Shown here: piece after piece, positions 1 through 64,000 of the stretch | Position numbering within the stretch: position 1 is the stretch's first letter | Layout of the letters: every line of letters starts with the position of its first letter | NCBI GenBank assembly: GCA_949358305.1 | Contig: OX442314.1 | Location: 2,297,087-2,361,086, forward strand | Direction: 5' to 3' | Length of the DNA: 64,000 nucleotides | From: Strigamia acuminata | Lineage: Eukaryota > Arthropoda > Chilopoda > Geophilomorpha > Linotaeniidae | Made by a program: the position numbers and the translations under genes | Notes under the pieces: model-generated | The model's database searches: none | Seen by the model: the letters and a program-made list of their open reading frames with translations, nothing else | Told to the model about the DNA's origin: nothing

Positions 1-170
1 AAAATTTTTTTACAAAAATTTCAAAATTTTTTTACAAAAATTTCAAAATTTTTTTACAAAAATTTCAAAATTTTTTTACAAAAATTTCAAAATTTTTTTA
101 CAAAAATTTCAAAATTTTTTTACAAAAATTTCAAAAATTTTTTAAAAAATTTCAAAAATTTTCAAAAATG
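1..170. repeat. 22-bp AT-rich tandem repeat
   Basis: About seven head-to-tail copies of a unit made of an A4-T7 tract followed by ACAAAAATTTC. The last copies are degenerate. The array runs off the left edge of the window, so its full size is unknown. Confidence 0.9.
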
Positions 171-184
171 CTAAAATAAATTTT

Positions 185-294
185 GTTACGTAACATTATT
201 AAGACCCCCCTCCCTCCCCGTCGTAACAACCCGTAACAAAATTTGAAATCCCCTCCCCCCCTCCAGGCGTTACGTAATTTATGGACGGCCCCTT
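185..294. mobile_element. Terminal part of a DNA transposon/MITE
   Basis: The right end reads GTTACGTAATTTATGGACGG followed by CCCCTTA. The same TACGTAATTTA core ending in GGCCCT bounds the element at 28079-28836. The other terminus is not visible here, so only one end is called. The C-rich stretch 206-266 belongs to its subterminal part. Positions 295-814 hold only a weak minus-strand ORF (600-199) with no recognisable domain. Confidence 0.45.
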
Positions 295-814
295 AGACGG
301 AGTAAAATCGCTAAGAGTACCGATAGGCATTCGTTCGCCTCTCGAATAGCCCGTGTTTAAAACTACGGTAATCACGTTTATGCCCGAATTGTGTGCACAA
401 ATTCGTCGTGTTCCGCACGAAAAAAAATGCAAAATTTGCTTAAAAATGTGTGTAAAAAGCCGTAAGAAGGTCGTGTTCCGTGTTAGAATCCAATTACACT
501 GACAAATTGACTCGAAACTGACGCCATTCTGTGGACAACAGCCATGTTGAACAGAGTTTGGGTTTTGTTGTTGCGGCATTGAGTGCATCAGTGGCGGCAT
601 GAGGAGGACACGATCACCATCGATAACAGCGATTCTTGTTTTTTTGAGTGAAATTTTAAAATGAAAATTAATGTATTTTTAGAAAAACTGAGTAAATAAT
701 TGTCGGATGTGTCTAAATTAATTTCGTAATGAAACAAATAACAATTATTTGATTAATAATTTTTTCAACCACAGTTATAATTACCATTTTTAAACCTGAA
801 TTTTACTTTTTAAC

Positions 815-815
815 T

Positions 816-854
<39 letters not shown>

Positions 855-855
855 T
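815..855. repeat. (TTTA)n microsatellite
   Basis: About ten perfect TTTA/TATT tetranucleotide units. From 856 to 1624 I see no supported gene; the 1214-1543 plus-strand ORF is AT-rich, without recognisable domain. Confidence 0.9.
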
Positions 856-1624
856 GCTATTCATTGGTCAGTTAGACAGCTAAAGGCTCGGAGAGATCTG
901 TTGTTGAGGACCAATACACGAGTTCCACACCCAGCCCCATTGAACTACCAACGCCCCTATCAACACAGAAAACATAATCGAAATAATTTGTTATAATGTA
1001 ATGGAACAATGTTTGGAATAGAAAGATCGGATTTTGACAAACTTAAACGTTTCGATCCAATGTTGTTAGAAAAATACAATAAAAAATGTATTTTTTCGAT
1101 TTTTTCACCTCGCCTCGTGCTGATCGAGACCAAATTACGTGACAGATTATTGTTGAGCGTATCGTATTGTTTATAGCATAGTCATAAAATATCAGTTAAA
1201 CGAGCCAAACATCGTGGAAATGCACAAAACGCACATCGACTCTATTTTCTGCCGGGTGGAAAGTCAAGTTGTATTTGATAATTTGACACCCATGATCTTG
1301 ATTTTTAATTTTCGTATTATTTTTTGGAATAAAATATTAATTTACATACCGGTAATTATAATGTTTTTCTTTTGTCAATTTTTTTTTTATCTTGGAAAAG
1401 AAAAGTACTGCACTATAATAAAAAACTTGTTTATATTGAAAAATAAACTAATTCGTTTAAAATTGGCAAAAACTCAAATTGTACTACAGTACACAACTCG
1501 AATATCCTATTTATCGGAATTTTGTTTGAGCAGTCCCATTTAAGTGTCGTTCTAAACAAGTTTACAACCGCCAGACATCTTTACCATCCAAAGTAAACGT
1601 TGTGGATGTTATAGGGTTAAAATT

Positions 1625-2059
1625 ATACCGTATTACCTCACATTAAGCCGCATGCCGGTATAATTCGAGTTATACCGGCATGCCGATAAACCTCGTTTAT
1701 AACTACATGTCGGTGTAAGTGAGTACGAATTTTTCTAAATGAGAATTCAGCCAAAACAAGCATAAAATTCTTTTTAGATCTTCAAAATGTAAGAAATTGC
1801 CTTAAATTTAGATAAATTTACCCAGATTTTAGTAAAAATCTACTGAAAATAAGGAAAACTTAAATTTTAGGCCCAAAAACCAACATAATTATTCATCTGG
1901 GCTCTTTAAAGTAAAAAAAACAAAAATCCCGCTTTTTCACTTACACCGGCATGTTTCGCTTTATACCGGCATGCCGGTATAAACTTTTTGCACGCAATTT
2001 TAAAAACCTGGTAAACCCATGCCCAACGGCATGCCGCTTTATGTGAGGTAATACGGTAT
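1625..2059. mobile_element. MITE with inverted ends ATACCGTATTACCTCACAT
   Basis: The left end ATACCGTATTACCTCACATT is answered at 2041-2059 by ATGTGAGGTAATACGGTAT. Inside each end lie further inverted words containing the palindrome GCATGC and CCGGTATAA, so the ends can fold into an extended hairpin. There is no coding capacity. The A/T at the edges is compatible with a TA target duplication (mariner-type), but the class is inferred. Confidence 0.8.
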
Positions 2060-2279
2060 TCCAAAAACAATAGAATAAAACTTCACAATTTTTCACTCAA
2101 ACCTCGCCCTTAGCAAACTCCTGGAAAATGCAGCTGCAAACTCAACGGGAACTCTTGTCGCGTCCTACCTGGTGATAGGTTTAAAGAGCTAACGTGTAAT
2201 ACTTTACCTGTGATCTTACTAAATATGTAAATTACCCAAATGAATACCAAATGTATGTAAATGAACAAGTAATTTATTC

Positions 2280-2960
2280 AAGAGGCTTGGAGGCCTTAAA
2301 ATACACTCAGTATAAAACTAGAGTCGACTTGGTCAGAGTCGAACAAAGGATTTCCCAAGATGGCGTCGTCGGTTCCGCGTGGTCGGCGGAACAAAGGTGG
2401 CGTCTCGAGTTGTCGTAAATTCGTCACGGATTCGTCGTTCACGGACGCGGTGGAATGCTCTTTCGAGTCTTCTATCCGTGCCTGTTGTCTAGGGGTTGGT
2501 TTTAGCGTCGCAAGGCTCCGTCCAGAAACGTGGAGTTTCTTACAGGGCGCTCGGACACTTCGCAATGGAAATAATCGTGGGTCGATTATTCGGTGTGAAT
2601 CCACAAGGGTTATTTTCCTGCTTTCGCGGGGAAATAACACACAGTGTAAATTCGTGAGAGTTACAGTTGCACTGGAATCAGCGGTCTTCGATCAATCCTA
2701 ACTTTTAGTTGAAGTTGGCCTGACGGTGAGGTAGTTGCTGTGTTCTTGGTGTCGTTTGTGTAAGTTCTGATTTTAGGCGGGAAATTCTCCCTTTTATGGG
2801 GCAGTGTGAGGGGCCGGCGCAGCCAATGGGGGCTTGCCACCCGACGCCTCACTCCCCTCGGGGCACACACCTGCTCATAGAGAGGCGGAGCCAACACGAG
2901 GGGAACGACCGGTCTATTGCAGTGAGTCATGGGGCAAATATCCGCTTGGAGAGAAATATT
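2280..2960 (-). promoter_or_regulatory. GC-richer promoter-like island, possible solo LTR
   Basis: This stretch is clearly richer in G+C and CpG than its neighbours. Read on the minus strand it has an AP-1-like TGACTCA (2921-2928), a CCAAT box (CCATTGGCTG, near 2821-2830) and a TATA-like CATAAAAGGG (near 2790-2800) about 25 bp further down, followed by an A-rich leader. ORFs on both strands (2640-2296 minus, 2360-2701 plus) have no recognisable domain. The order CCAAT-TATA-leader is what an LTR or RNA polymerase II promoter would show, but I found no matching terminal repeat or PBS. Confidence 0.35.
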
Positions 2961-3680
2961 TAACCCCCATGCTCACCACACTCTTCAAACGTACTACAGT
3001 ATGTTTCATAATAACAATCGCCCGCAACTCTACGGCGTAAAATCAGCGCTGAATTTCTGCTTAAAAATGACGATCAATGATCAGGGCTGGACAAACATCA
3101 AGAAAATACTGCCTTAGCTCGCAGTAAGAAGAGCGCACAGGCTGCGGTTCTAAAGTCTAAAGTAGAAATTGAAAGAATTTCATTGAAAAAGAAGAAGAAC
3201 CAAGAAATCAATGACCAGTTGTTAGGAAATTGACTGATTAGTCAGAGAATCGGATTTAAATCGATGTTATCAATAAAACTAGCTGTTGCTCATTATTTCT
3301 TTCTCTCAGTTTGAAAACCAAGGTGTGTGACCTGGTTCTTAAAATTTTCAAAAAAATTTACAATGAAATTTTGAAATTTGAGTCAAAACAAGGTTAAATA
3401 AAACCGGTAGCCCGCTGGGCCAGTCCAGCACTGCATCTACGGCCGTCCACAGGATAAGTTTAATTGGTTTTAAATCAGGTAGAATTAATTTGATATAATT
3501 AAAGTCATTTAAATTAGATCTAAAGATAAGCGCCAACAAATCAAATACGTTTGCAACCAACATCAACACGCGCCAGTCTATCGAAGGCAAATTAAGTATG
3601 AGTCACCTTTGTTATAATTTAATTTCATAATATTAAATTAAAATAAAGTCATTCAAATTAGATCTCAATCTGTGTAGCCG

Positions 3681-4039
3681 TTGACTGCGATGCTATCGCC
3701 GGAATTTTCTTTTGTTCCCGACCCAAAAGCTGTTTTTCGTAAAGCAGAGGTGTTAAGCAAATCGACATTAGCTCCAGGAAATCTTGTTTTCATAGGATTG
3801 CTAGATAAGTATCGATTGCTCAAAGGAGCGAATTTAAATCAGCTTAGGCTAAAGCTTTATACCAAAAGAACTGCGTAAGCAGTTTTAGCAGCAACATTAC
3901 ACACCTTGAAGACAAAAGAACAAGTGACGAAAACAAAAAGAGAAAAGGTTTGGACCACACAACCATGAAGGAATACCTGGCCATTTCAAAATCAGCAGTA
4001 CAAAAGAAGCTCATGTCCAACAATTGATAGCGTAGGAAT
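3681..4039 (+). pseudogene. Decayed small-ORF block, block A start
   Basis: Two short open segments follow a word (CATTCAAATTAGATC at 3651-3665) that recurs in front of other family segments at 3509, 6229 and 42181. The first (3681-3878) has no start context of note; the second (about 3890-4027) is lysine-rich. The words around 4016-4085 (ACAACATCTACCAATATTGG) recur diverged at 7603-7640. No domain is recognised. I read this as part of a repeatedly duplicated, mostly broken locus. Confidence 0.3.
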
Positions 4040-4161
4040 AGGAAGGGAATGGACAACATCTACCAATATTGGAAAAATCATCCAAGGGCAATCAAAACAT
4101 TGTATTCATTTCACTGCTTAGTCATGTATAGACAGGATCTAGATTCTAGAACAACGAATAG

Positions 4162-4490
4162 ATGCATTCAGAAAAATTACGGTTACAATTGAATAATATT
4201 TTTAAAATATTGCAAACTGCAAAAGGAAGGGAGTTATTAAATTTGCAAATTTTCCAATTATGTCAAACAGCAAAAGTCATGACAATTGTTAAATGCTACA
4301 CTCTTGCATATGGAGTGCAGTCCTACAAATACCAACCAGGGCTCACTCTTAACACGACCGAGGGGTTTTAGAAATACCAAAATACGCAATTTTGAGTTGT
4401 GCCAATCAAAATGGAAATAGATCGTTATCGATTTACAAATGTCTTGTGCGTTACTCCGCTGTGTCTCATTTAAAGACAACAATTTAGTTT
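4162..4490. repeat. Dispersed repeat, copy 1 (partner 36880-37195)
   Basis: Roughly 320 bp matching 36880-37195 almost base for base, including TGCAAACTGCAAAAGGAAGG, TATGGAGTGCAGTCCTACAA and GATCGTTATCGATTTACAAA. The central word GGAGTGCAGTCCTACAA also occurs, more diverged, at 20708 and 46050. Both strands are partly open (plus 4162-4371, minus 4482-4258), but the frames carry no known domain. Confidence 0.8.
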
Positions 4491-4715
4491 GGCAGAAAAA
4501 CCTTCAAAGCCACAATCTAGAATTAAAACAATTTTTTTTAACAATAAAGAATAAAGAATAAGATTTTACTATACAAGTTGATTAAGAGCAAGGAGAGGTT
4601 CAGTCTCTGGCACCATGGCCAGAGATACTTAATGAAAGAGTCTTTCCGTCCTCCTGCTGACAGGTGAGGTTATATAGTTACCTTGCCGAGCCGTTAAAAG
4701 GCGATTTTTCAAACA

Positions 4716-4829
4716 ATGGCGAACCACGTTCTGACCAAATTAGAAAGAAAAAGAATAAAAGACTATTACCGGGCTGTCGCCACAAATTCAGAGAGAATTA
4801 GTTCTTGCTATTCGAATCAATTGAATTAG
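4716..4829 (+). CDS. Small exon/ORF, LTKLERKRIK family, copy 1
   Basis: A 37-aa ORF beginning MANHVLTKLERKRIKDYY. The same N-terminus recurs at 4937 (HILTKFERIKIKKF), 6497 (FSKVEKKKIKKF) and 37447 (HILTKLERKRIKDYY), so selection or recent copying has kept this frame. It could be the first coding exon of a longer spliced gene whose second exon is at 5116. The pattern hydrophobic-TK-hydrophobic-ER-basic suggests a helix; no known domain is recognised. Confidence 0.4.
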   Translation: MANHVLTKLERKRIKDYYRAVATNSERISSCYSNQLN

Positions 4830-4845
4830 GTTAGGTTAGGTTAGG
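4826..4845. repeat. Interstitial TTAGG telomere-type repeat
   Basis: Four perfect TTAGG units in tandem. TTAGG is the common telomere unit of arthropods. Four units can arise by chance or by break repair, so this supports the taxonomic guess only mildly. Confidence 0.8.
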
Positions 4846-4936
4846 TCTAAAAACTTCAAGGCACGGTATAAAAATAAGTGCGAAAGGGGCGTTGATCGCT
4901 TATAGATGTCTGGCGATCGGTAATCTGTAGTGCAAC

Positions 4937-5074
4937 ATGGCCGCCGAACATATACTAACAAAATTTGAGAGAATTAAAATAAAGAAGTTCGTAACTTGGC
5001 TGGATGGAAATATTAAAAAAAGATTAGTTAGTTCTATATTACATAAAAAAATAAAAAGTTCCAGAAGTATATAA
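4937..5074 (+). CDS. Small exon/ORF, LTKLERKRIK family, copy 2
   Basis: A 45-aa ORF starting with MAAEHILTKFERIKIKKF, alignable to the ORFs at 4716, 6497 and 37447. The context CAACATGGCCGCC combines a start codon with a YY1-like GCCGCCAT/ATGGCGGC word, which also occurs near the start of the gene at 39672. It lies 41 nt upstream of the acceptor of the 5116 exon, which is short for an intron, so the splicing partner is uncertain. Confidence 0.4.
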   Translation: MAAEHILTKFERIKIKKFVTWLDGNIKKRLVSSILHKKIKSSRSI

Positions 5075-5115
5075 CCAAATATAAATGTATGTCATTTATT
5101 AATTTTTTTTTCTAG

Positions 5116-5345
5116 ACGCAGTTGCCGTTATTATGCAGAACATTGAAACATTTGCTGATATACTTCACCGACAATGTATTTCGAATCCAATTCTTAGAGA
5201 ATATCTAAGGCCAAAGGTTCGGAATTACGTTAATGTCGATACTCAGGGAAGACAAGACCTTCACAGATTGATAATACTCATATGGCAGGGCCAATTGATA
5301 GTGCCCAAAATTTTTCCAAAAATAAGGCAAACTACTCATTTTTAG
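5116..5345 (+). CDS. Second exon of the small-ORF family (WQGQ exon)
   Basis: A polypyrimidine tract and TCTAG acceptor at 5102-5115 precede an open segment that includes ETFADILHRQCISNPILREY and then LIILIWQGQ. The same exon exists at 37640-39418, where a MITE splits it: there the corresponding words are FFAVLHHQCSSNKILKDYL and LMTLLWQGQ. Conservation is at the protein level (conserved spacing of ILxxYLxPKxRxxVNV and WQGQ), which argues for a once-functional coding exon. No known domain is recognised; the composition suggests an alpha-helical fold. Confidence 0.5.
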
Positions 5346-5364
5346 GGTCACTACAAAACAAGGA

Positions 5365-5404
5365 GTACACCCCAAATGGCTAGTACACCCCATTTGGGGT
5401 GTAC
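5365..5404. repeat. Perfect short palindrome GTACACCCC...GGGGTGTAC
   Basis: The arms GTACACCCCAAATGG and CCATTTGGGGTGTAC are 15-bp inverted repeats separated by a short spacer that itself repeats TAGTACACC. It could be the remnant tip of a foldback element or a strong hairpin. Confidence 0.75.
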
Positions 5405-5468
5405 AAGTAACTAGACACATATATTTTAGTTTTATATTTATTATTTATTTATTTTATTTTTACATATA

Positions 5469-5640
5469 AAGGGTGTCCCAAAAATAACGCAAGATTTGAA
5501 TTAGCCGCCATTTGTGCAGTAAATTGTTGGCAACCCTGAAATAACAACGATTTGACAGCTGAAAGTTTAGGGTTTTATCTGACGAAATTGGATTATATTG
5601 ATGTGGCCAATATGTGGTTTCAACAAGACGGTGCAAGAAA
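5469..5640 (+). pseudogene. Mariner/Tc1-type transposase remnant
   Basis: The segment opens with AGGGTGTCCCAAAAATAACG, which resembles a mariner-type terminal repeat. It then encodes DYIDVANMWFQQDGAR, a version of the WFQQDGA motif around the second catalytic aspartate of Tc1/mariner-family DDE transposases. The match stops abruptly at 5640, so more than 80 percent of the protein is gone. Seen: the motif and terminus; family is known; inactivity follows from the truncation. Confidence 0.6.
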
Positions 5641-5835
5641 AAGGGGCCAATTCTCATCACCGAAACCGGTGATGTCTCATGCAGTGATTGAATTGTTTCC
5701 ATGATTGTATGGCAGTATGGCATGTGACAACCAAGCGATAATTTAACTCTTTCTTGTAGAGAATAGAGGTTATGTCATACAGAATACCAGGAGTGTGAGG
5801 TTTCCTCATAAAGAAAACGAGGAGAGTGAGGTTTC

Positions 5836-6192
5836 GTGTATAGAGAATACGAGGAGAGAGAGGATTTGTTTCAGACAGAGATATGCCATTACTCACATTT
5901 TTTATTTCATTCCCAATCGCGCCGCAAAATCCGAAATTTGCATCCGCGATTGTTTTTTAATCAGAAGACCAGAGCAAAAAATCCGCGCACCTGGCCTAAA
6001 AACAAAAACAAAGACCATTTAAGAAAAATATTAATTGGCTACTGGAAGTTAAAGCCCCAAAAAAAACAACAAATCAAAAAGAAAACGATGCCAATGCCAC
6101 TGCAGTTGCAAAAGAAATCACGCGCAAGTCAACAGCAGCAAGGGGCCACCACCAACACGCTCCTGTCCGTGGAGATCGAATCACCTTTATAA
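5836..6192 (+). CDS. Small basic ORF, YWKLKP family, copy 1
   Basis: A lysine-, proline- and glutamine-rich reading frame whose core is KNPRTWPKNKNK followed by LRKILIGYWKLKPQKK. The YWK core recurs in frame at 35663-35760 (FKKILIAYWKKSPKPKP) and at 41950-42010 (LRKIIIAYWKLKPKK, after a frameshift). The start is uncertain: the ATG at 5836 gives 118 aa but the conserved part starts later. The 3' part is Gln-rich. No known domain. Confidence 0.35.
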   Translation: MYREYEEREDLFQTEICHYSHFLFHSQSRRKIRNLHPRLFFNQKTRAKNPRTWPKNKNKDHLRKILIGYWKLKPQKKQQIKKKTMPMPLQLQKKSRASQQQQGATTNTLLSVEIESPL

Positions 6193-6229
6193 CAATTTAA
6201 TTTTATATCATTAAACTAGAGTCATTTAA

Positions 6230-6390
6230 ATTAGATCACAACCTAAGCGGAAGATAAAGGATAATCAATTGCGTTGTAAATACATTTCTGGCTTTTTGAA
6301 GGAGCACATTATGAAAAAGAGAAGGGTGTCATCATTCATTCATTTAGTATTTACCAGTGTTAACAAAAAAGAACAGCAACCACATTCATA
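6230..6390 (+). CDS. Small basic exon, KRRVSSFIHL family, copy 1
   Basis: An open frame without its own ATG near the front contains MKKRRVSSFIHLVFTSVNKK and ends at a stop near 6390. The paralogue at 42713-42898 contains NKRRVSSFIHLVVTSVRKK. A third copy without this tail lies at 35090-35215. The word ATTTAAATTAGATC just upstream is shared with the other blocks. Probably an internal or last exon of the small-ORF family. Confidence 0.35.
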
Positions 6391-6496
6391 GAAGGACTTA
6401 AAAAAATCGAATATTTCATTTAAAAATCGAAATAAAATATGAAAAAACTGCCACTAGGTAGCGTTTCCTTTGAAATTTATTTTTCAAAATTTTAAA

Positions 6497-6629
6497 ATGG
6501 CAACGCAAGGATTCAGCAAAGTGGAAAAAAAGAAAATCAAAAAGTTTTTAGAGAGTTTAACCGTTTCAACACTTTCCCAAATCTACAAATCGAGAACGAA
6601 CCAAGACGTGATACAGTCTTGTACAAAAG
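6497..6629 (+). CDS. First exon of the LTK/SKxEKKKIK family, copy 3
   Basis: An ATG in the context AAAATGGCAACG opens 44 codons with FSKVEKKKIKKFLESL, alignable to the ORFs at 4716, 4937 and 37447. The open frame runs into a good donor, AAAAG/GTAATT, at 6630, so a spliced first exon is plausible. The downstream partner is not certain. Confidence 0.4.
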
Positions 6630-6815
6630 GTAATTCAAAAATACATATAAGTTGTCGAAACGCAACGAACCTCAACCAACCTCAACGAACAGAAGAAAAT
6701 TGAAAAGTATTTAGAAGCTGTGTAGTTTATTTTGGAAGCCCACAATGGATTTTTCACATTTGTTTTTTTTTGTTATTTTGTGCCAAATTGACATTGGTCA
6801 TTCTCAACTGCTATA

Positions 6816-7190
6816 TTTCATTACGCGAGGAAGAAAAATATCTATACTATCATCCATACACAAAAGTGAGACAAGATTCTCTGGTTGAAGCTATTTGATG
6901 AAGAGGTTTTTCGACAGGAGTGGAAGACCTCCGGGCGAAGGTAGTGTTTTGTCAGGAAATTCCATCAAGAGAGTGGCTGTTGAGTTTGAGGTAATAGATA
7001 ACATTTTTAGTTGCGGCGTATCTTATTGAAGAAGAAAGCCCAGCGAACCAGGCAGCTTACTGCACGCAGTTCCCACAACTATCTATTTCGCAATTAAAAA
7101 GCCAATTAGAAAGAATCTGGCGTTCGGATCTTCCCGTTAGAAATGTTCCAAAATATGTCAGTCCATTTTCGGTATTTGCGAATTAAAGGA
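6816..7190 (+). pseudogene. YYHPYTK exon and IWxxDLP exon, copy 1
   Basis: 6816-6893 ends a frame with EEEKYLYYHPYTKVRQDSL then VEAI and a stop. The paralogue at 35916-35972 ends PYYHPYTKVGQDYRVEAI and a stop. In both places the stop overlaps a following ATG (TTTGATGAA). 7014-7190 then encodes FPQLSISQLKSQLERIW and RSDLPVRNVP, alignable to 36290-36420 and 39962-40177, but it loses the RDHFRYLRNKR tail through a frameshift. Function unknown. Confidence 0.4.
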
Positions 7191-7199
7191 ACAAACACA

Positions 7200-8160
7200 T
7201 CGGTTTTATCAATGTACGAGTCTAGCAATTCTAATTAGAGTTATTTTGTGGAGCAAAAATCAGCCAAAACAGCTGGAAAATAATAAAAACCAAGTGCAAG
7301 TTGGGTGTTATAACCAAAAAAACGCCCATCAAAAGGCCTATTATTTACAAAGAAACCATCTCGAAATTGAGCAAGAGCAAGTTTCAGCAAGAGGAAGTTG
7401 GAAAAGATGGCCTGAATAAGATCCAAGAATAACAAGATACGTTAATTCATGTTTTATCAGAACAGTATGCACACATTGCAGACGTTCGTGGCAAATCCAA
7501 TATGGAAAAAGATAAAAAATAAGTAGAAGCAAGCAGTTTCAAGAACAAGTCAGCTGTAGAAAAGAAGCTCGGGTCAACCAAAAATTGATAGCTTAGTAAG
7601 AGAATGGACAACATCCACCAATATTGAAAACATCATCCCAGAAAAACTTGTGGGAAAGGCAAAGAGACTACGGGCAGAAAAGGGAAGATGAAGAGTTAAA
7701 ATGAGCTTCAGCATTTGAAAATATATTTTAAAATTTAAATATTTGAATATTTCTAAAATATTGCAAACTGCAAAAGGAAGAGAGTTATCAAATTTGAAAT
7801 GAAATGCAGCCATACAACCCCAAATCATTTGTCATTTGCAGTGTTGGGCGTGGTACACGGTACCATCATCCCAGTCATTCTTAGTTTTCACGACAAATCA
7901 ATGTTGCAATGCACCAATCTATCAATTAATTTATAGGATGCCAAATGGGAAAAACTCCTGACAAGGAAAGGAATCTCTATCGCGATCAAACCTGCTGCAA
8001 ATAGACAGGATTTTAATGGATGTCTTCAAATAGAAAACAAATAAAGAAATTCGAAAAGGAAATACAGAAATCTGCATTCGAAACACACAGAAAACAGAAA
8101 ATGGAAATGGAACACCAAAAATGGAAAATGGGACGTGAAACAAGAGAGACATTAAATTCG
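7200..8160. other. Decayed block A remainder, no intact gene
   Basis: Short open stretches on both strands only. Words shared with other blocks include AGTTTCAGCAAGAGGAAGTT (7380, again at 18892) and TATTGCAAACTGCAAAAGGA (7758, also 4208 and 36908). From about 7990 to 8392 the sequence is the diverged partner of 46370-46700. Confidence 0.5.
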
Positions 8161-8229
8161 ATTACAAGCCAATATTCACTCGTACCAAACCATCCGATCC
8201 AAATCCAATGTTAATCCAGTTACTTCTTG

Positions 8230-8392
8230 GACACAACCACAATCGCAACGCATGGATATTATGAAAAATATGGAACCGAACCGAAAACGAAGCGAAAATG
8301 AAGCGAAAATGTACGACTCCAAGCGCGAAATGGAACGTACAACACAACCACGTGACTGTTGCTATGCGACGAAAAATGCATCGCTATTGGTA
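8230..8392 (-). promoter_or_regulatory. Conserved CCAAT/X-box/CACGTG promoter module, copy 1
   Basis: Minus strand reads CCAAT (near 8386), GTCGCATAGCAAC (an RFX X-box-like word) and CACGTG (8350-8355), then a pyrimidine-rich leader with repeated TTCGCTTCATTTTCG. The same order and spacing occur at 46560-46705, and CCAAT plus CACGTG also at 21320-21475. The BEL element inserted directly at the CCAAT box of this copy (target GGTAG at 8388-8392). Confidence 0.5.
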
Positions 8393-8927
8393 GTGTGAAA
8401 ATCGGATAATTTTACGAGTAAATTGTTGTCCTTTATTAATAATTATGTTTAGTTTTATTATTCGATTTGTATTGTTGATTTTATATTTCCAATTTTACTT
8501 GTAAATTTTAATATTGAATTTGAGATTTGCCAATTTATTATAATGTGTTTTTATTTCAATTTAGATGTATTGACTTGTTCTCTTATCATTGGAATGTTAA
8601 GCTTACTAATCTGTTTAAGAATGTTCTATTTCTCAGAAATTGTAAGCGCTCGCCATTGGTCTGCCGAGCGCGTCATTAGCATACCTCCACCTCGTGATTA
8701 CTTGTGATTGGTTCTTCGAACTCGTCATTTACATCACCTGTTTCCTTTTTGTTTGAAATAAAATTAGTGTACTTTTTCAACTAAAACTGTGTGGTCGTGC
8801 TTCTTTTATACTCCAACGCCATCTTGGACTTCAACGCGATTTTCAACTGTTACATCTACTTGTAGTCAAGGACTTTAGAAATTAATTGGTAAATTTGAAA
8901 TATCTTTTATTTACTTCAAGTTTAACA
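8393..8927 (+). repeat. BEL 5' LTR
   Basis: 535 bp, TGTGAAAAATCGG to GTTTAACA. AATAAA at 8757-8762 is a candidate polyadenylation signal. Differences from the 3' LTR: one extra A near the start, A versus G at 8406 or so, and A versus G near 8502. Confidence 0.97.
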
Positions 8928-8928
8928 T

Positions 8929-8946
8929 TGGTGCCGAAACCCGGGA
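8929..8946 (+). promoter_or_regulatory. Primer binding site, tRNA-Phe
   Basis: TGGTGCCGAAACCCGGGA, one base after the LTR end, is complementary to the 3' 18 nt (including CCA) of the animal tRNA-Phe, whose acceptor strand starts GCCGAAA. The complementarity ends after this run. Confidence 0.85.
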
Positions 8947-8985
8947 ACATTTTAAATTCCGAATTCATCTAACAAATCTACTAAA

Positions 8986-10716
8986 ATGGTGAGAAATTTC
9001 GAGTTAAAGAACAAAGCATTCCGAGCGGCCATGATGGTCACAGAAACACTCCTGACCACGATCACCACTGCGCTGAATGGGAGAGCTGCAATTCCGCAAG
9101 CCACAATTGAATTATGGCTGCAACAGCTCGAACAAAAGCAGAAACGAGTGCAACTAACGTTTGACGCCACACTGGATCAAGCAAGAAGCGACCAGGAGAT
9201 TGACGACACCGTGTTAGCACTCGACGCACTGGAGGACCGCTTGGCCGCATCAAAAGCCGATTTAGGCAGGTACACTCATGCGAATTACCCACCTAATTTA
9301 CCCCAAAATCCACGACCGAACGCGGACGCGCAACCGGCGGACATCGAGACGCTAGCGGCGGCTATTACCGCAGCAGTGACGGCAGCAACACCACGCGCAA
9401 CACCGACGAACGGTCAACCATTCATCAAACGTAAGCCACTTGAAATACCTAAGTTTGACGGACGTAAGCCAGAAGAATGGGGAGGGTTTTGGAAAACGTT
9501 TTCGATCCAAGTCGGCGACGACGAGCAACTGGGCGGAACAAATAAACTTTTATATTTAAGAAATTACCTGGTTGGAGAGGCGCTCGACGATATAAAAGCA
9601 CTCGAAATCACCGCAGGAAATTACACCGTCGCAATCGCACGTCTGCAGAAGAAATACGGCGATAAAATCGTACTCGAAAATAAATACCTGTCTAACCTCA
9701 TAAATTTGCCATCTGTTAGCAGCGAGCGAGATCGAATGGGTTTACAAAAACTCCACAGACACGTGGAAGTTAACATAGAAAATTTAGCCAACATTGACGT
9801 GCCTTTGGCAGAAATACAGCGGACCATTTTCCCCGTGCTGTCGTCGGCTGTTCCGCGCAGTATAATCATGGAATATGACAAAGACTGCGACGGAGAGAGG
9901 TTGATAGCAAGGTTGATGGACTGGTTGAGTGATCACATAGCTAAACATGCCAAATACGACATGCTAAAAACCCAATCGAAGCCAGAAACGTCTCACAACA
10001 AAACGTCGGACAACAATCCCCCCAACAAAGGACGATTTAGTCGAAAAGAAAAGGAACCTCGATCGGGATCGGCGTCGCAACTGTCAGTATTAATAATGAA
10101 ATGTCAATTTTGCGATTCCACAGAACACAATCGGAAAAGATGCCCGCTCACGATGGAGGAGAGACGAAAAAGACTGCAGAAAAAAGGGATTTGCATGAGA
10201 TGCTTGGGGAAAGTGCCCCACAAGACGGAAGAATGCAGAACTCGCATGAAATGCTACAACTGCGAGGGAACACATCACACCCACGTGTGCGACACACCAA
10301 AAGCTACAGAAGCCAGCGAGGGAATCACCCACACCAACGCAGTCGTCACCACCTGTCCACCCAAGTCCGAATTTTTGATGGTGCAGATGGTGAAGATGGC
10401 CGGACCAACGCACTCAACTTTGGGAGTGTGCTATATCGATGGGGGAGCCCAACGCACCTTCATACGCTCTGAGCTGACTAAAAAACTGAATTTGAGAATT
10501 TTAGGCACTGAAACGATAAATTTGGCCGTGTTTGGGCAAGAGCCCAGATCAGAAGTTCGCAACAGAGTCGAGTTAGTCCTCAGTCCCGCCAACTCGAAGT
10601 CGCCAGCAGTTACAATTGAAGCCATCGAAACTGTCCACGTCACGTCCACGCCCGAAGAACAGCCAAACAAGCAACTAAAAGCAGAATTACAGTACAACGA
10701 AGAAAAATCCCACTGA
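8986..10716 (+). CDS. BEL gag-protease polyprotein (576 aa)
   Basis: Structural and protease part of the element. The first 110 aa are helical and charged, followed by an alanine/proline linker and the capsid-like region (from IPKFDGRKPEEWGGFWKTF, about residue 154). A zinc-knuckle cluster starts at about residue 373 (CQFCDSTEHNRKRC) and includes CYNCEGTHHTHVC near 425. The aspartic protease motif is YIDGGAQRTFI with the catalytic Asp near 485; the usual Ser after Asp is Gly, which may lower activity. The ATG at 8986 is the first after the PBS, in context AAAATGG. The frame ends at 10716 at or next to the deletion that removed the RT core. Confidence 0.92.
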   Translation: MVRNFELKNKAFRAAMMVTETLLTTITTALNGRAAIPQATIELWLQQLEQKQKRVQLTFDATLDQARSDQEIDDTVLALDALEDRLAASKADLGRYTHANYPPNLPQNPRPNADAQPADIETLAAAITAAVTAATPRATPTNGQPFIKRKPLEIPKFDGRKPEEWGGFWKTFSIQVGDDEQLGGTNKLLYLRNYLVGEALDDIKALEITAGNYTVAIARLQKKYGDKIVLENKYLSNLINLPSVSSERDRMGLQKLHRHVEVNIENLANIDVPLAEIQRTIFPVLSSAVPRSIIMEYDKDCDGERLIARLMDWLSDHIAKHAKYDMLKTQSKPETSHNKTSDNNPPNKGRFSRKEKEPRSGSASQLSVLIMKCQFCDSTEHNRKRCPLTMEERRKRLQKKGICMRCLGKVPHKTEECRTRMKCYNCEGTHHTHVCDTPKATEASEGITHTNAVVTTCPPKSEFLMVQMVKMAGPTHSTLGVCYIDGGAQRTFIRSELTKKLNLRILGTETINLAVFGQEPRSEVRNRVELVLSPANSKSPAVTIEAIETVHVTSTPEEQPNKQLKAELQYNEEKSH

Positions 10717-13123
10717 CTCTCAGCTGATGTCAGATGAAGAGACCAAAGTGTTGGGAGTCAAGTGGAACCCAAACTCGGACGAATTGAGTCTGGCGGTCGA
10801 AGAAAATTGCCCATCTTGCAAGAAAACAACAAAAAGGGAAGTAATAAAAATAACGTCTCAAATATTCGACCCTTTAGGATTTGCCACGCCATTCACGGTG
10901 ACTGCACGAATGTTCTTCCAATCCCTGTGGCTCAAGAACCTGCCATGGGACGACGAATTAGGCAGCGAATTGCTCACTGACTGGAAAAAATGGACCAACC
11001 AAATTCCCACGTTAAGACACATTCAAGTTCCACGATGGTTAGGATTGGACGAATTTGACTAGTGTGAAGTGCACATATTTTGCGACGCGAGTCCAAAGGC
11101 ATACGGGGCGGTGGCCTATATACAGAACAGTACTGGTGATTTGATTGAAACGAATTTTATAATTTCAAAGTGTCGTGTAGCTCCTGTCAAACCACTAACT
11201 CTACCAAAACTCGAACTCATGGGAGCATTGATTGCTGTGCGCCTCTCCGACCAAATTAAGGAGTTGGTGACGCCAGGTGAAATGTTTTTTTGGACAGATT
11301 CGCAAATATGCCTCCACTGGATTGGAAACACGTCCAAACGACCACCAACCTTCGTACATAATCGAGTTTTGGAGATAAGGGAGAAGTCAAGGATTGAAGA
11401 GTGGAAACACGTGCCTGGAATTAAAAATCCAGCTGACCGCCTAACGAGGGGAATAGACGCAGAAGCAATGATTTCCGACTGACTTTGGTGGCAAGGGCCA
11501 GATTGGCTGCGTGGAAGCCGCCAGATTTGGCCAAAGGTGCTGCCAGATACAGTCGAGGAGCGAGACGATGAGGAAACTGCAGAAATTCACGTCGAGGCGG
11601 TGCAGACAACAACAATTAATATTTTTCCGTTTGACAGGTTTGGATCGCTGTCAAAGGCAATCCGAACACTGGCATGGGTTTTCAGGTTTGCAGACAATGC
11701 TGGGAAACGACAAACAGATGCCAGCCAACGCAATCGAGGTCCATTGAGGGCAGCCGAGCTGAAACGTGCGAAACTCAGCTTAATTGGAATCGCACAAACA
11801 GAAGTTTATGGCCGAGAAATCGAAAGGATGAAAGATGGCAAGCCAGTTCATGGAGAATCGAAGCTGCGAGACCTGAATCCACGACTAAACGAAATGGGAC
11901 TGATTGAGCTGCGGAATAGACTGCATGAATCGCGAGACTTGCCCACCACAACACAACCTTTGATTTTGCCCCCTAAACACAAACTGACTGAACTAATTTT
12001 GCAATTCTCACATTTACAGGTCCTCCATTGCGGACTGACATCCACGCTATCCAAATTTCGGGAAAACTACTGGACTCCATCCGCAAGGAGGACCTTGAAG
12101 ACCATGTTGGATCGTTGCGTCGTCTGCAAAAGGATCAACGGACGATTGATGCGGGAAGTGCCAGGCGCCCTCCAAGCCGACAGGACGTCAAAAACCCAAC
12201 CTTTTGTGGTCACCGGAGTCGACTTCGCGAGACCAATAATAGTGAAGGGACGGAAAACTAAAGCGTACGTAACTGTATTTACATGTGCAACGATTCGAGC
12301 CGTCCACTTGGAATTGGTGCCCTCGCTAGCAACAACAGACTTTTTGGGGGCGTTCGAGCGTTTTATTGGTCGCCGAGGGCTCCCGAAGATGATGTATAGC
12401 GACAACGGGACTACATTCCACCGCGCCCACAAAGAACTCGCCTCACTCTTAAACCACACGAAGGACGAGACGTTTCGAAATTACTTGGCGCAAAAGGGCA
12501 TCGATTGGAAGTTCATTGTCGAAAACGGACCGTGGTGGGGCGGGTTCTGGGAGAGGATGGTGCAAACGGTCAAGAGATGTTTAAGGAAGGCTATCGGCTC
12601 GGCGCACTTGAACTTCTATCAACTCGGAACTTTTCTCGTGCAAACCGAAGCAGTCATAAATCGCAGACCGATCACCTACGTGTATGACAACCCAAATGAA
12701 ATTGAGCCACTTACGCCCGCGCACTTTTTGACCGGCGTGATGTTGACTCACCTACCTGACTCGGGAGCAACAGACAGCATCGAACCGACTCAGAAGGAGT
12801 TTGTTCGACAATGGCGCTACCAGCAACGCGTATTACTCTCGTTCTGGAATCGTTGGTCTCGGGAGTATTTGACAGATTTAAAAATTCAAACGGGCAAACC
12901 AGGCGTGCAAGAACTCCAGTTGAACGACATCGTCATAATCGAAGAGCCATTTAAACCACGCCTAAAATGGAAAATGGGTCGAGTGGTCGAAGTTAAGCGA
13001 GGTCGGGATAACAAAATCAGATCGTGTGAAATGGTGCTCGCCAGTGGAGAAAAGATGCGTCGACCGATACAACGTCTTGTGCGTTTGGAAGTGGAGCCAG
13101 TCAACCCCCGCCCGGCAGTGTGA
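10717..13123 (+). pseudogene. BEL pol remnant: RT C-terminus, RNase H, integrase
   Basis: Frame 2 continues from about 10700 to 13123 with two nonsense codons, TAG at 11060-11062 and TGA at 11480-11482. It starts at the end of the RT (KVLGVKWN, then FDPLGFATPFTV), goes into RNase H (HIFCDASPKAYGAVAYIQ, 11072 on) and the integrase: zinc-binding H...CVVC (12015-12130), catalytic GVDFARP, YSDNGTTF and the Glu of WWGGFWERMV. The RT palm with YxDD is absent, so at least a kilobase was deleted between protease and RT C-terminus, in a different frame from gag. Stop TGA lies in the first bases of the 3' LTR. Confidence 0.92.
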
Positions 13124-13652
13124 AAATCGGATGATTTTACGAGTAAATTGTTGTCCTTTATTAATAATTATGTTTAGTTTTATTATTCGATTTGTATTGT
13201 TGATTTTATATTTCCAATTTTACTTGTGAATTTTAATATTGAATTTGAGATTTGCCAATTTATTATAATGTGTTTTTATTTCAATTTAGATGTATTGACT
13301 TGTTCTCTTATCATTGGAATGTTAAGCTTACTAATCTGTTTAAGAATGTTCTATTTCTCAGAAATTGTAAGCGCTCGCCATTGGTCTGCCGAGCGCGTCA
13401 TTAGCATACCTCCACCTCGTGATTACTTGTGATTGGTTCTTCGAACTCGTCATTTACATCACCTGTTTCCTTTTTGTTTGAAATAAAATTAGTGTACTTT
13501 TTCAACTAAAACTGTGTGGTCGTGCTTCTTTTATACTCCAACGCCATCTTGGACTTCAACGCGATTTTCAACTGTTACATCTACTTGTAGTCAAGGACTT
13601 TAGAAATTAATTGGTAAATTTGAAATATCTTTTATTTACTTCAAGTTTAACA
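13119..13652 (+). repeat. BEL 3' LTR
   Basis: 534 bp, over 99 percent identical to 8393-8927. It follows CCCCCGCCCGGCAG rather than a classical polypurine tract. The pol frame ends just inside it. Confidence 0.97.
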
Positions 13653-13657
13653 GGTAG

Positions 13658-14090
13658 GAATCAGATAGTTAATAACACTTATTCCCACCAGAGCGCAGAG
13701 CGGCACTTGTGGGAACAAGTGAGGAATTAAAATTTCCAAGCGATCAATTTTAGACAAACTGTTGGGGAGCCAATTGAGAAATTCGTCGATAAAAATCTTT
13801 GAGCAACAAGTGCAAGTTATCCATATCTTGGGCCTTGCATATCTCGTCGTAGAAAAACGAATAAATCTTTCATGCTGGTATTTATGTTGAAAAATTAATA
13901 AAAATTAAAAATAATTCTTGAAAATTAAACATTTAAAAAAAATTGTAAGTTAATCGAAAGTTTGAAATAAGTCGAAAAAAATTGAATCAAGTCGAAAAGA
14001 TTTTAAAATGAGTCGAAATAGTTTTAAAAAAAATTCAAAACAATTTTTTTAAAAATAAAATAATCGATCAATTACCATTTGAGACTATCG
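13658..14090. other. Right flank of BEL, duplicate of 46706-47195
   Basis: GGAATCAGATAGTTAATAAC and GAGCGCAGAGCGGCACT, then AGCAACAAGTGCAAGTTA, all recur in the same order at 46706-46860. The remainder is A/T-rich with GTCGAAA words. No gene seen. Confidence 0.8.
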
Positions 14091-14104
14091 ATTGTATCGG
14101 TTGT

Positions 14105-14345
14105 TCCTCGAGTATCATCTGCTGCTGTTGCTAATCTGCGCGTCCTGTTTCGCCATCATGGACGCCTTCTCCTGCAACCGAAACAACTCCTCATCCTTGC
14201 GCTGTTTCTCCTCCATCATCTGCTGCTGCGCCATCAACTGCTGTTCAATCTGGCGCTGTTCGTCCTCTTGCTTCCTGCTGCAACTGCAACAACTTCTCCT
14301 TCTCCGTTTTCTGCTGCTCAAACAACATCTGCTGCTGCAAAACCT
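14105..14345 (-). pseudogene. Gln/Glu-rich coiled-coil exon fragment, copy 1
   Basis: Minus-strand frame 14387-14115 contains KQEDEQRQIEQQLMAQQQMM followed by EEKQRKDEELFRLQEKAS, a continuous coiled-coil heptad pattern. Just upstream on the minus strand a different frame has EQQKTEKEKLLQLQQ, so one frameshift separates two parts of the same coil. The second copy is split by copia (47205-47241 and 51823-52030). The parent protein is not identified. The + strand positions 14150-14156 (CTGTTTC) mark the empty site of the copia insertion. Confidence 0.5.
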
Positions 14346-14394
14346 ACAAACACAAACAAAAATCAATACAAAGTCGTAAAAAATCAAATCAAAA

Positions 14395-14867
14395 CCAACT
14401 CAAAATCACTACAAATCACTGAAAATCACCAAACATCAACTCAATATCACCAAAAATCACCAGGCTGAAGTTGGCACCACATTCACATTCCCCCAAACTG
14501 CAGATAGAACAAATCCCAATTTTTTTTTTACCACGGATTTCAATAGCTTTTACACAAAAAGATAGAGGACTTTCTCTTAAACAAACTGTGAACAGCACAA
14601 GTCTCTACTCCTCTTAGTTTTCGTGCAGCAAGCATTTGAATATGGCACAAAAAAGACTTGTACTAAATTTCCCAATCTGGTGCCACAACTTCAAACCCCA
14701 ATATCTCAACAACCTGACCACGGATTTTTTTATTTAAAAAACCAAACGATATAGAAGACCTTCACTACAAACGCTGAAAGGCACAATACTCTACTCGTCT
14801 TAGTTTTTGAGTGGCAGACTTAAACATTGGGGAGCCTGCCGGGAAGCCTGCTTGGTGACAAAAGCAT
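14395..14867. other. A/C-rich simple region, no gene
   Basis: 14395-14465 has degenerate AACTCAAAATCACC repeats like those of 52075-52350. 14466-14860 shows two loosely similar 170-bp stretches (both containing ACCACGGATTT and a TATAGA-GGAC word) and no coding signal. Confidence 0.5.
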
Positions 14868-15745
14868 TTTTTTTTGGGCTTTCACATCAATAAAGATGGA
14901 GTAATGCCTATATGCTCGAAGGTAGGTGCCCTAACCAAGATAGCGCCGCCAAAAGACGTGAAAGAATTACGAACCTTTTTAGGTATTATTAATCTTTATT
15001 GGGGTATTTGTGAAACATTTGACTGAGATGGCAGGGCCACTTTATGAGTTGGAGTTGGAGCTGTTTTGGCACACTACGACGACCATGGAAATGAGCAACT
15101 AATAGCATATCATATGCATCCAGATCTCTGTGTTCGGCCAAACAAAACTATTCCCACTTGGACAAGTGTGAAAACCGAGGGTTTTACGCATACATCCTTT
15201 TAATTTGTTTAATTTGTCATTTTATTACCGTTCAATTCTTTCAAGTTCATTTTTAACATTTTGTTATTTTGTATTTTCTGGTGTTTGTTACTTGCATTTA
15301 TTTCCCTTTTAAACTCCACCTATATGTTGAAACTTTAGTTTGAGCAATAATCCCTACTTTCTCACCCTAAAAACTCCACATCTTAAACTTCCACTTGACC
15401 TTTCTTGGAATAAACTAATTGAGGTCAGGTAATTCTCGCTCACCAATCAGAGAGCGCCACATACCCTTTCCCCCCTTTATATTCTAGTCTTGAAATAAAT
15501 TACCAGTGTGTGTTCTTTTTTACAACTCAAGAGAAGGTCTCCTTTATTATATTTCCCACATCTACACTTTTCAAACCAAGGATTTTAAAATAATTTATGA
15601 GTGTGATTTCACAACAAGAAAGCCCTAGCAATGATTTTTGCGGTCAAGAAATTCAATGTTTATCTGCAGGGAAGATATTTCATCATACTGATTACAAGCC
15701 GCTATTGGGTATTTTTGGTAAAAACCGACCAATTCCATTATGAAA
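14868..15745 (+). pseudogene. Ty3/Gypsy pol fragment (RT end and RNase H), interrupted
   Basis: 14868-15020 encodes FLGFHINKDGVMP then ALTKIAPPKDVKELRTFLGI, the RT thumb/connection typical of Gypsy. 15060-15166 gives AVLAHYDDHGNEQLIAY, the first part of RNase H, with frameshifts. After the solo LTR, 15614-15745 continues KKALAMIFAVKKFNVYLQG and TDYKPLLGIFGKN, the conserved RNase H segment. Several frameshifts and the LTR insertion make it dead. Confidence 0.85.
15167..15613 (+). mobile_element. Solo LTR of a BEL-type element
   Basis: 447 bp from TGTGAAAACCGAGGG to GATTTCACA, bounded by a 5-bp duplication ACAAG (15162-15166 and 15614-15618). Its start (TGTGAAAA..GATTTTACG-like) and the downstream words ATCTACA..TCAAGGA(C/T)TTTA resemble the complete BEL LTR at 8393, so it is a related subfamily. 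AATAAA near 15495 and CCAATCAG at 15442 fit U3/R features. It arose by LTR-LTR recombination inside the Gypsy RNase H. Confidence 0.88.
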
Positions 15746-16560
15746 ACTTTGGTTAAGACAGGAAACCCACCTACACTCTTTTTAAATTAGTGTGTAAATT
15801 GGGGTGTTTTTTCAAAAAACTCTATTTAACCTTGTCCAAGATTTAACATGGAGCATAAAACACATTCTTGTTTGTTTACCTTAACGAACACATTTGGTCT
15901 CTGATATTAGTCGCCGGTTTGATTTTTTTTAGATTTCGATTTCGGTAATGTAAACAAATTTTTTTAAAAATTTAAGAAATTAAGAAAGAACCGCCAAGAT
16001 GAGGTGGGATACGGTGCGCAAGAGGGCAGACTAATAATTTTTCCTCTCATTTGAGTACCGATCAAGACGAGGTGCACCAGATTTTGCGTATTTCTAATCG
16101 CGTTTGTAGTTGGTTTTCATTATTCCAAGAATTATTTTACATTATACAATGCAAATTTAAAGGCAACAGCAATTGCTCCAAACATTGCTCCAAGCATTGC
16201 ACATCAAGACTATCAATCAAATTCAATCAGTGAATGCAAGTGGAAAAGTGGTTAAAGTGGAATACCGGTAGTGAATATTGACCAACATTAACACCCATTA
16301 GCTGACAGAAAGATAAGACCATCAGGATTTCTTCCAATAAACACCTAAACACCAGGTAGATAATTTAGTAAAAAATGTAGCCCAAAACACCAGAATTGTA
16401 ATCAAGTAGCCTTGACTCCAGACATTGTGATCGATTACCAACATTGTCAAAGGTGATGCTTTGACACAGAACTACTTTTCCACCTAGTAGAACACAGTAC
16501 ACAGTTAGGCGTAAACCGGCTGAAATAGATAAAAGTTATGTTGGTTTTGAGTATAGTAAT
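15746..16560. other. No supported gene
   Basis: A/T-rich sequence with short open stretches only. Nothing recognisable on either strand. Confidence 0.5.
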
Positions 16561-16567
16561 TGTCCTA

Positions 16568-16830
16568 GACAGCAAACTGGAACAAAAGGAAATCGCTTGG
16601 AGTGTTCAGAAAAAAGAAAATCAAGAACGAAACAACAAACTGGAGCAAAAGGAAACCGCTCGGAGTGTTCAGAAGAAAGAAATCGATCGACAACCCAACA
16701 ACAAACTGGAGCAAAGAGAAAATGTGCAGAGTTTTTAGAAGAAGGAAATTGATCGACAATCCAACAACAAACTGGAGCAAAGAGAAAATGTGCAGAGTTT
16801 TCAGAAGAAAGAAAATCAAAGAAACTGAAA
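16568..16830 (+). repeat. About 63-bp minisatellite, coding-phase compatible
   Basis: Four units of AACTGGAGCAAA...GTTCAGAAGAAAG at 16575, 16635, 16700 and 16765. The first three read in frame as NKLEQKE..SVQKKE. The unit is not an exact multiple of three throughout, so continuous coding is lost. Probably a minisatellite rather than a gene. Confidence 0.8.
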
Positions 16831-16839
16831 GCAGATGGT

Positions 16840-18180
16840 AACAGCGAAATGGCTAATCTAAAACCAAAGAGATGCCAGAAAATTTCGCTTTTGCATTATA
16901 CTTTGGCTTATTCAATTATATGTGTATAAGTTATTTGGGGGGCAAATAATTTACCCCCCTTCTAAACCTTATGTTTAGAAAGTCTCATAAAACGGTTCTG
17001 TCCGTCAGTCCGTCCGTCCATCTGTCCGCATCAACTCCTCTAAAACAAAAGCAGCTAGAGCCAAACGGGCAACTGCAATGAACTCAGCATACCTTCAATA
17101 GGTGCCTAAGGAATTTTTGTATTTCTCCGACCTCCAGTTTAATAAAAAAAAAAACTGGTTTTAGACTTTTACAAGCTGGTACCGGAAATGACATTTTTTT
17201 TAGACTTCTAAAGCTGAGTAAATAAAAATTTTAAGGGACAGACGGACAGATGTACTTCTATACAGAAGAGTGTAGAAGGGGTGTAGAAGTCTAAGATGTA
17301 ATGTTTCCATGCACTACAGATATTTACTTGTTTACAGAATAAAAATATATTTTTTGGATTTATTTCTGCTAATACTGTATTGCAGTTACAGTTCTGCTTC
17401 GTCTTTATGGCACAAAATAATGCCAAGAGATGGAATACAATAAAGCTAAAGGATTACATTTCGAATTGAATAGTAATTAGCAAAAAGCAACTGTCACCTT
17501 GTTCATAACCTAGTGACGATTTCATCGCTTTTTAGTCAAACGATTTTATTGCTTTTTAGTCTAACGATTTTATCACTTTTTAGTCCACTCACTTGTCAGC
17601 TCTGTGTGGCACCACAAGTTTTAGGGACAGTTAACACCAACCTGAGGGTCAAACATTTTGATCAGGTCACCAGGTTAAACTTAAAAGAAGGATTTACATT
17701 CACTGGAAGAAAAGTGAACACTCTTGTTAGAATCGTCTTCGTTTTTGCTTTTCACCAACTTAGTTCCTCGTTCGTCTTTTTCATTTACATTCATCCTTCC
17801 CCATTTACGTTTGCCATTCTATTTCTATTTCAATTTCAATTTCAATTGAAACCCAAATGAAATTCTCCGCCCGTGTCGACATCCACAGGATCCCGACTCG
17901 CGACCCACGCACTCCCGTATTCGCCCATCTTTGAAATAGACAAGATCCGCGATACTGAACTGCGCATGCGCGATACAGTTTGCGCTCTCTGTTGGCGTAA
18001 AAAGCAACCTGCCCCATACCTTCGTCGTTGTTGTTTGTTAGAAAAGATGAAGAAAATAATGATTTAGATAAACAATTTCTAAATAAATTGTAGAAAATGT
18101 CATAAAAATTCACTACTACCGGTATATGAAAATTAAAAGTTAAGAATTATTATAATTTAATAAAAAAATTCAATTAACAT
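16840..18180. other. No supported gene; short repeats
   Basis: 16938-16965 is a G6/C6 hairpin (GGGGGGCAAATAATTTACCC). 17003-17030 is a CCGTCCGTCC-type repeat answered by GACAGACGGACAG at 17237. 17820-17850 is a (TTTCAA)n run. The plus ORF 17513-17860 has hydrophobic stretches but no known domain. Confidence 0.4.
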
Positions 18181-18211
18181 ATTTATTTTTAAAATTTCAG
18201 AGAAATTTTCA

Positions 18212-18830
18212 ATGGATCTGGAAAATAAAAACACTATTTCAATTTTAACAAGCAAAAATCTTGTACAAGTTGAAGAGATAAAGTGAGAAGACTTTGTTTT
18301 ACGAAGGTTTTGTTTTACACAATTAAAAATATTTATCTTTACAGATCTTTAAAAGCGAATCTAAAGAGGAACTTCAAGGATATAGCAACTTCAAGGATAT
18401 AGCAAACTTACGGCTCCAAAACAAGTGTTTGTTAGAACAGATCAAGTTCTTGGAAGAGGAGATGATAAAACTGAAAGAAGACAGTACTTTAACAGATGAA
18501 AAGATGGATGTAGAATACGTAGAAATGCGCGAAAGCATTACAAATTTTGCGTCTGAAACTGTGACTAATTCTGCGAAAAAGACTCAGCCTCGATCTCAGA
18601 AACGTTGGGGAAAACGTGAAGAATTGAATCTTTATGCTGGCGTCAGGTTATTTGGAGATAAAAAATGGACATTGATTTTGACTAAATTCAAGTTCAACGA
18701 TCGTGAATCGTATGAAATAAGTGGAGGAGATTAAAAGACAATTTTATGAAACTATCTCAAGTAAAAAACTTTATCTGCAAAGCCATAAGATTCATAAGAA
18801 ATAAGTATTTTCAATGATATTTTCAATAAT
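18212..18830 (+). pseudogene. SANT/Myb (TRF-like) coiled-coil protein, two exons, broken
   Basis: Exon 1 starts at ATG 18212 after a TTTCAG acceptor and ends at donor 18283. Exon 2 begins at 18345. The protein would have an N-terminal coiled coil (LLEQIKFLEEEMIKLKED) and a C-terminal SANT/Myb domain: KRWGKREELNLYAGVRLFG, WTLILTKFKFN, then KWRRLKDNF in the next frame. That order, with a KFxFN turn and a third helix KWRRLK, resembles telomere-repeat-binding-factor Mybs. Two lesions break it: a 17-bp tandem duplication (18370-18386 and 18387-18403) shifts the frame in exon 2, and about one base is missing near 18718-18721 before the third helix. Confidence 0.65.
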
Positions 18831-18879
18831 TATCAGTTGTTTGTATAATTTGCATTGCTGGGGGTTTATACTCGTTTAG

Positions 18880-20540
18880 CTTAGGGCAAGTTTCAGCAAG
18901 AAGTAGTTGGAAAAGATGGCCTGAATAAGATCACCAGATGCACATGGCAAATGCACACTTCAAGACCCACCTATAAGGTATCTCAAATCAGTAGAACCAA
19001 GCAGTCATATCACAGACATCAAAATTGCATAAATTAGTAAATGCTACATCCATACAGTAAATGGAGTGCGGACAAAAGACAACAAATAAGGTGTATTTGG
19101 AAAGGTACATTCAGATTCAGATAAAGAATTTGCAATGGAGAATTTAAAGGAGAAATCAAAACTAAGCACACTCATCAATCAGCATCATGCTAAGTTTTAG
19201 ATATGTTGATGATGTACTATTTTCATTTTGAGCAAGGATTGACTTCTGGCCATCATTTCCAAAACTACCGAAATAGAGTTAGCAGCGAGGAACCAACAGC
19301 AGCAGTTTGTGCACATACAAGTACAACCTGAAGAAGTGATTTACATCTAATTTGGTTCATGCGAATTAATTGTACGAATTTCCAGATTGAAATATCTAAA
19401 AATCCGTCAAGAAAAATAGGGGCAAATTCAGGGCTTTCCTGCGTGAAAGCTCAAACGTAAGAATATTTTTTATTAAAATAAATGAGCAGTGTTGTATCTC
19501 GTTGGGGTGACGAAACGGTCTCATTTGTTTGATTTTTCTTATTTAGTTTGGACCGAGTGTGAGTATTGTAAAGTACGTGCAGAGGGAGCAAATTAATGAA
19601 ACGCAAATAATATACTTAAGACAAGCACAGAATTAAGCGTAACTTAAAATAAAAAGCATGCCTTCTAATTACGTGCAATTCCATTCATAGAGTTTCAAAA
19701 AGACAAGGCTGCCGAGCGCGGGATGCAGAAAAAAGAGCCTGGATTAATTAAAGAACTGACAATTAAAGAACTTGAAACCGAAGCGAGCACAGCCTATGGC
19801 CACTGCCCAAACCAAGGCAGTCTGGATTATCAAGATAGCCAGCCAAACCAAAACAATCATCGAAGAAAGATTCTCTAAGATTTAGAAATGTGGCCTTTTG
19901 TATAAACGCACAACAGACCAGGAGGTCTTTTAGGGATTTCCTTTCCACTCATTTGTCAGCTGTACTTGTGCAGTATGTTGCACCACAAGTTAATTCTAGG
20001 GGCAGAAACCCAACGTGTACCATCATCAGATTCATCACCATCATTCTTTAGTTTTTTTTTCACGACATTTACTATTTGTTATTTGTTAAATCAATGTTCC
20101 AATGCACCAATCTATCAATTAATTTATAGGATGCCATATGGAAAAAACTCCAATCTCTAATAGGCCAAGCCTACATACCACGTGGCGCTTTTAAGAATAG
20201 TTGAATATGTGAAAATGTTTTTAACAACGTGCAAATGTTTAAAGATGAGTTCTCCCTCCCATTTCGGGAACCGTGCGATCGAAACTTTGCAGAGACCGAC
20301 GAAGAAGACCAATCTGAACAAGAGGAACTACGGTAGGAGATTTAGTACAAAATTTGTTACCGGTAGAGAGTTATCAATGCACTAGCCAGTTTTAGGCCAG
20401 AATGGGGTGGGGGAGCGATCAAAGAAGTCAACATTTAGGGGACACTTTTTGAAGGGAGAGTGAGTGACCAAATGCGTGTCCAAATGTGACCTATTTTTGG
20501 CTGTTTTTGGTTCTGTAAATCTCATAGTTTTGTTACAATA
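18880..20540. pseudogene. Decayed block C, partner of 45550-45830
   Basis: A conserved frame at 19092-19199 (FGKVHSDSDKEFAMENLKEK) matches 45612-45705 (FGMVHSDKEFAMENLKEESK), both ending soon after STLINQHHA. This suggests an old coding exon. 19310 onward has NQQQQF versus YQQQL at 45823. No intact gene remains. Confidence 0.4.
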
Positions 20541-20549
20541 AATTCAAGT

Positions 20550-21000
20550 GTGTTACCACGTAGCTGGGTTTTTTATCAGCTCTCTAGAATTTTCCACAAG
20601 AAATCAGCATTTCACAAATTTAACTTTAAAATATGTAAAAAGGAAAAAATAGTGGCACCAAGCAGTCAAAATTGCATAACAATTAGTAAAAGCTACATCC
20701 ATAGAGTAAATGGAGTGCAGGCCTACAATACCAACTCTATTATGACCAGAGCTCTCTTTTTGCTTGACCCAGGGGTGACCACAGGAGGTAGAGAGTTGGA
20801 TTTTACACCCCCACACTTAAATAACAATAGAATAGAACCTAAACTCTACAAGTTCAAAAGAAACATTAATTATCTCTGGGATTTCCTAGATTTCGCAGGA
20901 GAATTAAATCGAATTGATCTTGATCACAAACTACAAAAATATTCAAAGCTTGAGCTCAAATTGAAATGAAAATGAGACCACCACATTTTTCAGACATGGA
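20550..21000 (+). pseudogene. Dispersed repeat copy with open frame
   Basis: An open frame of 139 codons without a convincing ATG covers the word GGAGTGCAGGCCTACAATAC, shared with 4313, 37023 and 46051, and continues into a lysine/leucine-rich tail. GGGGTGACCACAGGAGGTAG (20771) recurs at 46105. No known domain. Confidence 0.3.
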
Positions 21001-21299
21001 TTAAGCCTAAAATGGAATGGAAACGAAAAATGTGGGATAAACTAATTTGCAATCCAACAGAAAAATAAATAAAAATTTTGACAAAATTAGCTAAAATAAA
21101 ACCAATCTAAATCCAGTTCCTTGGTTATAGGTTGTATTTTGAGGTCAGACAGAGGAAGCGAAGAAGCAGAAGACCAAATAAACAAAAAGAAATGTCATTT
21201 TGATCAAATATAGAATGGAAACTCCCGACACCACATCAGTGGGGGAAAAAAAAGAGAAAAACACATTAAATTTTAACTAAAATCAAACCGTCGGATAAA

Positions 21300-21475
21300 A
21301 TCCAAACCTAATCCTTTGGTTTTGCATCATTATCATCTCGAAAACGAATAGAAACACCGAAAAACAACGATCGAACCGAAAAGCAAACGACATAGCAGAA
21401 ATGGAATGAAGAAGAACACAAACACGTGCCGTCGCTAAGCGAAGTGGAAGCATCTCTATTGGTTGCAATCAACGT
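21300..21475 (-). promoter_or_regulatory. CCAAT/CACGTG promoter module, copy 3 (diverged)
   Basis: Minus strand reads CCAATAGAGATGC, GCGACGGCACGTG, then a pyrimidine-rich leader with TTTTCGGTTCG. The order matches 8230-8392 and 46560-46705, although the rest has diverged. The X-box-like word is not preserved here. Confidence 0.4.
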
Positions 21476-21479
21476 CAAC

Positions 21480-22040
21480 AAATTGCGCCATTCTCCTCTG
21501 TTAATAATAATTATTCACACCAGAGTGACTCTGCAACTCACAAGTCAGTGTCAAGACAGTTTTCAATCAATTATTGAAACCAACAAAAAAAATAAAGAAA
21601 ATTAAATAATAAAAAATTAAAAAATTAAAATTCACCTCTTTTCATCTCTTTTGGCGAAATGTCACCTGTGGTCGACTCAGGCTCCCAAATCTCAAACTAC
21701 CGTCGTGGTCAAGTGTGGTCGGAAGGCACTAGAAAAAAACGGGGAAAACAAAGAAATTAAAAGCGATACTGTACAAGACATTTTTTATCACTGCGTATTC
21801 TACAAACATGCTTCGATATTTTTCAATTTCTTTCCATTAAATTCCTTTAAAAATGCAGAAATAATGGGATCTTTTAACGTGTTAACGGTATATTAAATTT
21901 GAATTAAACGTGAATTTGAATTTCATCGTTATTTTTGTCGGAAATAAAGAAAAACGTTACATTTCGAAAGAATTTTCAAACCTATTCCACGGATGTTTGA
22001 GGGTTTTTAAAAGATTATTCGACCACATTTTTGTATAAAG
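21480..22040. other. No supported gene
   Basis: A short plus ORF (21651-21896) has no recognisable domain. The rest is A/T-rich. Confidence 0.4.
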
Positions 22041-22049
22041 TTTGTGCTA

Positions 22050-23000
22050 TTTTATCGCCCATGTCCAAGCCTGAACTCTGCGATAAACTCACCAATGTCT
22101 GCACAGGCGGATTTCTATCAATTTCTATACAAATTGTTTTAATATTATTTTGTCGGTGCGAAAAGGATTAATTATTTACCAAACTTGTTTTCTAGTTTCG
22201 TGGATTCATTTTCTTTCATCAGGTTTACTCTTTGTTTCTTATTTGCGAGTCGCGTGGCAAACAAGCTTCTTTTGGACGAACATTGCAACTATAATCATTT
22301 ATAAACTGTAAACAAGATGGATACAAAAGAACTGATTCCAGTACACTTGTGAATACTAATTTACGTTTTCAACCCAGGTTAGTTCTTAGATTAACCAGAA
22401 ACTTGCATTCTTAATACTACTGGAATACGAAAAAAAGATGTTTTGAATGATTAAAATCACCTGTGCTTTTGTCAGTTTTGGCACGACGGGAAAACCTGAT
22501 GTTATCGACGTGATGGTCGGCGGTTCAACTTTTAATTTATTCACGTCTCGCTCCTAAAAAAAACATATTTTTCGTTGAATTTGAATTTACTCAACACTTT
22601 AAAGTGAAAAATCTTACGACAATATATATCAGCCAAAATTGAAAATCTCTTGTCGTCGCCTAATAAACGTAATAAACATAAAAACTATTTTAAAAAACAC
22701 GATCAAACCGATGAAATGTTCAAAACAAACCGATTTCATCGTCATTTTCGTTGATTGTGGACAAAGTTGCTTTCGTTTCTTTGATTTTCTTCTTAGGTTA
22801 CTCGCCAACGTAGCCGCTCGACTAGACAGAAATTTCTCTTGTTCTGCCAATAAATCTTCATCTGTTTCTTCAACACTCGGTCGCTTCACGCTTATTTCTT
22901 CCGTATTTCTTCCGAGTCGCACATGCCTGTCCCTTTGGCCGCCATTACTCATCTACAATACTCGCCGCGAGATGTCTCCACACAATCAGAAGTTGAAACC
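22050..23000 (-). pseudogene. RPAP1-like N-terminal exons, copy 1
   Basis: Minus-strand exon from about 22945 encodes EEISVKRPSVEETDEDLLAE then QEKFLSSRAATLASNL, resembling the N-terminal box of RNA polymerase II-associated protein 1 (KRP..E(S/T)E.DLL..Q..FL). A second minus exon, 22555-22460, encodes ERDVNKLKVEPPTITS and GFPVVPKLTKAQ and ends at a GTGATT donor. An 11-bp duplication of CGGAAGAAATA just upstream shifts the ATG frame here, whereas copy 2 at 53365 keeps MAAKGTGMCDSEEIS in frame. Assignment to RPAP1 is from memory of the motif and is tentative. Confidence 0.4.
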
Positions 23001-23529
23001 GAGCGGATTGCACGCTGGGAAATTTTGGTGGCAGCGCCATCGTACGATAAAATGCACACTCAACTTTCAATAACAAACAAACACGCCACTGTTAAAAATA
23101 GTAGAAAAATAATATCGTTTAAGAAATGAGAAATTCTGCATATCAATCCAATCAATGTTTTTATGGTGACATAAAAATGCGGTTAGCGTCATTTCAATAA
23201 ACATTTCTGCACTTTCCTGCACGACTTTGCACGACTTTACATCAACGAATTGCAGGATATTTCGTTCTGGTTTTCGTTTTTCGCGTCGTTTTGCGCGTAC
23301 AGCAGAGTCAAAATCTTCGTGGTCTGTTTCGTTTCTCTCATCTCGAGGAATTCCAATAAAGATTTCGCTCCGATTAAATTATTTTCGCACAAAAACATCG
23401 CCATCATGTACCCGCCGAATCCCACTTCGATGACCCCTCCATCGCCAACCTATACGAAGTAGGACGCGACCACACACAAAAAAATGTATACACAAAACCT
23501 GTATCCTCTCTGTGCAGGTTTTGTTTATA

Positions 23530-24296
23530 CAGGGTGGTGCAGAAAGTCTGATTCACAGTAAATAATTCCCAAACTATTCTAGGTGTTGATTCAGCAAAAT
23601 GATTGTTAAGGTAGTATGTCGGGGGAAATCCAATTACGACATCCAATTTGACTTCTGAGGTCATCTTCAAGGTCATTCATATTGTAACTCGAGAACCGTG
23701 ACAGTTAGAGCAAAAAAGTAAATTAGAAAGTTGTAGAGCATCATCCAATTAGTCTAGAACTGTTCTTAAAAAAATTATTTCTTAGGGAAAAGTTTTGAGA
23801 AAAAAGATCTGAAACATTGGCCTACTCAGCATTATAACTCAGCTTTGTAACCTAAAACTATTGAGGCAACCAAGCTAATCCTCAATTAGGACACTTTATT
23901 AGGTCATACTTTGTAAGTGGAAGAGAGGAAATACAAAAGAAAAGAAATAATTTATTTTGGAAATACATTCCACATGATAGTTTTAGGTTACAAAGCTGAG
24001 TAGACTAACATTTCAAACCTTTTTTTCTCAAAACTTTTCCCTAAGAAATAATTTTTTTAAGAACAGTTCTAGACTAATTGGATAATGCTCTACAACTTTC
24101 TAATTCACTTTTTTGCTCTAACTCTCACGGTTTTCAAGTTACAATATGGATGACCTTGAAGATGACCTCAGAGGTAAAATTGGATGTCATAATTGGATTT
24201 CCCCTGACATACTACCTTAACAATCATTTTGCTGAATCAACATCTAAAACGGTTTGGAAATTATTTAGTGTGAACCAGACTTTCTGCACCACCCTG
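23530..24296. mobile_element. 767-bp foldback element, TA target
   Basis: Ends CAGGGTGGTGCAGAAAGTCTG and its reverse complement; arms of roughly 330 bp pair almost throughout, with a short loop near 23900-23960. TA flanks both ends (23528-23529, 24297-24298). Non-coding, so a mariner-type MITE. A subterminal word GGTCATCTTCAAGGTCATTC is also present in the foldback at 38010-38764. Confidence 0.92.
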
Positions 24297-24372
24297 TATA
24301 TATACCGTACTATATATTGCTCAATAGCTCCTGGCATTTGGGTCAAGTACATGGAAGATGCAATCATATTTC

Positions 24373-24735
24373 TTTGCAAAATATTATTGATGTTTACTGT
24401 CCAGAAGAAACATGAACATAGTTATTACAGAGCAACCTCATTATTTCATCTAGCATATGTTTTTGCAAAATATTATTGCTGTTTACTGTCTAGAAGAAAC
24501 ATGAACATAGTTATTACAGAGCAACCTCATTATTTGATCTAGCAAATGTCTTTGCAAAATATTATTGCTGTTTACTGTCCAGAAGAAACATGAACATAGT
24601 TATTACAAAGCAACCTCATCATTTGATCTAGCAAATGTCTTTGTAAAATATTATTGATGTTTACTGTCCAGAAGAAACATGAACATAGTTATTACAGAGC
24701 AACCTCATTATTCCATCTAGCAAATGTCTTTCAAA
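24373..24735. repeat. 89-bp tandem repeat, about 4 copies
   Basis: Units start at 24373, 24462, 24551 and 24640 (exact 89-bp spacing), and a truncated fifth at 24729. Each contains TTTGCAAAATATTATTG and AGAAGAAACATGAACATAGT. It starts directly after the foldback element. Confidence 0.92.
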
Positions 24736-24839
24736 AAATTTTAATGGTTGGTTTTCTGACATTCAACTGGTGATTACTGATTAGTTATAATCAAGTCTTA
24801 GTGATAAATTATTTAAGTTGTCATTAATTTTAAATTATT

Positions 24840-25420
24840 CTTCCAACAGACACAACATCAATATACTGCATTACAGTGGCAATTCCATTAATCGCGACCA
24901 GTCGCCTATCTCTCACTCTGCCGAACCGAGTCTTAATTTTCGATAATTTAAGCGATTTGATTGGAATTTTCAACGAAATATGTACTGGAAAATCTGCTAC
25001 GAAAGCTAGAAAAAACAAATTTGAATCTGGAACCAAAAAAATTCGACTTATCCTCAATTTCGCGCCGATGCCAACCAATTAGCGCCGACTTGCCAAGACC
25101 ATCCAAAACGTGCCGCTAACGATCAAGACGACGTAAATTCATCCTGTCTGATGACGAGGACCCTCCTACGGACCCTGACGATAATATTGCTACCCAAATA
25201 ACGGAAGGTAACGCTCCGGCACCGTAAATACCATCGCCTCCGCCACCACCCCCACGACCAGCGACCTAGACCAGATATGCACGTCCTTGCACCAACTCCA
25301 TAGTCTCGTGTCTGGCATGAACGCGAAATTATCGTGCCACGACGATCTCATTGCTTCGTTGCGCCAACCGCCTCCCACACTCCTGATCCCGGCCTTGCCT
25401 ACACATGTTTCATGTTTCAT
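24840..25420 (+). other. GC-richer, formerly coding-looking stretch
   Basis: 24870-25080 and 25140-25200 have protein-like composition (RLSLTLPNRVLIFDNLSDLI; SDDEDPPTDPDDNIATQ), followed by a proline-rich stretch. Stops and frameshifts interrupt it and no domain is recognised; a decayed retroelement gag or a captured exon is possible. 25421-26120 shows nothing. Confidence 0.3.
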
Positions 25421-26120
25421 GTTGATTTGTATCTCTTGAAACCGTGCATTGTTCTGCTGTAAATTCCGATGCTGACTGCAAAATTTTTGAAAATGTTCTC
25501 ATCCTAACAGCTGAAGATCAGTTGTTTGCCTGAACCTATAGTAATAGATTTTGCTACAATAACTCACATACATCTAAAGAGCCATGTGAATATGATGTAA
25601 TGGTATTAGTATCACATAATCTGATCGTGGGATCATCTTATAATGAATCTGTAGGCATGTCACTAAGTATTAAAAATAATTATTCCAAATTTTTTAAACA
25701 TGATTTTGGTTATTTCAAACTATTTGAACACTAGTGTTGTATTCAAAAGCAGATTACTAGAAAACTATGCATCCTACAGGGGTATTGTTTTGCTCAATCT
25801 AGAGCTAAATTATGTCTCTTTTAAGAATGTTTTTATTTATTTTAGTGAGAGCTTTCCAGCAATGCCAAAATGCCTTCTAACAATGATGTGCTCATGAAAA
25901 TTTGGATTATTCCATACTTTCTGAACTGACTGAAGTAGGCCATTTGAGTGTTTGTTGGTCTGGTTGACTTGAAACTGATCACACTTATTTAAATAAAGAA
26001 AATGTTACTACAAATGAAAGGAATTATATAATATGTCAGCTGACAATGAATTAAAGTAATAAGTGAAATATTAATCTCAACATTTTCGTACCACATCGAT
26101 AACTGCACTTAAAAGGAACA

Positions 26121-29100
26121 ATGGAGAGAGAGGATTCAAATCGACCAGTAGGCCGAATCCAACAAATGAGAAGACGAAAACTGCTTCAACTTGTTCGCAC
26201 TACTATGTCGAAGCAACAGAGTACTCTGGCATTCATCAAATGTTTGACAAATATCTCGGAGAAGAAACGAAATATCAAGATTTTACTTTGTGTGTTACTA
26301 ATTATCAATTTGGCAGCTTGTGTTTATCAAACAGTAGATCGGGTATTGTATTTCATGGACGAACCCACAGCAGTTGATGCACACATGATTGAAACAACGC
26401 ATGGTTCCTTTCCCTATTTGTATATATATCCAGCTACTAACCAAGAATTTAACAATTTCATTTACAACAAGACAAAAAAATCTGAATACAAAGATCAATG
26501 TGGATATGGTCGAATGGACCCACCACATTCAGGCTTTAATGTCAGTGATATTCTACAATATTCTACTTCACTTAGTTACATAACTGATGCCTACTTCAAA
26601 ACAGTAAATCTTTTTCATTTTTTCTCCATACCAAACGAGAAAAGTTTAATCGAATTTGGAAAATAATATATTTGCAGCCTAAAATGCGCATTAACCTTAC
26701 AATTGCAAATTATGAGACTGTGGATTTGATCACTACACAAGTTTCCAGTCGTAAGTCAACAATAATTCCTGTATTCTTTATTTTTACAAGTTCCTTTTTC
26801 CCTTAGCAATTTCGTTTCCATATGGGAATGCTGCTCATAAGATGGTCATAAATCTTAATTTTCCCAAGCAATGTGAATATCTTCAGGTGAGCATTTAATT
26901 TCATCGACAATTTATTTTGCATTTCTCACAGCCACAAAGTTAGACACCACATTTTTACAAAATGAGCTGTCAAAATTGTGAAATATTTCGTAATAAAGTT
27001 TAATAATCATTCTTGAAACCATTACATTCGATTTCAAGGTGTTAATAGATCCATCAGCAGTCGTTTATCATTTATATGCGGAAGAGAAAAATACCTTAGA
27101 AATGAAAGATGGCAAAAATACAGTTGGAATTAGGGTGCAAGAAGTAAGGATTAAATTAATAATTAATTCAAACAGAAAAGTGAATTATTTTCTAGCCATT
27201 AATCAGAAGCATTTCTTCAATCTATCAGTTTTATTTAAGCACAACTGCTAATTATTTCGGGGGTAAATTAAACGCCCCCCAAAAAGACTTGGATTCCCCC
27301 CAAATAAAACTGATTGGCCCCCCTCTTTTTCAACCCCCCAAGAAAAACTTACCGTATTTGCCCCCCTTTATTTAGGAACTTCCCCCCAAATTTTTATTTT
27401 GCCAAATGGCTTATGAACGTCTCAAAAACGTGACGTGCATGCTTATCTGAGTATATAAGCCACCATATTATCATTGTTTTGTATTCTTGTTCGACAATGA
27501 CATCCCAAGTTGTTGTTTTCGCAAACTCAGACTCGGAATCGGATTCCGATGCACCCCGAAAGGCGCAGGAAGTTGGGATTGAAATGGGCGAAAATTAAAC
27601 AATTTAATAATCTCGATGAGGCATCTACGGTTCTTAAAGGAGAGCAAATGTGGGAAAGGCGCCGAAACTCGACTACACAGGAGAAAAAATCTTTTAGGAC
27701 TGTCGGTTTTCGCGGGAATGTGATGCGAAGAGATACCTTTTTCTGAAAGCCGGTAATGATTCAGTCGAATTATACAACACAACAGACACCCGTACTCACG
27801 AAGAACGACTACAGCGAGGCATTTAGGCCGTCTAAGGGAAAAAAAGCACTGATGGCCCAATAATTTATTCTTGTTTTGGGGGTTAAATGATTTTTTTCTG
27901 TTTTTTTTTTTCGGGGGGGAAATCAGCTTTTTCGGGGGGCAAAAGAAGTTTTTTTGGGGAGAGGAGCAGGTTTTTCGGTTTAGTTTTATTTGGGGGGAAA
28001 CCTAGTTTTATTCGGGAGGAAAAGGGGATATTTCTGGGGGGCCATTAAATCATATCCAATTATTTCTTATTGAGTAATGAGGGCTGTCAGTAATTTACGT
28101 AATGCTGTGTTTTGGTTGACTAGAATTAACAGCAACTCTTAACATCAAATCTCTGTAACAAATTCCCTCCCTTCTTAGAAAATAAGATAAGGGTCCCATT
28201 TATTGGTCCACTAAATTTCCTTGGATTTCCACTGAAAAAAAACTAATTCTCCCACTTACTGAAATTTCCACTAACGCTCCTTTTTTGTTCCACCAAATTT
28301 TTACACTAAAAAAAAACTAAATCTTCCACTAAAATCAAATTAGGGAAGAAAAAACTAATATTACCACTACTACTTCTATGTTTTTTTTTTTGTGCTGCAG
28401 CTGTGCGAATGTTTGACTAACGTCGGCGGCGGCCACATATCGCCGGGCGAAGGCTGGTTCGTCCGGGGCGCATTCGTCGCGTGTCTCCCCGTTCGTCGAC
28501 TCCCGCCGGTCCTAGTCACGTGTCGGGACCCAGTCCCAACAAGACCTCGGGGCCCCTCGCCGGCCGCAACATCTTCATGGACAACTATGGCCACGCGAAT
28601 GTCCACGACAACACACCACCCTCGTTTGTTGACTCCTGCCGCTTTATAGTGGGGAAAGTCAGTAGTGGGAAATTTAGTTTTTTTAGTGTATAAATTTAGT
28701 GGAATCAAAAAGGAGCGTTAGTGGAAATTTCAGTAAGTGGGAGAATTATTTTTTTTTAGTGGAAATCCAAGGAATTTTAGTGGACCATAATAAACAGAAC
28801 CGCCCTAAGACGCTACGTAATTTAGAGAAGGCCCTATAATAATACAAGAATTTGAAACTTGTATTTTAGTATCACTATTTCAACACTAAGAAAAATCCAT
28901 GTAATAATAATTTACATGATTGCATACGGCCATGTCTCGTCAAACAAATGAAATGCAAGTAAGTCTTTTAATTCGACTCAATAACAGAAATCAATAAAAA
29001 AATATTTATTTCCGTGCGTAAATCACACATCAACACATTTCAAAAATATTTTTTATCTGACTGTTAACAACTTAACTTTAATAAAAGTTGTCACATTAGA

Positions 29101-32100
29101 TATCCATTTTATGAAGCGAAAAATCTACCGGAATGCAATGACAAAGACACTTTGATTCAGTGCAAACAAATAGAAGGATTTATCAGAAATAAGGATACAG
29201 CATCACAGTGTGGATGTGGTAATGTATGTGATGAGATAAGGTTCAGCCAAACATTCGACAGAACACCTGATGATGGAAATAAAATAGAAATTTATGTTGT
29301 CAATACTTTCGTTCGAACATTAGTCGAACGCTTTTCTTATGACATCATCAATTTGCTATGCGACATTGGAGGAAACATCGGCCTCTATTTCGGCATGTCT
29401 TGCTTGACACTGGTCGAAATATTCATTCACTTATGCAAAATATGCATCGCCAAACCAGCAACAGCAAATTCCAAGTTGACAGATAAAATTGAAATGACAC
29501 TTGAAAAAATACAGAATAGCCGAAAAACAACTTTCGTTAAAAAAGTGATCAAAATCACAACATCACTATTCTTTGGTTTGATATCAGTCTACTACATTTA
29601 CCATTTGATTGATTCTTATTTTCAATTTCCACTCTTGAAAACTGTTAAACTCATTAGAGATAAAAAAATTCATCTTTCACTCATTATTGCATGTACAGAT
29701 AGTACAATCATATCAGCTGCTAAAAAGGACTTAGCCCAAAAACTGAACACAACTGATTGTGATCATTTACAACTGTTGGATTTACTCCATCCACTATCTG
29801 AATTCGCAAATCAAACACTGCAATTATGGAATGTCTCGTCTCGTCTTGATTTATACGACAAAGATCGGAGAAATGCACTCAAGGTAAAAAAAAAATCAGA
29901 ATATTAAATTATCAATTCAAAAGTGTAAAAATTTAACAAACTTGTAGATTGGGGCAACAGCAGAGGAAATTGCATTTTATTTTGCCAACATATCATTAAA
30001 ACCAACAGTGTATGGAATGTGTACTGCATTTAATAAAGGTAAAAAAAAAAGTCTCTTTTAATTCTCACTAAAATATTTGTACACAGGTGACCGGCCGTTT
30101 GTTCGAAAGGGAACCTTTATATTGATTGTCGATCAGCCCAGTTTCCACTGTCCTCTTAAACGAGAAGTCAGATAGAAGTTCATCCTTCGCACTGTTAATT
30201 GCAGCAGTTACTAATTTGACTTTATGTATTCCAGCACTTCATTTTGCCAACAAATCAATTTTTTCATCCGAAATATCGTTTTGATGTATCCAGCAAATTA
30301 AGTGCTTTTGTCAACTTCGCCCCTCAAACGGTGAATCCAAAAAATGATTAATCCACTATACTCTTGCTCACTATAAGGTTGCCCTTTCTCCCATTGGCCG
30401 AGCCTCACTACTTCTAACTGTGCAGTATTTTTTTTTTCATTTTTGTTATTATTATAATGATTAAAATGCTATAATTTTAATTTTATTTTATAGTAAAATG
30501 TTTTTATTTCAACAAACATGTTTGTTTTAGTTTATTGGTTGCTATGTCTGGAAAGTTCACAATGTCTGTACATGGACTGCAGTTCTGGTGTTTTGGTCTA
30601 TTTTTTTGTATCACTGCACGAGTGAAATGGCCCGGCCAATGGGAGAAAGGCCAACCTTATAGTGAGCCAGTAGTATAGCATTGGAAATAGAGTGATTAGA
30701 CTTCAAAAATGGCACCCAATTTAATCTGCATCAGTTGTCATTTAAATCTCTTGATTAAAAAAATATTTAAAAAAAAAATGTTTAACGAGTGCTTTTGAAT
30801 GCGCCAACCGTAATTTGACGCATTTATCAAATTTGAGAAATTGTCGCCACTTATGAGAAATGATCGACGGTTTTGAGAAAATCAAATTTCTCTTTGATTT
30901 GGGGCCCCAATTTGTTCAATTTGTTCAAATTTCCACTAAGTTGATTAATCTTTCCAGCTTATTCGATTAAATACCCCGAGAAGTCCTTGCAGACCAAATG
31001 ATGAAGTTTTAAGATGTGAAGAAGACTGCTTCGAAAAGAAACTTAAGCAACAATCTTTCAATTGCAGGTAACTTGTAATTAATCCACTAATTACCTTGCA
31101 TCCCATATTGCAATTTACAAATCATACACAGATTGTTTGAGTAGGGGGTTTCATTAAATGAGTGATTATTTGATTACTTTGATTATTGCAATAATCATAA
31201 TCACTCAATTATTGAGGGCCAAACAAAAAATCTGATTATGTGATTATTGGTATGTGTGATTATGTGAAGGTCACATGACTTTCTGTGTTGGTCACATGAC
31301 TTTCTGTGTCATGGCTGCCACCTAAACAAAAACAAAAATGCCCAAGGTCAGTAGGAAAAAGCAGTTTTTGAAGATGTTTGAGGTTTGGTGGATATTATAT
31401 TATCATATATATTAGCACTTGGTTATGGGCAATGAGCTGCTCATCGTTTTCAAAATTATCTGCTGTGCTAACGGTAAATGTAAACACGGCAACCCGAAAA
31501 CGTGCATGGGCAACCTGAAAAGGTGATGCGACCAACCGTAACATGTAGATTGTTCCGATGGGTGGAATTGTTTAAATTTTAACCTAAATACGTAGCAATT
31601 GTTTAAAAAAAGTTGCTACAAGTAACAATTGCAACTCCCTAACTTGTTTAATGTGTTCAGTTTAACCTAAACTGAGCACACTTTGTTAAATTATGACCTT
31701 GTGTAGCTGAAGCGGGTGTGGCGCCGCCATGTTGGTTTGAGTTGAGAGAGCACTTATAATCGGCCCAAGTCAGCAGAAAATCATGGTTTGGGATGATTAC
31801 TTGATTACTTGCTTATTTGATGAAATGATTATTCTCAGGATTGGTTGAATCCAGTCACATGACACATCAAATAATCAACTAATCAAAGTAATCAAAGTAA
31901 TCAAATAATCACTCATTTAATGAAACCCCCTAGTATATACAGGGTGTATCAGAATTCATGTTACACAGAAATAAGGGGTATAGAGGGGGACCAGGAGATC
32001 ACATTTCCACTAATCAAAAATTCCAAAAAAAATTTCCCACTTTGTTACAACCCCAATAACAATGGAAGATTTCAAATATCGCGTCATGCATATCGCATAA

Positions 32101-32768
32101 ACTTGTGCATAAACAACAAAAACAGCAAAAATGTTGTACTGTATACAAGTATAGCACCATTTATTAAAGTTTCTGAAGAATTTTTAAACTAAAAAAATAT
32201 TATTTATGTTTAAAGCTTTCAAATCATTGAAAAAAATGATCATAACATAAGCATAACACAAACAATTCATTGTCATTTTTAACAATAAATTTAATTTGCC
32301 ACATTTGATCTACCTTGCTACGCTCGTACACCCAAATAGTTCAAATGTATGCCTAATTTGTAATAACTGGAAAAAATCATGTGCCCTTGCACACCGTATA
32401 TTTCCATTGAATATTGTTGTATTACTAGACTTCCATCCATGGATAAGAGTAAATTCCCCCTTTGCCTATCTCAAAAGACGGCTAAAACAACTTACGAGAC
32501 ATATTTGAAAACTCTGATGACGACATACCCCAGGGAAGATTGTTCCTGCAAAGCATCTTGTCAAGAAACCATCTTCAATCCTTCAATCACCAGCAGCATA
32601 GAGGACTGGAAAGTCTTCTCAAAATCTATTTGGTATAGCTTTGAAAATAACATCAGAGAAATACTTGAAGAACAGCAAGAGATTACCATTATAAAGTTAT
32701 TTTGTCAGATTGGATCTATTATTGGTATTCTCACTGGTTTCTCCTTATTTTCTCTTCTTCAATTTTGA
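26121..32768 (+). CDS. Tandem double DEG/ENaC (pickpocket-like) channel, 776 aa
   Basis: Exons by splice signals and frame: 26121-26603, 26678-26750, 26807-26886, 27039-27143, 28870-28958, 29100-29883, 29948-30038, 30087-30166, 30235-30330, 30958-31067, 32429-32768. Unit 1: TM1 about 52-72, Cys-rich region (NPCNNNLHDCIRPC, CGCGNVC), TM2 about 361-392 with the GMS filter at 375-377. Unit 2 starts in the same uninterrupted exon: TM1 about 427-450, GMCTAFN at 561-567, Cys-rich CRPNDEVLRCEEDC and CSCKASC, TM2 about 750-776 with GFS at 767-769. DEG/ENaC proteins are trimeric plasma-membrane cation channels with one unit (two TMs, about 400-600 aa) per chain. Unit 1 lacks the GxCxxFN motif. The five internal intron positions and phases of unit 1 recur in unit 2, pointing to gene duplication and fusion. 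All joins are inferred from sequence. Confidence 0.85.
27259..28057. mobile_element. C/G-tract MITE with 9-bp target duplication
   Basis: Flanked by AATTATTTC at 27250-27258 and 28058-28066. The left arm has C6 blocks spaced about 20-30 bp apart in A/T-rich sequence, the right arm the corresponding G6 blocks, so the arms are an imperfect inverted repeat (ends GGGGGTAAATTAAACGCCCC against GGATATGATTTAATGGCCCC). The 9-bp duplication fits Mutator-like elements. Sits in intron 4 of the channel gene. The centre (27400-27860) has a TATATAAG and short ORFs on both strands, no transposase. Confidence 0.75.
28079..28836. mobile_element. DNA transposon with long arms and a GC-rich core
   Basis: Ends AGGGCTGTCAGTAATTTACG and, inverted, TACGTAATTTAGAGAAGGCC; flanking TAAT on both sides. 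Inner inverted arms (28203-28290 and 28690-28786) carry GGTCCACTAAA, CTTGGATTTCCACT and CTCCCACTTACTGAAATTTC. The core 28391-28665 is CpG-rich, unlike everything around it, starts after a perfect polypyrimidine-CTGCAG acceptor, and is open in two plus frames. Also in intron 4 of the channel gene. Confidence 0.7.
30361..30673. mobile_element. MITE in intron 9 of the channel gene
   Basis: Inverted ends CTCACTATAAGGTTGCCC and, opposite, GGCCAACCTTATAGTGAG, extending inward to CTCCCATTGGCCG. TATA borders both ends (30357-30360 and 30674-30677), consistent with TA or TATA duplication. No coding sequence. Confidence 0.8.
31144..31930. mobile_element. GGGGGTTTCATT-TIR MITE, copy 1
   Basis: TA-flanked element with inverted ends GGGGGTTTCATTAAATGAGT and the continuing TGATTATTTGATTACTTTGATTA word. 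It lies in intron 10 of the channel gene. A relative with the same 13-bp tip but GCAATTTT words inside is at 37656-39240. Directly beyond its right end 31938 starts CAGGGTGTATCAGAATTCAT, a lone mariner-type terminus. Confidence 0.88.
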
Positions 32769-32795
32769 TTGTCCTTAATTCCACGGGTTTAAAAT

Positions 32796-32801
32796 AATAA
32801 A
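32796..32801 (+). terminator. Polyadenylation signal of the channel gene
   Basis: AATAAA 28 nt after the stop codon at 32766-32768, followed by AGCACTGC. Position is suitable for a short 3' UTR. Confidence 0.55.
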
Positions 32802-32809
32802 GCACTGCT

Positions 32810-33974
32810 TAGCTTATAACTGGATGCATTGAATTTGTACTCTAAATGCACTAATGGAATGAAACATGTCCTTTACAACGCAGGTCTAAATCGAACTAAA
32901 TTGAACAAAACGACTAAAGTAAATGTTTAAATTGATCAAAAACACTAAAAAATTGTTGTGTAAATTAGATTCTGACAACAAAACGCCCGCGTTCTATTTA
33001 AAGCATTTAGAGTTAGTGCTTAAGCTACTTGTGCAGTGTTTTGCAGTGAAGTTTTGCCCCCTTTATTGCAATATTGCAGACCCTCTTTTATTATCCTCCA
33101 TCTTACTGGGCGTGACCCCCTGAAAATTACGGAAACCGATCAGGGTGCTCACATTGTTTCTCCCTATGCACTTTCACCAAACAAAGCATTGCAGTTTAAG
33201 ACGTTGATAGTGTCAGCATCTTTCAGCTGCTGCTACACACCTCAACGTCCACAGAATACAACAAATTCTTTTCTTTCTTGCAAAACAGTCACTTTTTAAT
33301 AATTACACTTTTCACACAAGGCAGAGCTGCTAAATAGCTGTGAAGCAGCAAAGCGAGCGTTTAAAAAGTGGCATAATCTGGAACAATAATTTAAGTCACC
33401 TACTGTATTTTCTCAAAGAGTCTCTTCAAATAAATTTGTAATTATCCGTAGCAGGATGAGTGATTGTCTAGACAATTAGGTCAACATGAATCTTCTTTCA
33501 TGATAAGATGAGAGCTGACTTAATCGCAACAATCAATCGAGTGCAGGCTGTGTTTTATGCGAGAATTTACCAATTCAAAGTCAATCATACCATCATATCA
33601 TATGGAATTAAATTTGAATGCAACATTTTTGAAACACTCATAACAGATGGCAGCACCAGCAACATAAAACCAATCAGTTTCATATGGGGATTGTTACATG
33701 CTTTGGGATTGGTCATTGGAGAGCTAAACGGTGACTGCATTGCAATCTCGACATTGGTTGTTAGTTTATGACATAGATAGTGGTAAATTCTCAGATGTAT
33801 TGTTCAACGTAGAAATATTTTTATATCTTGTAAGCACAATTAAAATCTCACACCACTTGTAACTTCATTCCCAACTTATTACGTATTTCATATTAATTTA
33901 TTAAGATAACAGTTAGTTACCGTGTACAATTTAAATTTCGAATAATTAATGCAACGTTGTGGACAGAAGGCGCA
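32810..33974. other. No supported gene
   Basis: Short ORFs (32923-33123, 33036-33299, 33508-33771) have no recognisable domain or paralogue in the window. Confidence 0.45.
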
Positions 33975-33982
33975 CGCATAGT

Positions 33983-34089
33983 CAGGGGCGGATCTAGCTT
34001 TTCGGGGGCCCGGGGCTTGAGGTTTTTTCGGGGCCCCTTTCTCAAAATTTTTAATAGCGACCTTTCTTCTTTTTTCTTTTTTTTAGCAA

Positions 34090-34150
<61 letters not shown>

Positions 34151-34235
34151 TACGTGGCCCAGAGTCTCGGGGCCCCCCTAGAATTTGGGGGCCCGGGGCT
34201 CCAGCCCCAATAGCCCGGTGCTAGATCCGCCTCTG
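33983..34235. mobile_element. hAT-type MITE
   Basis: 253 bp with perfect 16-bp inverted ends CAGGGGCGGATCTAGC / GCTAGATCCGCCTCTG (one mismatch-free core GGCGGATCTAGC) and an 8-bp duplication CGCATAGT (33975-33982 and 34236-34243). Eight-bp duplications and CAGGG tips are hallmarks of hAT elements. The centre is a T-run of about 60 bases (34089-34148) surrounded by GGGGCCCC words. Confidence 0.95.
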
Positions 34236-34329
34236 CGCATAGTGGAATTTAAGCTTGTTTTTAGTATATTTTTAAACCAGTCTAAACGTATAATTTTGCA
34301 CGTTAAATGTGCAGTGCAGTTAAATATTC

Positions 34330-34690
34330 TATTCTGTCACAGTTTGAAATATTCTGTCACATTTTTAAATATTCTGTCACTTTTAAATATTCTGTCACAT
34401 TTTTAAATATTCTGTCATATTTTTAAATATTCTGTCACATTTTTAAATATTCTATCACATTTTTAAATATTCTGTCACATTTTTAAATATTCTGTCACAT
34501 TTTTAAATATCCTGTCACATTTTTAAATATTCTGTCACATTTTAAAATATTCTCTCGCATTTTGAAATATTCTGTCACATTTTAAAATATTCTCTCGCAT
34601 TTTGAAATAATCTTTCAGATTTAGAAATATTCTGTCACATTTTGAAATTTTCTGTCACATTTGGAAATATTCTGTCACATTTTGAAATAG
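34330..34690. repeat. 20-bp tandem repeat, about 17 copies
   Basis: Unit ATTCTGTCACATTTTTAAAT, shifting to a TTTGAAAT variant on the right. The array ends exactly where the truncated MITE (TTTCATTAATTAA) begins. The same repeat occurs at 39421-39545. Confidence 0.95.
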
Positions 34691-35090
34691 AGTTTCATTA
34701 ATTAAGGCAATTTTGTAATTATGAAATTTATCAATTTTGAACTTTTGAATTTGTCACGTAGTATCAGTTCCACCAATCATGTGCATAATTGCAAAAACAG
34801 AAAAGACAAAAAATACACAATCTCAAAATCAAAGGTAGTTTTGCGGTTTTGGCAAAATGGCAGCAGCCAAGCTCAATCCAAGTGGCCATCACAAATTGTG
34901 ATTAACAATTAGTTGGCAAAACAAGCTCATGATTTTGCAATTTTGTTATTATTTAAATACTGCACAACTTCCTATCCACAATATTGGGTTTTAGTTGTAC
35001 CCAACCAATTTTAAAATCTGATGTAAAATAACTAGTTTTATTTGAGTGATGGAACAAAACTTTTTTTTATAAGGTGCATTTTAATAAACA
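34691..35090. mobile_element. Truncated GGGGGTTTCATT MITE, copy 3
   Basis: Starts TTTCATTAATTAAGGCAATT and aligns along its length with 37664-38008 and 38765-38815, including GGCAGCAGCCAAGCTCAATC. It lacks the GGGGG tip and the right end. It does not contain the foldback inserted in copy 2: TAGTTTTATTTGAGTGATGG here is the empty site. Confidence 0.85.
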
Positions 35091-35215
35091 TGTTTCAATC
35101 TGCATCAAACTGCGTCAATCTGTAATCCGATTTGCCTTTTTAACTCAACAATCAGGCATCTCAACAGTGAAATCAAGCAAAATAAGAGAATATTTGTTCT
35201 AAATAAAGAATAGTT
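35090..35215 (+). pseudogene. ICNPICLFNSTIR exon, copy
   Basis: The frame with ASICNPICLFNSTIR and EIKQNKR matches 42713-42830 (ICNPICLFNSTIRQ, VIKQNKR). It ends at a stop near 35217. Confidence 0.35.
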
Positions 35216-35264
35216 TATTGTGTATAAACGCCTGTTTTATTTAATCGCTCAACATAAATTAGCC

Positions 35265-35345
35265 TAACTAATTTGCATATTTTTCTGCGGAGCAGTTCCG
35301 GTACTAATCTGCGTATATAAACCCGTGTTTTGTCCAAAGCAGACA
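35265..35345 (+). promoter_or_regulatory. Promoter with octamer and TATA box
   Basis: Octamer-like ATTTGCAT at 35271-35278 and TATATAA at 35314-35320, 43 bp apart; a start site near 35340-35350 would be expected. The nearest downstream ORF is at 35663. No transcript evidence can be seen. Confidence 0.5.
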
Positions 35346-35662
35346 CTTAAAGTTCAGACTTTTTAGCAATAGCATCACACCTCATTTCAGGCCGTTTTAC
35401 CGGATTGATAGAGGACCGATGCCCGCTCATTTCAACTGTATATCCAAGAGAATAACTGAATAACGTAGAAAATCTACGTTCCGATTATAATTCGTATCAA
35501 AGCGAATTATCACGTGTTTAAACACGAAATATTAACCCTAGACAAACAACAGCCACGTGCAAGGCTAAACAATCAATCGTGATTGCTTAGCAACGACTCG
35601 TATCCGCGGTAATGTATTTTCTCATAAACAACAACCACTAAGTCGGATCACGACACGACATC

Positions 35663-35972
35663 ATGAAAAAAAAAAGAAATCTGGATTCAGAAATCCAAAA
35701 TGAGACAAAGCAGAAATTTAAAAAAATTCTTATTGCCTATTGGAAAAAATCACCAAAACCAAAACCAAGTCCTAGTGGAAGCCACACCACGCAGCGAACC
35801 ACCAAATCTGGCGAACGTCACCACCACGAAACAGCTGAGAGTGTATCGGGACAGACTGGAGCAAAGACAGACCAACTCCAGGTACAAGCCACGCGAATAT
35901 TCAGTGGCCGTTAGCCTTATTATCATCCATATACAAAAGTGGGACAAGATTATCGGGTTGAAGCTATTTGAT
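35663..35972 (+). CDS. Small basic protein, YWK / YYHPYTK family, copy 2
   Basis: ATG 35663 opens a frame with KFKKILIAYWKKSPKPKP (the YWK core also at 6030 and 41985) and a Ser/Thr/His-rich middle. The frame reaches CTCCAG/GTACAA at 35882 and, in the same phase, resumes with PYYHPYTKVGQDYRVEAI and a stop at 35970-35972. Skipping 35883-35915 (33 bp, GT...AG) removes the only in-frame TAG, but that is an unusually short intron. The stop overlaps ATG 35972 of a 19-codon ORF. Function unknown. Confidence 0.45.
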
Positions 35973-36196
35973 GAATGGTATATACGTTCCCGGATACATT
36001 CCTTTTGGATCAATCACCCAAAATTATTAATTTACCAACGAAAAAAAGCGATAAAGTTTATAACGTCAGAGGGTCAAAATTGAAAAAATTGCACGACCAA
36101 GTAAATTAAAGCAAATTAAAGTAATACTTATGTTCCTTATTAGATTGAGGATCACCTCTAGTTTTTTTTTCTTCATTTTCTTCTTGTTTAGCACAA

Positions 36197-36421
36197 AGAT
36201 GCCTTTAGTGAACAGTATAAATGTAGACGAGGAAGTACTACTGTATCATACTGATATATTTCATCTCGCAAGCAGAATTGGAAGTTTAATCTCCAAGTTT
36301 TAAATGTTCCACAAAGAATTAGAGATCACTTTAGGTACCTGCGAAACAAGAGGAAAATTGGATTTGGTGTAATTTTAATGATTGGTACGGTTGCAATTAT
36401 TTATGTAATATTTCTGATTTA
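36197..36421 (+). CDS. RDHFRYLRNKR membrane ORF, copy 2
   Basis: Two overlapping frames: 36199-36303 (MPLVNSINVDEEVLLYHTD...) and 36304-36421 with NVPQRIRDHFRYLRNKRKIG followed by a hydrophobic segment FGVILMIGTVAIIYVIFLI at the C-terminus, a likely membrane anchor. The RDHFRYLRNKR box is identical at 40050-40082. The splicing that would join the frames is not clear. Confidence 0.4.
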
Positions 36422-36879
36422 ATATATTGTTTAAAATTTAGGTTTTTTCTTGTTGATAAGATTTCAAGACATTTTCAATTTACTGTAATTAACTAATGGG
36501 AAATTTGAATCGTTTAATAAACGGAACTTACGACATCACACGACATCTGTGTTGAATGTTTAAACAACATCATTTCAAAGAATTAAAAAAAAAATTCAGA
36601 AACCCACAATTTGCTACATACAACAATTGACTTTTATAGACACAAGAAAGCACAAGGAGACTAAAAGTGCTAGAAACTCCTTAATATGTAAGCACAAAAA
36701 TGAACAAATCTATACGTGGCTCATTCGTGTTTGAAAAATTCATCAAAAACCAAACAAAACCAAACAATTTAAATTAATTTTGCATTATACTTTGGCTTGT
36801 TCAATTATGCGTGTATATAATCTTTTTTTTTCCAGCTGCATGTGTCACTGGCCAACGGGATTTAATTGTTAATTAATTA

Positions 36880-37200
36880 CGGTTACAATTAAATAATATT
36901 TTTAAAATATTGCAAACTGCAAAAGGAAGGGAAGAGAGTTACCATAATAAATTTGCAAATTTTCCAATTATGTCAAACAGCAAAAGTCATGACAATTGTT
37001 AAATGCTACACTCTTGCATATGGAGTGCAGTCCTACAAATACCAACCAGAGCTCACTCTTAGCACGACCCAGGGGTTTTAGAAATACCAAAATACGCAAT
37101 TTTGAGTTGTGCCAATCAAAATGGAAATAGATCGTTATCGATTTACAAATGTCTTCTGCGTTACACCGCTGTGACTCATTTAAAGACAAATGCAATTTAG
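36880..37200. repeat. Dispersed repeat, copy 2 (partner 4162-4490)
   Basis: See the partner entry. The order of the following family exon (37447) is also conserved with block A (4716), so this is part of a larger duplicated block with intervening changes. Confidence 0.8.
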
Positions 37201-37446
37201 TTTTGCAGAAAAACCTTCAAACCCACAATCTAGAATTAAAACAATTTTTTTTAACAATAAAGAATAAAGAATATAATTTTAGTATACAAGTTGAGTGCAG
37301 ATCATTTGATTAAGAGCAAGGAGAGGTTCAGTCTCTGGCATTATGACCAGAGATACTTAATGAAAGAGTCTTTCCGTCCTCCTGCTGACAGGTAAGGTTA
37401 TATAGTTACCTTGCCGAGCCGTTAGGAGGCGATTTTTCAAAAAATA

Positions 37447-37560
37447 GCGACCGTCGACCACATTCTCACCAAATTAGAGAGAAAAAGAATAAAAGACTAT
37501 TACCTGGCTGTCGCCACAAATTCAAAGAGAGTTAGTTTTTGCAGTCACGAAAAAACAAGT
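37447..37560 (+). pseudogene. LTKLERKRIK exon, copy 4
   Basis: DHILTKLERKRIKDYYLAVA matches the 4716 exon at nucleotide and protein level, but the ATG has become ATAGCG, so this copy has lost its start codon. Confidence 0.5.
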
Positions 37561-37655
37561 GAAAAGTTCCCGCAGTATAAAAATGTAACCAAATATATAT
37601 GTATATGTCATTCATTACTTTTTTTTATTTTTTAAACGCAGTTATCCTAATAATA

Positions 37656-39240
37656 GGGGGTTTCATTAATTAAGCAATTTTGCAATTTTGCAACTTTAGC
37701 AATTTTGCACTTTTGGATTTGTCACATGATATCAATTCCACCAATCGTGTGCATAATTGCAAAAACACAAAACAGAAAAAATACACAATCACAAAATCAA
37801 AGGTAGTTTTGCTATTTTGGCAAAATGGCAGCAGCCAAGCTCAATCCAAGTGGCCATCACAAATTGTGATTAACAATTAGTTGCAAAAACAATCTCATGA
37901 TTTTGCAATTTTGCAATTATTTAAATAGTCACATGACTTCCTATCCATCATATTGGGTTTTAGTTATATCCAACCAATTTTAAAATGTGATGCAAAATAA
38001 CTAGTTTTACAGGGTGAGTCAAAAGTCTGGAAACACCTTTTTTTCTTGCAAATGACCAAAGATATGTCAATTCTATTGTTGTGGCCATATAGGAAGTCGA
38101 TGGTAGGCTATTCAGTGGAAACCTTAAATTTGACCCAGAAGGTCATCTTCAAGGTCATTCACTTTCTAACTTTTAAACCGTTTAAGATACAGCAAAATTT
38201 CCAATTACAAAGTTGTAGAACACGATCGAATTAGTACTATACAATTTATCTTAGACATCTTAATTTAAATGTTTTCATTTTAAAATGAAAACAAATCAGC
38301 TGAAGTAAAGCCAGCCATTGTGACAAAACTTAAATTTCTACTGCAAAAGTACTAAATTTCTTCAATAAATGTATTGAAATTTGCATTATTATGTAAGTAA
38401 ACAAGTAAAACCACTGTCTTTTTTTAATGTCTAAATTATTTTATTTTTATAGGAATAAAAATTTTCAATTTGCTGATTTGTTTTTATTTTTTAAAAAAAA
38501 ACAATTTTACTTAAAGTGACTAAGATAAGTTGCATAATACTAATTTGATGGTGCTCTACAACTTTGTAATTGGAAATTTTGCTGTATCTTAAACGGTTTA
38601 AAAGTTAGAAAGTGAATGACCTTGAAGATGACCTTCCGGGTCAAATTTAAGATCACCACTGGATAGCCCACCATCAACTTCCTATATGCCTACATCAATA
38701 GAATTGATATATTTTCGGTTATTTTCAAGAAAAAAAGGTGTTTCCAGACTTTGGACTCACCCTGTGTGATGGAACAAAATTTTTTTTAAAAAGGTACATT
38801 TTAATAAATATAAGTTTCACAGATTGCACCAGAGCCATTAATTGAGTTTCCTAGCTGTTATACAGTCATGGATGCATCAGCATATTAATGATATACAAGG
38901 ATACAAGTTGGCCACTTAGATAGAGCTTGGATGCCTCCATTTTGTTTTGAGTTTCACAAGCCTCAAAATCACTTCTTATCAAAATCACAAAAACTACCTT
39001 TTAGATGTTTTTGGGATTTTGTGTTTTTACTCTCTTGTACTTTATTGAATGTGAATGTGATTGGTAGAACAGATATCACATGGCAATACTCAAAAATCAC
39101 AAAGTTGTCCAGATCACACAATTGCAAAATTGACTGGGTTAATCCAATGTAATCCCATTTTTGGAGGCATCAAAAAATAATGATTTTGTGATTAATGCAA
39201 AATCACAAAATTGCAAAATCATTCATATAATGAAACCCCC
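37656..39240. mobile_element. GGGGGTTTCATT-TIR MITE, copy 2, with nested foldback
   Basis: TA-flanked (37654-37655, 39241-39242) with inverted ends GGGGGTTTCATTAATTAAGC against GATTCATATAATGAAACCCCC-type sequence. About 830 bp without the nested element 38010-38764. Rich in GCAATTTT and AAAATTGC words. Confidence 0.88.
38010..38764. mobile_element. Foldback MITE nested in copy 2
   Basis: Ends CAGGGTGAGTCAAAAGTCTG (with GAAACACCTTTTTT) and its inverse ending CACTCACCCTG-like at 38755-38764. Arms of about 280 bp. TA on the left; the right flank reads TGTGATGG, so the duplication has been altered. It shares the subterminal GGTCATCTTCAAGGTCATTC with the element at 23530-24296. Confidence 0.88.
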
Positions 39241-39420
39241 TAATGAATCGTGTCGAAACTTTTTTTGCTGTCCTTCATCACCAGTGTAGTTCAAATAAAA
39301 TTTTAAAGGATTACTTAAAACCAAAGTTGAGAAAATTTGTAAACGTTAATAGTCAATCAAGAGACCAACTCCAGAACCTTATGACATTACTTTGGCAGGG
39401 ACAATTTGTCACGGCCACAT

Positions 39421-39560
39421 AGTTTGAAATATTCTGTCACATTTTGAAATATTCTCTCACAATTTGAAGTCTTCTGTCAGTTTGAAATTTTCTTTCACAT
39501 TTTGAAATATTCTTTCATATTTGGAAATATTCTGTCGCATTTTGAAATAGAGTTTCCTTA
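39421..39560. repeat. 20-bp tandem repeat, second array
   Basis: Six degenerate copies of TTTGAAATATTCTGTCACAT, matching the right-hand variant of 34560-34690, again followed by GAAATAGAGTTTC-TTAATTAA. Confidence 0.85.
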
Positions 39561-39671
39561 ATTAACCACATTGCACCCCCCTAGCTGTCCTTAGCCGCCA
39601 TCTTAGCCGCTTCCACACGACTCGAACTTCCGAGTCGTGTATTAAGTTACCTTGGTGTAAACCAATTTACT

Positions 39672-40177
39672 ATGAACAATAAAAACGACGACCAACGAGC
39701 AAGAAGATTACAACAAAAAATTAACCAGCAAGCGATTTTGGAAGCAAGTTCTTCGTCTGAAGCAGAATCTGAACCAAACCGAACATTAAATGCACAATTT
39801 AATAATCCTGAAGTCACTGTTAACATCTATGAAGGAGGCCAAACTTCCTTTTATTGGTTATTGGCAGCATTTGCTATCATTTTGAGTATTTTTGAGTATT
39901 TTTATTTTCGAATATTCAAAACAAATGATTATTATTTTTTATTTTTTTATTTTTTTCCAAGTTTCCAACATTATCTGTAAGACAGCTAAAAGAACAAAAA
40001 GATAAGATTTGGATACAGGACCTACCAGCAACAAACATCACTCGCCAGATGAGAGATCATTTTCGATACCTCAGAAATAAACGAGCAAAATTAAATTGTA
40101 TCTATTGGTGTGCCAGAACAACACGTACAATTGATAAAAAGTTAGACGACATTAGCCTGCACCAGCAGCCAAAATAA
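39672..40177 (+). CDS. Two-exon gene with membrane segment and HFRYLRNKR box
   Basis: ATG 39672 opens a frame with a charged N-terminus (RARRLQQKINQQ), acidic SSSSEAESEPN and a hydrophobic segment SFYWLLAAFAIILSIFEYF, a likely membrane anchor. A T-rich tract and CCAAG acceptor lead to 39962, where the frame FPTLSVRQLKEQKDKIW, QDLPATNITRQMRDHFRYL, RNKRAK runs to a stop at 40175-40177. Both AGT donors near 39888-39898 give the wrong phase for this second part, so the join is unsettled. The GCCGCCATCTTAG word at 39594-39606 lies upstream. Paralogous boxes at 7075 and 36304. Function unknown. Confidence 0.4.
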
Positions 40178-40373
40178 ATCAACAAGTTGTATGCATAATT
40201 AAATTCTGTTCAGAAAAACATCAAAAATGTTAATTTTTGTTCTAAGAAACATAACAAACGTTGGCCTTATGGATAAGGTTCATTTTGCACCTTCCTACAT
40301 CATATGTATACAATTAAGTGATTGTCAAGACTCCTCCCAGACAACCGCTCAAATAAATCAGTTGCAACCCAAA

Positions 40374-40983
40374 ATCAGTAGAGTAGACCTAAACCTTCTC
40401 AAAGAAGATACAATGTCCAGTTGTTAGGAAATCAGAATCAAAATCAAAAGCCTATATTGGGCTTAATAAGAGATATACAGGTAGGTATAGGTAGAGAATA
40501 GAGATAGAAGAAAATAGCACATTGACTACTTTTCTACAGTAAATTGCACAAGGAAAGAATGAGCGGCGAGGATAAGACAGTCAATCCAAGTTGCCGCTCC
40601 AGAAAAGCCACTGTCGGCAAACATAACAAGAAGAACGACAAAATCGACAGTCGCTCGCCATGAGTGCGTGCAGCTTAGCTGTGACCAGTATAAAAAAATA
40701 AATTAAATGTAATTAATTTAATTTGTTTTGCAGGGCTAAAAATTCAGGCCAAGTCAGGCAAGGGGGTCTGCCATCGAGCTCAACATTGCTGCCACGAGCA
40801 GGACGAGCAGCAACTAAGAGAGGAAGATGAAATTTGGCAAACTGCGACAACATCAGTAGAGTAGACCTAAACATTCTCAAAGAAGATACAATGTCCAGTT
40901 GTTAGGAAATCAAAAGCCTATATTGGGCTTAGTAAGAGATAGATAGGTAGGTATAGGTAGAGAATAGAGATAGAAGAAAATAT
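40374..40983. repeat. Two direct copies of a 140-bp unit
   Basis: 40374-40517 and 40852-40983 share CAGTAGAGTAGACCTAAAC, GATACAATGTCCAGTTGTTA and GGTAGGTATAGGTAGAGAAT. The sequence following the first copy (ACTACTTTTCTACAGTAAAT) reappears at 41345, so the repeat is longer but broken. A 36-aa basic ORF at 40559-40669 lies between. Confidence 0.75.
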
Positions 40984-41052
40984 CCTTTGTTTATATTTGA
41001 ATAACTTTTTATTTTAACTTTAATTTTATTTTTTAATTAATTTTTTGTTTAG

Positions 41053-41271
41053 ACCGAATTGTCGAATAAACGACACCGTCCCATCGAGATTGGAGTGCAG
41101 GGATTGGCCGATGCGTTTCTTTTGATGCGTTTTCCGTTCGACAGTGAAGAAACTCAAGAAAATTTTTTGAGACCATGTACTACGGTGCTTTCGAAGCTAG
41201 CTGCGAGTTGGCGGAGAAAGATGGGCCGTACGAAACGTACGAGGGATCGCCAGTCAGTCAAGGGCTAAAAT
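41053..41271 (+). pseudogene. Ribonucleotide reductase large subunit (RRM1) exon fragment
   Basis: After a TTTTTTGTTTAG acceptor the frame reads [20 protein letters not shown] and [10 protein letters not shown], then after a frameshift near 41160 [20 protein letters not shown] and [13 protein letters not shown]. This is the highly conserved C-terminal half of class I RNR alpha (the family has [13 protein letters not shown] and [14 protein letters not shown]). A Gly to Glu change in PIEIGVQ, the frameshift and the lack of any other RNR exon nearby make it a stray exon copy. Confidence 0.85.
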
Positions 41272-41839
41272 AAAAAAAAGGATTGAAATTGAAATTGCCA
41301 GTGCGTTTAGTGAATTGAAACATTTGATGGGAAATTCGCACACTGACTACTTTTCTACAGTAAATTGCACAAGGAAAGAATGTATCAAGACAGAAGAAAG
41401 CTTGAAAACAAATTGCACAACTTTCGAACTAAGTGTTAAATGTGATTCTAATATTTAGTGCGTCAATACAACAAATTCAAAGGAGAAAGAAAGCCATTTT
41501 ATATTTGCAAGTTCACCTTATAAAAGGGGATTACACAAATCTGGTGTACTAGAAGCAAGGTCCGCAGGGTTAGATAATTAGAGAAGAAGGAGTAAAATAC
41601 TTGCAGATGGGCAGATAGGAGAGAGAAGAGATTTCTTAATCGTGGAATATCATTCTTGTGACTCGTATCCAAGGAAACATGGTGACATGGCCCAATATAA
41701 AATTACACCTTGCAACAGAAATGTCAAGTACATTTTTTAAGACGAATGATGCAGAAGGTTTGTATATAATTTAAATGTATATAATGTAAATTATATACCA
41801 GTACATTTTTTTTTAGAAGCAGTAGAGAAAATAATGAAG

Positions 41840-42180
41840 ATAGCAGTAAATTTCGACCACATACTTCAACGCCAAAGCGTCAAGCAGACTTCTTACTCAA
41901 ATACTTAGAGGACCAGGGGAAAAAATCCGCACAACTGGCCTGAAAAGCAAAAACAAAGACTATTTAAGAAAAATAATAATTGCCTACTGGAAGCTAAAGC
42001 CGAAAAAAACAACAAATCAAAAAGAAAACGATGCCAATGCCACTGCCAACACCACTGCAGTTGCAAAAGAAATCACGAGCAAATCAACAGCAGCAAAGGG
42101 CCACCACCAACACGCTCCTGTCCGTGGAGATCGAATCACCTTTATAATAATTTCAATTTTATATCATTAAATTAAACTAC
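41840..42180 (+). pseudogene. YWKLKP family, copy 3
   Basis: Contains TRGKNPHNWPEKQKQRL and, in a second frame, LRKIIIAYWKLKPKK; the DNA is about 85 percent like 5960-6195, including CACCAACACGCTCCTGTCCG. A frameshift between the two parts breaks it. Confidence 0.5.
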
Positions 42181-42234
42181 AGTCATTTAAATAGATGAAA
42201 TGTCTGTCTAATTATTGAACCGGTCAAACCATTC

Positions 42235-42340
42235 GGGGCAGCGCCATCTTTCGTCACGTGAAAGTGATAAGTTGGTCGACCAATGACGAGGGTCGATTCG
42301 TTCGCCGTTGGATCTAGCCAATTAGGGCGCAGCTTTCAAC
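42235..42340 (+). promoter_or_regulatory. Promoter-like region before 42414 ORF
   Basis: GCCATCTTTCGTCACGTGAA (42243 on) combines a YY1-like word and an E-box, followed by CCAATGACG and CCAATTAGG. It lies 75-170 bp upstream of the ATG at 42414. Confidence 0.35.
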
Positions 42341-42413
42341 AGATTGGTATCATGTTTTCTAAATTGTCTCTCTCTGCAGCTGAATTCGTTCATATTTCGG
42401 AAGAATAAGTTTA

Positions 42414-42680
42414 ATGATGGAAATCTTCAAGTACTTTGCAGGGGAAGTCTCATTTATAATAATCAGTGAAGTTGTGCGGCAACTTGTAGAAAAATTTTTC
42501 AATTGTGTGAATCTATTTGCCTGGCTAAGCGATGATGAAAAATCCATCAAGCCGGTTTTTACTGACAAGAAAAATCGTATAATTATAAAGTTTGGCTACA
42601 AAATACAACGAAAAGATGATGACTACCGCAGGGAGGCCTACAGAAGCTTAAGTACTTTTGCATGTTTGACTGCTTTTTAA
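42414..42680 (+). CDS. GYKI family small protein, copy 1
   Basis: 88-aa frame with an amphipathic/hydrophobic N-terminal helix (SFIIISEVVRQLVEKFFNCV) and a basic part KNRIIIKFGYKIQRKDDDYR. The ORF at 43012 and 43277 has the same architecture (NIITNLAVDFVDHFFHQLN; DRSLIKLGYKIRNFNPEL). A donor-like AAG/GTACTT at 42651 could shorten it and splice to AG at 42690. Unknown function. Confidence 0.4.
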   Translation: MMEIFKYFAGEVSFIIISEVVRQLVEKFFNCVNLFAWLSDDEKSIKPVFTDKKNRIIIKFGYKIQRKDDDYRREAYRSLSTFACLTAF

Positions 42681-42712
42681 ATTCTTTGTAGAATCCTGCG
42701 AAATAGACTCGT

Positions 42713-42898
42713 GTGCATCAATATGCATCAATCTGCAATCCGATTTGCCTTTTTAACTCGACAATCAGGCAGGCCAAAAGAAAAAGATTATTCAGGCTGA
42801 ACAGTGTAATCAAGCAAAATAAGAGAAGGGTGTCATCATTCATTCACTTAGTAGTTACCAGTGTTAGGAAAAAGAACAGGAAGCACATTGATAGATAG
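42713..42898 (+). CDS. KRRVSSFIHL family exon, copy 2
   Basis: Reads SICNPICLFNSTIRQAKRKR and NKRRVSSFIHLVVTSVRKK, stop at 42896-42898. Paralogues: 6230-6390 (C-terminal part) and 35090-35215 (N-terminal part). Strongly basic; might be a nucleic-acid-binding tail. Confidence 0.4.
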   Translation: MHQYASICNPICLFNSTIRQAKRKRLFRLNSVIKQNKRRVSSFIHLVVTSVRKKNRKHIDR

Positions 42899-43011
42899 GT
42901 AGATAGATGATAGATTTTCCACATTTGTTTTTTGTTTGTTATTTTGTTATTCTCAAGTAGAGGAAAAGAACTTCAGTAATCATCTTTCTTAAACCAAAAT
43001 GTGAGACCATA

Positions 43012-43582
43012 ATGAGCAAGAACAATATTTCATCAGGACAGAAGGATTCAAAGATAACCCGGAACATGTCCTACTCAAAAATTTACAAAGAAGTAGTGTG
43101 GCAGGTGGCTGTCAACATTATCACCAACTTGGCTGTAGATTTTGTCGACCACTTTTTTCACCAGTTAAATTTTTTCGAAGAAAATACCGAAAAATTGGCA
43201 AAAAACCCAAGCAAAAATCAAAAAAACAAACAACCAACAAACAAACAACCAAACGTAAACAAGCAACTGTGATGTTTTGTGATTGCAAGGATCGAAGTCT
43301 GATAAAGTTAGGGTACAAAATTAGAAATTTCAATCCAGAGTTACGTCAGGAGTATTATCGCATTTTTAGTTTGAACAATGTGTTTTTTAAAAAAAAATTT
43401 CTAAATTTGTTTAAAAATATTTATCTATTATAAATTTAGTTTTCAGGAGCCGTTTCGAGTAAACGATTAGAGCCGGTCCCCGAGCAAACTTTGGCCGAAG
43501 AAGATATCCAATCATTGAATTATCGATTGGTTACGCACCGTAAACCAGTGCAAGTTCCTACCCAAATTATTCTACAAAAGTA
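43012..43582 (+). CDS. GYKI family gene, copy 2, possibly two exons
   Basis: ATG 43012 opens 86 codons with IYKEVVWQVAVNIITNLAVD. A run of AACAAACAACC units (43222-43258) has expanded and shifts the frame; the neighbouring frame continues DRSLIKLGYKIRNFNPELRQ, EYYRIF. A TTTTCAG acceptor at 43440-43446 precedes RLEPVPEQTLAEEDIQSLNY and a stop at 43580-43582. Paralogue at 42414. The frame change at the simple repeat suggests a broken or slipping copy. Confidence 0.4.
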
Positions 43583-43605
43583 GATCGATTTCGATCGTTT
43601 CCACC

Positions 43606-43855
43606 ATGTCGAAATGGCTTGCTATTATTTTTCTTCTCCTCTTGTTAAATTATTCTAGCGGAGTGCGGGATGCAGATTGCAGCAGCCAAAGATGAAGACA
43701 AATTGGTAAAGTACACTTGCTGCATTGAGGACATGCTGCAATGTTCGGAAGGAACCGAAATAAAGCGGATTTTGGACTCACAACTGATGCCGCTCCAAAT
43801 GGCAGCGTTCACCTTATTCCCAAAACCGTCGACACTCAGGTGCCGTAAATAATAT
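43606..43855 (+). pseudogene. Signal-peptide ORF followed by frameshifted Cys-containing segment
   Basis: CCACCATG at 43602-43608 is a good initiation context. The 29-codon ORF starts MSKWLAIIFLLLLLNYSSG, a typical secretory signal peptide, then stops. The adjacent frame (43670-43852) has YTCCIEDMLQCSEGTEIKRI. A small secreted protein broken by a frameshift is the simplest reading. Confidence 0.35.
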
Positions 43856-43859
43856 ATAG

Positions 43860-45410
43860 GTTATTAATTAAATTGGGAAATATTGTGCGCAACATTTTTA
43901 GTTTTTTAGTTTTACTCTACGCTTTAACCAAACGAAGACATCACGTTTACACCATGGAAGAGAACGAATTAATCAGGTCATTTGCTAGAGCCACCAGATG
44001 AACTTGCGGCTACATCCCAGAAGCGGCGTGGAAAAGTTTCCGCCGCCGCCACGTAATTTATTTAATTTAATTTATTTATTAATTTTAAATTTCAGTGAAC
44101 ACCACTGATTTTTTGCTGATTAAAGTTAGAATTAGCAGGTATTTTGTTGTTTGTATTCAGTAGGAGGTTTAACATCCCAATTTCACTTCATGAGTGGGAT
44201 GACTTTGCTACGCACTTTTGGGATTTTTTTTTTTATTATTATTTTGGCTTTATCGTGTGCTTTACATTTCTGTGACCTCTGTGAACCCAAAATCCGTCAA
44301 AGTTAATTATTAATAATTTGTAATTAAGTTTAGCATGTCTTTGCTAGTGTTAAACTACATTGATTTTATGGACTACATTTGCCGAAATATTTCAAAAGTA
44401 ATTGCTCGTCCGAGAGAATTGGAAATATGAAAATAGCAGTTGCGTTTTTGGCAGGCAGCTATGCAATCAGCGTTTATGACTTTAAGATTCTTTTTACACG
44501 AGTGTAAGCAGTGTAAGCACGAAATACGAAACCGTATTTATTACAAAATGCGCGGGCTACTAGCTCATTTACCTAGTGCTTCACTGCAGCACATTAAAAA
44601 CCGATTGAAAAATGGCGTTAATGTTTTTCAACTGGTTTTCAATCGTTTTAATCATTTTTTTTATGATTTCTTAAGGTTTTTTTCATTTTTTTTTACTGTT
44701 TTTTTATGGTTTTTACCACGACAATCAAAAAGAACATCGCCGATTGAAGTCGACGCGTGCATAAGTTTGCAGTATCAGTAACTTTTTCATGCGAAAATTC
44801 CGTGTCTGGAGACAGAACGTAGGTCTGTGCATCGAGTGAATTAGGAAAGAGTTGTAGGAAAAAAAAATACATGTGAGAATTAACAATTGGAGTCTCAAAT
44901 ACAAACCGTTCGTAGTTTTTTATTTATTCGAGGTCAAACAAATTCAAGAGAGAAGTAAAGAGCCGAAAGCTAAAACTGCAGTGGACATTTCCCAAAGTTT
45001 GGCCGCCACCAATCCGCTGGCAACGACTACAATGGGTTAACAGGCTAAAGGGTTTAAGGAATCTCGACAAAATAAAGTATAAAGTATAACGCCAAACCGA
45101 GCCAAAAAAAAGAAAGCTTCGAAGACCCAAAAAAAGAAAGGAAAAGCAAGCAAGCAAATCTGCTCCTCTAAATACTGTATTCGACAGACCAAGACTGACA
45201 CAACAAGCAAGATCTGAGCCAACTTCTTTGGTGAGGCAATTAAGTATTGGAGGTTTAACATCCCAATTTCACTTCATGAGTGGGATGACTTTGCTAGGTC
45301 ACTTAAAAATAGTATCAGCCAAAATTCCAATATCTGAATGGGAAAGCTTTAAAAAAGGCAATAAAACCAGTTTTTTTAAAAATAGAACAAATTAATTATA
45401 ATTTAGTTTT
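43860..45410. other. Small-ORF debris and a 48-bp duplicated exon-like word
   Basis: 44163-44210 and 45250-45297 are identical for GGAGGTTTAACATCCCAATT...GATGACTTTGCTA, encoding FNIPISLHEWDDFA. A related KIPISEWESF lies at 45322-45348. 44335-44430 is an ORF starting MSLLVLNYIDFMDYICRNIS; 44461-44781 is open with HEIRNRIYYKMRGLLAHLPS. None is identified. The minus ORFs 45157-44924 and 45261-45037 look like shadows. Confidence 0.3.
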
Positions 45411-45413
45411 TCA

Positions 45414-46140
45414 ATGGGTCGTCGTATTGAATCGCTAGTCAAAAAGGACAAAGGCTTAAAGATATTGAATTATTGCAAATTACAAGATTAATCAAATTTA
45501 CAGTACAACTGTTTGAGAGAACTGTACAGTAATTATAAAATAATAATTCACTCCAAGGCAAAATACTTGCAATAAGATCATCTTGCACAAAAGACCACAA
45601 ATGAGATGTATTTGGAATGGTACATTCAGATAAAGAATTTGCAATGGAGAATTTAAAGGAGGAATCAAAACTAAGCACACTCATCAATCAGCATCATGCT
45701 ACATTTTATATACGTTGATGATCTACTATTTTCATTTTGAGCAAGGAATGAGTTCGGTTTGAACCATCTAGTCATCATTTCCAAAAGAAAAATTGAAATG
45801 TATGGATAAATTTTAGGATTTGTCACAACAGCATACCAGCAGCAACTCGTCATCGCATCTTGGACACAATTCAAAGGGAAAGGATTTTGGCAACATTGAA
45901 TTCAAGAAACAGCAAAAGAAAAAGGGGTTTTCCAAGTGACCATTCAGATAAGAAAAAGACAAGAAAACAATTAAGTGAAATTATTGTAGTGGATAAGCAA
46001 TTCAAACAGCAAAATTCAGGACAATTGGTAAATGCTACTCTCTTACGTATGGAGTGCAGTCCTACAAATAACAACATTATTTCAACCAGAGCTCTTTTAG
46101 CAGGGGTGACTACAAGGAGGTAGAGAGTCGGATTTTATAC
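45414..46140 (+). pseudogene. Decayed block D
   Basis: 45612-45705 is the DKEFAMENLKEESK exon shared with 19092. 45860-46123 is open and Lys/Arg-rich with QLVNATLLRMECSPTNNN, covering the word shared with 4290 and 20690. No intact gene identified. Confidence 0.35.
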
Positions 46141-46369
46141 CCCCACGAACTATAGAATCTCAACATTAATTCTAGAGTGACAAATGCATTTTTAAACTAA
46201 AGAAATTTGTAATGAAATGCAGGCTTAAAACACCAAATCATTGTCACCCATGTATATGTATGTTGTCCTTCAAATTACATTTCAATTATATTAAGGTTAG
46301 GCTTAAAATGAAATTTAAAATTTCAAGATGCTTATTCACAAATGTAGTACAAACTAAATATGTATGTTT

Positions 46370-46705
46370 GACAAATAGAAATGGAAATAAAAAAATTAGA
46401 AAGGAAATTTGCATTCGAAACACACAGAAAATGGAAATGGAACACGGAAAATGGAAAATGGAACGTGAAACAAAAAAATTAAATTTGATATTAACTCATA
46501 CCAAACCATCCATCAAAATCCAATGTTAATCCAGTTACTTGGACATGAACACGATCGAAAAACGCGTGGACATTGTGAGAAATATCGAACCGAACCGAAA
46601 ACGAAGCAAAAACGAAGCGAAAATGCACGACTCCGAGCGCGGAATGGAACGTACAACACAACCACGTGACTGTTGCTATGCGACGAAAAATGCATCGCTA
46701 TTGGT
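46370..46705 (-). promoter_or_regulatory. CCAAT/X-box/CACGTG promoter module, copy 2 (uninterrupted)
   Basis: About 85-95 percent like 8050-8392. CACGTG at 46664-46669, GTTGCTATGCGAC at 46671-46683 and CTATTGG (CCAATAG on the minus strand) near 46699-46705. It continues without a break into GGAATCAGATAG at 46708, so this is the pre-insertion structure of the BEL target. Region 46141-46370 has no gene. Confidence 0.5.
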
Positions 46706-47241
46706 TGGAATCAGATAGTTAATAACACTTATTCCCACCAGAGCGCAGAGCGGCACTGGTGGGAACAATTTAAGACAAACTGTTGGGGAGCCAATTGCGA
46801 AATTCGTCGATAAAAATCTTTGAGCAACAAGTGCAAGTTATTCATATCTTGGGCCTTGCTTATCTCGTCGTAGAAAAACGAATAAATATTTATGTTGGAA
46901 AATTAATAAAAATCAAAAATAATTCTTGAAAATTAGACATTTTAAAAAAAATTTTAAGTCAATCGAAAAAGTTTGAAATAAGTCGAAAAAATGAGAAATA
47001 TGTGGGAAAAAAAATTAAATAAGTTAAAATAAGTTGAAAAAATTTAAAATAAGTTGAGATAAGTAAAAAAAAATTGAAAAAATTCGAAAGATTTTAAAAT
47101 GAGTCGAAATAATTTGAACAAAATCAAAAAATTTAAAAAAAATAAAATAATTGATCCATAACCATTTGAGAGTGTATCAATCGTATCGGTTGTTCCTCGA
47201 GTATCATCTGCTGCTGTTGCTGGATCTGCGCTTCCTGTTTC

Positions 47242-47365
47242 TGTTGGAACAATACTTTATAAAATCAACAATGTATTTTGGTAACTATGTATGAAACGTG
47301 TGTTATTAAAAATTCAAGATGAATGTATGAATATATGAAAGCTCCATTGCATATCTGACTCTTCA
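47242..47365 (+). repeat. Copia 5' LTR
   Basis: 124 bp, TGTTGGAACAATACTTTATA to CTGACTCTTCA. Very short for an LTR. Identical to 51699-51822. Confidence 0.97.
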
Positions 47366-47381
47366 TGGGTTATGAGCCCAG
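47366..47381 (+). promoter_or_regulatory. Primer binding site, internal initiator tRNA-Met
   Basis: TGGGTTATGAGCCCAG follows the LTR directly. It is complementary to the anticodon stem-loop (CTGGGCTCATAACCCA, with CAT) of initiator tRNA-Met, not to its 3' end. Drosophila copia uses the same half-tRNA priming. Confidence 0.8.
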
Positions 47382-47578
47382 ACACAAATTTATTATGTGA
47401 AATATGGACTGTTTTTTGGCTGAACAATTGCATATTGTGAAGAAAGGTTGGAAATCTGAAGTTTTAATGCAGTTTTAAATGTTCCATGAGAATTAGGCCC
47501 AGAATTGCCTGAGTGATAAGCCTGTGCAACATTAAGCCCTGGACTGATTAGTTGATTTTAAGTGCTATTTCTGAGGAA

Positions 47579-50500
47579 ATGATGGCAGATCAATTTGTAA
47601 TTCCAGTTGAGAAGTTGAATGGCAGAAACTATGGTGCATGGAAATTTAGAGTGGCAATTCTACTGAGATCCAAACACAAGTGGGATCCAACTGCAGCACC
47701 TGTGATGCCTATTAAATTGATAACTGAAGATGAGAAAACTTTCAATACCAGATTGGATGAATGGCAGGTTAAAGATGTGGAAGTGCTGAATACAATTTTA
47801 TCCACAATAGATGCTACTCAAATGAAATATGTGATGAATGTTGTTACTGCAGCAGAAGCATGGGAGAAATTGCAAGTCCAGAACCAAGGTGTCTTAGCAG
47901 AATTAAAAGTTCAATTAAAAACTGACTTGGGAAGAATTCAGATGAAACCTAGAGAGACAATTCTGGAATACATTGGGCGTGCCACAGCAGTAGCTCAGGA
48001 ACTCCAATCATTGGGAATAGTGACTGAAGAACCAGAACTTTGCTCACACATCTTGAAAGGATTAACTGCTGATTATATTAATGTTGTACGCAGCTGTGAT
48101 GTACTGGGAGTGGCAGCAATGACAATTCAAGTTTTGCAACGTGCCTTATTGGCTGAGGAAGCAAGAAAGCCACAACAGACAACTCCAAAGCTGGAGAGTG
48201 CCAATTGGGTACGAGGTGCAACCTCCTATCAACGAGGCAGAGGTGGCAGACCAGCCAGAGGTCGAACCCAACTCAAATGTTGGAATTGTGGGATTCCAGG
48301 CCATAGACAAGTGGATTGTCGCCGCCCACCCCAGCAGAACCAAGACACTCAGCCATCTACATCTGTCAATCGTGGTTTTCCTCCCCGGTCAAGACCTTGG
48401 GTTCCCCGAGGACGAGGATCATCTGGACCGTCCACATCCAAGCGAGTGACAGATGTGGAAGATCAAACACCACAGTTCGCTCTTGTTGCAACGGACAGTG
48501 ACCCTGCTTATGTGGACAGGGAGAACGAACTTTTAATAGACCAAGAACAATTTGACCCTTACATATGGTATCTGGATTCAGGTGCAACTTCACATATGAG
48601 TGGAGACAGGAGTTTATTTACAACATTGGATGACTCATTTGTCAAGATGGTTTCATTGGCTGATGGCAGAGAGATCAAAGCATCAGGAACTGGTGTAATT
48701 ATGCTAAATATTTGGTTTGGTGACCAAGCCAGAGTACTGAAGTTGGAAGACACCTATTATGTGCCTGAATTGAGTGGTAACCTGTTATCAATAAGCAGAA
48801 TGACTAATTTGGGCTATAAAGTCGCATTTACTGCCCGTGGCTGTACAGTTTCTACAATTGACAATGTACAAGTGTTCCAAGCTTCATCCCATCGGGGATT
48901 GTTCAAATTACAAGCAAGAAGCCCCAATGCACCCACAATGGAAGACAAAGCAGTAGTGATGGCTATTCAATCACAACCTCCATTGACGGGATCAGAGTTG
49001 TGGCACCGCAGGTTGGCACACATAAACAACCGTGCTTTAAAGGATTTAGTAAAGAAAAATATGGTGACAGGGATGACAATTGATAAAGTTCATAAATGGA
49101 CATTGTGTGAGGAATGTGTGACAGCAAAGCACACCAGAAGCCCATTTTTGCCTGCACCATCAATTAGAGCCAGTGGGCCGCTACAGATGCTGCATGTAGA
49201 CCTGTGTGGTCCCATGCCACACCCTTCAATTGGAAGATCAGAGTATATCTTCATGATTGTAGATGACTATTCAAGGTGTTTGTTTCCTCGTTTTTTGGTG
49301 TCAAAGGCTGAGACTTCGGGTGTCTTTGAACAATTTATAGACACACATCAAAATAAGTTTGAAGCCAAAGTCAAGATGGTTCGCTCAGACAACGGAACTG
49401 AATTTTTAAATCAACACTTTAGGGCAATTTTGGACACAAGGGGAATTCAACATCAAACTACCGTCATCTATAGTCCATCCCAAAATGGAGTCTCTGAAAG
49501 GGCAAATAGATCCCTCCTTGACAAGACAAAGACTCTATTGAATGATTCAAAGTTGCCATACAAGTTTTGGGCTGAAGCTGCGGCATGTGCCGCCTACGCA
49601 ATGAATCGCTCACCAACACGTAGGTTTCCGGGCGAGACACCCTATGAAAGACTTACTGGAAGAAAACCAGATATATCTAATATGAGGATTTTTGGCACTA
49701 TTGCTTACGCATGGGTTCCAAAGCAACATAGGAATAAGTTGGATTCTCGTGCTAAACCGGTCATTTTCATGGGCTATCCCTTGTTGAAGCCGGGCTGGAA
49801 GTTTTATGACCAAGATACTAATAATATCATTGTGGCACGAGATGTTAAGTTCAATGAGTCCAGATTGGGAATGGAATTATTATCAGGACAGAATGTAAAA
49901 CCTGATCATGAACCAGAAATGGTGTACATACCTGAGGGAGATGTAAGCTCCCAACCCCCAGTTGTTTTTCAACAACCCACCAGACCGACACCGGGTCCAG
50001 AACGGAGATATCCTTCAAGGATACGACGTCAGGTCCAGCCTTATCAGGCAATTGATTGGCGACAGCATCGCACACAACGTTGGGAGAACCAACGAGCACA
50101 TGTGGTGAACACCAACCCACAGGTTGAAGTACCGATACATGAACCAAAGACATTTGCTGAGGCAGTGACATCTGACCAGGCGAGCCAATGGGTAAAGGCT
50201 ATGGAAGAGGAAATAGCCTCCCACACCCAACAAAATACTTGGACTTTGGTTCCAAGACCACAGGATGCAAAAGTAATTGGCTCTCGCTGGGTATACAAGT
50301 TTAAGAAGAAATATAAAGCCCGTCTAGTTGTTCAAGGCTACAATGTCCACAAGGGCATTGACTATTCAGAGTCTTTTTCCCCTGTGGCTCGATTGGCTAC
50401 CATCAGAATTATCTTAGCCATTGCTGCAATGTTTGGCTTTATAGTCAAGCACTACGATGTCAAATCAGCATACCTCCATGCGAAATTGAAGGAGGTAGTC

Positions 50501-51688
50501 TACATGGAGCAACCTCAAGGCTTTATTCAACCTGGGCGAGAAAACGATGTTTGGCTCCTAAATAAGGCAGTTTATGGTTTACCTCAGGCAGGCCGCGCTT
50601 GGCATGAAGCCCTGAACAAGGTACTTGCACAAGCGGGATTTAAGAAGTTGGTAGTTGATCCATGCGTTCATCTGTGGAAAAATGGTACCGACATTATAAT
50701 AATGGGCACTTATGTCGACGATTTGATGCCGGCAACTAACGCCACACGGATGCTCGATCAGATAATGGGGAAAGTGATGAAGCAAGTTAATCTGATCGAC
50801 CTTGGAGAAGTCACAGAGATTTTGAGCATCAGGATTAGGCGACAGACCCACCCGTATGCACTTTTGTTGGACCAATCCAAGTATATATTTGAGGTCTTGC
50901 TTAAATTCAACATGATGAATGCAAAGACAAGTAGAGCACCCATGGACCCATCCCAGAAACTGGAGGACCCTAATTATCCGCTCGGATCACCATTAATTAA
51001 CGAGCCCTATCGAGAATTAATTGGCTCTTTATCCTACTTGGCTCAAGCTACTCGACCAGATATCGCTTATGCGGTATCCTATCTATCGCAGTGGTTGCAG
51101 AATCCGCATGACGCTCACTGGACAGCAGCAAAGAAGATCCTTCGCTATTTAAAAGGAACGGCTGATTTGTCGTTAATTTATTCTCACGGATTTGGATTAT
51201 TGCGAGGATATGCCGATGCATCTTGGAACAGTGCCTCGGTTGATGCAAAGAGCTATGCAGGATTTATCACCATGCTGGGAAATTCAACCATCACTTGGCA
51301 ATCAAAGAAGCAAAAGCTAATTGCCTTATCAACATGTGAATCGGAATTTGTAGCAATGGTAGAGTTAGCGAAAGAACTGAAATGGATAACATCATTGCTG
51401 GAACAGCTTGAAATGACCAAATTAATTCAAAGACCGATTCAAATCTTTTCTGATAATCAAGCCGCCATCGCCCTCACTAAGAACCCCCAGTACCATGGGC
51501 GCACAAAACACTTTCACAGGAGAGTGTTATTTTTACGTGAGGATGTTCAAGATGGAACTTATGATATCAACTATATGTCTACAGAAGAGATGCCTGCAGA
51601 TATTATGACTAAGGCAACAGGTGGTTTGAAATTGATCACCACAAAGGATTTTATTAATTTGCGACTATGTGATTCACCGTTACGATGA
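47579..51688 (+). CDS. Copia gag-pol polyprotein (1369 aa)
   Basis: Start chosen at ATG 47579 (a second ATG follows at 47582). Domains: gag from KLNGRNYGAWKFR, zinc knuckle CWNCGIPGHRQVDC about residue 234, protease YLDSGATSHM about 333, GAG-pre-integrase LWHRRLAHINN, integrase triad D541, D604, E640 (D-D-35-E), RT from WVKAMEEEIASHTQQNTW about 870, catalytic YVDD 1045-1048, RNase H GYADASWNS about 1210, C-terminus to ADIMTKATGG. All major motifs are intact. Between GSRWVYKFKKK and YKARLVVQGY about ten residues usually present in copia RT are missing. The gene needs no frameshift; gag and pol are in one frame, as in copia. Confidence 0.97.
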   Translation: MMADQFVIPVEKLNGRNYGAWKFRVAILLRSKHKWDPTAAPVMPIKLITEDEKTFNTRLDEWQVKDVEVLNTILSTIDATQMKYVMNVVTAAEAWEKLQVQNQGVLAELKVQLKTDLGRIQMKPRETILEYIGRATAVAQELQSLGIVTEEPELCSHILKGLTADYINVVRSCDVLGVAAMTIQVLQRALLAEEARKPQQTTPKLESANWVRGATSYQRGRGGRPARGRTQLKCWNCGIPGHRQVDCRRPPQQNQDTQPSTSVNRGFPPRSRPWVPRGRGSSGPSTSKRVTDVEDQTPQFALVATDSDPAYVDRENELLIDQEQFDPYIWYLDSGATSHMSGDRSLFTTLDDSFVKMVSLADGREIKASGTGVIMLNIWFGDQARVLKLEDTYYVPELSGNLLSISRMTNLGYKVAFTARGCTVSTIDNVQVFQASSHRGLFKLQARSPNAPTMEDKAVVMAIQSQPPLTGSELWHRRLAHINNRALKDLVKKNMVTGMTIDKVHKWTLCEECVTAKHTRSPFLPAPSIRASGPLQMLHVDLCGPMPHPSIGRSEYIFMIVDDYSRCLFPRFLVSKAETSGVFEQFIDTHQNKFEAKVKMVRSDNGTEFLNQHFRAILDTRGIQHQTTVIYSPSQNGVSERANRSLLDKTKTLLNDSKLPYKFWAEAAACAAYAMNRSPTRRFPGETPYERLTGRKPDISNMRIFGTIAYAWVPKQHRNKLDSRAKPVIFMGYPLLKPGWKFYDQDTNNIIVARDVKFNESRLGMELLSGQNVKPDHEPEMVYIPEGDVSSQPPVVFQQPTRPTPGPERRYPSRIRRQVQPYQAIDWRQHRTQRWENQRAHVVNTNPQVEVPIHEPKTFAEAVTSDQASQWVKAMEEEIASHTQQNTWTLVPRPQDAKVIGSRWVYKFKKKYKARLVVQGYNVHKGIDYSESFSPVARLATIRIILAIAAMFGFIVKHYDVKSAYLHAKLKEVVYMEQPQGFIQPGRENDVWLLNKAVYGLPQAGRAWHEALNKVLAQAGFKKLVVDPCVHLWKNGTDIIIMGTYVDDLMPATNATRMLDQIMGKVMKQVNLIDLGEVTEILSIRIRRQTHPYALLLDQSKYIFEVLLKFNMMNAKTSRAPMDPSQKLEDPNYPLGSPLINEPYRELIGSLSYLAQATRPDIAYAVSYLSQWLQNPHDAHWTAAKKILRYLKGTADLSLIYSHGFGLLRGYADASWNSASVDAKSYAGFITMLGNSTITWQSKKQKLIALSTCESEFVAMVELAKELKWITSLLEQLEMTKLIQRPIQIFSDNQAAIALTKNPQYHGRTKHFHRRVLFLREDVQDGTYDINYMSTEEMPADIMTKATGGLKLITTKDFINLRLCDSPLR

Positions 51689-51698
51689 AGGGCGAGAA

Positions 51699-51822
51699 TG
51701 TTGGAACAATACTTTATAAAATCAACAATGTATTTTGGTAACTATGTATGAAACGTGTGTTATTAAAAATTCAAGATGAATGTATGAATATATGAAAGCT
51801 CCATTGCATATCTGACTCTTCA
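51699..51822 (+). repeat. Copia 3' LTR
   Basis: Identical to the 5' LTR. Preceded by the purine-rich GAAGGGCGAGAA (51687-51698), a likely polypurine tract. Confidence 0.97.
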
Positions 51823-52500
51823 GTTTCACCATCATGGACGCCTTCTCCTGCAACCGGAACAACTCCTCATCCTTGCGCTGTTTCTCCTCCACTCCATCAA
51901 CTGCTGCTTCGCGATCAACTGCTGTTCAATCTGGCGCTGTTCGTCCTTTTGCTTCCTGCTGCAACTGCAACAACTTCTCCTCCTCCGTTTTCTGCTGCTC
52001 CAACAACACCTGCTGCTGAAAAACCTACAAAAACAAACAAAAATCAATACAAAGTCGGAAAAAACCAATTCACAAGCAACTCAAAATCACCAGATCCCAC
52101 TCAAAATCACTAAAAATCAACTCAAAACAACCAAAAATTAACTCAAAATCACCACAAATCACTCAAAATCACTAAAAATCAACTCAACATCACTCAAAAT
52201 CAACTCAACATCACTCCAAATCAACTCAAATTCACCAAAAATTAACTCAAACTCACAAAAAACCACCAAATATTTTTCTAAATCAACTCAAAAATCGTCA
52301 ATAATCAACTCAAAATCCCAAAAAAACTCAAAATCACTCAAGAAAAATCAATTTTTTTAAATTATTTTTGTCTGCAATTCGGCCACTTCCTTCATCTTGC
52401 GATCCTCCTCCTCCATCTGCTCGTGTTTGCGGCGCTCCTCCTCTTCCATCCGCTGCTTCACTTCAATCCATTCGCGCTCCTCCTCCTCAACTCTGTGATA
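51823..52500 (-). pseudogene. Gln/Glu-rich coiled-coil exons, copy 2
   Basis: Minus strand, 52500-52362: acceptor TTATCACAG then VEEEEREWIEVKQRMEEEER and KHEQMEEEDRKMKEVAELQT. Then 52030-51823: KQKDEQRQIEQQLIAKQQ, the partner of 14345-14105. Both are coiled coil and may be successive exons of one gene. Between them, 52075-52350 is a degenerate AACTCAAAATCACC repeat. In this copy a small deletion (near 51895) shifts the frame, and copia splits it. Parent protein unidentified. Confidence 0.45.
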
Positions 52501-53400
52501 AACTGACCAATGTCTGCAGAGGCGGATTTCTATCAGCCATTTATTGTTCGATTCGTGTATTGGTTTAGCCAATCTAAGATTTTCCACAACAAAACTCTCT
52601 TGCCCTGTAAAAATAAAATACAATTTTTTTAATATTATTATTTTATTGGTGCGAAAAAAATTAATTTGTTACCAAACTTGTTTTCTATATTTGTGGATTC
52701 ATTTTCTTTCATCAGGTTTACTTTTTGTTTCTTATTTGCGAGTTGCGTAGCAAACAAGCTTCTTTTGGACGAACATTGAAACTAAAATAATTTATAAACT
52801 GTAAACAAGATGGATACAAAAATACCGATTCCAGTTTAGTTGTGAATAACAATTACGTTTCCAACCCAGGTTAGTTCTGAGATGAACCAGAAATTTGCAT
52901 TCATAGCATTACTGGAATACGAAAAAGGATGTTTTGGAGGTTTAAAATTGAAATTCACCTGTGCTTTGGTCAGTTTTGGCACGACGGGAAAACCTGATGT
53001 TATCGACGTGATGTTCGGCGCTTTTTCAAGTAAACATACACTTTAAAGTGAAAAATCTTACGACAATTATCAGCCAAAATTTAAAATCTCTCGTCGATGC
53101 CTAATAAAATTAATAACATAAAAATTATTTTTAAAAAAAAAACACGGTTAAATCGAGGAAATATTCAAAATAAACCGATTTTATAGTTATTATCGTTGAT
53201 TTTGGTCAAACTTGCTTTCGTTTCTTCGATTTTCGCCAACGCAAACGGACGACTAGTCAGAAATTTCTCTCGTTCTGCCAATAAATATTGATCCGTTTCT
53301 TTAACACTCGGTCGCTTCACGCTTATTTCTTCCGAGTCGCACATGCCCGTCCCTTTGGCCGCCATTACTCATCTACAATACTCGCCGCGAGATGTCACCA
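52500..53400 (-). pseudogene. RPAP1-like N-terminal exons, copy 2
   Basis: Near-parallel to 22060-23000. The minus frame from 53365 keeps MAAKGTGMCDSEEISVKRPS then VKETDQYLLAEREKFLTSR. The second exon (about 53030-52958) retains GFPVVPKLTKAQ-type sequence and its donor. The RPAP1 assignment is tentative, as for copy 1. 53400-53600 has nothing recognisable. Confidence 0.4.
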
Positions 53401-53639
53401 CACAATCTAAATCAACATGTCGGAAATTAAAATTTTTCAAGTTTCTCTGAGATTCGAAAGATTTTAGGAGAATTTTAATTGGACAGGGTAAAATTGTACA
53501 GTGATCCGAAAGATCTTTTTGGGTTATTAGCGCATTAAACTCTTAGCGTCGCTAATTACGAACGATAGATAGCGCTGGTGTTGGAAAACGATGCGCATAC
53601 ATTTTATAAAAATTTCAGCAAAAAAAGTTGTAGTCCGGA

Positions 53640-54170
53640 TTGTCCAAATATCTGCTCCCCGTCTTCTCCCTCACGTTGTCCTTGATGTCGTCCGTCGCCC
53701 TCAAACAGGCCGACCACTTCGCCGTTCGCCAGCAGCGTATTCATTCGCTCGAGAAAACTCAAGCCCGTCACGAAGCAAATCTTCTCGTCCTTGCAGCCGG
53801 TGCGGCGCAGCACTTGGCGCTAATCGTCAAAGTCCAAGTCCTCGGCCGTGTACCTTGATCTGAAGCACAGTGAGCCCGTTCATCCAAGCGACGAATCGCG
53901 ACAAGGTCGTCTTTCCCGCTCCGCTCACGCCAACGAGCAATAACTGACCCTGCGACTGCCGAAAGATGCGGTCCAGCACCTCGTTGAAGAGCCCGAGCGG
54001 CACGTTCAGCTCTTCCTCGTACAATACCTTGAGACGCGCCTTCACGTAGTCCTTGGACAGCCAGTTGCTGTAGAGGATGGGACGGGCGAGTTGGACATCC
54101 CGCTCGATGTTCGGCAAGTGTTTGAGCGCCACGCAGTTGATGTTCTAGTCTGTCCTGGAAAAGTGTCAAT
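53640..54170 (-). pseudogene. Cytoplasmic dynein heavy chain fragment (AAA4 region)
   Basis: Minus strand, three frames in order: [52 protein letters not shown]; Walker [10 protein letters not shown] with [20 protein letters not shown]; then [14 protein letters not shown] and [20 protein letters not shown]. This is the conserved AAA4 module of cytoplasmic dynein 1 heavy chain (DYNC1H1). It is intronless, has two short internal deletions (after LSKDY and before RIFRQ), frameshifts and a stop, so it is a dead, possibly retroposed fragment. Confidence 0.88.
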
Positions 54171-54204
54171 CCTTCGTGAGCCCAATCACTCAAATAACAC
54201 TTGG

Positions 54205-54860
54205 GTGGGTTGAAAGATGTCTCCTTAAATTCTCACTTCGAACGGAAGAATAGGCCACAAATGGCGATTAGATGGTTTTTCTCCGGTATGAATTTTTAAA
54301 TGAATTTTCAAATTCCCATTTCGATTGTGTCACTCACGATAAAATATTGGAAATAAAACAGGAAAAATATACAAACACAGCAAGTGTGGGTGAAAGAAAT
54401 TGAAGCAAAATTTTGAGTTAAAAAGAAAAACAAAATGTCATTTGAAATAAAATTAGAATTACAGAATTATGAACTTAATGAACAATGTGATTTTTACTTT
54501 GTATGCTTTGTTAAATGTTTTTTGAAAGTATCATTTCGACTACTAGAATAAGCACACAAATGGCACTTGAATGGGTTTTCTCCACTTTGCAAAGTATGAA
54601 TTGCCGCACTTCACACTGGAGAAAAACCATTCAAGTGTCATTTGTGTGCTTATTCCTGCGTTCAATTGAATGCAGGTATAATCACACAAATGGCACTTGA
54701 ATTGTTTTTCTCCAGTATGTGTTAATAGATATTGTTTTAGAGTTCCACTTTCACTGCTGCAATAATGACATAAATAGCACTTGAATGGTTTTTCTCCTGA
54801 ATGGGTTAATAAATGTCTCTTTAAATTTCCAGTTTAACAGCAGGAATAATCACACAAATG
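54205..54860 (-). pseudogene. Rearranged C2H2 zinc-finger fragments
   Basis: Minus 54858-54680: two and a half fingers (KCHLCDYSC..., YCSSESGTLKQYLLTHTGE) with an internal stop. Plus 54600-54670: HTGEKPFKCHLCAYSC. Minus 54601-54494: CHLCAYSSSRNDTFKKHLTK and a stop, followed by the 3' UTR of the gene at 57361 in inverted orientation (to about 54370), then another decayed finger (54330-54205). So an inverted duplicate of the 56.4-57.7 kb gene has been cut and flipped internally. Confidence 0.85.
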
Positions 54861-54862
54861 GC

Positions 54863-55065
54863 ACTTCACAAGCAAGACATTCGTGAGTGCTCGGACGGCC
54901 ACTTGTTCTGCAGGACGTGCACCCGGCGTCAGGCAGAGACGCAGATCGGCCAGGACAGGTACCAGATGGCGTGCCTCGACCTATACTGCAAGAGCGAGTT
55001 CCCAAGGTATTCTCCCACGTCATTCAGGAGGAGGAGCGTGCTCATGCTGAAAGTCACTTCCTATG
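54863..55065 (+). pseudogene. RNF216-like RBR ubiquitin ligase fragment
   Basis: DIRECSDGHLFCRTCTRRQA followed by GQDRYQMACLDLYCKSEFP, then in the next frame KVFSHVIQEEERAHAESHF. The pattern ECxxGHLFCxxC...C...C..xFP matches the first RING of RNF216/TRIAD3. A frameshift follows SEFP and no other domain is present. The segment is GC-rich and starts exactly at the break of the zinc-finger fragment. Confidence 0.65.
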
Positions 55066-55099
55066 TACGAATTAAATCCGTTTTAATTATTTTCTTTAG

Positions 55100-56370
55100 A
55101 TATTACCATTACTTTAAGATGAAATACCGCGAATATGTCATTTTGTTCACGTTTGATCACGACTGTTCGATGGATTCGCAATGGCGTCGTCATCGTTGCT
55201 TTGACCGCGCTATGTAAAGACGAGGTTTAGCACGAATTACTCAGAAAAACCTGAATTTTTCCCCGAGCAATTTGCAACTGTCGAATCATACACTAGGCAT
55301 CACAGGCTAAGCAATCGCTGCTTAAAAATTGTTTGGAAGTAGAAGCAACGAGGCTTTTAGGCTTTTAGGCCAAGATTCGAAGAGAAAACATAAGGTATGT
55401 GTGAAATTGCGCGTGTGTTCTGTAACTAAGACGTTTTAGAAATTTATTATGTTTCATTGTTTATTTTAACTCAATTTTGTCGCCAGGTGGATGCTGGTTA
55501 TAATCTGTGAGTCAATTATTTTATTGTTCAATAAATCCAAGTTGAATAAAAAAAAAGATTTTAGTTTGTTGCATTTTTCTTTCTACTGTTTATTTTCCGT
55601 GTGAATTGCATTTGGATTTGATAGAATTTGCTCATTGAATTGCACTTCCCCATTTACCCAATCTTCTCATCCAAACCTCGTTTCAGTCGCCATCTAGCTA
55701 CAAATTTACTTCATTTACTTCAATTTCTTCATTTCGTCAGGCGCATTCTTGAGAAACGAATCAAACAGTTCGTGATGTCTCGTGACCCACTGGGCTATTG
55801 AGAATTTAATCCTGCACAGTAAGCCGTAGAACTCATCACCCGGAATGCTGAGATGCACTCAACTAATCTTCCGAGTGCTTATTTATTGGGTTTGTGTGTG
55901 CGCCGTCGGGTGTGGGTTTGTTGTGACATTGTTTAACACGCCACACATCGCACTTTCTCATTCGTCATTTCTATTACGTCTTAAAGGTATCAAAGTTTCA
56001 AAATACTTGAAAATGTGAAAGATTTGCGGATGATGGTTAAAGGCAGAGGAGATACTAATCTCTGGATTTCTTTTGATTGCGTTTTAATTTTATATTTTCT
56101 AGTTTATAAACGTATGGTACATCGTGCTCGGACGACGAACGTTAGGCCTAACAGACGAATTGCATTCTATTGCGATTCTTGTCCACCAGGGCTCCTTTCG
56201 ACTGGATTCTTTGTGATCAGAGATCTCTACTGACCTCACAAAGTATTTTTTAAAGGTAAAATCAGTTACAGGTTTGTAAAGCTAATAGATTGATCAGAAG
56301 AGTAGCGCTAGGGTTGATGAGCAGTGAGGGGAACAAATTAAAGAATTAATTTTTTTTTTAATTTTAGAAC
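55100..56370. other. No supported gene
   Basis: The plus ORF 56015-56233 has RRIAFYCDSCPPGLLSTGFF, faintly like the Cys-rich tail of a piggyBac-type transposase, but too little to call. 56355-56367 is a T-rich acceptor directly before the leader of the zinc-finger gene. Confidence 0.4.
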
Positions 56371-56422
56371 AAGTTTATTTCCGCGTCATCGGGAGTCATC
56401 TGCTAAAAACTGAAAGTCAAAA

Positions 56423-57361
56423 ATGGAAAGAAAAGTTCAAAAATACAGTTGCAATTTGTGCGACTATTCGTGTTCATATTATTGTCTTTTGAAACAACAC
56501 ATGCTCAAACACACTGGTGAAAAGCCTTACAAATGTCAAACATGTTCACTTTCCTTTCGACTTAAACAATGCATGATTGTCCATATGAGAATTCATACTG
56601 GAGAAAAGACATTCGAGTGTCATTTGTGTGATTATTCTTGCAATCAAAGTGGGCATTTACGAAGTCATCTATTAACCCATTCAGGAGAAAAACCATTCAA
56701 GTGCCATTTGTGTGCTTATTCTTGCAATCAAAGTGGGAATTTAAGAAGTCATCTATTAACCCATACTGGAGAAAAACCATTCTAGTGCCATTTATGTGAT
56801 TATTCCTGCAGTCAAAGTGGACATCTAAAAAGCCACATTGCAACCCACACTGGGGAAAAACCATTCAAGTGCCATTTGTGTGATTATTCCTGTATTGGAA
56901 GTGGGAATTTAAGAAAACATTTATTAACTCATACTGGAGAAAAACCATTCGAGTGCCATTTGTGTGATTATTGCAGCAGTGAAAGTGGACATCTAAAAAG
57001 ACATTTATTAACCCATACTGGAGAAAAACCATTCAAGTGCCATTTGTGTGATTATTCCTGTACTACAAGTAGTTATTTAAAAAAGCATTTGTTAACCCAT
57101 AGTGGAGAAAAACCATTCAATTGCCATTTGTGTGATTATTCCTGTATTCAAAGTGGGGATTTAAGAAGACATTTATTAACCCATACTGGAGAAAAACCAT
57201 TCAAGTGCCATTTGTGTGCTTATTCTTGCAATCGGAGTGGGAATTTAAACAGTCACCTATTAACCCATTCGGGAGAAAAACCTTTCAATTGCCATTTGTG
57301 TGCTTTTTCTAGTAATCGAAATGATACTTTTAAAAGACATTTAACAAAGCATATAAAGTGA
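56423..57361 (+). CDS. C2H2 zinc-finger protein, 11 fingers, one in-frame TAG
   Basis: ATG 56423 (context AAAAATGGAA) follows an acceptor at 56367. Eleven classical fingers with HTGEKPF linkers: CNLCDYSC...H at the start, then a series of near-identical CHLCDYSC-x-SGxLxxHLLTH fingers, ending CHLCAFSSNRNDTFKRHLTK and a stop at 57359-57361. Such proteins bind DNA as nuclear regulators; nothing here gives the target. A TAG at 56783-56785 sits where all other linkers have AAG or GAG, after finger 4, and the frame continues for seven more fingers. It is either a nonsense mutation giving a four-finger protein, or a polymorphism. The finger helices differ at contact positions (QSGHLRS, TTSSYLKK, ESGHLKR). 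Confidence 0.85.
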
Positions 57362-58260
57362 AAATTACATTGTTCATTAAGTTCATAATTCTGTATTTCT
57401 AATTTTATTTCAACTGACATTTTGTTTTGTTTTTAACTCAAAATTTTGCTTGAATTTGTTTAATCCACAAATCAAAACCTGTTACTTGCTGCGTTTGTGT
57501 ATTTTTTTCATTTTATTTTCAATTTTTTATGGTGAGCGACACACGAAAAACTCTTGTTTTATCTTGCAATCAAAATGGGAATTTGAAAATTTATTTAAAA
57601 ATTCATCATACCATAGAAAAACCATGTAATTGCCATTTGTGTGCCTTCTTCTTGACTCGAAGTGAGGATTTAAATAAACATTTATTAACCCAACACGAGA
57701 GAAAACAATTCATGCTATTTGTTTGCATATTCTTGTATTCTTAAATTCAAAACGATTCAATTTCTGTTTTTATTTGTGCATTAATGCATTTCAATTTGAT
57801 TTTTAAAAATAAATATTACATAAATATTTGTTATCAGAATTCCTTTCAACCGGGTCGAATGTTTTTCCGGTAGAAAATATTCGTGGTAAAAAAAATACGG
57901 TTGAAAGGCATCCTGCTTGCCATTAATACATGTTATTATTTCTGCATTTATTTATTTATTTCTGCATTGAAAGTTCTATATTTGAAATTGCATTTTGTGT
58001 TCAACTCAAATTTAAGAAATCTGAAACTTGTTTTAATTTGTTTCATCCACGAAACAAAATCTTCCGTTTCTGTATATTTTTCTCATTTCATTTCTAATTT
58101 ATTATTTCTTCTGAAATCTTGTAATAAATAGAATTAAAAGCCGTTTTTTTTGTCATTCTAATTTTCTTTCAAATGACATTTTGTTTTTGTGCTTTATCTT
58201 GCAATCAAAAAGGGAATTTGAAAATGCATTTAAAAATTCATACCTGAGAAAAACCTGTGG
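57362..58260 (+). pseudogene. 3' UTR and decayed zinc-finger relatives
   Basis: 57362-57520 matches the inverted sequence at 54493-54340. 57529-57744 has two degenerate fingers (SCNQNGNLKIYLKIH; CHLCAFFLTRSEDLNKHLLT). 58160-58250 repeats the same transition (AATTTTCTTTCAAATGACAT, then CNQKGNLKMHLKIH), so the UTR plus finger unit has been tandemly duplicated. Confidence 0.7.
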
Positions 58261-58269
58261 TGATCTCAA

Positions 58270-59180
58270 AATATTCACCAACTTAGAAGATAAAATTAAT
58301 TGTCTTCTAATTAATTTGACTGTGGCACACGCCAAGTCAGATCATGTGACCGAGGGGAGAAATCCTCTCTAGGCACATATCACCCCAGGTTGTCCGGGGT
58401 GAAAACGGTTATTAGCCGTTATGGTGCAATATGGTGTAATAACCACTAGTTGCACCCATTTGAGCTAAGTGCGCAGGTTTTCTGCGCAATGTTGAAGCGT
58501 GCTGGGCTCACGCCTTGGCTCAAATCGGGACTCTTGACAAAAATACACAACCCACAACATCACTGCGATATCTGCTCCGACAATACGTATTGACAGTGGA
58601 CCGTGTAACCGTCAAGTTTCACCAGCTTGCTTTGTAACGAATTACAAAGCCAGCTATCCTGCTTGAATTAGCCGAAGCTAATTCCAGCAATCGTAACCGA
58701 GAAGTTTCCCGACGATCGTGAACCATCGCCGTCGCTGCCGCGCGAACGACAGCCACCGCCATCGTACGAGAGCCGGACGCCTACAGCCGTCAACCACCGC
58801 CGCCGAGCCGTCGCACGAGCCGTGGAAGGAGCCCACGAGAACCATCGTCTTTGACCATCGTTCGTGAGTTCAGTAGAACGAAGACAATTTGCCTTCGCCT
58901 AACAACTGTGTGTTGTTTAACCTTCGGAAGCGAGTGCACCCGCAAAATCCGCACTTTGGGAGTGACTATTCTTCGGATTCCGGCAGGGCCAAACTCTTCC
59001 GGAAAATGTCCGGGGGAATGCTGAGAGTGCCGATAGACGACATTCGATTTTATGTCGTGGGTTTTTGTGCGGTTTGCGCCGTGTTTATTATTCGTACGAG
59101 ATTTGGTATTTTCGCAGGGTTGTTGTCGCGCGAGATTCATCGAGGTAAAGCGAGTTCATCAACGACCTCGCCGATGAATG
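58270..59180 (+). other. Transition to CpG-rich region; unassigned ORF
   Basis: 58380-58640 has AT-GC mixed sequence without features. 58700-58860 is CpG-rich with many CACCGCC and CACGAG words. The plus ORF 58889-59221 (MSGGMLRVPIDDIRFYVVGF plus a hydrophobic FCAVCAVFIIRT) has one potential membrane segment but no known domain. Confidence 0.3.
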
Positions 59181-59360
59181 TTGCTAAAAATCTGTGCAAG
59201 TGTTGTCAAATATTGCCGTGATTCGATGGAATTTTTGTCAGACATTGGGAAATTTTTTTTGACTTGTCCAACGCGCCAGTAAATCGAGCGTCCACACGCG
59301 CCCACATGCGTGAACAGTGCACTCGCCCTCCCGCCCCGTCGGCGTAGGCGCCGGCCGTCC

Positions 59361-59394
59361 CCCCTCTCTCTCTCTCTCTCTCTTCCGCCCGTCA
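59361..59394. repeat. (CT)n microsatellite
   Basis: About 13 CT units within CCGTCC...TTCCGCC. Confidence 0.9.
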
Positions 59395-59399
59395 CCGAA

Positions 59400-59525
59400 T
59401 TTTGTCAATATCTGATAAATTTCCACAGAATTGCAGCGACATTGTACGGGATATTTCTGCCCGATTTGACGGACTTATGTAAAACATTGCTGAAATTCCG
59501 TGGAAATTTATAAAATATTGACAAA
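59400..59525. repeat. Imperfect palindrome with TTTGTCAATAT ends
   Basis: TTTGTCAATATCTGATAAATTTCCAC at the left pairs with GTGGAAATTTATAAAATATTGACAAA at the right. The same TTTCTGCCCGAT centre appears at 62806 and 63068, so it belongs to the repeat family of this region. Confidence 0.75.
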
Positions 59526-59529
59526 GGTT

Positions 59530-60640
59530 GGTGACCGACCCACGGCGCGTTGCGGCGCGGTCGGAGCACGCGACCCGATCCCCCCCTCCCCCCGTCCCCA
59601 AAAAACCACGCCTCGAGGAACCCCGAAGTTCGGTTTCCGACCGGGTCGCCTCTTGATCCGACCCGGGGCGCGTCACGGCGCGGTCGGAGGACGGCCCTCG
59701 CCCCCAAAAACCACACTCCGGGTCACGTGGTCTCGCACCCGACTCTCTCAGTTTTCCCGTTACGGGATCATGACGGGCCGTTACGGGATCGTGACGGGAC
59801 CGTCGGCGGCCCGTTAACGGCCCGTGCGGGCCGTTACGGGATCGTGACGGAACCGTCGGCGGCCCGTTAACGGCCCGTACGACCCCATGCGGGCCGTTGA
59901 CGGGCCGTTAACGGGCCGTTAACGGGCCGTTAACGGGCCGTTAACGGGCCGTTAACGGGCCGTGACGGTGTAAATCGAAAAAATCAACAACCGACAACAC
60001 GTACATGAAAACGCGTACAACATTCATAGACATTAATCTCGAATCCTGTTTTTGGTTTTACGCCGTTAACGGGTCGTTAACGGCCCGTTAACGGCCCGCA
60101 TGAGGTCGTACGGGCCGTCGGCGAGCCGAAGTCCGGGAACGAAGGCCGTTACGGGATCGTGACGGTCCCGTCGGCGGCCCGTTAACGGCCCGTGCGGGCC
60201 GTTACGGGATCGTGACGGGACCGTCGGCGGCCCGTTAACGGCCCGTGCGGGTCGTTTTCGACCCGTTGCGGCCGTTTTCGACCCGTTGCGGCCCGTTTTC
60301 GACCCGTTACGGTCCTTGGCCGTAACGGGCCGAAAACGGGAAAACTGAAAAAGTCGAGTGCGAGACCACGTGACCCGGAGTGTGGTTTTTGGGGACGAGG
60401 GCCGTCCTCCGGCCGCGCCGCGGCGCGTCGTGGGTCGGGCGAGAAACGGCCCGGTCGGAAACCGAACCTCGGGGTTCCTCAAGGTGTGGTTTTTGGGACT
60501 GGGGGAGGGGAAAGAGACGTCCTCCGGCCGCGCCGCGACGCGCCGTGGGTCGGACAAGAGAGAGAAAGACAACCTGGTCGGGGGGAGGGAAGTGGGCCGT
60601 TCTCCGACCACGTTGCAACGCGTCGCGAGTCCACATTACT
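59530..60640. repeat. Large GC-rich inverted repeat, about 1.1 kb
   Basis: Left arm 59530-59965 and right arm 60060-60640 pair over CCACGTGACCC, GGACGGCCCTCG, GTTCGGTTTCCGACCGGG and CCAAAAACCACAC blocks. The centre (59962-60073, AT-rich) is a 112-bp spacer identical to 63533-63644. Seven 11-bp GGGCCGTTAAC units lie at 59890-59966, and 53-bp units start at 60145 and 60198. No coding sequence is credible here. Confidence 0.85.
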
Positions 60641-60689
60641 ACGTGTATCTCAACAACCGTTCAACTTAAAGACTCGTACTTTGTTTAAA

Positions 60690-61800
60690 AAAAAAAGCCA
60701 ACAGCCAGTTTAATTAAGGTGTCTACTTTGCCACGAGAAGAAGCGGTATGACACGATCGCACTCGCTCGTCGGATTCCGCGAAACTCATCAACCCGGGGA
60801 TTGCGCGCGGCAGCGCATAAAAAAACTCTTGACCCGAAAATAACGTGGGGTTATATGAAAACCTGGATTTGGTATTTCGTAAACACACGCGCCGACGCAT
60901 GGGGAATGTGGGAGTCCCTCCCCTGTGTTCCGAACGAGTCAATTTCGTCCCGAAAATATCCCGAAATTGCCGATATATGCATTTCGAGCCAGAAATATTG
61001 ATCTTTATTTAAATGTTGATTGTTTAGCATTTTTTTTTACATTTCACCAATTTTCCTTATGTCCTGCCTTCCTCGCTCATTTAACACCAAAATGGCCTGC
61101 ATTGAGGATTATTCCCATAATCCTTTTCGCACGTATGGAGCGCAAACAGTCGCAATAAATGAATTCAGCGGAATTCGACCTTGAGTTTGCGACGCCATCT
61201 TGAATACGAGTAAAGCACAGAATGGTGTCAATCATTCGAATTGATTAAAAATACAGACAAATCGATTAAAAACCAGCAAAAAACTAAATCGACAAAATCA
61301 TTTAAAAATCAACAGATATCCATTTTGTTTGTTTTTGAACAAATTAAGAACTTTGAAAACACACCACAATTTTAAAAAGTAAACACTGGGGTCAAATAGG
61401 CGCCGAGACTCGTTTAAACGGGTGTGTGATGTGTGTCGCGGAGGCGGTGTGCGCGTTCGTGCGCAATATCGCGTGTAATGCGCACGTCTGAGTGAGCACG
61501 AGAAAAATGGTGCACGCTGGCGGTTTACCGATGTGTCGAAGTCGGCGTACGAGCGCGACTCGCGTCGTACGTCTCAGAAAACATAAATACGGTGGTTTGG
61601 TGTTTATATCTAACGCACCAAACATGAACCAACTAGCAAATATACAAAACTAACAGTTATTTTAATAAAACAAGGTAACTTACATAGTTGAAACCAAAAA
61701 GGAATTTAAAGGTGACAAAAGACATTGCCGTCGCCATGTGCGCGCTCGCTTATGTCAAACTGGGAAAATTAATAAACGTCCCGGCAGCACGATAGGCTTT
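60690..61800. other. No supported gene
   Basis: Mixed composition. ORFs on both strands are short and without recognised domains. Confidence 0.4.
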
Positions 61801-61839
61801 TTAAACGCACATTTCATTTTCACGTGAACAAAACATGAC

Positions 61840-62120
61840 GTTTAGTACTGCTCCAACATCTCCCCAACAACACCGACCGTTCCCTTTCTGACCGACAGCA
61901 CCCCGTTGAAATCCGGGCTGATTCCCGCCTTGGAGATGACCACCGAAGGCGAGAACCAAGACGCGGTCGTGGCAAAGGATATGCCCGAAACCCCGACCTT
62001 CTTTGTAGACAAGGAGTTGGACGCCGATGAGCGTTGGACGCGGGCACCGTCCACGCACGCCCGTGCACGCGCGATGTACTTTTTGCAATATCTGACAAAA
62101 CTTGCCCGACGCTTAAGAAA
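61840..62120 (+). other. Protein-like frame of unknown identity
   Basis: Plus frame with SGLIPALEMTTEGENQDAVV and PETPTFFVDKELDADE is balanced and acidic, while the minus strand is also open (TKKVGVSGISFATTASWF). One strand must be a shadow; I cannot tell which, and recognise neither. Confidence 0.25.
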
Positions 62121-62159
62121 GAACCGCGCATGAATCGAGCAAAATTCCCACATAATTTG

Positions 62160-62168
62160 TATAAAAAG
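62160..62168 (+). promoter_or_regulatory. TATA box candidate
   Basis: TATAAAAAG about 60 bp upstream of ATG 62219 (AAACAATGGCGACAG). The following ORF is only 14 codons before a stop, so either a splice site follows or the promoter is incidental. Confidence 0.4.
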
Positions 62169-62689
62169 CGGTCCAACTCATAAATTGAAGCTCTCGTGCA
62201 GCGCAGTGAATTCAAACAATGGCGACAGAGAAATTAAAAACAAGTCTAATTTATTCGACATAGGAACACTGGTGTACAATAGAAAATGCGTGTGTGGTGC
62301 AACAATTGAAATTGCACGCGCTCAAAACAATTAGCAAAATAAAATCATACAAAACATCGAGACTGACGAGAGAGACGAGAGTCCACGCGATATACTCGCG
62401 TGGGCGCGTGTTGAACGTGCGCACGACGCGCAAGAACCGCACAAACTGAGTCGAGGAACCACTAAAATTAAACACATGTCCGATGCAAAAACAATTATCA
62501 ATAAATACATCATTATCGTTGCTGTTTGCAAGGAAATTGCCAAAAGTCGGTGACTGGCGGCGGGGCGAGTCCCGGGCGGAGGGGCGAGCATTGGCGGCCG
62601 AGAGGGAGAGAGAGGACGGCCGGGGCTCCCGCCGACGGTCGTAGGGGCGAGCCTTGGCGGGTTGGACGTGCGCATCGTCCACGCACGTG

Positions 62690-62958
62690 GGCGCGTGATT
62701 TACTGGCGCGTTGGACGAGTTCTAAAAAAATTCTCCAAAATCTGACAAAACTGGCAACGATTTTTGATAAATTTCCACGGAATTTCAGCAATATTTTGCG
62801 AGACATTTCTGCCCGATTGGACGGGCTTCTGTAAAACAGTGTTCTTAAAATCTGTGGAAATCAATTAAATGTCGTTAAAAATCGTTGCAAGTTTTGTCAG
62901 ATTTTGGAGAATTTTTTTAAAACTCGTCCAACGCGCCAGTAAATCGAGCTCCCACACG
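62690..62958. repeat. Palindromic element with ACTGGCGCGTTGGACGAG ends
   Basis: Arms 62690-62774 and 62872-62958 are inverted copies (CTGGCGCGTTGGACGAG; TTCTCCAAAATCTGACAAAA; CAACGATTTTT). The arm sequence also occurs once at 59215-59300 (TCCAACGCGCCAGTAAATCGAGC). The sequence between 62250 and 62690 has no supported gene. Confidence 0.85.
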
Positions 62959-63069
62959 CGCCCACATGCACGTCCAATCCGCATGGGCACTGTCACATCG
63001 GACGTTTGTTGCGTGCAAAACTTGCACCGACTTTTGGCCATTTTTGGTTAAACTTCCGCACAATTTCTG

Positions 63070-64000
63070 CCCGATTGGACACTGAGGTTCGGTTTCCGAC
63101 CGGGTCGTTTCTTGTCCGACCCGCGGCGCGTCGCGGCGCGGCCGGAGGACGGCCCTCGTCCCCAAAAACCACACTCCGAGTCACGGGTCGCACGGCCAAC
63201 AGGCCGTGACGGGCCGTAGCGGGTCGAAAACGGGCCGTTAACGGCCCGTTGACGGCCCGTTAGCGGCCCGCATGAGGTCGCACGGGCCGTCGGCGAGCCG
63301 AAGTCCGGGAACGAAGGCCGTTACGGGACCGTGACGGGACCGTCGGCGGCCCGTTAACGGCCCGTGCGAGCCGTTACGGGACCGTGACGGGACCGTCGGC
63401 GGCCCGTTAACGGCCCGTGCGGGCCGTTACGGGATCGTGACGGGACCGTCGGCGGCCCGTTAACGGCCCGTGCGGGCCGTTACGGGATCGTAACGGGCCG
63501 TTAACGGGCCGTTAACGGGCCGTTAACGGGCCGTGACGGTGTAAATCGAAAAAATCAACAACCGACAACACGTACATGAAAACGCGTACAACATTCATAG
63601 ACATTAATCTCGAATCCTGTTTTTGGTTTTACGCCGTTAACGGGCCGTTAACGGCCCGTTAACGGCCCGTTAACGGCCCGTTAACGGCCCGCACAGGCCG
63701 TGACGGGATCGTGACGGGACCGTCGGCGGCCCGTTAACGGCCCGCACGGGCCGTGACGGGATCGTGACGGGACCGTTGGCGGCCCGTTAACGGCCCGCAC
63801 GGGCCGTGACGGGATCGTGACGGGACCGTCGGCGGCCCGTTAACGGCCCGCACGGGCCGTGACGGGATCGTGACGGGACCGTCGGCGGCCCGTTAACGGC
63901 CCGCACGGGCCGTGACGGGATCGTGACGGGACCGTTGGCGGCCCGTTAACGGCCCGCACGCGCCGTGACGGGACCGTGACGGGACCGTCGGCGGCCCGTT
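63070..64000. repeat. 53-bp satellite and GC-rich repeat block
   Basis: 63085-63180 repeats the arm sequence of 59630-59730. 53-bp units start at 63318, 63371, 63424 and again at 63698, 63751, 63804, 63857, 63910 and 63963, running off the window. Each unit contains CCGTCGGCGGCCCGTTAACG and the perfect palindrome CGGGCCGTTAACGGCCCG or a derivative. The two sub-arrays differ in GTTACGGG versus GTGACGGG. Confidence 0.95.

What the first reader, a model, noticed from the sequence alone, without database searches (positions are those of the whole stretch)
26121..32768. One gene encoding two full DEG/ENaC channel subunits in tandem
Exon 6 (29100-29883) is one open frame that runs from the Cys-rich end and TM2 of a first channel unit (GMS filter) straight into the TM1 and extracellular start of a second unit, whose own TM2 (GFS filter) ends the protein. 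Each unit is complete in topology. DEG/ENaC channels are known as trimers of single-unit chains; a natural concatemer would have four TMs and raises the question of 2+1 or six-unit assemblies. I am not aware of a described natural double-unit DEG/ENaC protein.
Basis: partly seen in the sequence, partly recalled or inferred. Interest (0 to 1): 0.87.

Follow-up and report, generated by a model that had tools for sequence, protein, structure and literature searches.

The report
Natural two-in-one sodium-channel subunit gene
An animal gene appears to encode, in one unbroken protein, two subunits of a sodium-channel family whose members normally carry one subunit per chain, so nature may have built the kind of linked channel that laboratories make artificially.

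Summary
Eleven GT-AG exons (26121-32768, +) give a stop-free 776-aa protein. Each half alone matches Pfam ASC (DEG/ENaC): E 1.6e-14 and 1.1e-12. Both are nearest, among solved structures, to the centipede channels BRTNaC1 and PDPNaC1. The units share five intron positions and phases (0,1,0,0,2; matched by 1 of 2,000,000 random placements), which supports the model and the units' homology. Exon 6 runs from TM2 of unit 1 through a basic 37-residue linker into TM1 of unit 2. No AATAAA lies between 29278 and 30032; one lies just behind the final stop. Two separate genes would have 60 bp between TM2 and the next possible start.

Unit 2 is not a canonical pore unit: it has Q, S and Q where unit 1 keeps the gate Asp and Gly and the selectivity Glu (E18'), it ends one residue later, and its TM1 is only weakly hydrophobic. 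Best reading: a natural covalent heterodimer of a DEG/ENaC channel; its assembly is untested. No transcript, organism or relative was obtained; the genome search failed in all 12 tries.

The parts
26121..26603 (+). exon 1: start, N-terminus, TM1 and first part of the extracellular domain of unit 1 (aa 1-161); splice phase 0 at its end
   Evidence: first ATG of the open frame that begins at 26103
26678..26750 (+). exon 2 (unit 1), ends in phase 1
26807..26886 (+). exon 3 (unit 1), ends in phase 0
27039..27143 (+). exon 4 (unit 1), ends in phase 0
28870..28958 (+). exon 5 (unit 1), start of the Cys-rich thumb, ends in phase 2
   Evidence: z 4.0 against the matching exon of unit 2
29100..29883 (+). 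exon 6, the fused exon: thumb and TM2 of unit 1, linker, TM1 and start of the extracellular domain of unit 2 (aa 277-538)
29434..29544 (+). linker between unit 1 TM2 and unit 2 TM1 (aa 389-425, 37 residues, 9 K+R, no N-glycosylation sequon); in-frame Met409 at 29494
29948..30038 (+). exon 7 (unit 2), ends in phase 1
30087..30166 (+). exon 8 (unit 2), ends in phase 0; weak donor GTCAGA
30235..30330 (+). exon 9 (unit 2), ends in phase 0
30958..31067 (+). exon 10 (unit 2), thumb, ends in phase 2
32429..32768 (+). exon 11: end of thumb and TM2 of unit 2, stop TGA directly after position 19' of TM2
32796..32801 (+). AATAAA, likely polyadenylation signal of the whole gene, starting 28 bases after the last base of the stop codon

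Best explanation
This is one animal gene, probably of an arthropod, whose single mRNA encodes two DEG/ENaC (ASC) subunits head to tail: cytoplasm, TM1, ectodomain 1, TM2, 37-residue cytoplasmic linker, TM1, ectodomain 2, shortened TM2. It came from two neighbouring copies of a six-coding-exon gene, the last exon of the first fused to the first exon of the second. The shared introns and the fused exon are shown; the single mRNA and the order of events are inferred. Most likely the chain places both units side by side in one trimeric pore, with the third position filled by another DEG/ENaC subunit or by one unit of a second chain (inferred). Unit 1 supplies canonical gate and selectivity residues (D365, G368, E383 = E18'). 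Unit 2 supplies neutral ones (Q757, S760, Q775) and ends at 19'. The chain would therefore fix an asymmetric pore of low sodium selectivity (inferred from ASIC1a concatemers with E18'Q). My estimate is about 0.8 for the one-chain protein and 0.4-0.5 for the shared-pore assembly.
For: Complete 11-exon model with no stop. ASC in both halves. Unit 2 aligns with BRTNaC1 over residues 36-376 of 377, unit 1 with PDPNaC1 over 26-388 of 399. Five intron positions with identical phases, offsets from TM1 of 110/134/161/196/226 against 112/142/169/201/238 aa; null 1 of 2,000,000. Exons 5 and 6 of unit 1 each match their own counterpart best (z 4.0 and 8.5). Linker codon log-odds +0.18 per codon, reached by 0 of 116 open noncoding windows; both halves positive; the other two frames hold 2 and 5 stops. 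No AATAAA from 29279 to 30031; one at 32796. Linker 24% K+R, no sequon; 3 and 4 sequons in the two ectodomains. Engineered ASIC trimers joined by 19-aa linkers are functional (PMC10329638, passages). In ASIC1a concatemers one E18'Q of three lowers sodium selectivity; two collapse it (PMC5449180, section 8).
Against: No RNA evidence. A 37-codon linker would be open by chance with p about 0.11. The codon measure separates weakly: windows of this gene average +0.003 (sd 0.105) and open noncoding windows -0.107 (sd 0.137), so the linker lies above both and its score is not proof. Met409 could start unit 2 alone. Of the 9 GT sites in exon 6 that score above 0, 4 (29208, 29219, 29224, 29545) beat the weakest real donor, and 9 AG sites score above 0. 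AATAAA at 29278 in exon 6 before TM2, and ATTAAA at 29903 in intron 6, could give truncated products. Exons 1-4 show no similarity between the units (z 0, -0.3, -0.9, -0.2), and in none of them is the counterpart the best match. TM1 of unit 2 is weakly hydrophobic. One sequon (aa 44) lies in the stretch taken as cytoplasmic before TM1 of unit 1. PDPNaC1 has a Glu at the 18' place (alignment) and is still broadly permeable, so E18' need not set selectivity in this group. The engineered 1a-1a-1a concatemer gave about threefold smaller currents than free subunits. A base-level assembly error in the linker cannot be excluded without reads.
Confidence: 0.72

Rival explanations
1. Two separate channel genes that happen to abut: unit 1 ends by an alternative splice or a missed stop, and unit 2 starts at its own Met409 from an internal promoter.
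For: In-frame Met409 at 29494 lies 17 codons before TM1. Moderate cryptic splice sites exist in exon 6. The units are strongly diverged. The open linker alone is not significant (p 0.108).
Against: Only 60 bp separate the end of TM2 (29433) from Met409, with no in-frame stop, no AATAAA after 29278 until 30032, and positive codon scores in both halves of the linker. Unit 1 would have no stop codon of its own in exon 6.
Confidence: 0.12
2. The chain is made (this overlaps with the best explanation), but unit 2 is a degenerate or regulatory appendage: unit 1 forms homotrimers, and three tethered unit 2 domains sit beside the pore or damp it.
For: Unit 2 has lost the gate Asp and Gly (Q757, S760) and E18' (Q775), its TM2 ends at 19' and its TM1 is weakly hydrophobic, while unit 1 keeps these residues.
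Against: Unit 2 keeps an open frame, eight cysteines in its thumb region (my assignment), the GxS motif and a nearly full-length match to BRTNaC1, which argues for a maintained fold. Q18' subunits still assemble and conduct in ASIC1a concatemers.
Confidence: 0.3
3. Four-unit ring: two chains of two units close a tetrameric channel.
For: A 2015 paper reports evidence for a homotetrameric state of ASIC1a at the cell surface (PMC4529235; title and start of abstract seen in the listing only). A two-unit chain would close an even-numbered ring without a left-over unit.
Against: The solved relatives are trimers: three chains per entry in the table, and PDPNaC1 is described as a homotrimer.
Confidence: 0.08
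4. A pseudogene or an assembly or sequencing error makes two units look joined.
For: The TGA at 32766-32768 cuts TM2 of unit 2 short; there are no reads to check; several splice sites are weak.
Against: No stop or frameshift in 776 codons. The four clearest inverted-repeat insertions at the locus lie in introns. The units differ too much for a false haplotype duplication (25% identity over the best-aligned 146 positions).
Confidence: 0.1

Closest known systems
[quoted passage not shown]
   Same: Best solved-structure relative of both units: E 1.8e-12 for unit 2 and 4.1e-08 for unit 1 (for unit 1 the significant stretch is only residues 242-385); three chains per entry in the tables.
   Different: One unit per chain; unit 2 here lacks the end of TM2 and its acidic residues.
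PDPNaC1, proton-dissociation-permeated sodium channel of the same centipede (PDB 9jf7; PMC12714832)
   Same: Aligns along nearly all of unit 1 (residues 26-388). Lacks the His-Gly motif, as both units here do. Gate residues Asp372 and Gly375 correspond to D365 and G368 of unit 1.
   Different: Homotrimer of single-unit chains.
Engineered ASIC concatemers (PMC10329638, passages; PMC5449180, passages and section 8)
   Same: Head-to-tail linked subunits on one chain; functional with 19-aa linkers.
   Different: Man-made, three units; here natural, two different units, 37 residues from TM2 to TM1.
Two-domain channels such as K2P potassium channels and two-pore channels (recalled, no call)
   Same: Natural duplication and fusion that halves the number of chains needed.
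   Different: Those pores have an even number of pore units, so two chains close the ring; a trimer cannot be closed by whole two-unit chains.

Membership tests
DEG/ENaC (ASC, PF00858) | ASC profile match above the curated cut-off | tested here: met
   54.3 and 48.2 bits for the two halves against 23.6
DEG/ENaC (ASC, PF00858) | TM1, large Cys-rich ectodomain, TM2, both ends inside | tested here: met
   Hydropathy finds TM1, TM2, TM1, TM2 at my threshold of 1.4, the second TM1 only just (peak 1.51); 11 and 12 ectodomain cysteines; K+R-rich linker without sequons. Unit 2 TM2 is shortened. Sidedness is inferred.
DEG/ENaC (ASC, PF00858) | G/SxS motif in TM2 | tested here: met
   GMS at aa 375-377 and GFS at aa 767-769
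DEG/ENaC (ASC, PF00858) | His-Gly motif before TM1 | tested here: not met
   No HG in aa 1-50 or 389-425 (sequence); also absent in the family member PDPNaC1, so its absence does not exclude membership
DEG/ENaC (ASC, PF00858) | one subunit per polypeptide | tested here: not met
   Two units in one predicted chain. This is a usual trait of the family rather than its definition.
DEG/ENaC (ASC, PF00858) | trimeric, amiloride-sensitive, sodium-preferring channel | not testable with these tools
   needs expression and recording
Centipede-type BRTNaC1/PDPNaC1 group | closest sequence similarity among solved structures | tested here: met
   Best hits for both units. Only solved structures were compared and no tree was built, so finer placement is open.
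Natural covalent concatemer | single transcript and single polypeptide in the animal | not testable with these tools
   Sequence evidence only

The most novel reading that the evidence does not exclude
A natural covalent heterodimer of a normally trimeric channel, kept because it enforces an asymmetric pore: one canonical unit linked to one whose gate Asp and selectivity Glu are both Gln. It would assemble as an obligate 2+1 heterotrimer with a separate third subunit, as a three-chain, six-unit complex, or even as a two-chain, four-unit ring.
Probability: 0.4. Interest if true: 0.8.

Novelty: new variant of a known kind. Interest (0 to 1): 0.62.

Why it matters
DEG/ENaC channels are solved as trimers, and how mixed subunits choose their partners and order is studied with artificial linked constructs. 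A natural two-unit chain would show that evolution fixed the order of two subunits in an odd-numbered ring, which two-unit chains cannot close by themselves. It would also provide a native channel with mixed Glu and Gln at the position that sets sodium selectivity in ASIC1a.

Tried and rejected
Protein database search with the full model: 2903 candidates, none at E <= 10. Since even ordinary DEG/ENaC proteins were not found, I take it that the database holds few or no animal proteins (inference), so this says nothing about rarity.

Viral and genome contig scans with exon 6: 14 and 42 stretches matched a pattern, none confirmed as a relative. The genome collection is prokaryotic, so a miss was expected.

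AlphaFold of the exon 6 stretch from a single sequence: mean pLDDT 34.9, not used.

Search for a missed last exon with the end of TM2: a TM2 signature, shaped on the two known sites, found only those two in the six frames of the window; it could miss others. GT sites in the last 80 bases of exon 11 score 0.3 or less.

Rfam: 0 matches at gathering thresholds. tRNAs: 0, with the tool's bacterial setting. Neither helped to name the organism.

Literature: I saw no natural double-unit DEG/ENaC in the listings (titles, starts of abstracts) (0 papers; 9; 7; 26 held, 20 listed; 1; 85 held, 40 listed; 3), nor in the passages shown from PMC12714832 and from the russet-mite genome paper PMC7738191. The spider-mite chemoreceptor paper that I wanted (10.1093/gbe/evw249, recalled) is not held. 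From memory only: public domain databases list proteins with two ASC domains, many of which may be gene-prediction fusions; I could not check this.

Change after rechecking: I lowered the one-chain estimate from 0.85 to 0.8 and the overall confidence from 0.75 to 0.72, because the codon control separates coding from noncoding only weakly and TM1 of unit 2 is only just hydrophobic.
Full report
What was checked. The stretch 26121-32768 was read and a spliced model built. Eleven exons, all with GT and AG at their ends, join in phase to 2331 nt and 776 aa with no stop before the TGA at 32766-32768. On an approximate splice matrix of my own (recalled values), the 10 real donors score 2.5 to 12.2 and the 10 real acceptors -2.2 to 11.3, so a few sites are weak.

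Two units. Pfam ASC matches the whole protein (E 8.9e-26, three stretches) and each half alone (1.6e-14 and 1.1e-12). For unit 1 the best stretch covers only profile positions 297-454 of 455; for unit 2 it covers 22-451. Hydropathy at a threshold of 1.4 shows four membrane stretches, with peaks 2.35, 1.87, 1.51 and 1.78; the second TM1 is the weak one. Among solved structures the best relatives of both halves are the centipede channels BRTNaC1 and PDPNaC1, ahead of ASICs. No further DEG/ENaC piece was found in the window: tblastn hits outside the locus had E of 2.5 or worse, and a TM2 signature shaped on the two known sites found only those.

Independent support for the model. The five introns inside unit 1 end exons in phases 0,1,0,0,2, and the five inside unit 2 do the same. 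Counted from the start of TM1 they lie at 110, 134, 161, 196 and 226 aa in unit 1 and at 112, 142, 169, 201 and 238 aa in unit 2. Of 2,000,000 random placements of five introns, 1 matched in phase and within 12 aa; position alone matched in a fraction of 0.0002255 (uniform placement, tolerance set after seeing the data). Exons 5 and 6 of unit 1 match exons 5 and 6 of unit 2 (z 4.0 and 8.5). Exons 1-4 show no similarity (z 0, -0.3, -0.9, -0.2), and for none of these four is the counterpart the best-scoring exon. BLAST gives 25% identity (37 of 146) over thumb and TM2. The units are thus old homologues with a shared gene structure, not a recent copy. The shared introns could be inherited from a wider family; they support the model and the homology, not the date of the fusion.

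The joint. TM2 of unit 1 ends at 29433, and the linker is aa 389-425 (29434-29544), before TM1 of unit 2. It has 9 K+R of 37 and no sequon, against 3 and 4 sequons in the two ectodomains, which fits a cytoplasmic linker; one sequon (aa 44) does lie in the stretch taken as cytoplasmic before the first TM1. An open run of 37 codons has p = 0.108 at the local stop rate, so openness alone is weak. The codon score of the linker is +0.18 bits per codon, reached by 0 of 116 open noncoding windows (overlapping, out of 851 windows). The control is modest, however: windows of the gene itself average +0.003 (sd 0.105) and open noncoding windows -0.107 (sd 0.137), so the linker is high against both and the measure separates weakly. 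The score holds in both halves (+0.20, +0.16), while the other frames hold 2 and 5 stops. AATAAA occurs in exon 6 only at 29278, before TM2, then not until 30032, and at 32796 behind the stop; an ATTAAA lies at 29903 in intron 6. Of 9 GT sites in exon 6 scoring above 0, 4 beat the weakest real donor, so hidden splicing cannot be excluded. If unit 2 began at Met409 (29494), 60 bp would separate TM2 of unit 1 from it, leaving little room for an ordinary gene end and promoter (inference).

Pore residues. Aligned without gaps to ASIC1 and to each other, unit 1 reads CDIGGNIGLYFGMSCLTLVE and unit 2 CQIGSIIGILTGFSLFSLLQF-stop. The gates of PDPNaC1 are Asp372 and Gly375, analogous to Asp433 and Gly436 of chicken ASIC1a (PMC12714832, section 9). 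Unit 1 keeps both (D365, G368); unit 2 has Q757 and S760 (mapping by alignment). In ASIC1a the Glu at 18' sets sodium selectivity: one E18'Q subunit of three lowers it, and two or three collapse it (PMC5449180, section 8). Unit 1 has E383 there and unit 2 has Q775, one residue before the end of the chain. Against a simple transfer of that rule: PDPNaC1 has a Glu at this place too (alignment) yet is broadly permeable to monovalent cations, and its authors link this to the missing His-Gly motif and to Gly378 (section 10). Neither unit here has a His-Gly motif.

Mechanism. Both ends of a DEG/ENaC unit are cytoplasmic (established for the family, recalled), so a TM2-to-TM1 linker is topologically simple. 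Engineered ASIC trimers with 19-aa linkers work, although the 1a-1a-1a construct gave about threefold smaller currents than free subunits (PMC10329638, passages). From this I infer that the two units can sit side by side in one pore. A trimer cannot be closed by whole two-unit chains without a left-over unit. So either a third subunit comes from another gene, or one unit of a second chain stays outside, or three chains form two linked trimers. A four-unit ring of two chains would also close; one paper reports evidence for ASIC1a tetramers (PMC4529235, title and start of abstract), against the trimeric solved relatives. Unit 2's changes favour an asymmetric, less selective pore or a regulatory role for unit 2. 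None of this was tested.

Limits. The organism is unknown; arthropod is an inference from the nearest solved relatives. No transcript, reads or relatives were available, and the genome search did not complete (12 tries). Novelty in print was tested only in one open-access library, through listings and passages.

Noticed in passing
window 27277-28016, 28204-28787, 30363-30670, 31142-31932: Four clear inverted-repeat (transposon-like, my reading) insertions, within introns 4, 9 and 10 of the channel gene; the last has perfect 44-bp arms. They are the clearest of 17 listed pairs; weaker pairs were not followed.
   Followed up: partly
window 8956-13123: BEL/Pao-type retrotransposon pieces in several open frames (DUF1759, Peptidase_A17, Integrase_H2C2, DUF5641).
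   Followed up: partly
window 47552-51688: Copia-type retrotransposon with one 1378-aa gag-pol open frame, possibly recently active (inference).
   Followed up: partly
window 56414-57361: C2H2 zinc-finger array in two adjacent open frames parted by one in-frame stop; Pfam was run on the second frame only.
   Followed up: no
window 34060-34150 and 34340-34500: Long T run, then a short tandem repeat of about 20 bp downstream of the channel gene (read by eye).
   Followed up: no
window 18327-18734: Open frame with a weak Myb-like domain below the curated cut-off (22.0 against 24.4 bits); possibly an exon of another gene.
   Followed up: no
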